In this document: piece after piece, positions 1 through 64,000 of the stretch
Numbering within the stretch: position 1 is the first letter of the stretch
Layout of the letters: each line of letters starts with the position of its first letter
Origin: Ureaplasma canigenitalium ATCC 51252
GTDB lineage: Bacteria > Bacillota_I > Bacilli_A > Mycoplasmatales > Mycoplasmoidaceae
Assembly (NCBI RefSeq): GCF_000712165.1
Contig: NZ_JONZ01000004.1
Coordinates: 62,001 to 126,000, forward strand
DNA: 64,000 nt
Direction: 5' to 3'
The notes under the pieces: generated by a model
What the model was told of the DNA's origin: nothing
Seen by the model: only the letters and a program-made list of their open reading frames with translations
Database searches by the model: none
Made by a program: the position numbers and the translations under genes

Positions 1-36
1 CTTTATAACTCACTATTATAATTACTTTATTATTGT

Positions 37-42
37 TATACT
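37..42 (+). promoter_or_regulatory. Possible -10 box upstream of secG
   Basis: TATACT lies 29 bases before the secG ATG, and an AAGGA ribosome binding site follows at about 62-66. No convincing -35 box is visible, and the window edge limits the view. Confidence 0.35.
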
Positions 43-71
43 ATATAGATATAAAAAATATAAGGATTTAT

Positions 72-296
72 ATGGGTTTAACAATCGCAATAATTTTATT
101 TTCTATCTTAGCCCTTATCATTGGCTTACTTTTATCGCGAAGTTCACCAACTGGTGGTCTTAGCAGCCTTAACGGACAAGATCTTGAACTTTTCAAAAAA
201 ACAAAAGACAGGGGATGAACAAAAGGATTTCAAATAGCAATGTTTTTCATTGCTATAGTACTTCTTTTAATTGTGATAATTTACCGTGCCGCATAA
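72..296 (+). CDS. secG: Preprotein translocase subunit SecG
   Basis: Small membrane subunit of the SecYEG protein-export channel. The 74-residue product has two hydrophobic segments (about residues 2-20 and 52-71) joined by a Gly/Ser-rich loop, the standard SecG hairpin. One in-frame TGA (position 217) is read as Trp. The ATG at 72 is preferred over an upstream in-frame ATG at 33 because it follows an AAGGA ribosome binding site by about 5 bases and gives a normal SecG N-terminus. The gene overlaps the start of rnr by 11 bases. The secG-rnr-smpB order is common in Firmicutes and supports the call. Confidence 0.85.
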
Positions 297-2472
297 TTTA
301 AGTGATTTTTACCGTAAGCTGGTTGTTAACTTTATTAGAAAATCCGGAAAACCCATTTCAACGAAGACTCTTTATGATGTAGTTAGTCGAAAAGTTAAAA
401 ACTTTAATCCTAATGTGCTTGATAAAACTTTAGAAGAATTATTGAACGAACACACATTACGACAATTAAATAGTGGCTCATTTGTATTGTCTTATGATGA
501 CTTTGAAAAAGAAACTGACATTCGAACAGGTACTGTTTCTATAAATTCAAAAGGTGATGGTTTTATTAAGGAAGATGAAACCGAAGTTGAATATTATGTC
601 AATAAAAAATATTTAAATGGTGCCCTAAAGTTTGATAAAGTCAAATTTGTTAAACTCAAAAAAGAACCGAAGAATGAACTTTATGATGCCGCTATCATTG
701 AAGTTGTTGAACATAGTAAAGATTATTTTGTTGGTGTTTTTAAAAAAAAGTCAAACCAAAAAGGTTATGAAGTTCAAATCGATGATCCATTATTCTATCT
801 AGAAGTTGAATTAGATGACATTAAGGGACTTGTTAATAACCACAAAATTCTACTTCACATTATTAAGAGCGATAACAAGAAAGCACTTTGTGAAGTTGTT
901 TATATTATTGGTCATATGAATGATGTTGGTAATGATATTTTAAGTATTGTTTACGACAACGGAATTAATCCAATAATTAGTGAAGAAGTCAATGAAGCCG
1001 CTGCTAAATGTGTTTTTAATGTTGACGAACACCAAAAAAAAATAAGAAGATTCCTTTTTGATCGTATGATTGTTTCGATTGATCCCGAAGGGTCTAAAGA
1101 CATCGATGATGCTGTTTTTGTAAAAAAACTGAATGTTGACAAGTATTTTTTAAGTGTTAACATTGCCGATGTTAGTTTTTACGTACAACCTGGTACAGTT
1201 CTTGATCAACAAGCAAGAAAACAAGGAACAAGCGTTTATCTTGCAGATCGTGTAATTCCAATGTTACCTCATAACATTTCTAATAATATTTGTTCTTTAA
1301 ACCAGCACGAGGAACGAATGGCGATTACGGTTGACATGATTATCCATCGTAAAGGGCACATTGTTTGAAAGGATATTTATCCTTCTGTTATTAAGAGTCA
1401 AAAACAACTTAGTTATGATGAAGTTAACTATTATTTCAAAAATAATCTACGTTCACCACTCAGCATTTCGATTAAGGAAATGCTCGATGAAGCTCGTGAG
1501 TTAAGTGCTAACATTCGCCAAAAACGAAAGAATGATGGTTATGTAAGCTTTGACATCAAGGAACCAAAAATTATTCTTAATGATAAAGGTATTCCAATCA
1601 GAATCGAAGTTAAAGATTCTGGAATTGCCGAAGAAATGATTGAGGACTTTATGATTACTGCTAATGAAGCAGTAACTACTTTTGTTAATGAGTTTGCTGA
1701 ACAGCAAATTAAAAATGGTGACAAGGATATAATGCCGTTTATCTATCGTGTCCACGATAAACCAAGCATCGAAAGTCTTAAACGCTTTGAAATCGAATCC
1801 AAGAAGTTAGCCTTTCATATTGATTCCGACCATGAAAACATCAAACCAAACTCAATTAGTAATTGACTTGAAGGCAATAAGGATAATGAAAACTTATCAT
1901 TAATTTCTAAAATTCTCCTTAGAGCAATGGCAAAAGCAAGTTATGAAATTAAGAATACTGGTCACTTTGGTCTCGCTCTTGAAGACTATACACATTTTAC
2001 TTCCCCAATTCGAAGATACCCAGACCTTCTTGTTCATAGACTTCTTTGAATGTATGTTTTTGATAGAGAAGCTTATAGCGATAAAGAACGACAAGAACTT
2101 AAAACTAACTTAAAAGTACTTTGTGATGAAGCAAATAAAAATGAAATTATCGCTCTTAAGACTGAACGAGATGTTAATGCTTGTAAGTTTGCTGAATATA
2201 TGAACTTTCATTTAAATGAAGAATTTGATGGTGTTGTAGTTGCAGTTAACTCTTTTGGTGTTTTTATTGAACTTGTAAATACCATTGAGGGTCTGCTTAG
2301 AATTTCAAATCTTGACAATGATTATTACACTTATATCCAAGAAAATAATACTCTTGTAGGTCAAAACTCAAATAATGTAATTTCAATTGGTAAAAAAGTT
2401 AGAGTTAAGGTAATTGATGCTAATAAATTAACAAGAAAAATTGAGTTTTCACTTGTTAAGTTCTATCGTTAA
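286..2472 (+). CDS. rnr: Ribonuclease R (RNB family 3'-5' exoribonuclease)
   Basis: Processive 3'-5' exoribonuclease that degrades structured RNA and non-stop mRNAs with SmpB/tmRNA. The 728-residue product, with several TGA-encoded Trp, has N-terminal winged-helix and cold-shock-like OB regions (about 1-230), the RNB catalytic core with the metal-binding motif [11 protein letters not shown] near residues 265-275, and a C-terminal S1 domain ([19 protein letters not shown], about 645-725). The start is a GTG that overlaps the secG end; an alternative internal start is possible because no strong ribosome binding site precedes it. smpB follows 14 bases later, consistent with a trans-translation operon. 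Confidence 0.93.
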
Positions 2473-2486
2473 TTTTTGGTGGATAA

Positions 2487-2921
2487 ATGATTATTACAAA
2501 CAAAAATGCTAACCGCAATTATTTTGTTAAAGAAGAATATGAAGCTGGTATGGTGTTAAAGGGAACCGAAGTTAAATCAGTGTCGCATGCGAATTGCTCA
2601 ATCAACGAATCCTTTATTAAAATAACCAAAGGGGAAGTTTATATTATTAATATGCATATAGCTCCTTTTTTCGAAGGAAATCGCTTCAATCAAGATCCCT
2701 ATCGTTCGAGAAAACTACTTCTCCATAGGAAAGAAATTATTAAAATCAGTCATAAAGTAATGACTGATAACCTAACATTAATACCACTTAAAATTTATTG
2801 AAAAAATAATAAATTAAAAATGTTAATTGGTCTTTGTCAAGGTAAGAAACTACATGACAAGAGAGAAGATCTTAAAAAGAAAACATTATCTCAAGAAGCT
2901 AGATTCATTAAACAATATTAA
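2487..2921 (+). CDS. smpB: SsrA-binding protein SmpB
   Basis: Binds tmRNA and delivers it to stalled ribosomes. The 144-residue product has the typical N-terminus (KNANRNYFVKEEYEAGMVLKG-like), the conserved GTEVKS motif and a basic C-terminal tail with KKLHDKREDLKKK, which enters the decoding path. One TGA (2799) is Trp. It follows rnr by 14 bases with a GGTGG ribosome binding site. tmRNA itself is not in this window. Confidence 0.95.
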
Positions 2922-2954
2922 TATTAGATTAGAATAAGATAGGGGGTGGATGAA

Positions 2955-4676
2955 GTGAAATTAATATGACACGTTTTATTAAGAAGACACAAAGCCCTTT
3001 TGTTTCTAGTCATTTTTTTTAACATCTTACAATTAGGGTTAATCTTAGCTCAACCCTTACTACTTAGTGCTCTTAATAATAAATCAGATATTTCACAACC
3101 AACAACTAGTCAAGATACTTATATCCTTGGTGGGATATTAATTGCTCTTGCTGTTGTTTGGATTATTATCATTTTAATTAAAAATTATTTACTAACGCGA
3201 CTCGAAGTTGCTGTGATGGAGCAGCTTCAGAAGAAGGTTTTTGAAAAATCGATGTTCCTTAGTCTAGAGGATAAACAACTATTTTCCAAAAGTAAATTAA
3301 TTAATATTTGTGTTAAGGATGTTAAAGAAATTTCAAAGACATCAACTTTTATTTTCCGTCCGATGTTTCTTGGTATTCTTTACTTCATTGGTGCTATCGT
3401 TTTGCTTTTTGTTTTAAATGGCAAGAATTGACAAATACCAGTTGCTATTGTCACAATTGCCGTTTCCATCGGCATTATTTATGGTTGCTTTGCTATTTGA
3501 GCTAGAAAATTTTGAGTAAGAACAAAGAAAGCGAGCGACAAGCTTGCTGTTTCAATTCACGAAAAAATTAACGGAGTAAGACCAATTAGATCTTTTTTAT
3601 TACAATCCGTTTTTGATTATGACATTGAAAAAAGATGAAAGGAAGTTGTTCATAAAAGTGAGTATGCCGCTCTAGTGATTCAGGGAGCTCTTGCTTTTGC
3701 GACTGTTGTTATTTATTTAATTAGTCCGTTTATTCTTCTTCTTGGGATAACAGTAACAAACTTAAAAGCCGCTGATATCCTTTCAATTATGCAGTCAAGC
3801 AACCTTCTTATTCTAGGGATTACCTTAATTGCTCTTTCAACTGAACAACTTCTTCGAACCAATGTAAGTTTTATTCGTACTCGGGAAATCATCTTCTATA
3901 AAAACAAAATTGAATATACAGGAACAAAGTCAATTTTAACCAACGATATTGTGTTTGATAATGTGTCCTTTATGTACGATAAAGAGGGTGGCAATGTTCT
4001 AAAGAATGTTTCTTTTAAAATAAATAGTGATGAGACAGTTGGGATTATTGGGACAACAGGTTCTGGTAAAACCACTTTAATTAATTTATTAATGCACCGT
4101 CTTGTACCAACTGAAGGTAATATTCTTGTTGATAATATACCAATTAAGGAAATTGATATTAAGTGCCTTCGTTCTTCGTTTTCTATTAATGAGCAAACTC
4201 CCCTTCTTTTTAAAGGTACATTCATTCATAATATCCTTTTTGGTCAGAAAAATATAGAAAAGGAAATCATCGATGAATCGATTGACATAGCACAAGCGAG
4301 AGATTTTATTTTTAGCACAGAAAAAGGTCTTGAGTCGTTGGTAGCACCTAAAGCTAAAAATCTTTCTGGTGGTCAAAAGCAACGTCTTGCCATTGCTAGA
4401 GCACTTTGTCGAAAAGGAGCACGTACCTTAATTCTTGATGATTCAACATCAGCACTTGATATGATTACTGAACGGAAATTAATCAACGCCCTTAAAAAAC
4501 AAAACCGATTTAAATCAATCATTATTATTGCACAACGAATTACAAACATCGTTAACTGTGACAAAATTATTGTGATGGATAGTGGGCGAATTGTTGGTAT
4601 GGGGAAATGGAATGAACTATTAAAAGACTGTCAAGTGTTTAAAGAAATTTATCAATCACAAATTAAAGAAGATTAA
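2955..4676 (+). CDS. ABC exporter half-transporter with degenerate ATPase site
   Basis: Type IV (MsbA/LmrA-like) exporter, 573 residues: a transmembrane domain (about 1-310) fused to a nucleotide-binding domain. Walker A GTTGSGKT is at 366-373 and LSGGQ at 470-474. The Walker B end reads LILDD, so the catalytic Glu is Asp (496), and the switch His is Gln (527, IAQR). These two changes are the hallmark of the degenerate-site half of heterodimeric exporters such as TM287 or BmrC/LmrC. Start is GTG at 2955 after AGGGGGTG; the overlapping ATG at 2950 hits a stop in its own frame. It pairs with the next gene, 3 bases downstream. Substrate is unknown. Confidence 0.88.
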
Positions 4677-4679
4677 ATT

Positions 4680-6488
4680 ATGAGTTTAAAAAGTAATAAA
4701 GCAGTTTATTCTAAATGAGAGTTAATTAGGTTTTACTTTAAACCCTTTAAGAAATATTTTATGGGTTTAACACTTACTATCATTGGTTGATTAATTTTTA
4801 ACATCGGCGCCATCTTTCTTCTTCAAACACTGATTGATCAATTTTCCAAAGGTTTAACGACTGAGGAAATTCTTGTATACTTCTGTCTTGGAGTAATGGG
4901 TCTTTACCTTTTTGCTGGTATTTTAAACTTCTTCATTAACCTAATTTCGATTAAGGTATCATATAAACTTGAGCGTCATCTTTCAATGATGGTGATTAAT
5001 AAATTAAGTCGCTTACCGATGCGATTCTATGATATGAACAATGCTGGTGAAATTTTTAATAAAGCATTGTCCGATCCCACTAATATCCAAAATGGGATGG
5101 TTAATTTTTATATCGAATTAAATAAAGCAATATTTGGGGGAGTTTTTTACGGAATCGCTCTTATTCTTTTAAGTCCATACATCGCTCTTATTGGTCTTGC
5201 TCTTTATGGACTTCTGATGTCAATTATTGCTTTTATCTTTAAGAAATCTCAAAAGCTTGCAATTAAAAAGCGACAAGATTTTGTTCAACTTAATGACTAT
5301 ATGGAGGAAATGATTACTTCACAAAGTGTTATTGAAAATTATGGTGAACAAGATTACATCGTTGATGGTTATAAGAAAATTGAACAAGGACTAAGAGCTA
5401 ACTGAATTAAAGCCTATGCGACTAGTGGGGTCATCTTTCCGTGAAGTGTCTTTGCTTTAAGAATTTTAAATGTTTGTATTACCGTTGCCTTCCTACTACT
5501 TTCTATTTCAAAGATTGAACTTCCTGGTATTGTCAAAAATATTGATCATGCGACCAAAACAATTTCCTTTGGTACATTAGTTAGCCTATCCCTTGTTTCA
5601 AACTTGTTCGCTGACCTTTTTAGTACTGTATGTAATAACATTCAAATTTTTATTTCAGCTCAATCTTCTTTAAGAAAGATGAATGAACTAGTCCAAGAAA
5701 AGGAAGAACATGATGATATTGAACAGTTACATATCGACCCTTCAGAGGGGATTGATGTTGAATTTAAAAATGTGTATTTTAACTATCTTGAAAACAAACC
5801 AACATTAAAAAATGTTTCATTTGTTGCTAAGCGAAATATGAAGGTTGCTATTATTGGACCGACTGGTTCAGGTAAAACAACAATTGTTAACTTAATTAAC
5901 AGATTCTATGATATTAACCAAGGAGACATCACTTTTAACGGTGTAAGCATTGTTAATAAAAGTCGGAATAGTGTTCGAAAGAATATCTCAATTGTATTAC
6001 AGGATACCTTCTTATTTAGTGAATCAATTTTAAAAAATGTGCTTCGGGGAAACGAAAATGCGACCCCCGCAGATGTTATTAAAGCATGTAAAAAAGCACA
6101 AGTTCACGATTTCATTATGAAGTATGAAAATGATTACGGGACAATTCTTGATGACAGTCGAAACCTTTCGCAGGGTCAAAAACAATTATTAACAATCGCC
6201 CGTGCGATTATTTCTGATGCAAAAATTATTATTCTTGATGAAGCGACAAGTTCTATTGACACTAGAACTGAAAAATTAGTTCAAAAAGCAATTGAAAACC
6301 TAATTCACTCACGAACAGCATTTGTTATTGCTCACCGATTGTCTACAATATTAAATGCTGATTTAATTTTAGTTATTAAAGATGGTGAAATTATAGGACA
6401 GGGAAATCATGAAACGTTGCTTAATTCATGTCCGTTCTATAAAGAGCTTTATTATGCTAATTACTCAACTAAGCATATTAATGAATAA
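4680..6488 (+). CDS. ABC exporter half-transporter with canonical ATPase residues
   Basis: Second half of the exporter, 602 residues, membrane domain (about 1-350) then nucleotide-binding domain. Walker A GPTGSGKT is at 393-400, the signature is LSQGQ (496-500), Walker B ends in LDE (Glu 521) and the switch His is present (552, IAHR). The non-standard signature LSQGQ would face the degenerate Walker site of the partner, as in TM288. Several TGA codons encode Trp. Likely a drug or lipid exporter; the substrate cannot be told from sequence. It is followed by lysS after 15 bases. Confidence 0.9.
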
Positions 6489-6503
6489 AAACAAGGGGAA
6501 GTT

Positions 6504-7979
6504 ATGAATCGTAAATTTACCGAACAAGAAATCATTAGAAGAAACACATTAGAGAAACTTTTTTCGAATAACGAAGATCCCTATCTCACATCAAAAATTG
6601 CTCGTTCTTCTGACCTTAAAACCTTTAAGGAACAATATATTAATTTTTCAAAGGATGAATTACACGATATGAACATTAAACCGGTCACTTTAGCTGGTCG
6701 TCTTATGAATGTTCGTCAGACTTTTGGTGTTATTCAGGATTTTTCAGGCACTCTTCAAATCTATTTAAATAAGAAAAATGTTACACCCGAACTTTTTCAA
6801 CTTTTTAAGAGTCTTGACCTTGGGGATATTATAGAAGCGCAGGGTACACCGATGAAAACAAACAGCGATGAACTGACTCTTAATATTTCGTCTCTTAAGT
6901 TAATCTCAAAAAGTCTTAAAGTGCTACCTGAAAAATATCACGGTCTAGTTGACGAAGAACTTCGTGCCCGTCACCGTTATGTTGATTTAATTGTTAATCC
7001 AAATAGTAAGCAAACTTTTATCCTAAGATCTTTAATTATTCGTGAGATAAGAAATTATCTTGATCAACTTGGTTATTTTGAAGTTGAAACACCAGTTCTA
7101 AATGACATCCTTTCTGGAGCTGCGGCTCGTCCTTTTATTACTCATCACAATACACTTGATAAAAATTATTACCTTCGCATCGCGACAGAAATTCCGCTTA
7201 AGAAATGCATTGTAGGTGGTTTTGAGAAAGTTTATGAAATTGGTAGAATCTTTCGCAATGAAGGAATGGACTCAACACACAACCCGGAGTTTACAAGTAT
7301 TGAACTTTATGCTGCTTATGAAGATATGTGATATGTGATGGATCTAACTGAGAAGTTAATTCGTCATATTGCTGCTAAATTTAATATTAACAAACCAACA
7401 TTCCGTGGTCATGAAATTGATCTTTTAAAACCTTTTCATAAAGCACATATGGTCGATTTAATTAAGGAACACACAGGTATTAATTTTTTTAATATAACTG
7501 ATGTGAAAGAAGCAATGCAGTTAGCAAAGACAAATAATATCAAGGTTGAAAAGCACCAAGAAAGCACCGGACATATTATTAATTTATTTTTTGAACATTT
7601 TGTTGAAGATAAAATCATCCAGCCAACCTTTGTCTATGGACATCCAGTTGAAGTGTCTCCGCTTGCTAAACGTAATAAAGATGATGACCGATTTACAGAC
7701 CGTTTTGAACTTTTTATTGCCCAAAAAGAATTTGCTAATGCTTTTAGTGAATTAAACAATCCAATCGACCAATACAACCGTTTCCTTGATCAATTAAATG
7801 AAGCTCGTCTTGGAAATAATGAAGCTAACGAAATGGATATTAATTTTATCGAAGCTCTTGAATACGGGATGCCACCAACCGCCGGACTTGGGATAGGAAT
7901 AGATCGTCTTGTTATGCTCTTTACTTCGAACGACACTATTCGTAATGTCTTACTCTTCCCACATATGAAAGACAGATAA
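6504..7979 (+). CDS. lysS: Lysyl-tRNA synthetase (class II)
   Basis: Charges tRNA-Lys. The 491-residue product has the N-terminal OB-fold anticodon-binding domain (about 50-150; [19 protein letters not shown]) and the class II core with motif 2 ([22 protein letters not shown], near 245-265, split here for length: IGRIFRNEG and HNPEFT) and motif 3 ([12 protein letters not shown], near the C-terminus). A TGA at 7329 encodes Trp in YAAYEDMWYVMD. A strong ribosome binding site AAGGGGAAG precedes the ATG. The stop overlaps the next start by one base. Confidence 0.96.
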
Positions 7980-9244
7980 TGAAAAATAAAAAACTATTTA
8001 AACTATCGTTAGTTTCACTAGTTTTTATACCAGCATCTTTAGTTTTTGTATCTTGTGTAAAGACCGATTACCAGATTACTGATAATCATTTTTTTACCAA
8101 ACAATATTACACTAAGGATTTTTTTAACATTATAAATGACTATGCCTTACAATTTGATCAAATTATCGATTTTAATGAACTTAAAAAAAGATTGCCTAGT
8201 CGTTACCAACATTATCAGTCTTTTCTTGATTACTCAAAAAATGAACTTTCTTTATTAATAAAAGATATCGAAAAGACTAAAGATAAATTAAAGGAAAAGG
8301 GTATCGAAAATAAGACCATTTTGTTTTTAGATAATCGTCAACCTTTAACTTTTGATGAACATTCATACAATAATTTTTTTATCTCATCTGTTCCTAACCA
8401 TAGTCTTTTTTATAGTAAAGAAAATGGTCTTGGGTTTCACTTTCCCTTAACTAATAATAAAACAATAAATAGCTTGATTGACAATGCTGATGGAATTGGT
8501 AAAACAAGTTTAAGAGTTAATCCGACACTAAGTACAAATGTGATAAAAGATGCTTTTAAAAACCAAGTTGACTATGTGATTTATTTGTGCAATATTGATG
8601 ATTTAGCTAGCAACCAGAAATTCATTTTTAATCATCTAAGAACGACGGATAATTTTTTACCTAATCATTTACTAAAAGATAGAAATAGTAAAGTTTTATT
8701 TGCTGATCGTAAGCTTTTTGTAAATCAAAACCACGCCCCACTCGCTATTTTTGAAATGTTAAATTTTTTAAATAACCAGTTTAATTTAAATCTATCCTTT
8801 GCTTTTACACCATTTAAAAAAAGTGAGTTAATTAATATCGCTAACGGTTCTCTTGATTTATCGCCTTTGTTCAAAGGTAATAGTCACAAAGTTAATCGCC
8901 GGATTGTTGCATCTACATCTTTTAGCATTGATTTATTATTATTTTTTGGTATTCAACCGGATACCATAATTGACTATAATCAATTCCTGGATCCTTCGGA
9001 TAATGCTTATGGAATGTCTAGTGTTCTTAAGCAATATTTAAATCCTAAATTACCGTTAAATTTAATTAATAAGGAATTTAGTTCAAGCAATGCCAAAGAT
9101 TTTTTAAATATGAATAATGCTATTTATTTAATTCATCCGTGATTAGAAGATGAATTTAAGATTATTTATAAAGAAAATAAAGAAAATGTATTTTTTATAA
9201 AATTAAATTTAGGTAAAGAAAAGAAATATAAGCAAAAAATTTAA
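7979..9244 (+). CDS. Lipoprotein, probable metal-chelate (FhuD/BtuF-like) binding protein
   Basis: The 421-residue product begins with a lipoprotein signal peptide ending in a lipobox at Cys26 (VFVSC). It starts on the last base of lysS and is followed by two FecCD/BtuC-like permeases, so it is inferred to be their binding protein. A stretch near residues 310-335 (RRIVASTSFSIDLLLFFGIQ) resembles the first strand-helix of siderophore/B12 binding proteins, but that element normally sits at the N-terminus, whereas here about 300 residues precede it. One TGA (9140) is Trp. Substrate could be iron-siderophore, haem, or cobalamin. The family assignment leans on the neighbours. Confidence 0.6.
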
Positions 9245-9247
9245 TCA

Positions 9248-10252
9248 ATGAAGATATTTAAAGAGAAAAGGAACTTTCGTCCATTAAATAAACAAGGTTT
9301 GATTATTTTATCATTCCTATTTTTTTGTTCATTAATTACTTATTTTTGTAATATCTTTTACTTTCAAGATATTCCGTTAGTAACCACCTTTAATTCTTTA
9401 ACTAGTAAAGAAATTTTGTTTAAATATTTTTATACTCCAACACTTCTTATGGTTGCTGGAATTGGTTTGTCGGTTGTTGGTTTTTCGTTACAAGCTATTA
9501 ATAAAAATCAGCTTGCTTCACCGTCAATGATGGGAATTTATCCGATTACAGTTTTTGCTTTTTTGATTCTACAAATTACAAAAAACAACTCCTTAATTAC
9601 TTATCTAGGTTTTTTTCTAGCGATTCTTTTTTGCTCAATTTTATTGTTAATTAATTATTATTTTCAAACAAAAAATACAGGTAAATTTACCGAAAAACCC
9701 CTTCTTTTTGGTTTTGGTTTAGGTGTTGTTTTTTCAGGTATTAATTTGGTGCTCGCTAGTTATGTAAAAAACGAAAATATAAGTTTTGTACAGCTGATAA
9801 GTAATTCGGTTGTTTATTATTCGGTTGATAATTTTGTTATTAGTCTTGTTTTAATCACCTTATCTACAGTTACACTTTTTATTATTAATAAGCACATTAA
9901 CATTATGGATATTGAATTTAAATATGCTCGTGTAGTTGGGGTTCGTGTTAATCTTATTTATTTCCTTGTTTCCTTATGTGCTATTTTAATTAGTGTTTCG
10001 ACTGTTCTTTCACTTGGTAGTATTTCACTAATCGCGACAATTATGCCTTTCTTTTCTCGACTTATTTTTAAAAAGCAAAACTATATGATAAAAAATATTG
10101 GTGCAGGATTAATTGCTAATATTTTTCTTCAACTAAATGGAATTTTAGTTGAATTTTTCTTGTCGATTAATCTTGTTTTTTTGGTTGCTTCTTTTCTCGC
10201 AATTCCCCTTATTTTTTTAGTTAGATACCAAATTAGAAGGAAGTTTTTCTAA
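9248..10252 (+). CDS. FecCD/BtuC-family ABC transporter permease
   Basis: Membrane permease, 334 residues with about 9-10 hydrophobic segments. The stretch GIGLSVVGFSLQAINKNQLA followed by SPSMMGIYP matches the family motif in which a helix ends in LQ...NPLA.P..LGI. It lies 3 bases after the lipoprotein and overlaps the next permease by one base (TAATG), so the two are probably translationally coupled. Together they would form a type II (vitamin B12/siderophore) importer channel. No ATPase gene is beside them. Confidence 0.8.
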   Translation: MKIFKEKRNFRPLNKQGLIILSFLFFCSLITYFCNIFYFQDIPLVTTFNSLTSKEILFKYFYTPTLLMVAGIGLSVVGFSLQAINKNQLASPSMMGIYPITVFAFLILQITKNNSLITYLGFFLAILFCSILLLINYYFQTKNTGKFTEKPLLFGFGLGVVFSGINLVLASYVKNENISFVQLISNSVVYYSVDNFVISLVLITLSTVTLFIINKHINIMDIEFKYARVVGVRVNLIYFLVSLCAILISVSTVLSLGSISLIATIMPFFSRLIFKKQNYMIKNIGAGLIANIFLQLNGILVEFFLSINLVFLVASFLAIPLIFLVRYQIRRKFF

Positions 10253-11238
10253 TGGTAGGTAATCATAAATCTTTTAGTGAGAAAAAGCTAACAAGAAAAT
10301 TTATTAAGGTTTTTTTACCTCTGATTTTTCTTATCTTTTTGTTATTTTTTATCTCAGTTTATGCATCAAGTGGATTTAAGAATGCATCATGATTTCAATA
10401 CAAAATAATTTTCCAATTATTATTATCAGGGTTCGCTCTAGGAGCGGCTTCTTATTTAATTTCAAGGTTAACTAAAAACAAGTTAGTTGACACATCGATA
10501 ACAGGAATATCAAACATAAATTTAATTGTTCTTTTAGTCATCTTTCTTATTACCGATTCTGTTTCACTAGCGAACCATCAGAATATTATTTATGCTCTTC
10601 CTTTGGTTTTTTTTGTTGGTTCAATCCTAGTTACTGGTATTCTTCAGTTAACTTGTCATTCCTTTAACCGTTATTACTTTAAACGACTAGTTATTATTGG
10701 GATAGTAATTAATTTAATCGCAATTATCATTGCTCAAGCACTACGGATTTATGTAAACAAGGATAATAGTCTTTTTTTGAAAACCATTATTCTTGGTAGT
10801 ATTAATGCTAAAGAAGACTATACTTTTTTTGTTAGCTTAGTTTTGCTTCTTCTTGCCCTTTTTATCCTAATTATTTTTCAAAGAAAAATTTTTCTTCTAG
10901 TTAGCCACGAAGGTATCGCTCGTCAACTAGGAGTAAACACAAAAGGAATTACTTTTCTTATTTTTTTGATTATTTCCCTTTTTACGACAAGTAGCTATCT
11001 CCTAAATGGAAATGTGGTTTTTGTCGGTCTTGTTGGCTCTTTTGGCGGGTTTCTTGTTTCACGGAATTATGTTATTAAAGGTTGTTTTATTTCAGGTCTA
11101 ATCAGTTCTGTACTTATGATTTCTTCGTACGATATTTTTTATCTCATACTAGATGTCGATGCAGCTAATACCATTGTTCTTTTTCCAATTTTAAGTGGAA
11201 CCATTTTCCTTGGGATGGTATTGTTATCAAAAATTTAA
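10252..11238 (+). CDS. FecCD/BtuC-family ABC transporter permease, second subunit
   Basis: Second permease, 328 residues, strongly hydrophobic. The family pattern is recognisable as LLLSGFALGAASYLISRLTK then KLVDTSITGIS, and a later NVVFVGLVGSFGGFLVSR corresponds to the FVGLIVPHIAR segment, here lacking the usual Pro-His. One TGA (10389) encodes Trp. It ends 45 bases before the hydrolase gene, with a short repeat AACTTTTAAAAATT...AAATTTTTAAAAGG between them that could form a weak hairpin. An ATPase would normally follow but is absent. Confidence 0.72.
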
Positions 11239-11283
11239 TAACTTTTAAAAATTAATTGTTTAAAATTTTTAAAAGGTGGTTTT

Positions 11284-12120
11284 ATGGAATATATTGAAGG
11301 TCAGTATTTAAATTATTATTTTATCGAGAGTGATTCAAAAAAGAACAAAAAAGGTACCATTGTTTTTATCCATGGTTTATCTTGCACTCCGCATTATTTT
11401 TTTCTAATGAAGAATGACTTTACCGAATACGATTGTTATTTTTTTGGTTTACCTGGTCATGGGTTAACACCAGAATTGCCACCAAAATTTATGAATACAC
11501 TGTCCTTTAAAGAGATAGTTATTAATCAAATTAAAAATCTTGGTTTAAAAGATGTAATTCTTATCGGTCATTCTCTTGGTGCTGCTCTTTGTGCTTTGGT
11601 AGCACACCCCTTAAAAGATATTGTTAAAAAATGTGTTCTTGTATGTCCTTACACCTATGGATTTGACCCTAATCATAAAAACTTTTACTGACTTTTACCT
11701 TTTAATGTCAAAAAGCACCCAGATCGTGCTCTTCAACAAATTTATTACGACTATCGAAAAAATTATGTTACTCTACCGGATACCCGAATTGACCAGATTA
11801 CAAGGGAGAAATTACAAAAAGGGTTAAGGTCGGTATGACACATAGTTGCTAATTTAATTTTTTCTATAAAACTCCGTAAGGAATTAAAAGACGCATACCA
11901 TCACCTATCTATTCCGTCCCTCCTTATTCTTTCAAAAGAAGACCGTTTAATTAATTGTCAAACAACTAGGAAGAAGATCAAGGCGAATAATCAATTAATC
12001 GTTTATACTTTTTATAAATCGGGTCATATTCCTTTTATTGAGGAAGTTGATTTATTTGTGAAGGTTGTTAAGGATTTTATTGATGGAAGAAATATCGATG
12101 ATGGTGAATACAATGAGTAA
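11284..12120 (+). CDS. Alpha/beta hydrolase
   Basis: Cytosolic hydrolase of 278 residues. It shows the oxyanion region FIHGLSCTP, the nucleophile elbow GHSLGA (Ser about 98), and a late Asp/His pair (SKEDRLI near 219 and SGHIPF near 255), so the catalytic triad looks intact. Three TGA codons encode Trp, including 11689. A ribosome binding site AAAGGTGG precedes the ATG. Its 3' end overlaps tmk by 8 bases. Mycoplasma genomes often annotate such genes as lipase/esterase; the true substrate is not deducible. Confidence 0.82.
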
Positions 12121-12781
12121 AAAAGGTCTTTTCATTGTGCTTGAGGGTATAGATGGTGCTGGTAAATCGTCAGTTATTAATACCGCTAAAGAACTTCTTT
12201 ACAAGAAGTATCCAAACATTGACTTTTACTTTACTCGTGAACCCGGTGGTTCTAATTCTTATGCTGAATTAATCCGGGATTTTTTTCTTAAACATCTTGA
12301 TGATTTTCATCCTATTACAATTGCCTACTTATATGCGGCGAGTCGTGCTGAGCACACGATCACTAAATTGCTTCCTAAAATCAATAATGGGTCTATTGTT
12401 ATTTGTGACCGTTATGTTCATAGTTCATATGCATACCAAGGGAAAATGCAGAATGTTCCGATGGAAATTGTTCATCAAATTAATAAAGTAGCAACAACAG
12501 ACATCGCAATTGATTATCTTATTTACTTTAAAGTTGATGCTAAAACAGCAATGAATAGGATAATGGTTCGTGATCTAAATTCAAATAATGTTAATGCTTT
12601 TGATAAGAAGGAACAGACTTGGTATGAAACTTTAATTGATCAGTATGAAGAGGCAATTAGTACTTATCAAAAACCTAAAAAGATTATTGTGATAGATGCT
12701 AATCGCTCTTGGTCAGAGGTCTTTAATGAGTTTTTTCGAGTTTTAACCACAATTATTGATAATTACCAATATGACAAATAA
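12113..12781 (+). CDS. tmk: Thymidylate kinase
   Basis: Phosphorylates dTMP to dTDP. The 222-residue product has the P-loop GIDGAGKSS near its start, the DR[YH]-type motif CDRYVHSSYAYQG and the TREPGGS motif. The ATG at 12113 gives the family-typical N-terminus (MSKKGLFIVLEGIDG). An in-frame ATG at 12098 has a better ribosome binding site (GGAAG, 8 bases upstream) and would add five residues, so the start is uncertain. It works with Tdk, found at 43.8 kb, in thymidine salvage and overlaps holB by 11 bases. Confidence 0.93.
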   Translation: MSKKGLFIVLEGIDGAGKSSVINTAKELLYKKYPNIDFYFTREPGGSNSYAELIRDFFLKHLDDFHPITIAYLYAASRAEHTITKLLPKINNGSIVICDRYVHSSYAYQGKMQNVPMEIVHQINKVATTDIAIDYLIYFKVDAKTAMNRIMVRDLNSNNVNAFDKKEQTWYETLIDQYEEAISTYQKPKKIIVIDANRSWSEVFNEFFRVLTTIIDNYQYDK

Positions 12782-13556
12782 TTATTTATTAAAGTTAACT
12801 CCATACTGTAATGTTGATGAATCAATTAAACAAATAATGGTTAATTTAATTATCGAAACTAACCATCCGAGAAAAGATTTGTTTGTTGAAAAAATCCTCA
12901 AAAATGATTATTTTGATACATATATTTTTGATGGGAGAGAACTTACAAAACAAGATGTCATCAATCTACAGAATAAACTCATTTATAACAGCGGAGAAGA
13001 GATTGGTTATATTTTTTACATCATAAAAAACATCGATCGCTGTTCTTCTTTAATCCTTAATTCTTTACTTAAAACAATTGAAGAAGCAGAAGATAATATT
13101 GTTGGAATTTTTGTTTGTGATGAGTTCGAAAATGTCCTTTCAACAATTGTTTCAAGATGTACAAGATTTATTTTAATGAAGGATGAAAAGATTAAGGATA
13201 AAATCAACGAAATCCTTTCTAGGAGCGGATTGGAGTATTTGACGAGCAAAAATATTTTTGCAAATTATGAGGATCTTTTTTCTTTAGATAGCAATAATGA
13301 ATTAATTAAAATTAAAAATATCATCGAGTCTTTCAACCGTGAAGATTTAAAGTTAGTTATTACTAATCGGGAAATCTTTAACAACCTTAGTTACCTTGCT
13401 ATTAAATATGTAATTAATATTCTTTTCTTTTTAAGTAAAGACTTATTAGCAAAGAAAAATCTAGCCTCTCTATTATCTTCGCTTAATACTGTTGACTTAA
13501 ATAAAAAGGGAATTTATTCCTTATTAATTGCTTATTTCTTTATGAAAGGAATTTAA
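12771..13556 (+). CDS. holB: DNA polymerase III delta' subunit-like clamp loader protein
   Basis: Clamp-loader subunit, 261 residues. The region IGYIFYIIKNIDRCSSLILN and SLLKTIEEAEDN matches the conserved delta' segment (ID.a..m...a.NaLLKtLEEP) and is followed by STIVSRCTRF, the SRC motif. The N-terminal P-loop is absent, as usual in reduced delta' proteins. The ATG at 12771 is chosen over 12756 because it avoids a long overlap with tmk. Position between tmk and mnmE matches the common tmk-holB arrangement. Confidence 0.85.
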   Translation: MTNNYLLKLTPYCNVDESIKQIMVNLIIETNHPRKDLFVEKILKNDYFDTYIFDGRELTKQDVINLQNKLIYNSGEEIGYIFYIIKNIDRCSSLILNSLLKTIEEAEDNIVGIFVCDEFENVLSTIVSRCTRFILMKDEKIKDKINEILSRSGLEYLTSKNIFANYEDLFSLDSNNELIKIKNIIESFNREDLKLVITNREIFNNLSYLAIKYVINILFFLSKDLLAKKNLASLLSSLNTVDLNKKGIYSLLIAYFFMKGI

Positions 13557-14878
13557 TGAAATACAACACCATAGTAGCTCTTGCAACTGCTAATTTGAAT
13601 TGTGCAATACACATTATTCGAATTAGTGGTCCGGAAGCTTTTCAAATTATTAACAAAGTTTCTTCGAAGGAAATTACTAAGGAAACTTTTAAGATACAGC
13701 GAACACAAATTGTTAACAAAGGTGTTATCCTTGATGATGTTTTAATCATGAAGTTTGTCGGTCCAAGAACATTCACCGGAGAAGACTTGATAGAAATTAA
13801 CTGTCATGGTGGAGTTGTTGTTGCACGAATGATTATCGATCTTCTCTTGCAAAATGGTTGTGTTTATGCCCAACGTGGGGAATTTTCTCAAAGAGCATAT
13901 ATGAATGGTGCAATGGATTTACTTACAACAGAAGCCATCAATAATCTTGTTAATGCAAGTAATGACAATGCCGTTTATGGTATAGCCTCAGCTCTTGTTG
14001 GTAAACTTCAAACTCCAATTAATCACATTAAGGATGTAATTTTTAATTTACTTGGTACCATTGAGGTTAACATAGACTACCCAGAATATGATGATGTTGA
14101 ACATGTTGATCAAAATAAGTGTTTAAATCAACTTCAATTAATTGAAAAAGATGTTGCTGAAATCATTAATAATTCAAAAAAATTTATTCCTATTAACGAA
14201 GGAATTAAAATTCTTATCTTAGGTAAACCGAATGTCGGTAAATCGACATTGTTAAATGCTCTTGCTAACGAAGAGAAGGCTATTGTTACCGATATCCCTG
14301 GAACAACTCGTGACCTTATTGAAACAATAATTAATGTTGATGGTATTACTCTTAAAATCATTGACACAGCAGGGATTCATGAAACCAATGATGTTATTGA
14401 AAAGATGGGGATTGAACGTACTCTTAAGAAGATTGATCAAGTTGATATTATTCTTTATTTAATTGAAAAGAATGAAACAAAAGACCCGAATCTTTTTGAC
14501 TTAATTAAGGATAAGGATCACCTTATTGTTCACACTAAAAAAGATTTAATAACATCTTTTAATCAAAATGAAATCTATATTAATGCAAAAGACAATGATA
14601 TTTCACCGTTGATTCAAAAACTTAAAGAATTATTTCACATCGTTGATTTTGAGATGAAAAATGTAAATGCTCTCCAAAGTGTTCGCCAAATTTCATTGCT
14701 TGAAAGAGTTCATTTTTTAATTAAAGAATCAATAAAAAATCTTTTAAGCGGTGCAACAGTTGATTTAATTGCTGATTACCTACAAGAGTGTAATCTTAAA
14801 ATTAATGAGATTCTTGGTACTAGCCGAAACTACGATTTTCTTGATGATCTCTTTAAAAGATTTTGCTTAGGTAAATAA
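13556..14878 (+). CDS. mnmE: tRNA modification GTPase MnmE
   Basis: With MnmG it modifies U34 of certain tRNAs (5-carboxymethylaminomethyl pathway). The 440-residue protein has the N-terminal folate-binding domain (about 1-120, with GGVVV and RGEFSQRAYMNG), a helical domain with an inserted Ras-like GTPase: G1 GKPNVGKST (about 224-232), G2/G3 GTTRD and DTAGIHET, G4 TKKD in place of NKxD (about 329), and the C-terminal FCLGK, where the Cys is catalytic. The start overlaps the holB stop by one base and tatD follows after one base. Confidence 0.96.
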   Translation: MKYNTIVALATANLNCAIHIIRISGPEAFQIINKVSSKEITKETFKIQRTQIVNKGVILDDVLIMKFVGPRTFTGEDLIEINCHGGVVVARMIIDLLLQNGCVYAQRGEFSQRAYMNGAMDLLTTEAINNLVNASNDNAVYGIASALVGKLQTPINHIKDVIFNLLGTIEVNIDYPEYDDVEHVDQNKCLNQLQLIEKDVAEIINNSKKFIPINEGIKILILGKPNVGKSTLLNALANEEKAIVTDIPGTTRDLIETIINVDGITLKIIDTAGIHETNDVIEKMGIERTLKKIDQVDIILYLIEKNETKDPNLFDLIKDKDHLIVHTKKDLITSFNQNEIYINAKDNDISPLIQKLKELFHIVDFEMKNVNALQSVRQISLLERVHFLIKESIKNLLSGATVDLIADYLQECNLKINEILGTSRNYDFLDDLFKRFCLGK

Positions 14879-14879
14879 T

Positions 14880-15686
14880 ATGTTTAAGAATTTTAAATTA
14901 TTTGACACTCATACCCATACCAACATCGAACCCCTTGCCTCTAATGCCAATGAAATCATTAAAGAATGTAAAGAAAAATCTTTGTTGATTTGTGTAGTTG
15001 GTACTGATTTAGAAACGAGTAAAATTGCTCTAGAGCAAGCTCAAACATATGATCATGTTTTCTGCACCATCGGTATCCACCCAACTGATATTTACACAGT
15101 TGATGTTAATACATTTATTGATGAGTTAGAAGCACTGATTAAAAAAGATGTTAAGAAAAAAATAGTTGGTATCGGTGAATGTGGTCTTGATTATTACCAT
15201 AAACCATTTAATAAAGAAGATCAAAAATCTTTCTTTATTAAACAAATGGCGTTAGCTAAAAAATATGATTTAGCTTTAATGATGCACATTCGGGATGCTC
15301 ATACAGATGCTATTGAATTACTTAATAAAAATAAGAATCGTCCAGATCGCTGCATCGTGCATTGTTTCACTGATGACAAGAAGTATATTAGTGACTATAT
15401 GAAGCTTGGTTGTTATGTTTCTTTTCCGGGAGTAATTACCTTTAAGAATACTCCGAATAACAATATTGCTAATCTCTATGAAGCTATTAAGATGACAGAA
15501 GAAGATAAAATACTTGTTGAAACAGATGCACCATTTTTAACGCCAGTACCGTATCGTGGAAAAGTTAATTATCCTTATTATGTTTATGAGACGATGAAAA
15601 AGATTGCTGAAGTTAAAAATATTCCAATTGATGATGCATGTTTGATGTTAAAAAATAATGCTCTAAAAGTTTTTAAAATTATTTAA
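14880..15686 (+). CDS. tatD: TatD-family metal-dependent deoxyribonuclease
   Basis: TIM-barrel hydrolase, 268 residues. Metal ligands are visible in order: FDTHTHTN (HxH near residue 10), GIGECGLDYY (Glu near 97), MMHIRDAH (His near 135), VHCFTD (His near 160) and VETDAPFL (Asp near 217). This is the complete TatD set. It is the last gene of the tmk-holB-mnmE-tatD run, one base after mnmE. Confidence 0.94.
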   Translation: MFKNFKLFDTHTHTNIEPLASNANEIIKECKEKSLLICVVGTDLETSKIALEQAQTYDHVFCTIGIHPTDIYTVDVNTFIDELEALIKKDVKKKIVGIGECGLDYYHKPFNKEDQKSFFIKQMALAKKYDLALMMHIRDAHTDAIELLNKNKNRPDRCIVHCFTDDKKYISDYMKLGCYVSFPGVITFKNTPNNNIANLYEAIKMTEEDKILVETDAPFLTPVPYRGKVNYPYYVYETMKKIAEVKNIPIDDACLMLKNNALKVFKII

Positions 15687-15717
15687 AAAAAATGGTACTC
15701 CTTTTTTAAAAATTATC

Positions 15718-15723
15718 TATAAT
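15718..15723 (+). promoter_or_regulatory. Likely -10 box for the BMP transporter operon
   Basis: TATAAT sits 53 bases before the BMP lipoprotein ATG, in the gap after tatD. No strong -35 box is seen. A short AAAAAA...TTTTTT element at 15686-15708 just upstream may act as a weak terminator for the previous operon. Confidence 0.5.
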
Positions 15724-15776
15724 AAATTACTAAAAAAAACAAAATTTATATATACAAGTTAATTAGGGTAATTTGG

Positions 15777-17375
15777 ATGAAGAAGAAATTAAATAAAAAA
15801 CTGCTATTTAGTTCGCTTGGTTTTATAGGTGCTATCGCTCTTGTAGCACCGGTTATAGCGGCATGTACTAATAATCATGATAATGGTTCTGGTTCAAAAG
15901 ATGGTGGTGCAGGTAGTAGTAAACGTATTGGAAGTAGTACGAAGGATTTCTATGTTAGTGTTCACGGACAAAACTCAGATCAATTCGCAGGTACTCTTTT
16001 AGGTGCGATTAGTGAAGGGACAAAAACATTACTATCTATCGGTTATGGTCAAGGTGAAAAGCTTGGGACAAGTTTAAACGCTGGTAAATTTGGTAATAAT
16101 ACTTCATTTGCATTGATCGATGAATCATACTCTGGTTCTTTTGGTGCTTACGATCAAAAACTTAATGCTCTTCGTGTTGCCTCAGTTACTTTTAAAACTG
16201 AGCAAGCGGCTTTACTTGCTGGAATAGCTGCAGCTTACTATTTAAATAGTAATCAAGCTCAATTTGTGACTAATGGTAAGTTAGGATGAGGTGGTTATGC
16301 CGGTCTTCCATTTTATTCAGTTCTTCAATTTAATCAAGGATTTAAGTTTGGTGTTGAGTGAGCTAACGACCTATTAAAGGATAAGGATATTAAACAAGCT
16401 GACGGTTCTTCTAAGAAGTATATTAATGTTGACTATATAACTAAAAACGGTAGTGAGAATATTGACTTAATTACTGGTGGTTTTGACCCAGGGGACAAGG
16501 ATAAAAAAATTACTAATGATTTAATTTCAGCCGGAGCAAACATTATTCTTCCAGTTGCTGGAAAGCAAAGTTTAGACTCAGCTTCTATTGTGGCTGAATC
16601 TAATCAAAAAGCCTTTGTTGTTGGGATTGACTCAGCTCAGGAACTTGATGATACTGCAAATAAACGTCGTAACTCTAACAAAGATTTAACAGGTGGTAAA
16701 ACAATACTTTTCTCAATTTTAAAGCGTGTTGACCTTGCTGTTTACAACATCCTTAAAAAGAAAATTGCTGGTGAAGATTTAACTGGTGATATTACAAAAG
16801 ACTACTTTAAAGATGGGGTTAATACACACGCCGATCTTGATTCAGGGTTAGTTCAAATTAGTGAAGCTGGTCAAAAGTTCTTGATTGATGCTTATAATGT
16901 AGCTAAAGGTACTTCTTTTACAACTTACCAAGAAGTTGCTAATGTAATTAAGAATGATGAATATATGAAATTACTTGATTCAACAAAAACTCTTGATGAA
17001 ATCAAGGATGTCGTTACAACAAATGCTGATAAGAGTCTTACTCTAAAGTCTGAGTATGTAAACAAACCATTTAAAGAACTTGTTCAAACTATTGGTGCTA
17101 ATAACTATGTACACGGTACTCATGTAATTCATTATGATTTAGTTACTTCATCATACATTGATGAAACAAAGAAAACAGGATCTACAAGTAAAGATCTTAA
17201 AAATGCCTGAGAAGCTGCAACAACTAATGAAGCTAAAGGTAAATTAATTAAACTTTCAATTGACAATGGTACTGTAGGAATTAATGACCGTTCATTCACA
17301 CAAAGTGCTTATGAAGGAATTACTAAATTCTACAAAGACACAATTGATGCGGAATTACCTGCGATTACTGAATAG
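15777..17375 (+). CDS. BMP-family nucleoside-binding lipoprotein
   Basis: Surface lipoprotein of 532 residues with a signal peptide and lipobox at Cys29 (VIAAC), then a Gly/Ser/Asn-rich linker. The basic membrane protein (BMP/PnrA) fold is suggested by FALIDE, TEQAALLAGIAAAYY, a GGYAGLPF strand (with TGA-encoded Trp before it), FNQGFKFGVEWAN and ANIILPVAGK. PnrA-like proteins bind purine nucleosides; the downstream ATPase and permeases match the YufO/YufP/YufQ type. At 532 residues it is longer than the usual ~350 and carries an extra C-terminal part. Confidence 0.88.
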
Positions 17376-17416
17376 TTATAATATAAATATATAAAAAGAT
17401 TAAAGGATTTGTTTTT

Positions 17417-18994
17417 ATGAATGACACTCCCTATGCCATAGAGATGGAGGGTATTACTAAAACGTTTTTAAATGGTGCTGTTGTCGCTAATAAAGACGTT
17501 AAGTTAAAGGTCAAAAAAAACGAAATTCATGCTATTATCGGAGAGAATGGAGCGGGGAAATCAACCCTGATGTCCATTCTTTTTGGGATATATAAACCTG
17601 ATAAGGGTACCATTAAAATTAATGGTAATTATGTCTTTTTTGACTCAGCGAAGGATGCGACCAAACTTGGTATTGGGATGGTACATCAACACTTTAAACT
17701 AATTGATACCTTCTCAGTTCTTGATAATGTTATTTTAGGTCAAGAACAAACCTTTGCTGGTGCTCCGATTAACCGCCGTTTTATTGAACTCGAACTTAAA
17801 AAACTAATTGACGATTACAACTTGAAGATTAATCCGAGAAGCAAAATTGCTAAATTAACTGTTGGTCAACAACAAAAAACCGAAATTCTCAAATTGCTTT
17901 ATCGGGAAATCGACATTCTTATTTTTGATGAACCAACTGCTGTTTTATCGGAAGATGAAATTAAAGCATTTCTTCAATCATTAAGAGATTTTAAAAAAGC
18001 TGGTAAAACAATTGTTATCATTACTCATAAATTTAATGAAATTAAAGAAGTTGCTGACACCGCTACTGTCATTCGTCGTGGAGAATATATTGATAGTTTT
18101 CCGGTTAAGGATAAGACAATCGAAGAAATGACCGAACTAATGGTAGGTCGTAAGGTAGTTGAAATTAAGAACAGTCAGCAGTTTGTTCGTGATGAAAATA
18201 CTACTCCGGTTCTTCAAGTAAAGAACCTTAATTTGAGAAAAATCTTAAAAAAACAAGCTGACCATCTTAACACGGATGAAAACCAAATTAAACCCATTGA
18301 CTATAACCTTAATTTTTCGATAATGCCTGGTGAAATTTTTGCGATTGCTGGTGTTGAAGGTAACGGTCAGAGTGAATTAGCGGAAATTATCTCAGGTTTA
18401 CTGCCAGCACCTAGTGGTTCAGAAATCATTTTTAATGGAAAAAACATTACCCACCAAAGCATTAAAAATCGTTATACCCTTGGAATGGCCCATGTACCTG
18501 AAGACCGTCACAAGCACGGTCTCATCCTTGATGATTCAATTGCATACAATGTTGTTCTTCAAGAAATTAGTAATAAACCATATAGCACTAACGGTTTTGT
18601 TAAGTATGCTGAAATTGAGAAAAAAGCAATTGAAGTAATTAAAAAGTTTGATGTAAGAGGGACAAAACGAGGGGATAATAATGCCCGTGGTCTTTCTGGT
18701 GGTAACCAACAAAAGCTAATTATCGGTCGTGAAATCGAACGGGAACACAATTTAATCTTAATGATTCAACCAACTCGTGGTCTTGACCTTGGTGCAATTG
18801 AATTTATTCACCAAAATATTCTAGAGGAAAAAAAGAAAGGAAGAGCAGTTCTCCTTATTTCATACGAACTTGACGAAATTCTTTCGTTAGCTGATACAAT
18901 AGCTGTAATTAATGTCGGATCTTTTATTGGTGTTGGTCCAAGTTCGTATATGACACGGAATAAAATAGGGAAATTAATGGCGGGTGAAAAATAA
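17417..18994 (+). CDS. Nucleoside ABC transporter ATP-binding protein (tandem NBD, YufO-like)
   Basis: Double nucleotide-binding protein, 525 residues. NBD1 has Walker A GENGAGKS at 42-49, signature LTVGQQQK, and Walker B IFDEPTAVLS. NBD2 has a degenerate P-loop GVEGNGQSE without the Lys, signature LSGGNQQK and MIQPTRGLDLG. That asymmetry and the QPTRGLD motif are typical for BMP-associated simple-sugar/nucleoside ATPases. It overlaps the next permease start by one base (ATAATG). Confidence 0.94.
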   Translation: MNDTPYAIEMEGITKTFLNGAVVANKDVKLKVKKNEIHAIIGENGAGKSTLMSILFGIYKPDKGTIKINGNYVFFDSAKDATKLGIGMVHQHFKLIDTFSVLDNVILGQEQTFAGAPINRRFIELELKKLIDDYNLKINPRSKIAKLTVGQQQKTEILKLLYREIDILIFDEPTAVLSEDEIKAFLQSLRDFKKAGKTIVIITHKFNEIKEVADTATVIRRGEYIDSFPVKDKTIEEMTELMVGRKVVEIKNSQQFVRDENTTPVLQVKNLNLRKILKKQADHLNTDENQIKPIDYNLNFSIMPGEIFAIAGVEGNGQSELAEIISGLLPAPSGSEIIFNGKNITHQSIKNRYTLGMAHVPEDRHKHGLILDDSIAYNVVLQEISNKPYSTNGFVKYAEIEKKAIEVIKKFDVRGTKRGDNNARGLSGGNQQKLIIGREIEREHNLILMIQPTRGLDLGAIEFIHQNILEEKKKGRAVLLISYELDEILSLADTIAVINVGSFIGVGPSSYMTRNKIGKLMAGEK

Positions 18995-21219
18995 TGAATA
19001 CATTTAAAACAAGACTCTTTTTTGACTCGCTTTTTTACAGTTCAAAATCACGAAGTGTAAGTAAAAAAATACTATCAACAATTATTTCGATTTTCTCCGC
19101 TGTTGTCGCAAGTGCTATTCTTGTTGGTATCCTTGGGTACGATACCAATGATTTCCTTCAACGACTTTTTACGAAGTGAAAGTTAATCCCTGAATTTTAC
19201 CTAACTAAGGTCGCGATTCTTGGGATTGCAGCATTATCCTTTATCTTTACCTATAAGGTTGGAATTTTTAACATTGGGATAAGTGGCCAAATGCTTGGTG
19301 CTGGTTTAATCATGCTCCTTGTTGTTAAAAATATGGAACTTGCTAATATTAATATGCCGAAATGAGCTGGTCAGTTTTTTCTTTTAGTAATCGGAATGCT
19401 CGCCGGAGCAATGTTCACTGTTTTCATTGGTATTCTGAAAATATTCCTTAAGATCAATGAGGTGGTAAGTAGTATCCTTCTTAACTGGATAATCTTCTAC
19501 ATTACAAGATATGTGGTCTTTACCTCACAAAATAAAATTTATAATCCAAAACCAACTCAAATTGGGGACTTATCAATTCCTTTTGCTGAAAACTATTCGC
19601 TATCACACCTTGTACCGAAATACACATACTTATTTAACTTATTAATTTTTGTTAGTTTAGCCTTACTTGTTTTCATCATTCTTCAATTTACTGTTTTTGG
19701 TAAAAAAATTCTTTCGGTTGGTCGATCAGCAAGCGCTTCAAAATATGCTGGATATAAGACTAAAGCAATTTCGCTATTAACCTTTGCTATCTCAGGGATG
19801 TTAGCCGGTGCTCTTGCGATGGTGACATATACTGGAACAACAACAAATGCTATTAATATTCCCCAAACTTCCGATGTCCTTCCGCTTGAAGGGTTTGACG
19901 GGATAGCTATCGGGTTAATCTCCCAAAGTCATCCGCTTGCCTCAATCCCTGTTTCCTTCTTAGTCGGAATGTTTCAACAATCAACTCAGGTGCTTGGGGG
20001 GATTATTCCTAAAGAAGTATCTGGAATTATTATTTCATTCGTAATGTTAGGTGCTGCCTTATTCGTTCTTTTCGAACGAATTTCACCAGTTTACTGAACG
20101 ATCGTTCTTCTTTATACAAGAAAAGGTGTTGAACACTATCGAAATTACGAGAATGTCAACGAAGATAATATTTCTGAATATTACTTCATCTACCGGGAAA
20201 TCAGTAAAAATGAGAAGAAGAATATGATTCTTCTAAAGAAGTATTTAATTGATCTTAACCGTCATAAACAAGATGGTGATTATCCAGCTCTTAAGGAACA
20301 ATATTATGATTTAAAGCAAAAAGTTAAAGAACACTTCAAAAACCTTTATTTAATTAAATATCAAGAATATATAAAAGCAATGCGTGATAATCGTAATCAA
20401 CTAATGAAACACTTTATTGTTGATCGAGCATCCCTACTCTTCTTCCCTGAAATTTATGTTGAACGTCATGTTGAGAATAGAATAAAGTACCTTGAAACAA
20501 AACGAGCAGCAGTTCTAAACCATATTAATAACAAAATCGGGGAACTTGATGATGTTCTTAACATCATTATTAAGAATCATATTTCACATTATCTCTTCAG
20601 TTTTAAGATTAATTACGATTATCTTAAATCAGTGAAGAAAGATATTGATAAGAACAAACCGATTAGAAATGAACAAGTAGTTCAGTTAGTTAAATATGCT
20701 TCAAAAAGTTCTAGTATGAACAAACTAATTCGTTACCTGAAGAAGCTTAAGATAATGAATGATACTGTTTCAGATTATGATGAAGATTATTTAAAAGATT
20801 TGATTAATAATCAATTCACTGATCACTATGAGAAAGTGATGGAACTTCGTACTCATAGCTTTAATGACCTATATGAGATATCGAAAATAATGGTTAATCT
20901 AAATAGTACTTACAAACGAATTCTAAAGAAAAAAGAAAAACTAAATAAAAAATATCAAGCACAAAAAGATGCTTTCAACAACAGACCAATTAATGTTGAA
21001 AAAATCAGAAAAGAAGTTGCTTGAAAAGTACCTAAATATAGTTACCGTTACTTAATGAATGCTTATCTAAGATTTACAAAGAAGGTTCAAAAATCAACAC
21101 TTGACATTAAAGAGAAGAGCTTACTTCAACAGTGATTGAATGTCACTACGAACAAAGCTCTTCACCAATCAATAAATACAAGTAAGGAGGAAGGTTATGC
21201 CCACAATATCATTAGTTAA
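18994..21219 (+). CDS. Nucleoside ABC transporter permease with long C-terminal extension
   Basis: 741 residues, twice the normal length. Residues 1 to about 365 form a typical RbsC/YufP-like permease (YKVGIFNIGISGQMLGAG, INEVVSSILLNWI, LPLEGFDGIAIGLI). Residues 366-741 form a hydrophilic, Lys/Asp-rich, probably helical or coiled-coil extension with no membrane segment (many KK, DLNRHK, LRKK-like stretches), expected on the cytoplasmic side. Seven or so TGA codons are Trp, and the frame is unbroken by other stops, so this is one gene rather than two. Its end overlaps the next permease by 23 bases, indicating coupling. Confidence 0.85.
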
Positions 21220-22126
21220 TGAAGCCGCATTGTATGCTTCCATCCTTATTATTGGAGCACTATCTGGTTTCTTCTGTGAGCGTGTTGGAATTGTTAATAT
21301 CGGGATTGATGGCCAGATGGTAATGGGAGGATTCTTTTTTGCTTTATTTGCAACCATCTTCTACAAACACTTCGGTAGGATTCAAGGATTTGAATACACC
21401 TTTATTGTTCCGCTGGTCTTTGCTGCTCTCTGCACTATTCCGGTTAGTATGCTTTTTGCCTTCCTTACTATTAAGTTAAAAACTGACCAAACGATTGCAG
21501 GGACAGCAATCAACCTACTTACTACAGGAGTTGCAACTTTCCTTTCACCAGTTATTAGTCGAAAGATTAACGGTAATTCTCTTCTTACTAGTGATTATTT
21601 TGGTTTGTGGAAATTTGGTGATGGTAATACCACGGTATACATTGGAAGTATTGCTATTCTAATTGCTGTTGTTGCTTTTGTTGTCGCAATTTACTACACA
21701 ATGAAGAAGACGACTTTTGGGCTTCGTCTTACAGCAATCGGGGAAAACCCTAATGCGGTTGATGCACAAGGGATCAATGTTTATAAGTACCAATGAATTT
21801 CTCTAGCTATCTCTGGTCTTCTAAGTGGTATTGGTGGTAGTATATATGTATATGCTTCAAGAGGTACCTTTAATGGTAATGTTGGTGGTATCGGGTTCCT
21901 TTCTCTTGCTATCCTAATCGCAGGAGCTTGAAAGATTCCGTTAATCGCGGTAGTTTCCATTGGATTCGCTCTTATTACAAAGACACTCGGTCAGGTTAAT
22001 CGAATACCAAGCGAAGTTGGTAAACTTTTACCTTATTTAATCACTCTCGTCGCTATGGTTGTTTTCTCAAGGTTCTCCGCCGCACCGAAACATATTGGTA
22101 TTCCTTTTGATAAATCAAAACGTTAG
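21197..22126 (+). CDS. Nucleoside ABC transporter permease (YufQ-like)
   Basis: 309-residue permease of the branched-chain/simple sugar type. The N-terminus (ALYASILIIGALSGFFCERVG then IVNIGIDGQMVMGGF) is the classic start of this family, and LTAIGENPNAVDAQGINVYK matches the conserved cytosolic loop. A near-perfect ribosome binding site AAGGAGGAAGG lies inside the end of the previous gene. TGA at 21794 and 21929 encode Trp. It completes the heteromeric channel. Confidence 0.93.
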
Positions 22127-22140
22127 ATTTAGGTTTTTGA

Positions 22141-23616
22141 ATGAAGAAAAATAAAAAAAAGATTGTGATAAGTTTATTTTCAACTACTCTTGTTCTCTCG
22201 TCAGCGATTCCTTTAATCGTCAGTTGTGTCAAACAAGAGTCTGATATACGTGAGTTTTATCGTACTCCGCTGAATAATACAACGCAATCGTTTGTTGAAA
22301 TTTATGATAGTCTTTACCATGACGATAAACGCTTCCTAATTTTATCAGGATTTAACCATCCTGATAAGTTTCTTGACTTTACGAAAAAGAATTTAGTTCA
22401 CGATGATGAACTGTTCCTTCTTATTGATAACGAAGTCCCTTTAAAAGATAAAAATATGAAGGATGAACCGAGTATTGTAAGAAAGTTAGACCAAATCATT
22501 AATGTTCAATTTAATGTGCAACTAGCTTCTTTTCTTGCTGGGATGGCAGCGGCTTATATGCTAAACTCTAACCAGGAATTCTTCCTTGAAAATAAACCAA
22601 AAGATAAGCAACAATTACTGTGGGCTAGTTATGTTGGAATGCCCACTATTGGTGCTATTTCTTACCTTTCTGGTTTCGAAAAAGGAATTTCCTTCGCTAA
22701 CGAAAAGATGAACGGTAAATCTTTTACCATTAAGAAAAACGGTAAGGATAAAACACTTTCTTATAAACCTGTACTTGAGTATGTTAGTCAATTTGGTAAT
22801 AATGCTGGTTCCTTTGAATCAAAAGCAGGTGAAAAGTTTATTAATGATTACATCACTCACCAAGTTGATGTCATTTTCCCGATTGCTGGGGGGATTCAGG
22901 GAAGAGAAGCGGTTAATATTCTTGTTGAATCACAAAAAAGAACTGTGATGATTGGGGTAGATGGTCCGCAGGAAGACGATTACTCTTTTAACCGCCAATA
23001 TCGAAATAATAACCTAGAAGGATCTAACTTCAAGGATCAAAATCGACCAATTCGTTTTAGTGTTATCAAAAACCTTACCAAAGCAGTTGATGAAACATTA
23101 ACAACGGCCATCAGTAATGATAGTTATGTTAATACGAATGCGAAACGCGATGCCCTTCTGGCACCTGAAGACCGTTTCAAACCAGGAACGGTTAATGTTC
23201 TTGGACTTGAAGATAACTTTACTGGTCTTTCTGGAATCGGAAAAGAATACTTAACAAATATTGCTAAACTAATTTACAACAATAATAACCTAACTTATCA
23301 AACAGCGATTGACCTTATCTCTAAAGAAACTGTTTTTAAAAATCTAATTGATGAAATTAGTTATACTGGCAAACAAGGAGATCATGAACAGACTTGAAAC
23401 TATCATATTCCTAAATCAATTTATTTAGCAAATAGTCCCAGTTCTTTGTTTAAGAATGATTATCTTATGTTAAGTGATGAAGATAAGAAGAAACGAGTTG
23501 CTCAAGTACTTACATCTCCCTCAGATGTTATTAACGATAAAGGATTTAATGAATCAATATACTTAGGGGTTCACAACTTCTATTCGAAGCAAGGAATCAA
23601 GACACCTAAAATCTAA
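22141..23616 (+). CDS. Second BMP-like lipoprotein
   Basis: Lipoprotein of 491 residues with signal peptide and lipobox Cys29 (LIVSC). It shares ordered elements with the first lipoprotein of this operon: FNVQLASFLAGMAAAYMLNSNQ (compare AALLAGIAAAYYLNSNQ), SYVGMPTIGAISYLSGFEKG and DVIFPIAGG, so it is a diverged paralogue. One TGA (23396) is Trp. A strong terminator begins at its stop codon. It may bind another nucleoside or act as an accessory surface protein. Confidence 0.83.
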
Positions 23617-23640
23617 AGAACACACGGTGTTCTTTTTTTA
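23616..23640 (+). terminator. Intrinsic terminator of the BMP operon
   Basis: Perfect 8-bp stem AAGAACAC/GTGTTCTT with a 3-base loop, followed by a T-rich run. It begins at the last base of the stop codon of the second lipoprotein. Confidence 0.9.
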
Positions 23641-23697
23641 TCAATAAATTGAATTTTTTTAACTTATTAAGGATTAATCCATAACATATATAAATAA

Positions 23698-24270
23698 AGA
23701 AAGGATACCAAACTTTATAAAATAGGTGATATTTGCAATATCGCACACGGAAAAGTTTACTCAAAACCTTATATCAGAGATAATCCAGGTATCTATCCAG
23801 TCTACTCATCACAAACATTAAATAATGGGGTTCTTGGAATGATTAACACTTATGATTTTGATGGTGAATATCTTACCTGAACAACTGATGGTTATGCTGG
23901 AACTGTGTTTTATAGGAATGGTAAGTTTTCAGCTACAACTCGTTGTGGAGTTCTTCATATCAAAGATGGAAACATAATAAATGCTAAATATCTCTCGTAT
24001 ATAATCAGGATTATTTTTCCTAAGTTTGTAAATAAATCTATTAGTAACTATAAGTTAACAAGCAATATAGTTGAAAACATTAAAATCCCTGTTCCTTCTC
24101 TTTCCATCCAGAACAAAATTGTTAATATTCTCGACCAACTTGAAACTTATTCAAAAGACATCACCACTGGTCTTCCACTTGAGATCAACCTAAGAAAGAA
24201 ACAATACGAATATTATCGGAATTTATTATTAGACTTTGACAAGAATGCAGTAACGAAACACGAAATTTAA
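23698..24270 (+). pseudogene. Half-length type I restriction specificity (HsdS) remnant
   Basis: An open frame of about 190 codons (one TGA = Trp) encodes a single target-recognition domain starting KLYKIGDI, then the conserved helix region with IKIPVPSLSIQNKIV and INLRKKQYEYYRNLLLDF, the usual end of an HsdS protein. Full HsdS has two such halves (~380-400 residues). A stop lies just upstream (23695) and there is no ATG before codon ~50, so it is either 5'-truncated or a silent donor cassette. AAGGA at 23701-23705 is too close to the frame start to serve it. No hsdM or hsdR is in the window. Confidence 0.8.
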
Positions 24271-24760
24271 TTAATAAACTTAATGCGATTTAAATGCCTT
24301 AGTAATCCATCTTTTGCCTTTTATTAAGTAATTTTGGTTTGTTATGATTTCTGCAATTAATAATATGAGTTTCGATTAACCAACTAATTTTCCTTATCGA
24401 ATAAATTAGTTACATAAATAAAATAAGTGGTTAACAAGAATTTTTGCTAATTTGTACCATTTTGGTCGTCTCTCTTACCAAAATCTATAATATTTTGGTA
24501 TTAATAAAATGTAAGAGTGCAGAGAACAAGATGATATTAAAATACTGATGCCTTATTTAGGTTCCGGCTCTTACTTTAAACTAAATTTTTCTATGTTAAT
24601 TTGTATAGGGGAACAAAATACTGACCATCCTTCTTAGATAAAAGTTTTATTTATTCTCGTTTTCATTTTTATTTATATAAAGTTTTCTTACCTGAAATGT
24701 ATTTAGCATTTACACATAATAAAGATGGTTGGTAACGACATAGACAAATTGCACCTAATA
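24271..24760. other. Gene-poor region without a recognisable gene
   Basis: About 490 AT-rich bases between the HsdS remnant and the rplL terminator. Only short open stretches occur: about 50 codons on + around 24515-24635 and about 50 codons on - around 24300-24450. Neither has a start or a recognisable product, though they could be decayed gene fragments. The one clear structure is the nested inverted repeat at 24472-24574, listed separately. Confidence 0.6.
24472..24574 (+). repeat. Nested inverted repeats with an embedded TATAAT
   Basis: Inner arms TACCAAAAT (24476-24484) and ATTTTGGTA (24492-24500) flank a 7-base loop that contains TATAAT (24486-24491). Outer arms CTCTTAC (24472-24478) and GTAAGAG (24511-24517) enclose them, and a further CTCTTAC at 24568-24574 could pair with the same GTAAGAG instead. 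TTGGTC at 24462-24467, 18 bases before TATAAT, could be a -35 box. This could be an operator-promoter or a small structured RNA; no product is identified. Confidence 0.5.
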
Positions 24761-24797
24761 TAAAAAAAACACTACAACAGCTTGTAGTGTTTTTTTT
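24761..24797. terminator. Bidirectional terminator downstream of rplL
   Basis: Stem ACACTACAA/TTGTAGTGT with loop CAGC, flanked by A8 on one side and T8 on the other, so it can terminate in both directions. It lies about 27 bases past the rplL stop on the minus strand. Confidence 0.92.
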
Positions 24798-24823
24798 ATC
24801 AAGTTTATGGACGGTAAAGAGAA

Positions 24824-25192
24824 TTAAACTAATTCTACCTTAGCTCCGACTTCTTCGAATTTCTTCTTGATTTCCTTAGCTTCTTCTATCTTCACATCTT
24901 CTTTAATGATGCTACCAGCTGTTTCAGCAGCTGTTTTAGCTTCCATTAAACCAAGACCAGTAATTTCACGGATTAGCTTAATTACACCAACCTTGTTAGA
25001 ACCAGTTTCAACTAGTTTAATAGTTGCTTCAGTTGCGGCTTCAGTTGGAGCTGCCGCTGCTGCTGCCGCTACTGGAGCTGCTGCTGAAACACCGAATTCA
25101 GTTTCGATAGCTTTAACTAGGTCGTTTAGTTCAAGCATTGACATTTCTTTAATAGCAGCAATAAATTGTTCAATAGTTAATTTGTTTGACAT
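24824..25192 (-). CDS. rplL: 50S ribosomal protein L7/L12
   Basis: Stalk protein that recruits translation GTPases. The 122-residue product has the N-terminal dimerisation domain, an Ala/Pro/Thr-rich hinge (about 35-55) and the conserved C-terminal domain ([20 protein letters not shown]). It follows rplJ by 18 bases on the minus strand and is the end of that operon. Confidence 0.97.
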
Positions 25193-25210
25193 AATTTCGT
25201 TCGCTTAAAA

Positions 25211-25711
25211 TTAAGCACCTTTCTTTTCAGCTACGGCTTTTAATCCGTATAAGACATTTCTCAATGGAGCTGTGAAACATGAGAGAAGCATTGAGTACAA
25301 TCCATCACGTCCAGGAATATTTGCAATACTTGCAACTTGTTTGACATCAATGTACTTATTTTCTAGATAAGCACCTTTGATAGGAACAAAATCAAATTCT
25401 TTTTGTATCCCGTGTACAGCCTTGATGGCAGCAACTTCGTCGTCGAAGCCAACAGCGAAAGCATTAGGACCACTTAATGAGTTTTCAAACCCTTTAATAC
25501 CAGCTTTTTCAAAAGCACGCTTTGAAATGTTGTTTTTTAAAACAAACATCTTTGAGTTTGATTCATGTAATGTGTTTCTTAAAGCAAGGATGTTAGCTGC
25601 AGTTAGTTTGTGGTATTCGAATACAACAAAAGACTTTGCACTCTTAAATACTTCTGCCATATGCTCTACTAAAGCTTGTTTTTTAACAACACTTTCTTTT
25701 TGTTTTTGCAT
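25211..25711 (-). CDS. rplJ: 50S ribosomal protein L10
   Basis: Base of the ribosomal stalk, 166 residues. Family features include VFEYHKLTAANILALRNTL, KNNISKRAFEKAG and the C-terminal L12-binding helix (SMLLSCFTAPLRNVLYGLKA). It has its own promoter and a structured leader (25738-25806) that fits autoregulation by the L10-L12 complex. The start ATG at 25711 follows AAGGAAATCAT-like sequence. Confidence 0.97.
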   Translation of the reverse strand: MQKQKESVVKKQALVEHMAEVFKSAKSFVVFEYHKLTAANILALRNTLHESNSKMFVLKNNISKRAFEKAGIKGFENSLSGPNAFAVGFDDEVAAIKAVHGIQKEFDFVPIKGAYLENKYIDVKQVASIANIPGRDGLYSMLLSCFTAPLRNVLYGLKAVAEKKGA

Positions 25712-25737
25712 ATGATTTCCTTATTAAATAAAAAATG

Positions 25738-25806
25738 GCAACATGCACTTGCTTCCTCGGTAACAAATTAAGTTTAGATAAACAGTTACTTTCTTAGGCA
25801 CATTGC
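25738..25806 (-). promoter_or_regulatory. L10-type ribosomal protein leader
   Basis: On the minus-strand RNA, GCAATGTGC and GCATGTTGC form a 9-bp closing stem (with two G-U pairs), and GTAAC/GTTAC forms an upper stem, separated by an asymmetric purine-rich loop (CCGAGGAAGCAAG) like the kink-turn side of L10 leaders. It sits immediately before rplJ. Known L10 leaders bind L10(L12)4 and repress the operon; here that is inference from structure and position. Confidence 0.7.
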
Positions 25807-25812
25807 TTTTCT

Positions 25813-25841
25813 ATTTTACCAAAAAGTTCGTTATAAAACAA
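25813..25841 (-). promoter_or_regulatory. Promoter of rplJ-rplL
   Basis: On the minus strand, -35 TTGTTT (25836-25841), a 17-base spacer and -10 TAAAAT (25813-25818). The predicted start, about 7 bases downstream, coincides with the first base of the leader stem at 25806. Confidence 0.72.
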
Positions 25842-25848
25842 GGATGAA

Positions 25849-27405
25849 TTAGTTGTTAAGCGCAGCTTGGATGCTACTAAAAATTGTGTTTGTTTCTTTC
25901 ACTTTTTCAATTTCTTGAATGATTTTTATTTTATCTGGGTCAATAATAGCAAGGATGATTAAAATGCAGAAACCAAAAAGAATCACACTAGTGATCATAT
26001 CAAGTAGAGTAGCTAATATAGGTGTCGAAACAACAGTTGGGTCTAACTTAATTTTGCTTGCAAAAAGCGGTAGACTAGCACCAAGGAAGTTAGCGACAAT
26101 AACTGATAATAAAAGTGAAATAGAAGCAGCGGCTGAAACGATACTTGCGACAATCATCGGATCTTTAATGGTTGTAAGAAGATGACCGTTACTATAAAGG
26201 TCGGGTCTAATGATTGCAAAATAAATCATTAGACGAAGGAAGTTAACAACACATAATAAGGAGGCAATCAGTAAACTTACCAGGAATTCTTTTAAAATAA
26301 CTTTCCAATATTCCCGGGTGGTGATTTCACCAATCGAGAGTGACCGAATAACACTAGCGGCCGCTTGTGAACCAGCATTTCCGGTTGTCCCGGTCATGAC
26401 CGGAATCATTGGAGCAACAAGGAGAGTAGAAAGACCAGCCGTGATAAATTGACCTAATTCTTGGAATTGGTCAATAAGGAAAGCTGTAATTGTTTCAGAG
26501 ACCATTAAGATGACCAGAAGAAGAATCCGTGATTTAAAAATCATTAGAGGATTTTGTTTTGAATAAGGAAACTCAGGTTTGGAGATACCATACATTTTAT
26601 AAATATCGTTAGTTGCTTCGGTGTCAAAAGCTGGTTGGATATCGTTGTCGCTGATATAACCAACCATTTTGTTATACTCGTCTACAACGACAACCATTTC
26701 AAGGGAGTATTTACGGAAGATATCTATAACATAATCAAGGTCATCGTTCGTTTTGATGATGAAACCATCAATACGCATTATTGAGCTTACCTTGTTATTG
26801 AAGGATTCGGCAAGTAGAAGGTCGTGTAGTGAAACGAAACCCTGCATTACTCCATCTTCATCGACGACAAAAATTATTTTTGTGTGTTCGTACTGGTCTT
26901 TGTGTTTTTTAATCTTATAAAGAGCCTCTTCAATTGTTTCATTAACCTTTAAGTTAAGGAATTCGCTGTTCATAATTGAACCAGCATCGTCTTTGTCGTA
27001 TTGTTCAAGTTCCTTAATTGCTTTTCTTTGATTTGGTTCAAGGGAAAGCAAAATCTTTTTGACATACTTAGGATACTGGTCCATAATCTTTAGGACATCA
27101 TCATTAAAGCATTCATAAAGAATGATTTTAAGTTGTTGATTAGTTGAGAATTCGAGGATTTTAGTGGTCGATTCCTTGTTAATGAAACGGAAAATTTCCG
27201 ATGAAATACTGTCCTTGGTAGCAAGCAAGATAAAGATGTTTAAATCAGGATTATTAATTTCTTCCATACAAGAGACAATGGTATAAATACTTTTCCCTTT
27301 AAAAAGTTTTTTAATCCCATGAATGTCCTTGTTACTGTAAAGAGAAAGAATACTTTCACGAAGAAGGATGTTAGAAGGTGATTTTAATTTAATCTTACTA
27401 TTCAT
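25849..27405 (-). CDS. mgtE: Magnesium transporter MgtE (copy 1)
   Basis: Mg2+ channel/transporter of 518 residues: N-terminal helical domain (about 1-140), two CBS domains (about 140-270; EGVMQGFVSL-like and KMVGYISDNDIQP), then about five membrane helices including the pore region MIPVMTGTTGNAGSQAAASV. The ATG at 27405 is preferred over a GTG nine bases upstream, which is itself part of the AGGTGG ribosome binding site. It overlaps the upstream mgtE copy by 8 bases. No Trp codon interruptions occur. Confidence 0.93.
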   Translation of the reverse strand: MNSKIKLKSPSNILLRESILSLYSNKDIHGIKKLFKGKSIYTIVSCMEEINNPDLNIFILLATKDSISSEIFRFINKESTTKILEFSTNQQLKIILYECFNDDVLKIMDQYPKYVKKILLSLEPNQRKAIKELEQYDKDDAGSIMNSEFLNLKVNETIEEALYKIKKHKDQYEHTKIIFVVDEDGVMQGFVSLHDLLLAESFNNKVSSIMRIDGFIIKTNDDLDYVIDIFRKYSLEMVVVVDEYNKMVGYISDNDIQPAFDTEATNDIYKMYGISKPEFPYSKQNPLMIFKSRILLLVILMVSETITAFLIDQFQELGQFITAGLSTLLVAPMIPVMTGTTGNAGSQAAASVIRSLSIGEITTREYWKVILKEFLVSLLIASLLCVVNFLRLMIYFAIIRPDLYSNGHLLTTIKDPMIVASIVSAAASISLLLSVIVANFLGASLPLFASKIKLDPTVVSTPILATLLDMITSVILFGFCILIILAIIDPDKIKIIQEIEKVKETNTIFSSIQAALNN

Positions 27406-28975
27406 AATTTCCACCTATGTTCAAGTATGATTGAATGGTTGAAGCTACCTCACTCTTTGGCTGATGAAGCATATTTATTTGGTCCACATTACCTTTATCG
27501 ATGATGAAGATAAGGAAGAGGATACCAAAACCAAAAAGGACAACGGTGGTAATCATGTCACAAAGAGTTGAAAGGATAGGTGCTGACATAATTGTAGGAT
27601 CTGCTTTTACTCGTGTAGCAAAAAAAGGTAGACTGCACCCAAGAAACTTTGAAACTACAGTTGCAATAAAAAGCGATAGCGAAGTTGATGAAGCTATAAT
27701 TAATCCAACAATCATTGGATCGGTAATGGTTGTAATAACTATCCCGCTACTGTGAATCTTAGGTGGAATAATTGCAAAGTAGACGACAAGCCGAAGGAAG
27801 TTGACAAGAGCAAGAATAAAAGCGATTAAGCTCGAGGCGAGTAGTTCTTTTAAGATTGTTTTTCCGTACTCTTTAACTGTGATGTCACCTATGGAAAGAG
27901 CACGAATGATACTTGCGGCCGATTGAGAACCAGCATTACCAGTTGTTCCCGTTACAGCGGGGATAATAGGGACAATGATTAAGGTAGAAAGGCCAGCGGT
28001 CATTGTTTGACCGACGTCTTGGAAGCGGTCAATAAGAAAAGCAGTGACTGTTGCTGCTATCATTAATAACACTAATCAAAAAAAACGAGATTTAAACAAT
28101 ACAACTGGACTTGACTTAATGTATGGAAAATCAGATTTTGTAATCCCGTACATCTTATAAATATCAACGGTAGTTTCAACATCCATATATGGTTGAATGT
28201 CATTGTCAGTGATGTATCCGACAAGATGTTCATTTTCATCGATAATCGCAAGCTGCTCAAGCTCATACTTCTTAAAAGCCTTTACGACATCATCGATGTC
28301 GTCGTTCTTGTGAAGGGTAATAATTGATGAATCGACGATTTCCTTTAACTTAATATCATAAGAGTCCGCGAACAACAATGAGTGCATTGAGATAGAACCA
28401 ACAAGTTTACTCATATTATTAGTGACATACATGATGTTGTTTCGCTCATAATCATCTTGAATCCGTTTAATTTCAACCAATGTCTCTCTGATAGTAAAGT
28501 CTTCATTTAGAGTAAAAAAGTCAGTATTAGCAAGAGAGTATGCATAGTTTTCATCATAGTCAGCGAGTTGACGAATTGCTGCTCTCTGATTACTATCAAG
28601 ACTATGGAGAATTTTCATCTTTAACGAAGGAAGATCCTTCATTAGAATGACGATATCATCGTTAAACAACTCAAAAAGAATAACCCGCAGTTGCTGGATT
28701 GTAGCCTCTTCAATAATTGTTGATCGAAGTTCAATATTAATTGATTTAAAGACATCAGTACAGATTGTATCCTTAATTGCTATTAGGACAAAAATAATGA
28801 TTTGCGAATCATTAATTTCTTCAAGAGCATGGACGATGACATCAATTGGTTTGTTCTTTAACGTTTTAAGCAGGAGATTGACATTTTTTTGTTCAAAGAA
28901 TTGTTCTATTTGTTTGCTTAATTGTTGAATTAAAAATGTTTGATTTTTTGTTAATGAAATAGCCAAACTAATCAT
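27398..28975 (-). CDS. mgtE: Magnesium transporter MgtE (copy 2)
   Basis: 525 residues with the same domain order as the downstream copy: helical N domain, paired CBS domains (LVGYITDNDIQP), and a membrane domain with IIPAVTGTTGNAGSQSAASI. One TGA (28073-28075) encodes Trp (RFFW...LVLLMIAATVTAFLI). It has a GGGGG ribosome binding site. The membrane domains of the two copies are close while the N domains differ more, which suggests duplication and divergence. The 8-base overlap indicates co-translation. Confidence 0.93.
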
Positions 28976-28994
28976 CCCCCTTTTACTAATTATT

Positions 28995-29022
28995 ATTATA
29001 CTTACCTTTAACCATAAAACAA
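28995..29022 (-). promoter_or_regulatory. Promoter of the mgtE pair
   Basis: On the minus strand TATAAT (28995-29000), with a TTGTTT-like -35 about 16-17 bases upstream. The predicted transcript start is only about 13 bases before the ATG, so there is no room for an Mg2+-sensing riboswitch leader. Confidence 0.55.
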
Positions 29023-29028
29023 AGGATA

Positions 29029-29056
29029 AAAAAAAGAGCGGTTCGCTCTTTTTTTC
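29029..29056. terminator. Terminator after the PQ-loop gene pair
   Basis: GAGCG/CGCTC stem with a 3-base loop, extended by flanking A7/T7 pairing to give a strong hairpin and U-tract on either strand. It sits about 20 bases beyond the stop of the minus-strand PQ-loop gene and upstream of the mgtE promoter. Confidence 0.9.
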
Positions 29057-29074
29057 AAATGTTTAGTGTTTGAG

Positions 29075-29572
29075 TTATTTCATTGGGTAACGCATTTCGC
29101 AGTATTCAAGTTCAGACATACCTTTTGCTTTTGCTTGATTCATATTGTAAGCTTTGACAGCAATAACAATAAGTGAAGCAAGGAATGAAAGAGTTTCTGA
29201 CATCGCAACAAGGATGAAACCACCAACGGTTACAGATACACCCATTCAAGCAAAAATTGAAAGAAGACCTAGAGCTAGAACATTAATAATTCACATCAAT
29301 AAACTCATTGTTTCTGTACGTTTTGTTCTAAGAACTTGAATAACAACTGGTACGAATGCCGCAAATACAAGAACAGCACCCATTACTTGGAAAACAACTC
29401 CTCAAATGTCGGTTGGATAACCATATCTAGTTGGGTTAATAAAGTCAGCTTCTGCCGTTGAACCACTTGGGAATAAACCTTGAACCTTATCAAAAACACC
29501 AACTTGGACTTCGTTACTTACATAAACATTTCCTACTTTACCAGCAGCATGTAATAATGATTGAATACTCAT
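29075..29572 (-). CDS. PQ-loop (SemiSWEET-like) membrane protein, smaller copy
   Basis: 165 residues, missed by simple ORF calling because three TGA codons encode Trp. A PQ-loop/SWEET segment is recognisable (FVPVVIQVLRTKRTETMSLL then TGA-Trp), with about four membrane helices and the C-terminal tail KGMSELEYC. SemiSWEETs transport sugars; other PQ-loop proteins have other substrates. The Pro-Gln of the motif is Pro-Val here. It starts 2 bases after the other PQ-loop gene ends. Confidence 0.75.
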
Positions 29573-29574
29573 AA

Positions 29575-30165
29575 TTATTTACCTGCCTTTCCACTCTTTA
29601 AACTAAGACAATATTCAGCATGAGTCATACCCATTGAAGATGCTTTTCTCTTGTTATAAATAATAAGGAAAGCAGTCATAAATGAAGTAATTGAACACAA
29701 TAGTTCTCCACCAATTAGGAAGATACCTGGAACAAGGAATCCAGCTACTCATTCTTGATAGTTGAAGATTAGGAAACCGTCTTGTGTTTGATAAGCCTTA
29801 CCTAATGTATCTTTAATTAAGAATGTATATGAAGCAGGGTTAGCTGCAACTAGTGAGCATCCATAAATTGTAAGGAAAGCAGTCGCTAAACCAGTTAAGA
29901 AGAATAGTAAGAATGATAATCCTTGAGTTTGTCTGTCTTTAAATGTCTTTATTGTTTGAGGTAAAACACTAAAGGCAATAACAATAGTACCAACTACACT
30001 AAAAACAGCAATTGCAATTGATATTGGGCTTGCGCCTGTACCTAAATTCCCAAGCACACCGTTTATAGCATCTTCTGATGGAAGATTGCTTTCGGTTGCA
30101 GTACTAGTACTAGGTGCTGCGCTGTATAGGGAACTAGATACATTTAAAAAATCAAAATTTGACAT
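29575..30165 (-). CDS. PQ-loop (SemiSWEET-like) membrane protein, larger copy
   Basis: 196 residues. After a Ser/Thr-rich N-terminal segment (about 45 residues), the PQ-loop motif VLPQTIKTFKDRQTQGLSFL is intact, with four or so hydrophobic helices. The C-terminal tail MGMTHAEYC matches that of the next gene (KGMSELEYC), so the two are paralogues. One TGA (29748-29750) is Trp. Likely a sugar or small-solute carrier; substrate unknown. Confidence 0.78.
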
Positions 30166-30276
30166 ATTTTTGCACCTTTTTGTTTTATATTTTCATTTTA
30201 ATATTATGACAAAAGGTTAAAAAAAACAATAAAAATATAATGATTATAAAAATATTGTTATTAAAACATTCAAAGT

Positions 30277-30738
30277 CTATTTATTTTTGGACTCAAAATC
30301 TTCAATTTTCTCAATTCGTTCCTCGTGACGTTCACCTAAAAAATGAGCATCGAGAAAGTTATTTATCATTTCATTTATTTCATTGACAGAAAAGTTTCTA
30401 ACACCGAAACATATGACATTTGCATTGTTATGTTCTTTTGCTAGTTTAGCGACTTCCTTATTGTAAAGCAAGGCAGGACGGATATTTTTAACTTTTCCAG
30501 AAGCGATGCACATACCAATGCCAGAACCGCAAAGAAGAATTCCGAGTGAGTCTTTTTCTTTGTTGACAGCATTTCCTACAAGGAAGGCATAATCAGGATA
30601 ATCAACACGTCCTTCGTTTGGATGAGCACCTAGGTCAACTACATCGTAACCTTTATTAGTTAAGAACTTGATAATAGCCTCTTTTTGTTCATAAGCCGCA
30701 TGATCATTTCCTAGAAAAATTTTTATTTTTTTATTCAT
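30277..30738 (-). CDS. rpiB: Ribose-5-phosphate isomerase B
   Basis: Interconverts ribulose-5-P and ribose-5-P. The 153-residue product has GNDHAAYEQK at the N-terminus, DYPDYAF, the catalytic LLCGSGIGMCIASGK and FGVRNFS. Its start overlaps the tsaC stop by 8 bases. It links to transketolase and deoC (49.6-52.2 kb) in pentose metabolism. Confidence 0.93.
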   Translation of the reverse strand: MNKKIKIFLGNDHAAYEQKEAIIKFLTNKGYDVVDLGAHPNEGRVDYPDYAFLVGNAVNKEKDSLGILLCGSGIGMCIASGKVKNIRPALLYNKEVAKLAKEHNNANVICFGVRNFSVNEINEMINNFLDAHFLGERHEERIEKIEDFESKNK

Positions 30739-31276
30739 GACTTTTTAGTTCCTTGATATATTCATCAATAAGTTCGACCTTCTCACCTTTGCGTATGTAT
30801 TCCCATTTATCAATGTCAACAATGGTTGAAGGAAGGTCAACTTTCTGCTTACCTTCTATATAAAGAATTTTTGAATTGCTACCAAATTTAAAGATAGCTT
30901 CTTGTGTATTTTGCACTGGCTTTTCGTTTGTGATGTTTGCACTACTGCAGTAAAGAGGACCTAATTTATCAATTAATTTTAGGATGGATGGACAATTTGG
31001 CATTCGGTATGAAATCCCATCTTTAATTACGGTCAAAGGTCCTGGTCAAAACAAGTTCAAAAATTGTTCTTGTTCGACGGTTAGGTTTTTTAATAACTGA
31101 TAATCTTTGACAAAAAGGACTAACTTTTTATTTCTATCCCTTTTTTTTATCGAGTAAATGATATCTTCGTTTTTAGCGAGAAGTCCCATAATGGTGTCCG
31201 TTGGAATGCAGACACATCCATTATTTTGAAGCATTTCGTGCATCTTGGTAATGTCAGTAATTTTGTATGTTTTCAT
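30731..31276 (-). CDS. tsaC: Threonylcarbamoyl-AMP synthase (TsaC/YrdC/Sua5 family)
   Basis: Makes threonylcarbamoyl-AMP for tRNA t6A37. The 181-residue product has CIPTDTIMGLLA and KKRDRNKKLVLFV, then WPGPLTVI (Trp by TGA) and SSANITNEKP, which match family motifs. It overlaps prmC by 23 bases. The prfA-prmC-tsaC order is common in Firmicutes and supports the call. Confidence 0.9.
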
Positions 31277-32138
31277 AATTGTTACTATGTATGATTAGCA
31301 ATCTAACTAAATAATTATAATCATTTAAAAAATAATAGTTGTAGTTTACATTCATCGATTTTAGTAACTCAGTTAATACCAGCTCTTGATCGTATCCGAT
31401 TTCAAAAACAATTAAAAATCGGTCATTCATAATATTTGGGATTTGTTCAATAATAAATTGATAATATGAAATACCTGAGTTACTTTTAAAATCGATAAGA
31501 GCATCTAGTGGTTCATTTTTTAAAAGAGTGGTGTCGAGATAAGTCAAATCATCCTTCTTAATATAAGGAGGATTACAAACAAGGAGATCAAATTTAAATT
31601 TAGTATTTGTAAGAAAAACTTTGTAATCAGTTTTAATAACATCCGCTTCCAGAGAGTATGAAATTAAATTTTCCTTAATATTTAAAATAGCTTTTTCACT
31701 CTTATCGATTAAGGTAAGATGAGTAGTTAATTTATTAATTAATAATGAAATACCAATAACACCAGTTCCTGCACAAATGTCAACTGCATTAGAAAAATTA
31801 ACTTTATTAATTTTTCTAAATTGTTCGACAAATTCAATAATTAATTCTGTTTCTACACGCGGAATAAAGACATCATCATAAACAGTAAAATTATTGTTAC
31901 TAAAAGTGACTTTTTTGGTTATTCTTGGTAATGCTTTTCCTTCTAGAAGTTCATCAATTTTAGTTTGGTAAAGATGGATAAAATCGGTTTCTAATTCTGT
32001 GTTTCTTTGACTTATAAATGTAATGTTATCTTTGATATTTTTATGTAAAGAATAAAAAAGAAGATAAGCATTTTTAGAATCAATACCGTTTTTTTCAAGA
32101 GTAGTAATTGCATTACTAATTAACTCGATGATAGTCAT
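31254..32138 (-). CDS. prmC: Release factor glutamine methyltransferase PrmC (HemK)
   Basis: Methylates the GGQ glutamine of release factors. The 294-residue protein has an N-terminal helical domain, RITKKVTF, FIPRVETE, the SAM-binding AVDICAGTGVIGISLLIN and the catalytic CNPPY motif near residue 190. It starts at the last base of the prfA stop. Its target, RF1, is the upstream gene. Confidence 0.94.
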   Translation of the reverse strand: MTIIELISNAITTLEKNGIDSKNAYLLFYSLHKNIKDNITFISQRNTELETDFIHLYQTKIDELLEGKALPRITKKVTFSNNNFTVYDDVFIPRVETELIIEFVEQFRKINKVNFSNAVDICAGTGVIGISLLINKLTTHLTLIDKSEKAILNIKENLISYSLEADVIKTDYKVFLTNTKFKFDLLVCNPPYIKKDDLTYLDTTLLKNEPLDALIDFKSNSGISYYQFIIEQIPNIMNDRFLIVFEIGYDQELVLTELLKSMNVNYNYYFLNDYNYLVRLLIIHSNNYENIQNY

Positions 32139-33214
32139 TAAATCCCCAAGTTACTAATTAATGATGTTTGCTCTTCAGCGATTAATGCATCGATAATTTC
32201 GTTGATATCACCAAGCATTATTTGATCTAGTTTATTTAGGGTTAAATTAATTCGGTGGTCAGTTACTCGATTTTGTGGATAATTGTATGTTCTTATTTTT
32301 TCAGAGCGGTCACCAGTACCAACTTGGTTACGCCGCAAGTTTGAAAATTCGGCATTTTGTTCTTCTTGTGCCTTTTCTCATAATTTAGATCGTAGCATCT
32401 TCATTGCAGTTTCTCTATTTTCAATTTGCGACTTACCTTCTTGACAAGCCGCTACGACTCCTGTTGGGATGTGAGTAATTCGAACAGCACTTTCGGTTCT
32501 ATTTACATGTTGGCCACCAGCTCCTGAAGCTCGGTAGGTATCGATTCTTAAATCGCTAGGATTAATTGTGACATCGACCTCATCTTGCTCTGGAAGTACA
32601 GCAACAGTTATAGTTGATGTATGAACCCGTCCCTTAGATTCGGTAGCGGGAACTCTTTGAACTCGGTGAACACCAGACTCAAACTTCATCCGTGAGTAAA
32701 CTTCATTACCTGAAATCATAAAACTAATAAAACTAAACCCAACACTACTTGGTGACATTTCGATAATTTTCATTTTTCAATTATTTGCTTCTGCAAAAGC
32801 ACGGTAAAGGTCAAACATATTACCAACAAAAATTGATGATTCATCTCCACCAGCTGCTGGTCTCATTTCCACGATAACATTTTTATCATCATTTGGGTCT
32901 TTTGGAAGAAGCAGAATTTTTAATTCATGTTCTATCCTAGGTATTTCTTCCTTTATTTCATCGAGTTCGGCTTGTGCTAACATTAATAATTCGTCGTCTT
33001 TTTCGGTTTTTAAGATCTTTTCGTCGTTTAGACCATTTTCTATTAGTTTTTGGTAATGTTTAAAAGCTTCAGCGACATCTTTCGTTCTTTTTAATTGAAT
33101 GTTAATTTCTCGCATTCTTTTGTGATCAGTACAAGTTTCAAGCTCCTTATTTAGTTCTTCATTCTTAACCGATACCTTATTTATTGCCTCAAAGAGTTTC
33201 TTATTATATTCCAT
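32138..33214 (-). CDS. prfA: Peptide chain release factor 1
   Basis: Recognises UAA and UAG. The 358-residue protein has an N-terminal helical domain (about 1-100), the codon-reading segment [14 protein letters not shown] (the PxT motif as PAT), and the catalytic [15 protein letters not shown] loop. Two TGA codons encode Trp. As UGA is a sense codon here, only RF1 is needed, and RF2 is not expected. It is followed by its methylase prmC. Confidence 0.97.
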
Positions 33215-33246
33215 AGTCCACCTAATAGTTATTTATTCATATGATA

Positions 33247-33274
33247 ATAAAAAATAACAGGATAACCTGTTATT
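33247..33274 (-). terminator. Terminator downstream of rpmE
   Basis: Perfect 9-bp stem AATAACAGG/CCTGTTATT (33253-33261 and 33266-33274) with a 4-base loop; on the minus strand it is followed by a T-run (complement of A-tract at 33247-33254). It lies between rpmE and prfA, so prfA has separate transcription. Confidence 0.8.
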
Positions 33275-33297
33275 GATAATAATAAAGACAAAAAGAT

Positions 33298-33585
33298 TTA
33301 TAAACTTGATAGAGATTGTTTTGGTTTAGATTTTTTCACAGCTTCTTTTTTAGTTGGTTTAGCATTAACATTCTTAAGACCAGTTTGGAACATTGTGTTA
33401 AGTTTTTCAGCTCTACCACGCAGAGTAGTTGAAGCGTTTTGTTTACCAATATAAAAAGGGTGACAACCTGAACAAACTTCGATTAATACTTCGTTTTGTT
33501 TACTAGCAGTATTAATTAAAAATTCCTTGTGACAAGTTACACATTTATAAGTACATTGGTGAATATTTGGATGAATATCTTTCAT
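33298..33585 (-). CDS. rpmE: 50S ribosomal protein L31
   Basis: Zinc-binding (C+) L31, 95 residues. The core has CVTC and CSGCHPFYIGKQ cysteine motifs. An in-frame ATG at 33615 would add ten residues, but AAGGAG lies just before the inner ATG at 33585 (about 10 bases) and MKDIHPN is the usual L31 start. The C-terminal ~30 residues form a Lys-rich tail (TKKEAVKKSKPKQS), as in several mycoplasmas. Confidence 0.93.
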   Translation of the reverse strand: MKDIHPNIHQCTYKCVTCHKEFLINTASKQNEVLIEVCSGCHPFYIGKQNASTTLRGRAEKLNTMFQTGLKNVNAKPTKKEAVKKSKPKQSLSSL

Positions 33586-33653
33586 TATTTGTTGTGCTCC
33601 TTGTTTATAAATCATAAAAATTATTATATATTAAAATAAGATTTTTTTCTAAT

Positions 33654-35042
33654 CTAATTTAATTTAGCAATTATTTCAGCAACAATTTTCCCATCTTCAC
33701 CACCATTTTTTAGCAACTCAACGACCTGGTTTTTAGCATGCATTATAGTAGTGTGTCGTCTTCCACCTAGAAAACTACCTATGTCCTGCAAAGTGAGTTT
33801 CAATTTTTCTGACAAGACATAAACAAGGATATTACGTGCGAAAACAATATCAGCTTTTCTTGAGTCGGATTTAAATGATTCGACTTTGATGTTAGTCATT
33901 TTAGCAATTTGTTCAAGGTAGTATTCAGGTGTAATGTTTTCGACATCATTAATTCCGAGAATTAGGTTTTGTTCGCTTGCTTTTTTAATGATGAAAGTTT
34001 TATCAATCTGTTCGGTTTCATCTAATTCACTTCAAAGAAGTGTATTCTCAAGAAAGGAAATCATTTGACGAATATCTTTATGGTAGTAGTTTGCAACTAA
34101 ATCAATAGCATCGTCGGTAAAAGTTTTTGTTGATTGATGTTTAATTCATTGTTTAATAATTGATTTTGCATCATCGATTGATGGTGAACCCATTGTTGTA
34201 AAAAAACCACTACCAAGACGACTTACAAGACGATCGGTTAACCCTTTTAATTCTAAATGTGGACGATCTGCGGTAATAATTATTTTGCCATCATTTTTTT
34301 TAGTAATCTCATTGAAGATGGTAAAAAACAAATTAGCAAAAGTTTCTCTTTGTTTCAGGTTTTGAATGTCATCAATAATTAATAAATCAGCTTTCATTAA
34401 TTCTTGTTTAAAATCTTCAACTGCACTTGACGATGTACCAGATGCCTTAATAAATCGATTGGTAAAATCATTTGCTTCAATATAGTAAACTAAATTTTTA
34501 GGATTATTTTTGTGGTATTCATTACCAACGGCACAGATTAAATGAGTTTTTCCAACCCCTACCGGGCCGTGGATAAACAAAACTTGATTTTTATAAAAAC
34601 GGTTACTTTTATCGAACATTTTTTGGACAGTTCCAACGACAAATTTGTTGTAATCAGTAACTACAAAATTATCAAAATTATGTTCTAACAATTTATTAGT
34701 AAAACCATTTATTTTATGTTCGTTTTTACTTTCTGGGCTTAGGTATCCCGTTTTAACTAACAACAAATTATTTTGGTCAATGATGGTTATATTAGCAATT
34801 GATATTTCATTTTTTGAGAAAGTTTCAATTATCTTTTTTTTAAGGATATAAAAAGTATTTGCATCCTTCAAAATCATTTCATCTAATTTCTTTGCAACAA
34901 CGATGGTAAGAACACCATCGTTGAATTCAAGATTCTGTGGTTGGATTGCTTTTAAAATTGTCCAAACCTCTGAGTCAAGAAGATTAAATGAAATATTTTT
35001 GTATGCAGTCTCAAATAGCGAAAATATTTTTTTGTCTACCAT
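33654..35042 (-). CDS. dnaA: Chromosomal replication initiator DnaA
   Basis: 462-residue replication initiator: N-terminal domain I (about 1-80), a short linker, the AAA+ core with Walker A GPVGVGKT (159-166), Walker B LLIIDDIQ, and domain IV with the DnaA-box reading motif LGGRRHTTIMHA near the C-terminus. Trp codons at 34036 and 34146 are TGA. It is divergent to rpmH and is followed on its own strand by rpmE, not by dnaN, which is unusual. Confidence 0.97.
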
Positions 35043-35267
35043 ATTTTAAAATTATAAACAATATTAATTAATAACCTTGAAAAGGTTGGTGTATTTTTGA
35101 AATATCAAACAGATAGAAAGCTTTTTACCGTTTTTTTAGGTAAAACACATTTTTAGTTTTGCTAGTAAATTTAAAAAGCAAAGAAGTTTCGATTATAATT
35201 AATGTTTTATTTATTAATATAAATGTTAAAATTATAAAAGTGTTTTGAAAAACAAAGGTGGTGTATT
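35043..35267. other. dnaA-rpmH divergent intergenic region
   Basis: AT-rich spacer of 225 bases that should hold promoters for both dnaA (-) and rpmH (+). It contains two small hairpins: AACCTT/AAGGTT (35073-35087) and TTTTACC/GGTAAAA (35123-35145). No match to the DnaA-box consensus TTATCCACA is seen, so oriC function is not demonstrated here. Confidence 0.55.
35194..35199 (+). promoter_or_regulatory. Likely -10 box for the rpmH operon
   Basis: TATAAT about 70 bases before the rpmH ATG. A weak TTAAAA sits at a suitable -35 distance (35171-35176). The rpmH ATG is preceded by AAAGGTGGTG. Confidence 0.5.
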
Positions 35268-35414
35268 ATGAAAAGAACTTTTCAACCTAATAACCGTAAG
35301 CGTGCTAAGGTTCATGGTTTTAGAGCTCGTATGAGCACTAAGAACGGACGAAATGTCTTAGCAAGAAGACGTTTAAAAGGCAGACATAACTTAACAGTAT
35401 CTTCTGAAAGATAA
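35268..35414 (+). CDS. rpmH: 50S ribosomal protein L34
   Basis: 48-residue basic protein starting [18 protein letters not shown], with the conserved [15 protein letters not shown] segment. It is too short for the usual ORF cut-off. The rpmH-rnpA-yidC order next to dnaA is one of the most conserved in bacteria. One base separates its stop from rnpA. Confidence 0.98.
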
Positions 35415-35415
35415 A

Positions 35416-35763
35416 ATGGTTAACCTTTCCAGTTTAAAACAAAATAGAGTAATTGCAAACATTATTAAATTAAATCAAAAAATTCATTCCAGTGACCTTA
35501 GTTTGTATTATCAAAAAAATAGTGAAGGTCAAATTCGGTATGCGATTAGTGTTTCTAAAAAACACTTTAAACTAGCCGTTAATCGAAACCGGATTAAAAG
35601 ACAGATTAGAGCGATGTTTATTAAATTAAAACATGATATCCCGGTCGATATTGTTATTATCATCAAACCGAACTATAAGTGCTTTGAATTTGAGAAGAAA
35701 TGTTTACGATTAAATACACTTTTAAATAAAATATCAAAAAATTTAAAGACAAAGGAGGCGTAA
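35416..35763 (+). CDS. rnpA: Ribonuclease P protein component
   Basis: Protein subunit of RNase P for tRNA 5' maturation. 115 residues with the family motif NRNRIKRQIRAMF and a KIVNNRL-like GISVSKKHF upstream. It abuts yidC (ATG overlaps nothing, starts at the next base). Confidence 0.93.
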   Translation: MVNLSSLKQNRVIANIIKLNQKIHSSDLSLYYQKNSEGQIRYAISVSKKHFKLAVNRNRIKRQIRAMFIKLKHDIPVDIVIIIKPNYKCFEFEKKCLRLNTLLNKISKNLKTKEA

Positions 35764-36921
35764 ATGGGATCATCTGTTATTGAACAAAGAGATCAAGCTG
35801 CAAAACTACGTTTTACTGTTTCGCACTTTAATAATGCCTCGTCAGCTAATTCAAGTAAAAATGAAAAAGCAAAAAAAGTTTGAAAAATAGTAAGACTAAT
35901 TTTCAAAACAATCATTTATCTCTTTTTCCTTGGTATTGGACTTTATGGTTGCTTTCAAAACCTAACTGATCACTGAACCGTTAACTCAACAACAGTTGGT
36001 AATGGTTTAGAAATGGGTTTTCAAGTTGATCCACTTAAGGGAGTTAATGATATTCGTTATGACCTAGTTTATGCTGGTTCAGGACCATGGTATCCAATGG
36101 ATAAGCATAGTTTTGCATTTGGTCCATTTTATGCTCTTTTTGTCTGACCAATTGCTCAGATTCTGCTGCATTTTATGTATGCAACTAGGGATTGACCGGT
36201 AGGATTAAATGCGATTCTTGGGTTAATTATTATCTTATTTATTATTCGGATTATTACATTAGCAATTACAGCACGTGCTACCCTTCAAACAGAACGAATT
36301 TCTGAAATCCAAGGTAAAATTGCGGAAATTAATGCAAAGTATAAAGATGCGAAAGATGTTCAATCTCGTCAAAAGAAACAAATGGAGACTCGCGAACTCT
36401 ATAAGAAACATAATATTAAACCGCTTGCTCCTTTTGAGAGTATGATTATTACTTTACCAATTTTCTTAATTATTTACCGTGTCGTGACTATCCTACGTCC
36501 TTTAAAATTCATTAGTTTATTTGGTATTTGAGACCTAACTACATCACCAATTTCAGAGTTATTTAGCAACTTCTCTACAACAGGTTGACCATACTTATTC
36601 TTCTTATTAATTATTATTCCTGTTCAAATTCTTTCTCAAAAAATTCCACAATGACTTGCCAAAAAGAGAAATAAGAGTGCGACGACAGTAGGTGCTAATA
36701 ATCAAAAGCAACTTAAACGATCGAGAATGATGCAAAACATCATCGCTATTGTTCTTGCAGTAACTGTTGCAATTTCTGCAGCCGGTATTGGTTTATACTG
36801 GTTCTTTAATGCCTTATTTACAATTCTTCAAAGTGTGATTATTCACAAAATTATTATGAAACGAAGAGCGAATTCATCAACACGGATAAATTCGAAACTT
36901 GCAAAATTAGGTATAGAGTAA
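35764..36921 (+). CDS. yidC: Membrane protein insertase YidC
   Basis: YidC/Oxa1-type insertase of 385 residues. It has an N-terminal membrane anchor (about 40-65), then the conserved five-helix core with [11 protein letters not shown] and [19 protein letters not shown] then [13 protein letters not shown]. Many Trp are TGA. There is no large periplasmic domain, as expected for Gram-positive-type YidC, but the loop after the first helix is longer than in Bacillus SpoIIIJ. It follows rnpA directly. Confidence 0.93.
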
Positions 36922-36922
36922 G

Positions 36923-37759
36923 ATGCACGATAAAAAGATTATTAAGGATAAATTAAATAAATCAAGTTTTGTACCATCGAAAAAAATGGGGCAAAACTTT
37001 TTATCGTCTAATAGAGTTGTTAATGATATTGTTTCAAAGAGTAATTTAACAGCCGACAGCAATATTCTTGAGATTGGTCCCGGACTTGGTGCTTTAACAT
37101 GCGAACTAGTTAAAAATGTAAAAAGAGTTGTTGCTATTGAACTAGACCGTAGACTTTTTGATCATCTTCAAACAACGATGAACGATGACAATTTAAGTTT
37201 AATCAACGATGATGTACTTAAAGTTGATTTAGAAAAAATCTTGAAGAGTTACTACAAGGATGAACCTGTGACTGTAGTGGCTAATCTTCCTTATTCGATA
37301 TCTTCGAAAATTATTTTAAAGATACTTAAAGTTCCGCAAATTCAACATGTTTATATAATGGTGCAGAAGGAAATGGCCGAGCGAATTGCAGCAAAGGTTT
37401 CGACCAAAGGTTATAATGCTTTTACTGTTCTTGTTCAGCTTATTTTTGATGCTAAATTATTGTTTAATGTTGACGGTAAAAATTTTGTTCCACCCCCTAA
37501 AGTAAAAAGTAGTGTAATTGAACTTACCAGAATTCAACCAACATCTCTTTTTGATTTAACTGCTATTGAAAAATTCCTTCGTGTTTGCTTTCTAAATAAG
37601 CGAAAGAAACTTTTTAATAATTTAATTACCGCTTACAAAAAAGAATCAGTTACTAAACTTTACAAGTCATTTAATTTAGATGAAAATATAAGAGCTGAGA
37701 GTATAAAAAAGGAAGATTTTATTGCATTCCTGAAATTCTTAAAAGACTTAGAAGATTAG
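36923..37759 (+). CDS. rsmA: 16S rRNA dimethyladenosine transferase RsmA (KsgA)
   Basis: Dimethylates A1518/A1519 of 16S rRNA. 278 residues with MGQNFLSS, the SAM motif EIGPGLGALT, and the catalytic NLPYSISS. It starts one base after the yidC stop and precedes ispE, a pairing common in Firmicutes. Confidence 0.96.
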   Translation: MHDKKIIKDKLNKSSFVPSKKMGQNFLSSNRVVNDIVSKSNLTADSNILEIGPGLGALTCELVKNVKRVVAIELDRRLFDHLQTTMNDDNLSLINDDVLKVDLEKILKSYYKDEPVTVVANLPYSISSKIILKILKVPQIQHVYIMVQKEMAERIAAKVSTKGYNAFTVLVQLIFDAKLLFNVDGKNFVPPPKVKSSVIELTRIQPTSLFDLTAIEKFLRVCFLNKRKKLFNNLITAYKKESVTKLYKSFNLDENIRAESIKKEDFIAFLKFLKDLED

Positions 37760-37766
37760 GTAAAGT

Positions 37767-39996
<2,230 letters not shown>

Positions 39997-39997
<1 letters not shown>

Positions 39998-41226
39998 TGG
40001 ATATTAACAAAAGAAATTACTTTATTCGTTGCCCTATTCATGGTCTTATTAACTTAAGTGGAGAGTATGAATTCGCTAGTGAAATTATTAATACTAAGGA
40101 GTTTTGACGATTAAATCGGGTAAAACAACTTGGTAACTCATGAGTTGTTTTCCCTTCAGCTACTCATACTCGTTTTGTCCATTGCATCGGTGTTTTTGAA
40201 GTTGCTAAAAAAATGATTGAAAAAATCACCTTTGTGGATTCATGTACAGAAAATATTGACTACTATAAGAAAGTTGTTGTAGCCGCTGCTCTGCTTCATG
40301 ACATTGGGCATGGACCATATAGCCATGCTTTTGAAGAAGCAACTAATTACAATCATGAGCAAGCCGGAAGAACTATAATTGTCGACGAGCAATCAGAGGT
40401 TAATAAGATTCTTAGAAAGTATAATCTTGATCCATATGATGTCGCGAACATTCTTGACCATAAAGCAAAACACAAATGAATGGTTGATTTAATCTCTTCT
40501 CAAATTGATTGTGACCGTTTGGACTATCTAGAACGTGATTCACACTACACCGGAACTAGTTATGGACAAATTGATTACGATTTAATTTTTGAAAAAGCAA
40601 TCATTTATAAAAATGAATTAGTTTTTTCAAAATATAGTTGAAATGTTATTGAACACATTTTGCTTGGACGGTATGCAGCTTTTGAGAATATTTACCTAAA
40701 CAAAAAGAGTGTTACTTACGACCAAATTATGAAGTTAACTCTTCAACGTTTTAAAGAACTTTATAAAAAGAATTTTCAATTTAAGGATGATTCATCAATC
40801 CAAAAACTGAAACCATTCCTTGATGACACAGAGTGAACTCTTGACTATATCATTAACCTTGATGATTTTGAATTTCACTATATCATAGAAAAATTACAAA
40901 ATGAAGACGATGAAATATTAAGTCGTCTTGCTAAAAATTTCCTTAAAAATAAGGAATTTAATACCGTTGAGCGTGGCGACTTAAGCTTTTATCTTAAAGA
41001 TTTAAAAGATAAACAAAATAATTATTATTTTCACCAATTTGAGGCTCAAAATAAAGCTGTTTATGATTTCAGTATGCCAATTAAACTTTACCATTACAAC
41101 AGAAAAAATGAGATTGTCATTAGCAAACTTGAAGATAAATCTATGATTTTTAAAATCCTTAAAAAGGATGATGATGAAACCAAACAAACAAAAAAACTAG
41201 TGTTTTATTCCACACAAAATTTGTAA
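39997..41226 (+). CDS. HD-domain phosphohydrolase (SAMHD1/YwfO-like)
   Basis: 409 residues. The HD metal-site residues appear in order: [25 protein letters not shown] and [15 protein letters not shown], the pattern of dNTPase-like HD proteins such as YwfO. At least six Trp are TGA. The C-terminal third is Lys-rich. Family members cleave dNTPs or other nucleotides; actual activity is unknown. Confidence 0.87.
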
Positions 41227-41248
41227 GATATATAGAGTAGGTAAAAAT

Positions 41249-41794
41249 ATGACAAAGAATGACATTATTGATAAAGTTTACAATGGAATTATTAGCAATC
41301 CAACAGACAATGAAAAAGGAAAAACATTTACTTTTCAAGCTATCTTAGATATTTTGAATAAGTCAGGAGATATTAAAAAAGGAGACTTGTCGAAAATTCA
41401 TGGTGAACTTTACACAGGTCTTCTTCAAGATACTCGTTTTATCCTTATTAATGATTTGGAATGAACCATTCGAGAATGACTTACAATTGATAAAATTAAC
41501 CAAATTAACAATGCTCTTTACGAAGTAGGTCTTTATAAAGACAAAGATGCTGAAGACATGAGCGAAGAAGTTGATGACATTTCTAACCTGAAGGTAAAAT
41601 CAGCGAAGAAAACAAAAATTGTTATCGAAGATCAAGACGAAGACGATGAAGATGGAGTTTCATCAATCCTTTATGATGACGAGGACGACGAAGACTACAA
41701 AGATACTAACTCTGATGATCCAATTGATGACGAAGTGGAAGAAGTTGACCTTGAATCGGATGATTTAGATCTAAACGATAAAGCAAATAATTAA
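41249..41794 (+). CDS. rpoE: DNA-directed RNA polymerase delta subunit
   Basis: 181 residues: an N-terminal HARE-HTH-like domain (about 1-95, two TGA-Trp in ILINDLEWTIREWL) and an Asp/Glu-rich C-terminal half (DQDEDDEDG-like, about 130-180), the signature architecture of Firmicute delta. Delta displaces weakly bound RNA and DNA and shapes promoter selectivity. It precedes fba after 26 bases, as in several Mollicutes. Confidence 0.9.
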
Positions 41795-41820
41795 GAGTGA
41801 TATAAAGGAAGTTAAACAGT

Positions 41821-42696
41821 ATGAGTCTAGTCAATGCTCGTGGAATCATAAGGAAAGCATATGAACAAAAATATGCCATCCCAGCGATTAACATTAACAA
41901 TCTAGAATGAACAAAAGCAGCTCTGGAAGCGGCTCAAACTGTTAACTCGCCAATAATCCTAGCGGTTAGTATGGGTGCTTCAAAGTATATGGGTGGCTAT
42001 CAAAATATATATCATATGGTGACATCACTAATGAAATATATGAATATTAGCATCCCTGTTGTGCTTCACCTTGACCATGGTAATTTCGAGCATTGCTATG
42101 AAGCTATCAATAGTGGGTTTTCTTCCATTATGTTTGATGGTTCAAAATTAGATATTAAAGAGAATATTCTAAAAACTACGGAACTTGTCGAATATATAAA
42201 AGAGAAGAATATTTCAATTGAAACCGAAGTAGGGGGAATTGGTGGTGAAGAAGACGGTATAACATCAGATGGTGAACTAGCTGATGTTAATCAATGTCTT
42301 CTAATGAAGGAAACTGGTATTGACATGCTAGCTTGCGGTATTGGTAATATTCACGGAATATATCCAGTTGATTGAAAAGGTTTAAACTTTAGCTTATTAA
42401 AAGAAATTAATAATAAGTTAATGTTACCACTTGTTCTGCACGGAGGGAGCGGAATTCCGATTGAAATGATTCAAGAATCAATTAAATTTGGAATTGCTAA
42501 GATTAATATTAATACCGAATGTCAAATTGCTTTCGCGAGTGCTCTTAACAATTACTTCGTTCAACACCAAAATGACCTTTATAGAAATAAAAATTATGAT
42601 CCAAGAAAGGTTTTAAAGGACGGAGTTGAAGCAATCAAAAAAACCATTATTGAGAAATATCATCAATTTAATTGTGTTAATCGAAATGAAAATTAA
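41821..42696 (+). CDS. fba: Fructose-bisphosphate aldolase, class II
   Basis: Glycolytic zinc aldolase, 291 residues. Zinc-ligand and catalytic motifs are visible: VVLHLDHG (residue ~82), CGIGNIHGIYP (His) and LVLHGGSGIP; ININTE closes the phosphate site. Trp at 41908 and 42373 are TGA. It sits between rpoE and ychF. Confidence 0.94.
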
Positions 42697-42707
42697 TAGG
42701 TAATTTA

Positions 42708-43814
42708 ATGAGTTTAAGTGCAGGTTTTGTAGGTTTACCAAATGTTGGCAAGTCTACCCTTTTTAATACAATCACTAATTCTAGAGCAGAAGCGGCTAAT
42801 TATCCTTTTGCAACCATTGAACCAAATGTAGGTTATGTTAATCTAAAAGATATTCGTCTTGATAACCTTCAAAAAATGGTTGAACCGGAAAAAGTAGTTC
42901 CAACTAGTTTTAAATTTGTTGATATTGCTGGCCTTGTGAAAGGTGCATCAAAAGGTGAAGGGCTTGGTAATCAATTTCTTAGTAACATCCGAGATGTTGA
43001 TGCGATTTGTCACCTTGTCCGTTGCTTTCAAGATAAGGATATTACTCATGTTCATAATGCAGTTGATGCAGTATATGATGCTGAAATCATTAATATGGAA
43101 TTAGTACTTGCTGATCTTGAAATTATTAGTAAAAGAATTGATCGTATAAGAAAGAAAGCACAGGTTAATGATAAGGAAGCAAAAATTGAATTTGAATTGC
43201 TTTCAAAAATTAACGATGCCCTTCTTGATAATAAGTTTGCTAACACTGTTCCATTAACAGAAATTGAAAAGAAGATGCTTGGTAGTTTTAATTTAATCAC
43301 TCTTAAACCAATGGTCTATATCGGTAACATTGCCGAGGATGAAATTAATAATCCGCTTAAAAATACCGAATTTGTAAAATTAAAAGAATATGCTGAAGCA
43401 AATGGTTCAGTTTGTATTCCGGTTTCTGCGAAAATTGAATATGAAATCTCATTACTTGATGAAGAAAGTAAGAAAATTTTTCTTGAAGAGTTAAATATTG
43501 CATCAACAGGTCTTGATTTAATTGTTGAAACTACATATAAATTACTTCATCTAAAAACATATTTTACAGTTGGAAAAAAAGAAGTTAGAGCTTGAACTTT
43601 TCACGATGGTATGAATGCAGCTCAATGTGCTGGTATCATTCACACTGACTTTGAAAAAGGTTTTATTAAGGCAGAAGTTGTTAGTTACAATGACCTTATG
43701 ACATACGGTTCAGAACACGCTGCTAAGGAACATGGTAAGGTAAGAATGGAAGGCAAAAACTATTTAATGCAGGATGGTGACATCTGTTTCTTCCGATTTA
43801 ATGTAACAAAATAA
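42708..43814 (+). CDS. ychF: Ribosome-binding ATPase YchF
   Basis: Obg-family P-loop ATPase of 368 residues. G1 GLPNVGKST (near 8-16), G3 DIAGLVKGASKGEGLG, and a G4-position motif GNIAEDE instead of NKxD, which explains its ATP preference. The C-terminal TGS-like domain has TFHDGMNAAQCAGIIHTD and ends in FRFNVTK. One Trp is TGA (43594). Confidence 0.97.
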
Positions 43815-43829
43815 ACAAAGGTGACTAAT

Positions 43830-44492
43830 ATGGCTAAGAAACATGCATTTTTCCCAGAACTAGGTTCCATCCATTTAATTGTTGGTCCAATGTTTGCCGG
43901 TAAGACAACAGAGATGATTCGCCGCCTTGAACGATTTGATTATGCCGATGTTGGTTATTATGTTTTCAAACCAAAAATTGACACAAGAACTTGCGATCAA
44001 ATCCTATCCCGTAATGGTAAATCAATGAAGAGTATTGAAATCACAGAACCATTCGAAATCCTTGATTACATTATGAATCATGACCCGAAGCAAATAGTTC
44101 GGGTGATTGCTGTCGACGAAGCCCAATTTTTTAATGATAACTTAATTGAAGTCGCTAACCTACTTGCAGAAAACAACTATGTTGTTTTAATTTCAGGGCT
44201 TGATAAAGACTTTCGGGGAGAATCGTTCGGTCCGATGAGTGGTCTTATGACTTATGCTGATCAAATTACAAAACTTTCTGCAGTTTGTACTGAGTGTGGT
44301 GCTGATGCGACATACTCTCTTCGTAAGGTTAATAATAAGAATGCAGATTACAATGACCAACTGGTAATGATTGGTTGTCAAGAAAAGTACTTAGCTGTTT
44401 GTCGTCATCACCATAAGGTACCGAACCGACCTTATCGAGTTAAGAACTCAAGAGAGTTTATTAAGTTTAATAAAGCAAATAAAGGAAATTAA
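43830..44492 (+). CDS. tdk: Thymidine kinase
   Basis: Salvage kinase making dTMP, 220 residues. Walker A is GPMFAGKTTEM, Walker B AVDEAQFF, and the zinc site is CTEC...C...C (CRHHH). The ATG at 43830 is chosen; a GTG at 43821 in frame is part of the ribosome binding site AAAGGTG. It feeds Tmk (12.1 kb). Confidence 0.96.
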   Translation: MAKKHAFFPELGSIHLIVGPMFAGKTTEMIRRLERFDYADVGYYVFKPKIDTRTCDQILSRNGKSMKSIEITEPFEILDYIMNHDPKQIVRVIAVDEAQFFNDNLIEVANLLAENNYVVLISGLDKDFRGESFGPMSGLMTYADQITKLSAVCTECGADATYSLRKVNNKNADYNDQLVMIGCQEKYLAVCRHHHKVPNRPYRVKNSREFIKFNKANKGN

Positions 44493-44493
44493 A

Positions 44494-44958
44494 ATGGATA
44501 CAAGACTGACTGAACTTCGGGAAAAATTATTGAAGAGCAATGTGTACCGATTCAAATTAATTCCTTTGTTTATTTATCTCTTCTTTTTTGCTTCATTCAT
44601 TGTTTTCCTTTTTTCGATGGTGGTTGTTTCTATTTATCATCAATCGCCAAATGTCATTAATTATTTGAAAGCATATCCTTTTATTATCCTGCTTGCAGTT
44701 TTTACACCAATTTTTATTTTGCTTTTAATTTCTGTTATTTTGCTTACTATTTACATGGATGTAATTAGTTTTGTCATTAATAAAACAAACTATTATGCCC
44801 CTAAAAAACCACTTAAAAATCCTAAACCTTATTTATTCAAGTTAACCTTGTCTCTATATTGTTTTGCAAAAAAGGATGATTTGCTCTTACAAAGTTGAAA
44901 AGAACTTTTTACCCTCCTTGTTAACCATCATGATTATCGAATTTCAACTAAACTATAA
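44494..44958 (+). CDS. Unknown two-helix membrane protein
   Basis: 154 residues. Two strong membrane segments occupy about 22-45 and 58-85; the rest is polar with Lys-rich stretches. One TGA (44896) is Trp. It starts one base after tdk and ends two bases before rbgA, so it is co-transcribed with them. I recognise no family. Ribosome binding site AAAGGAA supports the ATG. Confidence 0.75.
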
Positions 44959-44960
44959 TT

Positions 44961-45779
44961 ATGGATAAAAAAATAATAATAAACTGGTTTCCAGGTCATA
45001 TGAAGAGAACAACATCGGAGATTCAAGATAAAATCCACGATGTTGATTTTATCATCGAAGTACTGGATGCACGTTCCATCAAAGCTTCTATCAATCCTGA
45101 TTTACAGGATGTTATTAAAAACAAACCAGTAATAAGAATTGCTCTTAAAGAAGATCTTGCTGATATTAGAGAAAGTTATCCTGACATTCTTATAGGGACA
45201 ATTAAAAACAAAAGTTTTAAACAACAAATCATTAAAGAACTAGAACAGAGAAACAAAGAAAAAATCCTAAAATTAAAAAACAAAGGTCTTATTTGTCCGG
45301 TTTTTAAGGGAATGGTAGTTGGACTTCCTAATGTAGGTAAATCAACACTGATTAATTTTCTATCTAACAACAAAGTTCTTAAAACTGAAAACCGCCCTGG
45401 TGTAACAAAAAACATTGCTATTCGGCAAGTAAATGATATGTTCTATCTTCTTGATACTCCAGGTGTTTTTCTTAAAAAGGTTAGCGACACAAAAACAGGG
45501 ATTATCCTTTGTTTGCTAAAAACAATAAAAAAAGAAGTAATTGATTTGCAGAGTATTATTCACTATCTTTTTAACTACATGGTTGAAAATTATAAGAATC
45601 TTTTCTTCAACTTTTATCAAATGGATGTTAATAATGATTTCGTTTCTTTCATCAATACCTTTTGCGACAAGTTTCAGTATAAAACAACGAATGGTGAGTC
45701 TGATCTAAACAGGGCATATGAAGCAATTTTTAAAGATGTTGCTGACGGAAAAATTGGAAAAATAAATTTTGATTTCTAA
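44961..45779 (+). CDS. rbgA: Ribosome biogenesis GTPase RbgA (YlqF)-like
   Basis: Circularly permuted GTPase for late 50S assembly, 272 residues. The N-terminus WFPGHMKRT is the RbgA signature. G1 GLPNVGKSTLIN and G3 DTPGV follow the G4 position, as expected for the permutation, but the NKxD motif reads LKED (ALKEDLAD). Only the second half has the C-terminal helical domain. The deviation in G4 is noted below. Confidence 0.88.
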   Translation: MDKKIIINWFPGHMKRTTSEIQDKIHDVDFIIEVLDARSIKASINPDLQDVIKNKPVIRIALKEDLADIRESYPDILIGTIKNKSFKQQIIKELEQRNKEKILKLKNKGLICPVFKGMVVGLPNVGKSTLINFLSNNKVLKTENRPGVTKNIAIRQVNDMFYLLDTPGVFLKKVSDTKTGIILCLLKTIKKEVIDLQSIIHYLFNYMVENYKNLFFNFYQMDVNNDFVSFINTFCDKFQYKTTNGESDLNRAYEAIFKDVADGKIGKINFDF

Positions 45780-45822
45780 TTTTTTCATTTTTTTGCGAAT
45801 AAATAAATGGGTGATATATTTT

Positions 45823-46524
45823 ATGCTTTTACTAACACATTATTTCGCAAATAAATACAAAGGTGATTGAAGAAAAATTTATAGTGCTATTCTTAACCGT
45901 GAACATGTTAAGGGTGGAGTTATCAATCATGATTACAACCTAGTTGGAATGTTAGACATTACTGATTTTAATTATTCCGACCGTTTAAAACAATTGAGAC
46001 AACCACCGTTTATTCTTTACTATTCAAACAATATAAATTGAATTGAAAATAAGAATATATGGTTAATCGACAGGTATAAGACGCTAAACGAAAAGGATCT
46101 AAAATTCCTAATGTCTTACGGCTATGGTTTTGTTGTTTTTGATGATGATGACCATCAACATCTAATTACACTATTAATTGCTCTAAGAGCAAGATTGATT
46201 GTGATTTCAAAAAGCGGAGTACTTTCTGATTTAAATAAGAAATATTTCGAATTAAAGAATGTTTGCTTATTAACTGAAATTCCAGATAAACATATTAATA
46301 TCCAAGTTTATCAAGATACTAAAAGAATTTGTTGTGCTATTTCGAATGATGTACTCTGCGGAGATGATCGCGATATTAAGACCATTAATAAATATGTTTT
46401 AGACCAATATGGTTCAAAAATGCCAACCCTTTATTTATTAAATAAAGATATGAATAAAAAGAAGACAATCTTCCCTAAATTGATTTATGATGTCAAGGAA
46501 ATTATGACAAACAAACCTTCTTAG
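45823..46524 (+). CDS. DprA/Smf-like protein, degenerate
   Basis: 233 residues. The stretch YSDRLKQLRQPPFILYYSNN followed by a strand (IWLID) matches the start of the DprA Rossmann fold, but the usual GSR(x)3(A/T) nucleotide/ssDNA motif is replaced by IDRYKTL. Several TGA encode Trp. The ATG at 45823 follows GGGTG by 9 bases; a GTG at 45811 is possible. It lies just upstream of topA, the conserved dprA-topA order in Firmicutes. Confidence 0.68.
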
Positions 46525-46574
46525 TTAATTTCTTTTTACCTAACTTTTCTCTATGTAATTAGTTATTTATGCTA

Positions 46575-46580
46575 TATAAT
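46575..46580 (+). promoter_or_regulatory. Likely -10 box for topA
   Basis: TATAAT 30 bases before the topA ATG; no clear -35 box. The intergenic gap after the DprA-like gene is 86 bases. Confidence 0.5.
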
Positions 46581-46610
46581 AATTGATATTTTGAAAAAAG
46601 TAGGTTACTA

Positions 46611-48641
46611 ATGTCATCAAGTTTAATCGTCGTTGAATCACCAAATAAAATAAAGTCTATCCAGAGTTATGTAGGAAATAACTTTATTGTATTAGCAACA
46701 GGTGGACACATCAGAGAATTAAAAAAATATGGTGGTTATAATCCAACTACCTATGACCTACAATGAACGATTATTGATAATGCAAAAAATAATAAGAAAG
46801 AAGTTATTAGTAAAATCTTAAAAGAAGCTTCTAAAGCGGATGAAATTTTACTAGCAACCGACCCGGACCGTGAGGGAGAGGCAATCAGCTGACATGTCTA
46901 CGATTTACTACCAGAAGATCTTAAGGATCGGGTAAAACGAATCACATTTAACGAAATTACTAAAAAAGCAATTGATCGAGCAATTAACGAAAAACATGAA
47001 ATTGACCAAAATTTAGTTGGAGCACAATTTACAAGACGTGTTTTTGATAGAGCTATTGGGTTTAAATTATCGACGATTGTGCAACGAAATTTAAAGGGTT
47101 TATCAGCTGGTCGTGTGCAGTCCGTTGCTCTCCTTTTCATTGTTTTACGAGAACTTGAACGTCGTTCATTTGTTAAAGTTGAATGATATGAAATTTATGG
47201 TACTCTAAAAACACAGATTCCGATTTATCTTCAGGGTCTTCCAAATAACAACATCGAACTTTTAAATGAAAAGTTAGAATCAGATCAAAGTATTAAAATA
47301 AAAAACAAGGCTGATGCTGAAAAAATCTTAAAAGAACTTAGTGATAATTTTATTGTTGAAAATGTTGATGGAGTTAAACTAACCCGAGGTGATACGGTTG
47401 CCCAGTTAACGACTGACCGATTACTTCAACAGGCTTCTAATTATTTCGGTTGATCTGCAAATAAAACTACACTGTTAGCTCAAACGATGTTTGAAGGATT
47501 ACAAATCGATGAGCAACATCGAGCTTTAATTTCATATCCAAGAACTGATAGCGAACGTCTTAGCGAAGATTTCTTAAACGAAGCCTATACCTATATTGAA
47601 AAATATTATGGTAAAGATCAAATTGTACCATTTACCGAGAAGAAGCAAAAAAAATCAAGCAAGCCAGATGTTGCTATTCAAGATGCACACGAAGCTATTC
47701 GTCCTGTTGATGTTTCACTTGAACCGTCCATGTTAAGTGGTAAAGTTAGCAATGACATTATTAAACTATATACCTTAATATGAACTAAAACAGTCGCTTC
47801 GCTAATGAAGGTACCGACCTTCAATAAACATACAGTCCGTTTTGATAACAAAGGATATAAATTTATTTCTGGGTATAAAACTATCAATGAATTAGGATAC
47901 TGAAGATTGCCTTTTTATCAAAAGCAAAAGGAAGCATTTCTTAAAGATAATAATGTTTTCGAAGCTAAAGTTGGAGATGTTTTTACAAAAGAATCGCTAA
48001 AGATTATAAATAAAGAAACTCTTCCTCCTCCCTACTACACAGAAGCTAGTTTGATTGCTGCTCTTAAACAAAACGGAGTTGGACGTCCCTCTACTTATGC
48101 TAGTATGGCAACAATTGGGACAAAGCGAGGTTATGTTACAAAAGAGGAAGGTAAATTAATTCCGACTGACTTAGGAATTAACATTATTCTTCAATTGCAA
48201 AAAGCCTTTCCTGGAGTAATTTCAATTGAGTTTACTAAAGATATGGAAACGAATTTAGATAAGGTCGCAAGTGGTCTTATTAATTGAAAAGAACCATTGA
48301 GAGAGTTTCTACCTCAGTTTGATGAAGATGTAAAAAATGCTTACCAAATTATAGAAAAGGTTAAGGATGAAGAAACCGACCGTTTATGTCCTAATTGCGG
48401 TTCTACTCTTGTAATTAAAATGTCGCGTTGACGAAAGAAATTTATTGCATGTCCACAGTATCCGAAGTGTGTTTATGCCGAACCTCTTGATAAGCCCGAT
48501 ATCCTTGATGAACAATGTCCTATGTGTCAAGGACAATTAATTAGACGAAAAAACAAGAAGAACCAATTCTTTATTGGGTGCAATAACTTCCCCCAATGTA
48601 ACTATATTCGTAATGAAGAAACTAAGAAAAATAAAAAATAA
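46611..48641 (+). CDS. topA: DNA topoisomerase I
   Basis: Type IA topoisomerase relaxing negative supercoils, 676 residues. The Toprim domain begins VVESPNKIKSIQ and has DPDREGEAISWH; the active-site Tyr lies in LISYPRTDSERL (near residue 305). Two C-terminal zinc ribbons follow (CPNC...CPQYPKC and CPMC...CNNFPQC, from about 590). Many Trp are TGA. Confidence 0.97.
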
Positions 48642-48682
48642 TAAAGTAAAATTAAATAGATTACTAAATTTAAGGATTTTTT

Positions 48683-49003
48683 ATGATTATTAATTTAGAA
48701 CAAGGTCAAAGCCTTGATAAAATAATTAAAGAAGCTGGTAGCAAACCAGTATTAATCGATTTTTATGCTGACTGATGTGGTCCTTGTAGATTACTAGGAC
48801 CGATTATTGATAAGGCTGATAAGTATAACGAAGGTGAATTTGTAGTTGTTAAAATTAACATTGACCACCACGAGGCTTATGCTAGTCAATTCCAAGTAAA
48901 GTCAATTCCAGCTCTTTTCTACTTTAAAGATGGTGAACAAAAAGCCTCATCGGTTGGGTTTATTGATGAAATTAGTTTAGTAACTAAATTAAAAAACCTT
49001 TAA
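48683..49003 (+). CDS. trxA: Thioredoxin
   Basis: 106-residue thioredoxin with the active site DWCGPC; the Trp is encoded by TGA, so the frame appears broken under the standard code. The cis-Pro is in VKSIPALFYF. It has a ribosome binding site AAGGA and follows topA by 41 bases. Confidence 0.97.
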
Positions 49004-49019
49004 TCACTATTTTTTAAAA

Positions 49020-49048
49020 TTGATTAATGATCTATATTGTAGTATACT
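49020..49048 (+). promoter_or_regulatory. Promoter of tRNA-Ser
   Basis: -35 TTGATT (49020-49025), a 17-base spacer and -10 TATACT (49043-49048), 14 bases before the tRNA. This is the best promoter match in the window. Confidence 0.72.
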
Positions 49049-49061
49049 TTATAGGTCGATT

Positions 49062-49150
49062 GGAAACATACTCAAGTGGTTAAGAGGGCACCCTGCTAAG
49101 GTGTTAGGTCGTTCTGCGGCGCGTGGGTTCGAATCCCACTGTTTCCGCCA
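49062..49150 (+). tRNA. tRNA-Ser (GCU anticodon)
   Basis: Acceptor stem GGAAACA/TGTTTCC, a D arm with GTGGTTAAGAGG, anticodon loop CTGCTAA giving GCT, a long variable arm typical of class II tRNA-Ser, T arm GTGGGTTCGAATCCCAC and an encoded GCCA end. Confidence 0.96.
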
Positions 49151-49160
49151 TTAATTGATA

Positions 49161-49187
49161 AAACCAGGTTCGCCTGGTTTTTTTATT
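49161..49187 (+). terminator. Terminator after tRNA-Ser
   Basis: 8-bp stem AAACCAGG/CCTGGTTT with TTCG loop followed by a T-run. Confidence 0.94.
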
Positions 49188-49259
49188 CATTTAAAATATT
49201 TACGACAAGATATCTTATAACTTATAATTTAAGAAAAATACAAGGTAAAGATAAAAGGT

Positions 49260-49523
49260 ATGACATCGAAGAAATATACAATTAAGGTAGAAATAACTGT
49301 TTTTATTAAATCAATAACTTTTCTTGTCAATGTAGCAAGTGAATTTTCATCTAACATCAAAATAAATGCCAACGGTCATACCGCAGATGCTAAGTCAATC
49401 ATTAATGTAATGGCACTTGGTATCAAGGAAAATACAGAAATTGAAGTAATTGCAGAAGGTGACGACGAACAGGATGCTCTTCGCAAAATCGATAAAGTCC
49501 TAAAAGAACAATCTTTAATCTAG
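49260..49523 (+). CDS. HPr-like protein lacking the phosphorylated histidine
   Basis: 87-residue protein clearly of the HPr fold (TFLVNVASEF, KSIINVMALGI, GDDEQDALRKIDKVL). In functional HPr, His15 in GIHARPA accepts phosphate from Enzyme I. Here position 15 is Phe (ITVFIKSIT) and the next Arg is Lys, while Ser46 and its context (AKSIINVM) are intact. Loss of His15 with retention of Ser46 is also the pattern of Crh in Bacillus. It starts at ATG after AAAGG, in its own transcript (TATAAT at 49223-49228), followed by tkt. Function is inferred, not shown. Confidence 0.82.
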   Translation: MTSKKYTIKVEITVFIKSITFLVNVASEFSSNIKINANGHTADAKSIINVMALGIKENTEIEVIAEGDDEQDALRKIDKVLKEQSLI

Positions 49524-49578
49524 TTACTAATATTAGCTCCATACGGAACTATTTGTTTTTATATTCAAGGAGTTTTAT

Positions 49579-51537
49579 ATGAATAGATATGTTAATGCGA
49601 TGCGTTCTCTCGCTTTGCAGGCTATTAACCATGCTGGTTCAGGTCATATGGGAATGGCGATTTCCGCAGCGCCAATTTTTTATATTTTGTATAAAAGTTT
49701 AATGACCATTTCAAAAGATCATCCGAAGTGATTTAATCGCGACCGTATGGTATTAAGTGCTGGTCATGGATGTATGTCGCTTTATCCTGTTTTTTATTTT
49801 GCTAATATGATTTCGCTTGATGAAATTAAGAAATTTAGAAACGGGTCACAAATTGTTAGTGGGCATCCCGAAGCTCTTCCTAATAACTGAATTGATGCAT
49901 CAACTGGTCCTCTTGGACAAGGAGTCGCTAATTCGGTGGGAATGGCAATGGCTGAGGTATATCTTAGTGAAATTTTTAGCGAATTAAAAGGACTAGTTAA
50001 CCACTATACATATTGTGTTGTCGGTGACGGTGATATTCAAGAGGGTATTTCATACGAAGCGATGTCGCTAGCTGGTAAACTTGGTCTTAAGAAATTGATT
50101 GTGATTCACGACTCAAATGATTATCAACTTGACAGTAAAGTAAGTGATGTGTTTACTGAAAATCTTGAAGAGCGAATGCATTCAATGAATTGAAATTACA
50201 TCAAGGTTGATAATAACCCAGAAAACATCTTTAAAGCAATTGCCGAAGCGAAGATGAAGAAAAATGTTCGTCCTACTTTTATTGAAGTTAAAACAATTAT
50301 TGGCGAAAATTTAAAATCAGAAAATTCTTTTATGGCACACGGTGGTTCAGTTTCTAAGGAAGATCTTGATGATTTTCACACTAAATCACATTTTCATTCT
50401 GAAAATTTTGAATTCCATAGTGAAATCTTTGATCATTTTTATTTTAATGTGGTTGCTCGCGGACAAAGTGCTTACGACCAATGAGAACAATTACTTGAAC
50501 AATACGAACAAACTAAACCAGAATTAACTCAATTATTTAAAAACTATATTAACGGTAATTTTGAAAATTTAGAACAATTATTGGATGAAAATAAAATTAC
50601 CAAACTAAATCAAAGTACACGTGCTTATTTAAAAGATTATTTAGGTCAGTTAAACCATCTTAAATCTTGTATGGTTTTAAGTGCTGATCTTGCTCGTTCA
50701 ACTTATACAAAAATTGGTGAAGACAGTTTTGAAATGAATCACAAAGCACCTTATGTTAAGGTTGGTATTCGAGAGCATGCTATGGCTGGAATTGCTAATG
50801 GAATTATGTATCATAGTGGTTTAAAAGCGATGTCAGGAACATTTCTTGCATTTAGTGATTATATGAAACCAGGTATTAGATTAGCAGCACTTTCTAAGTT
50901 AGCGAATATTTTTGTTTTTAGTCACGATTCTTATGCGGTAGGAGCAGATGGGCCGACTCATCAACCTATCGAGCAATTAGGAATGCTTCGTGCTATTCCT
51001 AACCTAGCTGTTTATCGTGTAGCTGATCAATATGAATTGAAATATGCATTAGTTCAAGCTTATCAATCAAAAACAAAACCACACTGTATTATTACAAGTC
51101 GCCAGAATCTTCCTGCTATTAACGAACATATTCCTAATGATTTTAAACAAGGTGCATATATTGTAAAGAGTCAGTTTAGTTTTAGTTCAAATAATGAATT
51201 TACAATAATTGCATCCGGTTCTGAAGTTTCACTTGCTCTTGAAGCCGCTCGGACTCTTTTTGAGAAAGAACACCGTAAGGTTAAGGTTATTTCTTGCTTC
51301 GAATTAAATACCTTCCTAAATCAAAACTCTAATGTCATTTCTAACATGCTTTTTGCGAATAAAAAAGTTTTGGTTATTGAAGCGAGCAATGATGCTAAGT
51401 GATACCGTTTACTTAAAAATACCAGATCAATTGATTTCATTTTAGCGAAAGATTTTGGAGAAAGCGTTGACGGTAATTCCTTAATGAAGAAGATGGGATT
51501 TAGTGTTGAAAATATCTTATCTAAACTTAAGGAGTAG
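49579..51537 (+). CDS. tkt: Transketolase
   Basis: ThDP enzyme of the pentose phosphate pathway, 652 residues. AGSGHMGMAISA gives the early catalytic His, SAGHGCMSLY follows, GDGDIQEG is the ThDP-Mg motif and the Pyr domain starts VVLSADLARST-like (MVLSADLARST), with IREHAMAGIANG. Trp codons are TGA in places. deoC follows after two bases. This helps link nucleoside sugars to glycolysis. Confidence 0.95.
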
Positions 51538-51539
51538 TT

Positions 51540-52184
51540 ATGTCGTTGAATAAATTAATTGAACACACAATTTTAAAAGCAAACACTTCATTTGAAGATA
51601 TTAAAAATCTTTGTTATGAAGCAATTGAATATGATTTTTTTGGAGTTTGTGTCAATCCAACTTTTGTGAAATATGCTAAACATTTACTAACAAATAGTAA
51701 TGTAAAAGTAGTTACTGTTATCGGTTTCCCTCTTGGTGGTAATACCATTGAAACTAAAAAATTTGAAGCACATGACGCAATTAAAAATGGTGCCGATGAA
51801 ATTGATATGGTCATTAACATTAGCCAATTATTAAATAACAATAAAGATTATTGTCTTGAAGAAATTAATGCTGTTAAAAGTGTTATTCCAAATCATACTC
51901 TTAAGGTGATTGTTGAAACTGCATTACTTGATGAAGAACACAAGAAGTTAGCAGCTGAAATTGTTAAAGAATCTAATGCAGATATTATCAAAACATCTAC
52001 AGGTTTTAGTACAGGTGGTGCGACTGAACACGATATTAAATTATTTAAGTCTATTTTGGGGGATGAAAAAGGGATTAAAGCAAGCGGCGGTATCAAAGAT
52101 TATCAAGATTTAGAAGTCTTTTTAAAAGCCGGAGCAACCCGTTTTGGTACTTCTCGAGGAGCATCTATTTTTAAGAATCGTTAA
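51540..52184 (+). CDS. deoC: Deoxyribose-phosphate aldolase
   Basis: Splits deoxyribose-5-P to glyceraldehyde-3-P and acetaldehyde. 214 residues. Catalytic elements are ADEIDMVIN (Asp), IKTSTGF (Schiff-base Lys) and KASGGI (second Lys). It ends the tkt-deoC unit before a terminator. It would act on sugars released from nucleosides imported by the BMP system. Confidence 0.96.
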   Translation: MSLNKLIEHTILKANTSFEDIKNLCYEAIEYDFFGVCVNPTFVKYAKHLLTNSNVKVVTVIGFPLGGNTIETKKFEAHDAIKNGADEIDMVINISQLLNNNKDYCLEEINAVKSVIPNHTLKVIVETALLDEEHKKLAAEIVKESNADIIKTSTGFSTGGATEHDIKLFKSILGDEKGIKASGGIKDYQDLEVFLKAGATRFGTSRGASIFKNR

Positions 52185-52205
52185 TAATTTTTATAGTCTA
52201 CTAAC

Positions 52206-52248
52206 AGTCTGTTTTTCGCTTTGACTCGACAAACTGACTATTTTTTCA
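52206..52248 (+). terminator. Terminator after deoC
   Basis: Stem AGTCTGTTT/AAACTGACT (one mismatch) with a ~16-base loop, followed by ATTTTTTC. Confidence 0.7.
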
Positions 52249-52261
52249 TATCATTTAAATG

Positions 52262-52277
52262 ACCTACCTTGTAGGTA
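52262..52277 (+). repeat. Short inverted repeat upstream of the MATE gene
   Basis: ACCTAC and GTAGGT arms separated by CTT, about 33 bases before the ATG. It could be a small operator or RNA hairpin; no regulator is identified. Confidence 0.35.
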
Positions 52278-52309
52278 CAGGAGCATAGTTTTAAGACTAT
52301 TATCTTATT

Positions 52310-53869
52310 ATGAAAGCTAATCAGCCGACCAAAACACGAACCTGATTTATTGAAAGATTTGGTACAAAAAATCTTATTAAACAGCTCGCTAAACTATTTT
52401 TTCCAGCGATCCTTGAAGTTATTATTGTTACATCCTTAAACTATTTCGATAGCTTATTTTTAGCACTTTTTACACCAGAAAATCAAGGGACAATCGCGAA
52501 AACAGCAACTGTTCTTACTAGTCAGTTAATGTTTATGCCTGAAATAATTATTTTCGCGATCGCATCAGCTGGAAGCATTCTTGCAGCACAATATTACGGT
52601 AAGAAAGATTATCAACGCTTTAAAGAATGTATTAATTTTATGATGCTATTTTCAATGATAGCCTCTCTTACCTTTATGTCTATTTATCTAAGTGTGCCAA
52701 CTCAAATGATTAATTTATTTGCTGGTGATAATTTACCTGATACAAATGATATCGCAGGTTTAAAAGCATATGAGATGACTAACCTACTTGCTTCCAACTT
52801 TCTCTTTTTCTTATCTCTCACCCTAATTCCGCTTGCTTTTGTACTTGTCATTGCTAATGCTCTTCGTCAGGATCGTGCCGTGGTTGTCCCGCTCATTTCA
52901 AGTATTGTTTCCGTTTTATTTAATATAATTCTTGACCCTATTTTGATTAAATTTCATGCATCAACCGCTCTGGAAGCGGTTAGGAATGTTGCTTATGTTA
53001 CCATCGGTGCTCGATTCCTTGATATGCTTATCCTTCTTATTACCATTGCCGTAAGAAAGAATAAACCTTATCACATCTTTAATCATCCAAAATTAAGTAA
53101 GACCGTTTTTAAAGAAATTTTTAAACACGGTTGACAAATAATTGTTAATGAGATTGCTTATAGTGTTGGGATTACGGTCATCATTATGTTTTATTTAAGA
53201 TACAATGCTGTCCATCGTGATGCGATTTCAACCGTAGCATTGCTTGTCCAAATTACCGGACTTGTCTGGCCTGGTGCCGCTGTCGTTGTTTCTGTTTTTG
53301 TCATAGCTGAACTCGGAGCAAATAAGCAAGAACTTGCGAAGAAAAATACAAAAATCATCCTTAATTGAAGTATTGTAGTTGGTATTGTTCTTGGTATAAT
53401 TATTTTTATTATTTCTCTTTTTATTAACCCCATTCTAAATCCTCCAACTGACATCAATAACAAACTATCCGTTGAGCATGCTAAGAATATTGCTTTAACC
53501 GCACAACATCTTGAATGAATTTTAATGATGACTGTAATGTTACAGTCACCAATGGCTGTTATGTATTTCTGTATCCGTGGTGGGGGAAGTCGATTTATTC
53601 TTTTGATTAACACTCTACCAATTATTATTTGATTAATTATTATCGGATGTCTAACCAACATTAATGTTCCAGAAGATCCTAATGAACGGATTAATGTTGT
53701 TGTTGTTTTCTTTATCATTGAACTTAATAATTTATTAATATTAGTTATCAGTATCATCCTTCTTCTTAAGACAAAATGAGCGAACAACATTGTTGGAGTA
53801 AATAAGGAAGTTAATGACATAGAAAACAAAACTAATACCGAGGTAAATGAGGTACAGAATGGACAGTAA
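52310..53869 (+). CDS. MATE-family multidrug/metabolite efflux transporter
   Basis: 519 residues with about 12 hydrophobic segments. Family cues are NYFDSLFLALF-like N-terminus, AGSILAAQYYGKKDYQRF, and ANALRQDRAVVVPLISSIV then SVLFNIILDPILI, the conserved MATE loop/helix. Several TGA encode Trp. The last 40 residues are polar. It overlaps the next gene by 11 bases. Na+/H+ antiport of drugs is the usual role; substrate unknown. Confidence 0.9.
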
Positions 53870-55208
53870 CCATTTTTTATTACTAAATGAGTGGATTAAA
53901 GAAACACTAATTGATTTAAACATTAAAAAACCCACTGAAATTCAATCAAAAACTTTTTCTTCTATTATGAAGAAGGAAAGCTTAATAGCAATAGCTCCGA
54001 CTGGTACTGGAAAGACCCTTTCGTACCTTCTTCCTCACTTATCAAACATTGATTTTAAATTGAAAAATCAAGTTTTGATTCTTGTTCCAACCCGTGAATT
54101 AGCTCGCCAAATTTTTAGTGTTCTGGCCTCCTTTAAGAAACATTATTCTATCCTTAATGTTAAATTATTGATTGGTGGTGTTTCAAAGGAAACACAAATG
54201 AACAAAAGACTTGATGAAGCACATATTTTAGTTGGTACACCAACAAGAATAAGGGAATTATACAGTCTCAATCTTTTTAATTTTAAAGATTTAAAAGCGG
54301 TAGTTTATGATGAAGCTGATATGCTAATGGATCTTGGTTTTGCTAACGATCTTGATTTTATTATGAGTAGTTTAAGTAAGATAGATCCACAAAAATTATG
54401 CTTCTCAGCGACTATCAATGATCTACTTGCTAACCAACTTAAAAAATATTTTGATGGTGCTAAAATCATCAATACTGGTTCATCAATATATACTAATAAC
54501 AATATTAAGCATTATATTGTTCATAATAATGATAAATTGCATAGTCTTGCGATAATCACAAAAACAATCAATCCTTATTGTTGTCTTGTCTTCTGTAATA
54601 CTAAGAAAAAGGTTGATGAAATTTTTAAGTATTTTAAGGAACTTGGAAGATCTGTTACTATTCTTCACGGGTCTTTAAAAGAGCGAGAACGTAAAAATAC
54701 TTTAAAGGAAATTAATAGTAATCATTTTCAATATGTTATTTGTTCTGACATCGCAAGTCGTGGTCTTGATATTAATGGTGTTTCTCATGTTATTAATTAT
54801 GATTTACCAAATGAATCTGAATGATATATTCACCGAGCAGGAAGAAGCGGTCGGGGAAAATATACTGGAGAATCGTATGTTCTTTATGATGGAAAACAAG
54901 ATGAATATTTATCTAAACTTGAAAAAAGAAACATCCCTTTTCATCATTTAAAGGTAACCAATAACACCCTTGTTCCTATTAACTTTAAATTTAAAACAAA
55001 AAAGAAAATAGTTGACTATAAAACTGAAGCTGAGATTAAGAAAAAGTTAGCTACGATAAAGAAGAAAGTTAAACCTGGTTATCAAAAAAAGATTAAAGAA
55101 GTTATAAAGGAAATTAATCAGAAAAATAAGCGAGCTCACATCGAAAAAAAGATGAAAGCCGAACGTATTAAAAAGTATAAAATGGAAAACGCATCTAAAA
55201 AAAGATAG
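53859..55208 (+). CDS. DEAD-box RNA helicase
   Basis: 449 residues with all core motifs: Q motif (KPTEIQSKTF), I APTGTGKT, Ia PTRELARQ, II YDEADMLMD, III FSAT, V CSDIASRGLDI and VI HRAGRSGRG. The C-terminal ~90 residues are Lys-rich. The ATG at 53859 is preceded by GAGGT at 5-base spacing; the in-frame ATG at 53847 would add four residues. It is the end of a + run and meets the next gene tail-to-tail. Confidence 0.94.
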
Positions 55209-55240
55209 TAATATTTTTTTCTAATTACTATCTTTTTTCT
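55196..55240. terminator. Bidirectional terminator between convergent genes
   Basis: AAAAAGATAGTAAT/ATTACTATCTTTTT arms with an 11-base T-rich loop, flanked by A and T runs. The left arm overlaps the stop codon of the DEAD-box gene and serves both it and the minus-strand helicase. Confidence 0.85.
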
Positions 55241-55264
55241 TCGTTAGGCCAGGATGAAATGATT

Positions 55265-58200
55265 CTAAATACTCTGTTCTTCCTGGATTATTTTAGTTTT
55301 TTTCTCTTTATTAAAGTTCTTAATTATTTCAATCATTTTGTCAAAATATGGATTTTTTAATCTGGAATACAAATTAAGATTAGCAATAACATATAATTCA
55401 TCTTTTGAGCGAGAAACAGCAACATTTAGGATATTAGGTTCTTCAAGTGCTCAACGAGCGGATTCCTCTTCTGTTTCGTCGCACCCAAATACTAAAATAA
55501 CCCTTTTCGCTTCCTTCCCCTGGAAAGTATGAATAGTTCCTACATTTTGTTCTAGTATTTCATCAATCGGAATTTCATTTCCGTGTTCATTGGTAGCGAT
55601 TCCTTGTTCTTTAAGATAGTCACTAATTGACTTTTTAAGAAAATTTCTAGTTTGATCAGCAACCTCTCTAAAAGGACTAATCACAAAGGTATCTGTTAGA
55701 AATTGCTTAATCTTTTCCTTTTTTCTTTCAGTCGCATCATAAGCTAATAGTATATTCAACTTTTTAATATAAATATTAGCAACCATTTCCGCTTGTGCTT
55801 TAACATATTTCTTATTCGATGTACCTACAACATCGAAAATATAAGCAGCACCTTTTGCATCGTTTTTACCCTGCACCATATTACCGTTATATGAAATTTC
55901 ATTTGAAATATCAAACATAGGAGATTTACAACGTCGATGAACCCAGAGTGGTATTCCGTAGAATTTATTTATCAGTCTATCTTTTTCAATGTAGCAAAAG
56001 CGAGCATTTTCATCCACTATCGACTGTACTGATGAATTAAAGCTGACATATTTAGGATCAACCTTAAAGTAGTTAGCAATTCCGTTGACCACATTTTGTT
56101 CAATATTATTTATAGGGGGAATTTGTTTTGGATCTCCCACCACAATTATTTTTGATGCTCGATTGATAACCGGAATTAAACTACAAGGTACCGCCTGTCC
56201 GGCTTCATCAAGAATAACATAATTTAATTCACCGACAGAGAAATGGGTAAACATCTTTTCAAAACTAGCAAGTGTTGTACTAATCGCAGGAAAACAAAAA
56301 GTTAATCATTCGAAGGAAGTGTGCAGTGCTAATTTGAAATCATCCATTTTCACTTTAATTTTCTCGATGTCTTTTGAATAGTTATTTTTAAAAAATTCGA
56401 TGGATTTAATAATATCGTCTAGGTTTTCCTTAATCACCTGATGACGAATTTTTAGACTATAAATTAAGAGTTTTGACCTTAGTTTATTTAATTCTGGTTC
56501 AAAGAAAGGATATTCCATTTCAACAGCATCCTTGTTACCAGTTTGGTCTTTGAAGAAAAATGAGTGAAATTTAAAATACTTCTTGTATTGATGCAATGAT
56601 GTAATTTCGTTTAACAGCTTTTTTTCATAGTTTTTTGTGTATTCAAGATCATCATTACATGTTTTATATTCCTTAACAAATCTATTAAGGATTTCAAGGT
56701 TGCTAGTTAAATTTAGTCGTTCATCTTGGAGCATTTTTTTGCATCATTTTTTTCGCTTAAAATTAAAAGGACCTAATCCTTTTAATTCTAGTTCAAGATC
56801 ATAAATCCGCTCCCTGTTTTGTTTAACCACATTCTCGCAAAACTCTTTATCAGCTTTGATTTTTGCTAATAAAGATCACAAATTTTCATTGTTTTTTTGA
56901 TTATCATCGTTTTCAAAATTTAATGAATCTAGTTTGTCTAAAAGATTATGATATGTTAAACTACTCCAATCACCTTGTAATCGGGTTTTTATTTTTTTCA
57001 GCTCATCTCCAAGATATCAGAACTGATCTTCGATTGCTTTGTATAAATTAAAAAAGTCAGCATCACTTACTCGCTCATTATTTTGTATTAAATTATTTCT
57101 GTTTTGCAATCAATCAATAGCGTACTGTAGTTTAGTTGTATTGCTTTTTTTTCCACATTCAAAAGTAAAACCGATATGATGGATATCACTATTGAGATTC
57201 TTTTCTTTTTCATAAAAATAATTAATGCTTTTAATCAAAGATCAGAGGTCTTCATCATCAATACTATCTTTTTGGAAAATTGGTCATTCGTTAACAATGT
57301 TTTGAACTGCACTATTGTTGTTGCTAGTGACAACAATAGAATATTTTGAAACTGCTGGAATTAACCTTTTTTGAGGAACCTTGTCAATAAATTGCTTATC
57401 TGATTTATATTTGTTAATCGTCGTATAGTTATTGTTAGTGTCAAGTAACTCAAAAATTTGTTCAACCATAATGTGACTGAGAGCATCCTTTAAAAGAGTT
57501 GTTTTTCCAGTCCCTGGTGGACCATTTACACTGATGATGTTATCGTTAAAATTTTCATTACTTTTCTTAATGAAGAAAGTAGAAAGAGCAATTTGTTGCA
57601 TTAAGGATAATTTATGTTTTGGGTTTGATGGAAAGCGACCAATATTACATTTTTTAGGGTTCATCAGGTAATAAAAAAGTTCGTGTTTTTCCTTTTTTCT
57701 TATGTCTAAATTATATTTTTCATCTAGTTTTCATTGGGGAAGCAAATAGCGATCAAGGAGGGGATTTGGTTTATTTATATTTTTAATAGCTTGCTCAATG
57801 CTTTTAGTATAAAACGAATCTAAATTGGTTGGTAAATCCCTTTTTTCCTGGATAGTGAAAAAAACATAACCTTCGTTCTTTTCTTCACGATTAAAGGTTT
57901 TGTAAAGTAGGTCAAAAACCGGATTGATTTGCGAAATTTCGAACTTTTCAAAAAGTTTATAAACATCCTTGTTAAAGTCTTGATAGTCATCAGTTGATGT
58001 CGGAAGTTTGTTTCTTTGAAGAATGTAGTAAAAAGGTGAAATATAAATCCGTTCTCGTTTCTTTATCTCATCTTCCTTGTCATTAATAGGGCTATAGGAA
58101 AAATCATTTTCCTCAATGGTGTAGCAAGCGACAAAACGGTCTTTTGGTTTTAATTTTTCATCAGGATCTTGCTTGTTCTCTTTATTTTCGTTTTGTAAAA

Positions 58201-58525
58201 AGCGCTTAGGTAAGATTTTTTCTAGTTTTTCAATATTAAAAAATAATTTTAAAGTTAAATTATTAACCGATCGATGTTCTGTAGTGGCCTGTTCACGGTA
58301 TTTTTGAAATTCGTCTTGCAAAAACTTGGCAACATTCTTAATATCTGCAGGTTTAAACTTTTTAAAACCTTTGTTATTTTTGTTAAACTGTCTAGTTCCT
58401 ATGGTTCAACTCTTATTTTCGTTTTCATTAATATCGAAGTCCACTTGGGCATTATTTAGAAGCTCTATTAACCATCAAGTAATAAGAATGTCTAACTTTT
58501 TTTCGATTGCAGGATTTTTAACCAT
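55265..58525 (-). CDS. Large superfamily 1 helicase (UPF1/Dna2-like)
   Basis: 1086 residues, fragmented under the standard code by many TGA-Trp. Walker A GPPGTGKT is near residues 335-342, motif II is DEAGQA (773-778), motif III GDPKQIPP (about 797), QGKEAKRVILV is motif V-like and VAVSRSKDEL motif VI (about 1045). An insertion of ~400 residues separates Walker A from motif II and is predicted helical/coiled. The N-terminal 330 residues show no domain I know. Related genes in mycoplasmas are often called putative helicase; substrate (DNA or RNA) unknown. Confidence 0.88.
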
Positions 58526-58769
58526 AATTTATACCTTAATGTTTCAATATTAATATTATCTTACTGTAGTGTTTTAAATAGTAATTATTATTGTTGTTAC
58601 TTATTTTATAAATTTTAAGAAAAGGGATTAATAACAATCCCGACAATATATACCCCTTTTTACATAAACCCCCCTTAAAAAGAAAAAAACCACAAAGCAT
58701 ACACTTTTAGTAAGTGTAAAACTCAGTGGACTTTTTATTGTTTAGTTTTTAGTTTTAATCTTTACTTAT
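58526..58769. other. Helicase leader/intergenic region
   Basis: 244 bases between the lipoprotein stop and the helicase ATG, with no gene. It holds the lipoprotein terminator (58682-58730) and, nearer the helicase, a 6-bp hairpin GGGATT/AATCCC (58623-58640) which on the minus strand is followed by TTTTCTT, and a G/C-rich run with CCCCCCTT near 58670. Confidence 0.5.
58682..58730 (-). terminator. Probable terminator of the large lipoprotein gene
   Basis: On the minus strand, outer stem CCAC/GTGG and inner stem ACACTT/AAGTGT, followed by TTTTTTT (58683-58689). It lies about 40-90 bases after the lipoprotein stop. The stem is interrupted, so strength is uncertain. Confidence 0.6.
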
Positions 58770-60578
58770 TTATTTCCCAGTCTTTTCATCCTTTTCTTTC
58801 ACCACAATGTCATATTCCTTTATGATGGAGTCTATTTTCTTTTCCCCCTTAGCGATATAACTATCATCCGGAGCCCCGATTTCCCCTTTTGGTAAATCAA
58901 GAGTTCTTCAAAAATGACCATATGCCTGTTTTAAGAAAGCATACACCATATCCCGCTTTCCCTTATATTTATCCAGAAAAGCAAGTTTAAAAGTGTTTTG
59001 GCGGTTATACAAAGTATCAATGACCGTCAAAACCGGAGCGACTTCGTCATAGTATTCTTTCGCCGCAAAGAAAAAGAATTCCGTGAAATCTGTTTTGTAA
59101 TTCCCATAATACGGTTGACTACCAGGGAACATTTGAATCTGTACCTTCGCGGTTTCCTTCACTGTCATCCCTAAAATATCTTTAACCGTGATGTAATCAA
59201 GCAAAGCATTTTCGTAAAACCCAATTTTGTCACGGTACCCATTAGCGTATGCATTATCCTTAAAATTTTTATCCTTTTCTCATAGCCCATTAACCAAGAC
59301 ATTTTCTTTTTCAAGGAAAGTTTCAAGCACTTTTGCTTCTAGTTTACTCATAAGCAAAGCGGAAATGGTATTAGAGTATAACCAAGTCAATCAATCATTT
59401 GAAAATACTTCAATGATGTTTTCATCCTTAGTTTTATTTAACTCATTTTTCTCAAAAAATTGACGGGAAAGGAATAATTCGCTATCCATCCGATAACGGT
59501 ATTGTTTAGCCCCAATTCTACTTCAAGCGGGAGTATTATTTGGAATAAAAACACGATTAAGCGACCAGGCATAACTAGGGGAGCGATAATCTTTCCCGTC
59601 ACTACCTGTTCGTACATTATTTGAAACGTGGACGTCTTCTTCTTCCCATTGATCAATATGATATATCTTATACTTATCGCCTTCTTCTACAAACGGCACT
59701 TTTAAAAGAGCAAGTGGTATCCCGGATGGTTTACCGATGCTTTTCATAGCACCAACGACATCCTTCGTTGACAATGCATAACTATCATACCCGGAAAGAC
59801 GGACAAGATCAATCCCAGCAAAGATTCTTAGATTATCAAGTAAATTTTTTATGTTCGTTTCACCATCAAAGAAATTTTCGTTTAAATTATGAATGGCCTT
59901 AGATGCGACACCGTAAACACGATTGAATAATGTCTTATATGCTTCTTTACTAAGAGTCTTTTGTTTAGCCTTCACCCGACGAATAAGACTAGATGCGGCG
60001 GACAAAGTTGGAAAAACGGCACCTACAATCTGTTGAATATTAGCAAATTCTTCCCTTACCGGGAAAAGCATTCTTATATAGTTTTCATTACTTAAAAAAG
60101 CATCCGACAAATAGTAATAAGGACTATTTGGATCTGTCACTTCGATACTTTCTACCTGATAAGCACCCTTATCTACTTTTTCATACATCCCAGTCTTTAA
60201 ATCAACAAATGCTTCTTTACCCTTTTCTAAACTACCATCATATATTTTTTTCTTAGTAATAAACGCTTCTTCTTTACCATCCGGTTTTTTAATCTTTTCT
60301 ATTACGACATTATACTTTTGACTTTCGATGTCTTCATCCTGATATACATACTTAATCCCGTCATAAAGGAATACCTTTTCATTAGTGCGAGAGTTGTTTT
60401 TATCCTTCTCAGTTTTAGGAGATGAAGAGCTACCACCAGCTTGGTCAGTTCCACCAGGAACTTTTGTTTTTCCATTATTACCCTTATTGTGACTACAAGA
60501 GACAATGATTGGAATAATGGTTATTAGTGCGAGAGAAGAAGCTAGTGAAGATAATATTAATTTATTTTGCTTTGTCAT
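58770..60578 (-). CDS. Large predicted surface lipoprotein
   Basis: 602 residues with a lipoprotein signal peptide ending at Cys28 (IPIIVSC) and a Gly/Ser/Lys-rich linker (about 30-65). The rest is mostly polar and probably extracellular. TGA codons encode Trp. No conserved family motif is recognised. It resembles the large species-specific lipoproteins common in mycoplasmas. A promoter-like TATAAT lies at 60611-60616 on the minus strand. Confidence 0.85.
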
Positions 60579-60661
60579 TGATAACTCATTTCACCATTCA
60601 TATTAACTTTATTATATTACCTATTAGTGTCATTCATCAGTTATAAGAACATATGAAAGAT

Positions 60662-60689
60662 AAAAAAAAGATTCATACAGAGATGAATC
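60662..60689 (-). terminator. Terminator of the small unknown gene
   Basis: 7-bp stem GATTCAT/ATGAATC with a 6-base loop followed on the minus strand by T8 (60662-60669). Confidence 0.85.
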
Positions 60690-60715
60690 ATTATTAGTGT
60701 CTTTTCATAGGTATT

Positions 60716-61177
60716 TTATCTTTGTTCAAAATGCTCAATAATTTTAAGCACATCATTGACATTACTAGCTTTAAAAAGTTTTGATCGGTTGTTCATCATA
60801 TCTACAACCCGAATAGCACCTTTTTCCTCACCAGCTAGAAGAAGATAACCGTAATCATTATATGTAATATGCAGAGCATCGATCATTTCAAGGGTAACCT
60901 TATCCCTAGTTGGTAGATGTACTTCATATTTAAGACTTTTATTGCTCTGGTCAATTAGAGCATTGACCATATCATCAAAAGGGAAATGGTTAGTTGTGAT
61001 TTCCTTAGTATCGTGAGTATCTAATTGGATTCAGCGTTTTGTTTCGTTGTTTTTTTGTCAGTTGATAAAAAAACCTCTATCCTTGCTGAATTTCATTGTT
61101 CATCTTCGGTCATCACCATCTGTGATGGAAGTACAAGCAAAAGCAATTAATTCCTTGCTAGGAGTGTTCTTTTTCAT
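60716..61177 (-). CDS. Unknown conserved-looking small protein
   Basis: 153 residues, starting at the ATG 61177; only the C-terminal 84 residues are seen if TGA is read as stop (three TGA-Trp: RRWTM, FINWQ, RWIQL). No signal peptide or membrane segment. It is soluble, mixed charge. A possible SD, AGG, is weak. It sits between rnj and a large lipoprotein gene with its own terminator. I do not recognise a family. Confidence 0.75.
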
Positions 61178-61256
61178 ATTTACCTACTTTTTCTAAATCA
61201 AAATAATTATATAAACTAAAAAAGGAGGAGGGATGAAACAAAACACAAGGAAAAGA

Positions 61257-63068
61257 CTAAAGTTGGTCAGAAACGATATCTTCGATATCTTCTTCGATAC
61301 TTTCTTTGAAGTCTTTCTTTTCAATGAATTCAATATAGTCTTTTTTTGCAATTAGGTTTTTAATGTCCATTTCATCAATAATAGCGATGTTTATGATTGG
61401 ATTCTTCTTTCGCCATTTTCAGACAATTGCTTTAACTTCATTTTCAATTTTAGTGGTGATTTGTTGTTTAAAATCCTTAATAGAAGCCGTTTTAATAACA
61501 TTTTCTGCAATTTCTTTGGAAGAAGTTACAATCTTGTTTACAAGTCGCATTGATTCCTTACTAAAAAAACATCCACGTGTTGAAAGATTAGGAAGGGTTA
61601 AGATTTTTTTCTTATTGATTGAAGTCGCGATTTGAATGGTAAGGATACCATCACTTGAGAGAGTAAGACGATCTTTAAGTAAAGCTTGTGCGTTGGCGGT
61701 CACATCTTTACCGTTAATAAAAGTTGGTGACGAAGGAACATATTGATCGGTCAATGTCATTTCCCCGTTTAGAAGTTCGGTAATTTGTCCATTTTGAGCG
61801 ATGATGACCTTATCACGATCAAAACCAAGGTCTTCAGCATTTCGTTGAATAGCTCGGAACATTTTGTATTCACCGTGGATTGGAACAAGATATTTAGGAT
61901 TAATTGCTTTTATCATTAGTTGCTGTTCGCTTCGTGTCGCATGACCTGAAGCATGAATTTTTTTATTTGGATGATTTTCATAAACAGTCAAACCAAGACG
62001 GTAAAGCTTATTAATCATTTGCTCAACTTGAAAGTAGTTTCCTGGAATTGGATTCGAAGAAAGAATAACGGTATCAGATGGTTTAAAGGTAATTCTAGAA
62101 TGGTTGTTATTAGCCATAACATTTAAAGCGGCCATCTCCTCACCCTGACTACCGGTAAGGATAACCAAGATTTCGTCATCATTGTAGTTAGCAATTTCTT
62201 TGTGGGAAATAAAAGAAGTTTCAGGAACTGTAAGGTACTTTAAGTTTCGAGATATTTTAATGTTGGCTTCCATACTTCGGCCAATGATACAAATCTTTCG
62301 GTTTAGACCGACAGCCATCGCGATTATTTCTTCAACACGACTTAGATTACTAGCGAAAGTGGAAATAAAAATCCGACCTTTTGCATTCTTCATATAGTCG
62401 TAAATATTGGTAAGAATATAACGTTCCGATTCGCTAAAACCAGGAATTTCAGCTGAAGTACATTCACATAAAAGAGCATCTACTCCCCGCTTAGAAATGG
62501 AGTGGATTTTTAATAGGTCGGCTTGATCCCCGAAGGTTGCGAAGTCAAAACGGAAGTCACCAGTTGAAACAAGATTTCCGTTTGGAGTTCCAATAAAAAC
62601 ACCGAAAGCATCAGGTATGGAGTGACAAACCCGAAAGTAGTCAATAGTAAAATGTTTTGTCTTAATCATTTTGTTTTCATCGATTACTTCAATTATTGGC
62701 CGCTTAATGTCTTTATACTCCGACAGTCGCTTGTCGATTAATTTTGCTGGTAAAGCTCCAGCATAAATTTTTTCTACATTTTTAAATCGAAGAAGGTGGG
62801 GAATTCCACCGATGTGGTCTTCGTGTCCGTGGGTAACACAAAGAGCAACCACTTTCTTATCAGTATTTTGTAAGTATTCGAAATTAGCAACCATTCCGTC
62901 AAAACCGGGTAAGGTCGCATTAGCAAATTTAATTCCAGCATCAACGATAACGATTTCATCGTCGTATTCTATACAATAGGTGTTTTTTCCAATTTCTTCC
63001 ATTCCACCGATGGCAAAAATTTTAGTAGGTTTAGTCTGCACTTTGCGATTATTTGTTTGTTTTCTCAT
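61257..63068 (-). CDS. rnj: Ribonuclease J
   Basis: Metallo-beta-lactamase/beta-CASP RNase with 5'-3' exo- and endo-activity in mRNA decay and rRNA maturation; 603 residues. The zinc site is THGHEDHIGGIPHLL, with VSTGDFRFD and HASGHATR further ligands. TGA at 61416-61418 is Trp. C-terminal domain follows. With RNase R (0.3-2.5 kb) it covers both directions of RNA degradation. A single copy is seen here. Confidence 0.95.
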
Positions 63069-63186
63069 ATCTATAATTTTTATTTACTATCTATATTTCA
63101 GTCACAGTAAAACTGCAGTAATTTAACAAAAATAATATTGTCAAGTTTATATAATTTTATATGAAAAAAGAAAAAATATAAACACA

Positions 63187-64000
63187 ATGAAATACAAAGC
63201 ACTTTTTATTGATTTGGATGGGACACTTCTTTGTAAGTTTAAAAAAATTAGTAGAGAGAACCTCCAAGCTCTCGAGAAATATTATCTCGGAGGAGGAAGT
63301 ATCGTTCTTTCAACAGGAAGAAGTCCTTTAAATACTTTTAAAATAGTCGATAAAATTGAATCAAATACAAAAGTTAAAATTCGTTATGTAAGTTGTTTTA
63401 ATGGTGCTATTGTTTATGATTTAGAACAAAAAAAACCACTTTTTGATAGTAAAATCAGTGTCGATGTAGCTAAAGCTATTTACCAGTATGCTCTTCAAAA
63501 TAAATTAGGTTTTTGACCATATAATAAACGCTATACTGATAAAAAAATAATTGATATTTTAAACACTAATTATGCTTTTGTCATTAAGCTTTTTTATCAA
63601 AAGCAAAACAGTGTAAATACAAAAGTAATCAATGATTTGTTTGATGATATTTACAAAATTAATATTATTCCTTCACATTTGTTTAAAAAACACACAGAAG
63701 AGATCTACAACAAAATGAAGGATGCTTTTGGTTTAAATTTAAATCTTTGCTTTACTAACAAACATATTATTGAAATCACAAACCTAAATGTGAATAAAGG
63801 AACTTCATTAAAGTTTATAGCTAATCTCCTTAATCTTAAAAAGGATGAGATTGCGAGCATTGGTGATTCTTTTAATGATGTTCCAATGTTTCAGGAATCA
63901 GCAATTTCAGCACTAGCACGGGTTAAAAATATCAAGCTAGTTAAAGATGCTACTTTTATTATGAATAAGAAAAATAATAAAAAATCAGTTGCTAAGTTTA
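63187..64000 (+). CDS. HAD-superfamily (Cof-like) phosphatase, cut by window end
   Basis: At least 271 residues; no stop before the window ends. Motif I is FIDLDGTLL, motif II STGR, and motif III/IV SIGDSFNDVPMF with the K in the usual Cof-type NKGTSLKFI. TGA at 63514 encodes Trp. The Cof group acts on sugar phosphates or nucleotides; specificity is unknown. Divergent from rnj across a 118-base gap. Confidence 0.92.

Follow-up and report, generated by a model that had tools for sequence, protein, structure and literature searches.

A single HPr without His15, kept together with HprK in Ureaplasma genomes without a detected Enzyme I

Introduction

Most work on HPr treats it as a phosphocarrier, and the regulation exerted through its Ser46 is generally interpreted in terms of CcpA or of PTS activity. 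Crh of Bacillus is an HPr-like protein in which His15 is absent and Ser46 is kept, and it is an expected target of HprK, features which it shares with the protein described here. Crh, however, coexists as an additional paralogue with a full HPr and serves as a CcpA cofactor, whereas the protein described here is the only copy, and a LacI/CcpA-type regulator was not found in the 10 Ureaplasma genomes considered. The loop of Crh, GLQARPA, has Gln15 in an intact ARPA, against TVFIKSI in our protein; PDB entries of Crh were among the structural matches.

HPr, sometimes together with HprK, is also kept by bacteria that have no complete PTS. The presence of HPr without ptsI in Ureaplasma is already known from Comas and colleagues, according to whom Ureaplasma urealyticum has ptsH and no ptsI (PMC2405797); the same kind of retention is described in Bartonella (PMC2405797), a complete PTS is reported to be lacking in M. 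hominis, which has HPr, and in U. parvum (PMC2751442), and both HPr and HprK are listed for Ca. M. girerdii (PMC4206474). The loss of His15 is not reported in these accounts, whereas here it is genus-wide and is repeated in other lineages. The Gram-negative bacteria Brucella (PMC2937029) and Xanthomonas (PMC6916182) have no PTS permease and retain PTS proteins in a regulatory role; in both, however, Enzyme I is retained and phosphotransfer is part of the regulation, while in Ureaplasma only the Ser46 branch is seen. HprK is conserved in nearly all Mollicutes and CcpA occurs only in Acholeplasmatales (PMC5138195). Insertion mutants of hprK in M. agalactiae grow poorly on host cells (PMC3179502), a result that we do not count as evidence since the Enzyme I status is unconfirmed. 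In the literature outside subscription papers we found no report of the loss of His15 in Ureaplasma or of its recurrence, which is no proof of priority, and a literature search on the phosphocarrier and glycolysis in Ureaplasma returned nothing.

The sole HPr of the source genome lacks His15

The gene under study lies in a window of 64,000 nucleotides, the whole stretch of Ureaplasma canigenitalium DNA that was analysed, and has the following features.

49260..49523, + strand: HPr gene without the His15 codon (ptsH orthologue; product of 87 aa), the sole HPr found in the genome
49302..49304, + strand: codon 15, TTT (Phe), where HPr otherwise has the catalytic His15
49395..49397, + strand: codon 46, TCA (Ser46), the HprK phosphorylation site, in a kept DAKSIIN loop

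The 87-aa open reading frame matches the PF00381 profile with 72.7 bits (curated cut-off, 23), and solved HPrs align to its product with zero gaps (1qr5, residues 3 to 86). The AlphaFold2 model (pLDDT 93.3) has the strand and helix order of HPr, and its top two PDB matches, with TM values of 0.93 to 0.94, are the HPr of the P-Ser-HPr/CcpA complex and the HPr bound to HprK. By profile, fold and gene neighbourhood alike, the protein is an HPr orthologue. It resembles HPr (PtsH) of Firmicutes and Mollicutes in fold, length, Ser46 loop, gene orthology and the presence of hprK in the same genome, and differs from it in that His15, Arg17, and Pro18 are missing and that no Enzyme I or EIIC was found.

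Ser46 stands in the context D-A-K-S-I-I-N-V-M-A-L (loop sequence ADAKSIINVMAL). The canonical loop GIHARPA is replaced by TVFIKSI, with Gly13, His15, Ala16, Arg17, and Pro18 all substituted. Residue 17 is Lys, and the pair His15 and Arg17 that marks a phosphocarrier is thus absent; judged by its residues, the protein is predicted to have no phosphocarrier function by the known route. Its sole His is His40, which is not conserved among the Ureaplasma HPrs.

The initial annotation of this DNA had described a gap-free alignment to HPr, Phe15, and Ser46 in a KSI context, all of which are borne out by the codons and the alignment. It had also cautioned that a sequencing error might hide a His codon and had proposed that residue 15 be read in relatives. 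This error is ruled out in practice by the residues of the relatives and by the change across the loop, where several positions are substituted: His15 occurs in none of the 10 Ureaplasma HPrs, in which residue 15 is Phe in three (the window protein and those of G088 and G094) and, in the other seven, Asp in five, Ile in one and Asn in one.

HPr and HprK without a detected Enzyme I in Ureaplasma

The source genome (genus Ureaplasma, 835 kb in 9 contigs, 96% complete) was considered together with its relatives in a sample of 10 Ureaplasma draft genomes that includes metagenome bins and in which neither U. parvum nor U. urealyticum was identified. The whole-genome profile search with PF00381 gave one match in the source genome, with no second HPr found elsewhere in it, and each of the 10 genomes has exactly one HPr. 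Neither the N-terminal (PF05524) nor the C-terminal (PF02896) domain of Enzyme I, nor the EIIC permease domain (PF02378), was detected in any of the 10 genomes by searches in which the positive controls were matched; regulators of the LacI family (PF00356), to which CcpA belongs, were likewise not found in them. The gene hprK is present in all 10. The HprK of the source genome has 318 residues and both the N- and C-domains, and across Ureaplasma the Walker A motif, the catalytic HG, the E-I/V-RGLG signature and GR are intact. Phosphofructokinase is encoded in nine of the 10 genomes, and the glycolytic signal to which HprK usually responds could therefore be present in Ureaplasma. Since Ser46 is flanked as K-S-I and the genome encodes an intact HprK, the window HPr is deemed a putative HprK substrate of the Ser46 type.

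The initial annotation had left two branches: either this is the sole HPr and the PTS is dead, or it is a regulatory paralogue beside another HPr. The former holds, with one HPr, no Enzyme I or EIIC found and hprK intact, while the latter finds no second HPr in the source genome. The search for ptsI and hprK that it suggested returned no Enzyme I and an hprK gene with both domains and its motifs, and the absence of an HPr kinase, which together with complete loss of the family context would have spoken against the reading, is contradicted by hprK in every Ureaplasma genome. Its view of HprK and Ser46 as what remains of the function is consistent with the retention of Ser46 and of an intact hprK gene where the carrier parts are gone. 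The likeness to Crh that it drew stands as to logic (no His15, Ser46 kept) and does not stand as to membership (no second HPr, the loop gone, no LacI/CcpA-type regulator found); the window protein is Crh-like in outline, and it is an HPr orthologue and the only copy rather than a Crh.

Recurrent loss of His15 in the order

Ser46 is invariant in the 10 Ureaplasma HPrs, while decay has affected residue 15 and the remainder of the active-site loop alike. Their identity to the window protein ranges from 29 to 56%, all frames are open, and the HPr of G090 has Asn instead of Lys45.

Across the order, we surveyed genomes at least 85% complete (n = 273), of which 230 have HPr and 208 have Enzyme I. 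Residues were read directly in 79 HPrs, 47 from genomes with Enzyme I and 31 from genomes without it, G014 being left out since its Enzyme I status is doubtful. His15 and Arg17 are kept in all 47 HPrs of the former group, including those of the divergent family f9 (28 to 40 bits). Among the 31 HPrs from genomes without detected Enzyme I, His15 is kept in 16 and lost in 15; Ser46 is kept in every one, and 30 of the 31 genomes carry hprK. Fisher's exact test for His15 against Enzyme I gives a p value of 7e-8, which ignores relatedness and treats as independent genomes that are not.

The losses of His15 fall in at least five lineages (Ureaplasma, G040, G016, G070/G073, and G197), of which the HprK tree sets Ureaplasma, G040, G016, and G197 apart; G070 and G073, from another genus, are not in the tree. 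Other species without detected Enzyme I show partial changes of the loop (R17G in G206, P18L in G174, and P18W in G175) or keep it in full. Many Mycoplasmopsis-like genomes in which Enzyme I was not detected retain a complete GLHARP loop; therefore, His15 does not invariably disappear once Enzyme I is lost. The loss of His15 is genus-wide in Ureaplasma and convergent elsewhere, and it can be put down neither to a redundant paralogue nor to an error of sequencing. For annotation, an HPr without His15 in Mollicutes would predict a genome without a working PTS.

Gene neighbourhood and the place of the missing ptsI

The genes around HPr in the window are the following.

49062-49150: tRNA-Ser (GCT), between the thioredoxin gene and HPr; ordinary
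49579..51537, + strand: transketolase gene (tkt), NCBIfam NF004558 above cut-off, 55 bp downstream of HPr
51540..52184, + strand: deoxyribose-phosphate aldolase gene (deoC), TIGR00126 with 255 bits, 2 bp past tkt

The tkt gene adjoins HPr in nine of the 10 Ureaplasma genomes, and in several relatives the genes touch or overlap; deoC is the conserved next gene wherever the locus extends that far. According to the HprK tree, the sister group of Ureaplasma is genus g6, represented by G021 (support, 100/99), which has a canonical HPr and the gene order HPr, oxidoreductase, ptsI, tkt, and pfk, the last two encoding transketolase and phosphofructokinase. The order in Ureaplasma is HPr, tkt, and deoC, with ptsI missing where the nearest relatives bearing Enzyme I carry it. 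The adjacency of HPr and tkt was considered as a sign of a new function and rejected, since it also occurs in M. gallisepticum-like genomes whose HPr is normal. The order HPr-tkt-deoC suggests, without proving, a link to the pentose-phosphate route and to the breakdown of deoxynucleosides feeding glycolysis.

A probable Ser46 switch that has outlived the PTS

We think it quite probable that the Ureaplasma HPr is a vertically inherited Ser46 switch under the control of HprK which has outlived the PTS. Enzyme I and the sugar-importing enzymes II would have been lost at or before the base of Ureaplasma, and the loop that faces Enzyme I (Gly13, His15, Ala16, Arg17, and Pro18) would then have been free to decay, becoming variable among species as it is now. 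HPr itself would have been retained because HprK would still phosphorylate and dephosphorylate Ser46 according to the metabolic state, with some partner bound differently by each form of HPr. The steps read from the sequences are the single HPr, the loss of His15, the lack of detected Enzyme I and EIIC, the intact HprK motifs, and the kept fold and Ser46 loop. Beyond these, HprK presumably phosphorylates the Ureaplasma HPr at Ser46, its signal may, by analogy with other HprKs, be ATP and phosphate or glycolytic intermediates, and the output of the switch is likely to be direct contact with a protein, either an enzyme or a transporter, rather than with CcpA.

A first alternative, which we regard as unlikely, is that HPr is a relic drifting towards loss after the PTS was lost, with Ser46 kept for want of time. 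It would account for the decay of the entire active-site loop, for the HPr scores that drop to 39 to 50 bits in G090 and G091, and for the HprKs of G040 and G016, which sit on very long branches and have lost motif residues; moreover, HPr, HprK, and Enzyme I have all been lost in some Mollicutes. Against a relic, HPr and hprK persist with open frames in all 10 Ureaplasma genomes, despite their wide divergence (29 to 56% identity to the window protein), and the decay is confined to the His15 loop, with the Ser46 loop nearly invariant. A column-by-column comparison of the 15 His-less HPrs against 46 HPrs of Enzyme I-bearing genomes showed conservation breaking down at exactly columns 10, 13, 15, 16, 17, and 18, while the best-kept columns were 46, 48, and 49, which are invariant (Ser46, Ile48, and Asn49), followed by 45, 67, and 69, Lys45 being kept in 14 of the 15. 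Such a pattern would be expected if the contact with Enzyme I had been released and the contact with HprK kept. Pairwise dN/dS among the Ureaplasma HPrs is mostly 0.12 to 0.36, with two pairs at 0.54 to 0.66, and is below 1 in every computable pair, in a test that is rough since several synonymous distances are near saturation; by these mostly low values the Ureaplasma HPr is therefore still under selection, contrary to what a relic would lead one to expect.

We find it rather improbable that HPr is kept for a binding role independent of phosphorylation, as the structural or allosteric partner of an enzyme, with HprK retained for another substrate. HPr does bind non-PTS enzymes elsewhere, namely GapA (PMC12445079) and, judging by PDB titles, glycogen phosphorylase and Rsd, and G017 has hprK where HPr was not detected. 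Such a role, however, leaves the invariance of Ser46 unexplained while residues 13 to 18 of the binding surface vary, and it sits poorly with the joint loss of HPr and hprK in many genomes, which is an observed pattern rather than a formal co-loss statistic.

That the protein still carries phosphate, through another residue such as the Asp15 of five species or by means of an unrecognised enzyme replacing Enzyme I, appears highly improbable to us. Asp does replace His in five Ureaplasma species and, independently, in G197, and structures of the His15Asp HPr of E. coli are available (PDB 1cm2, 1cm3, and 3ccd); nevertheless, four species have Phe or Ile at position 15 and one has Asn, there is no other conserved His, Arg17 and Pro18 are also lost, and neither Enzyme I domains nor an EIIC acceptor was found in any of the 10 genomes. 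Equally hard to sustain is a Crh-type paralogue with a normal HPr hidden in assembly gaps, for although the source assembly has 9 contigs at 96% completeness and Crh is likewise devoid of His15 and endowed with Ser46, all 10 Ureaplasma genomes have one His-less HPr each and Enzyme I was detected in none of them, A16, R17, and P18 are kept in Crh and lost in the window protein, and the gene position matches that of the HPr of the sister genus.

Under the preferred reading of a Ser46 switch, the partner of HPr is expected to be neither CcpA nor a PTS permease because neither was found in the 10 Ureaplasma genomes. In B. subtilis, HPr phosphorylated at Ser46 binds and inhibits GapA (PMC12445079). 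Candidate partners in Ureaplasma may be glycolytic enzymes, ABC transporters, or the enzymes of the pentose and deoxynucleoside routes encoded next to HPr, and we hold no firm view among them. On a broader proposal our opinion is evenly divided: HprK and HPr would form a self-standing Ser switch, split from the PTS and CcpA at least five times in Mollicutes, which in Ureaplasma would directly control a non-PTS target, possibly the neighbouring pentose and deoxynucleoside route. If this is true, regulation through Ser46 would be the older function of HPr in these lineages and the one harder to lose. Ureaplasma offers a natural separation, where carrier function, Enzyme I, EIIC, and CcpA-type regulators were not found, and HprK and Ser46 are present in all the species examined; with no carrier function, PTS or CcpA-type regulator found, any effect of Ser46 phosphorylation therefore needs another route. 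The role of HprK in mycoplasmas without CcpA, a question raised previously (PMC5138195), thus becomes directly testable in Ureaplasma.

Other HPr and HprK variants in the order

Several genomes outside Ureaplasma show variants that we report as observations in their own right. The HPrs of G070 (L045) and G073 (L046), of genus g9 in the same family, are extremely diverged, score about 20 bits and have Thr or Ser near position 15; the Ser46 loop is kept as ANAKS or ADAKS, hprK is present, and Enzyme I was not found in these two genomes. The HPr of G197 (L150, 2976-3248) is Mycoplasmopsis-like with Asp15 (GIDALLAS) in a genome without detected Enzyme I, and its gene is followed, after 12 bp, by two genes for ABC-transporter permeases, which could hint at a target. 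The HprKs of G040 (L066) and G016 (L067), besides their very long branches, have Lys for Arg in RGLG, and that of G040 is also without the PGR loop; from these residues, the two enzymes are possibly losing one of their two activities. G017 (L070) has HprK, while HPr and Enzyme I were not detected in it, HPr being either very diverged or absent from this 81%-complete bin.

G014 (L041 and L042) carries two HPr genes, one with His15 and Arg for Ser46 located beside ptsI, and a second with His15, an altered loop, and Ser46. It was set aside as a two-HPr case since the copy without Ser46 and ptsI are on a contig of 36% GC against 29% for that of the other copy, probably a contamination. G107 (L111) presents the reverse case, with Enzyme I present, hprK not found, and His15 kept, while its Ser46 loop is altered (NAASTMS), with loss of Lys45. 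Lastly, in the M. gallisepticum-like G085 and G077 (L047 and L048), which have Enzyme I, HPr keeps His15 with Thr replacing Pro18 (GLHVRTAT).
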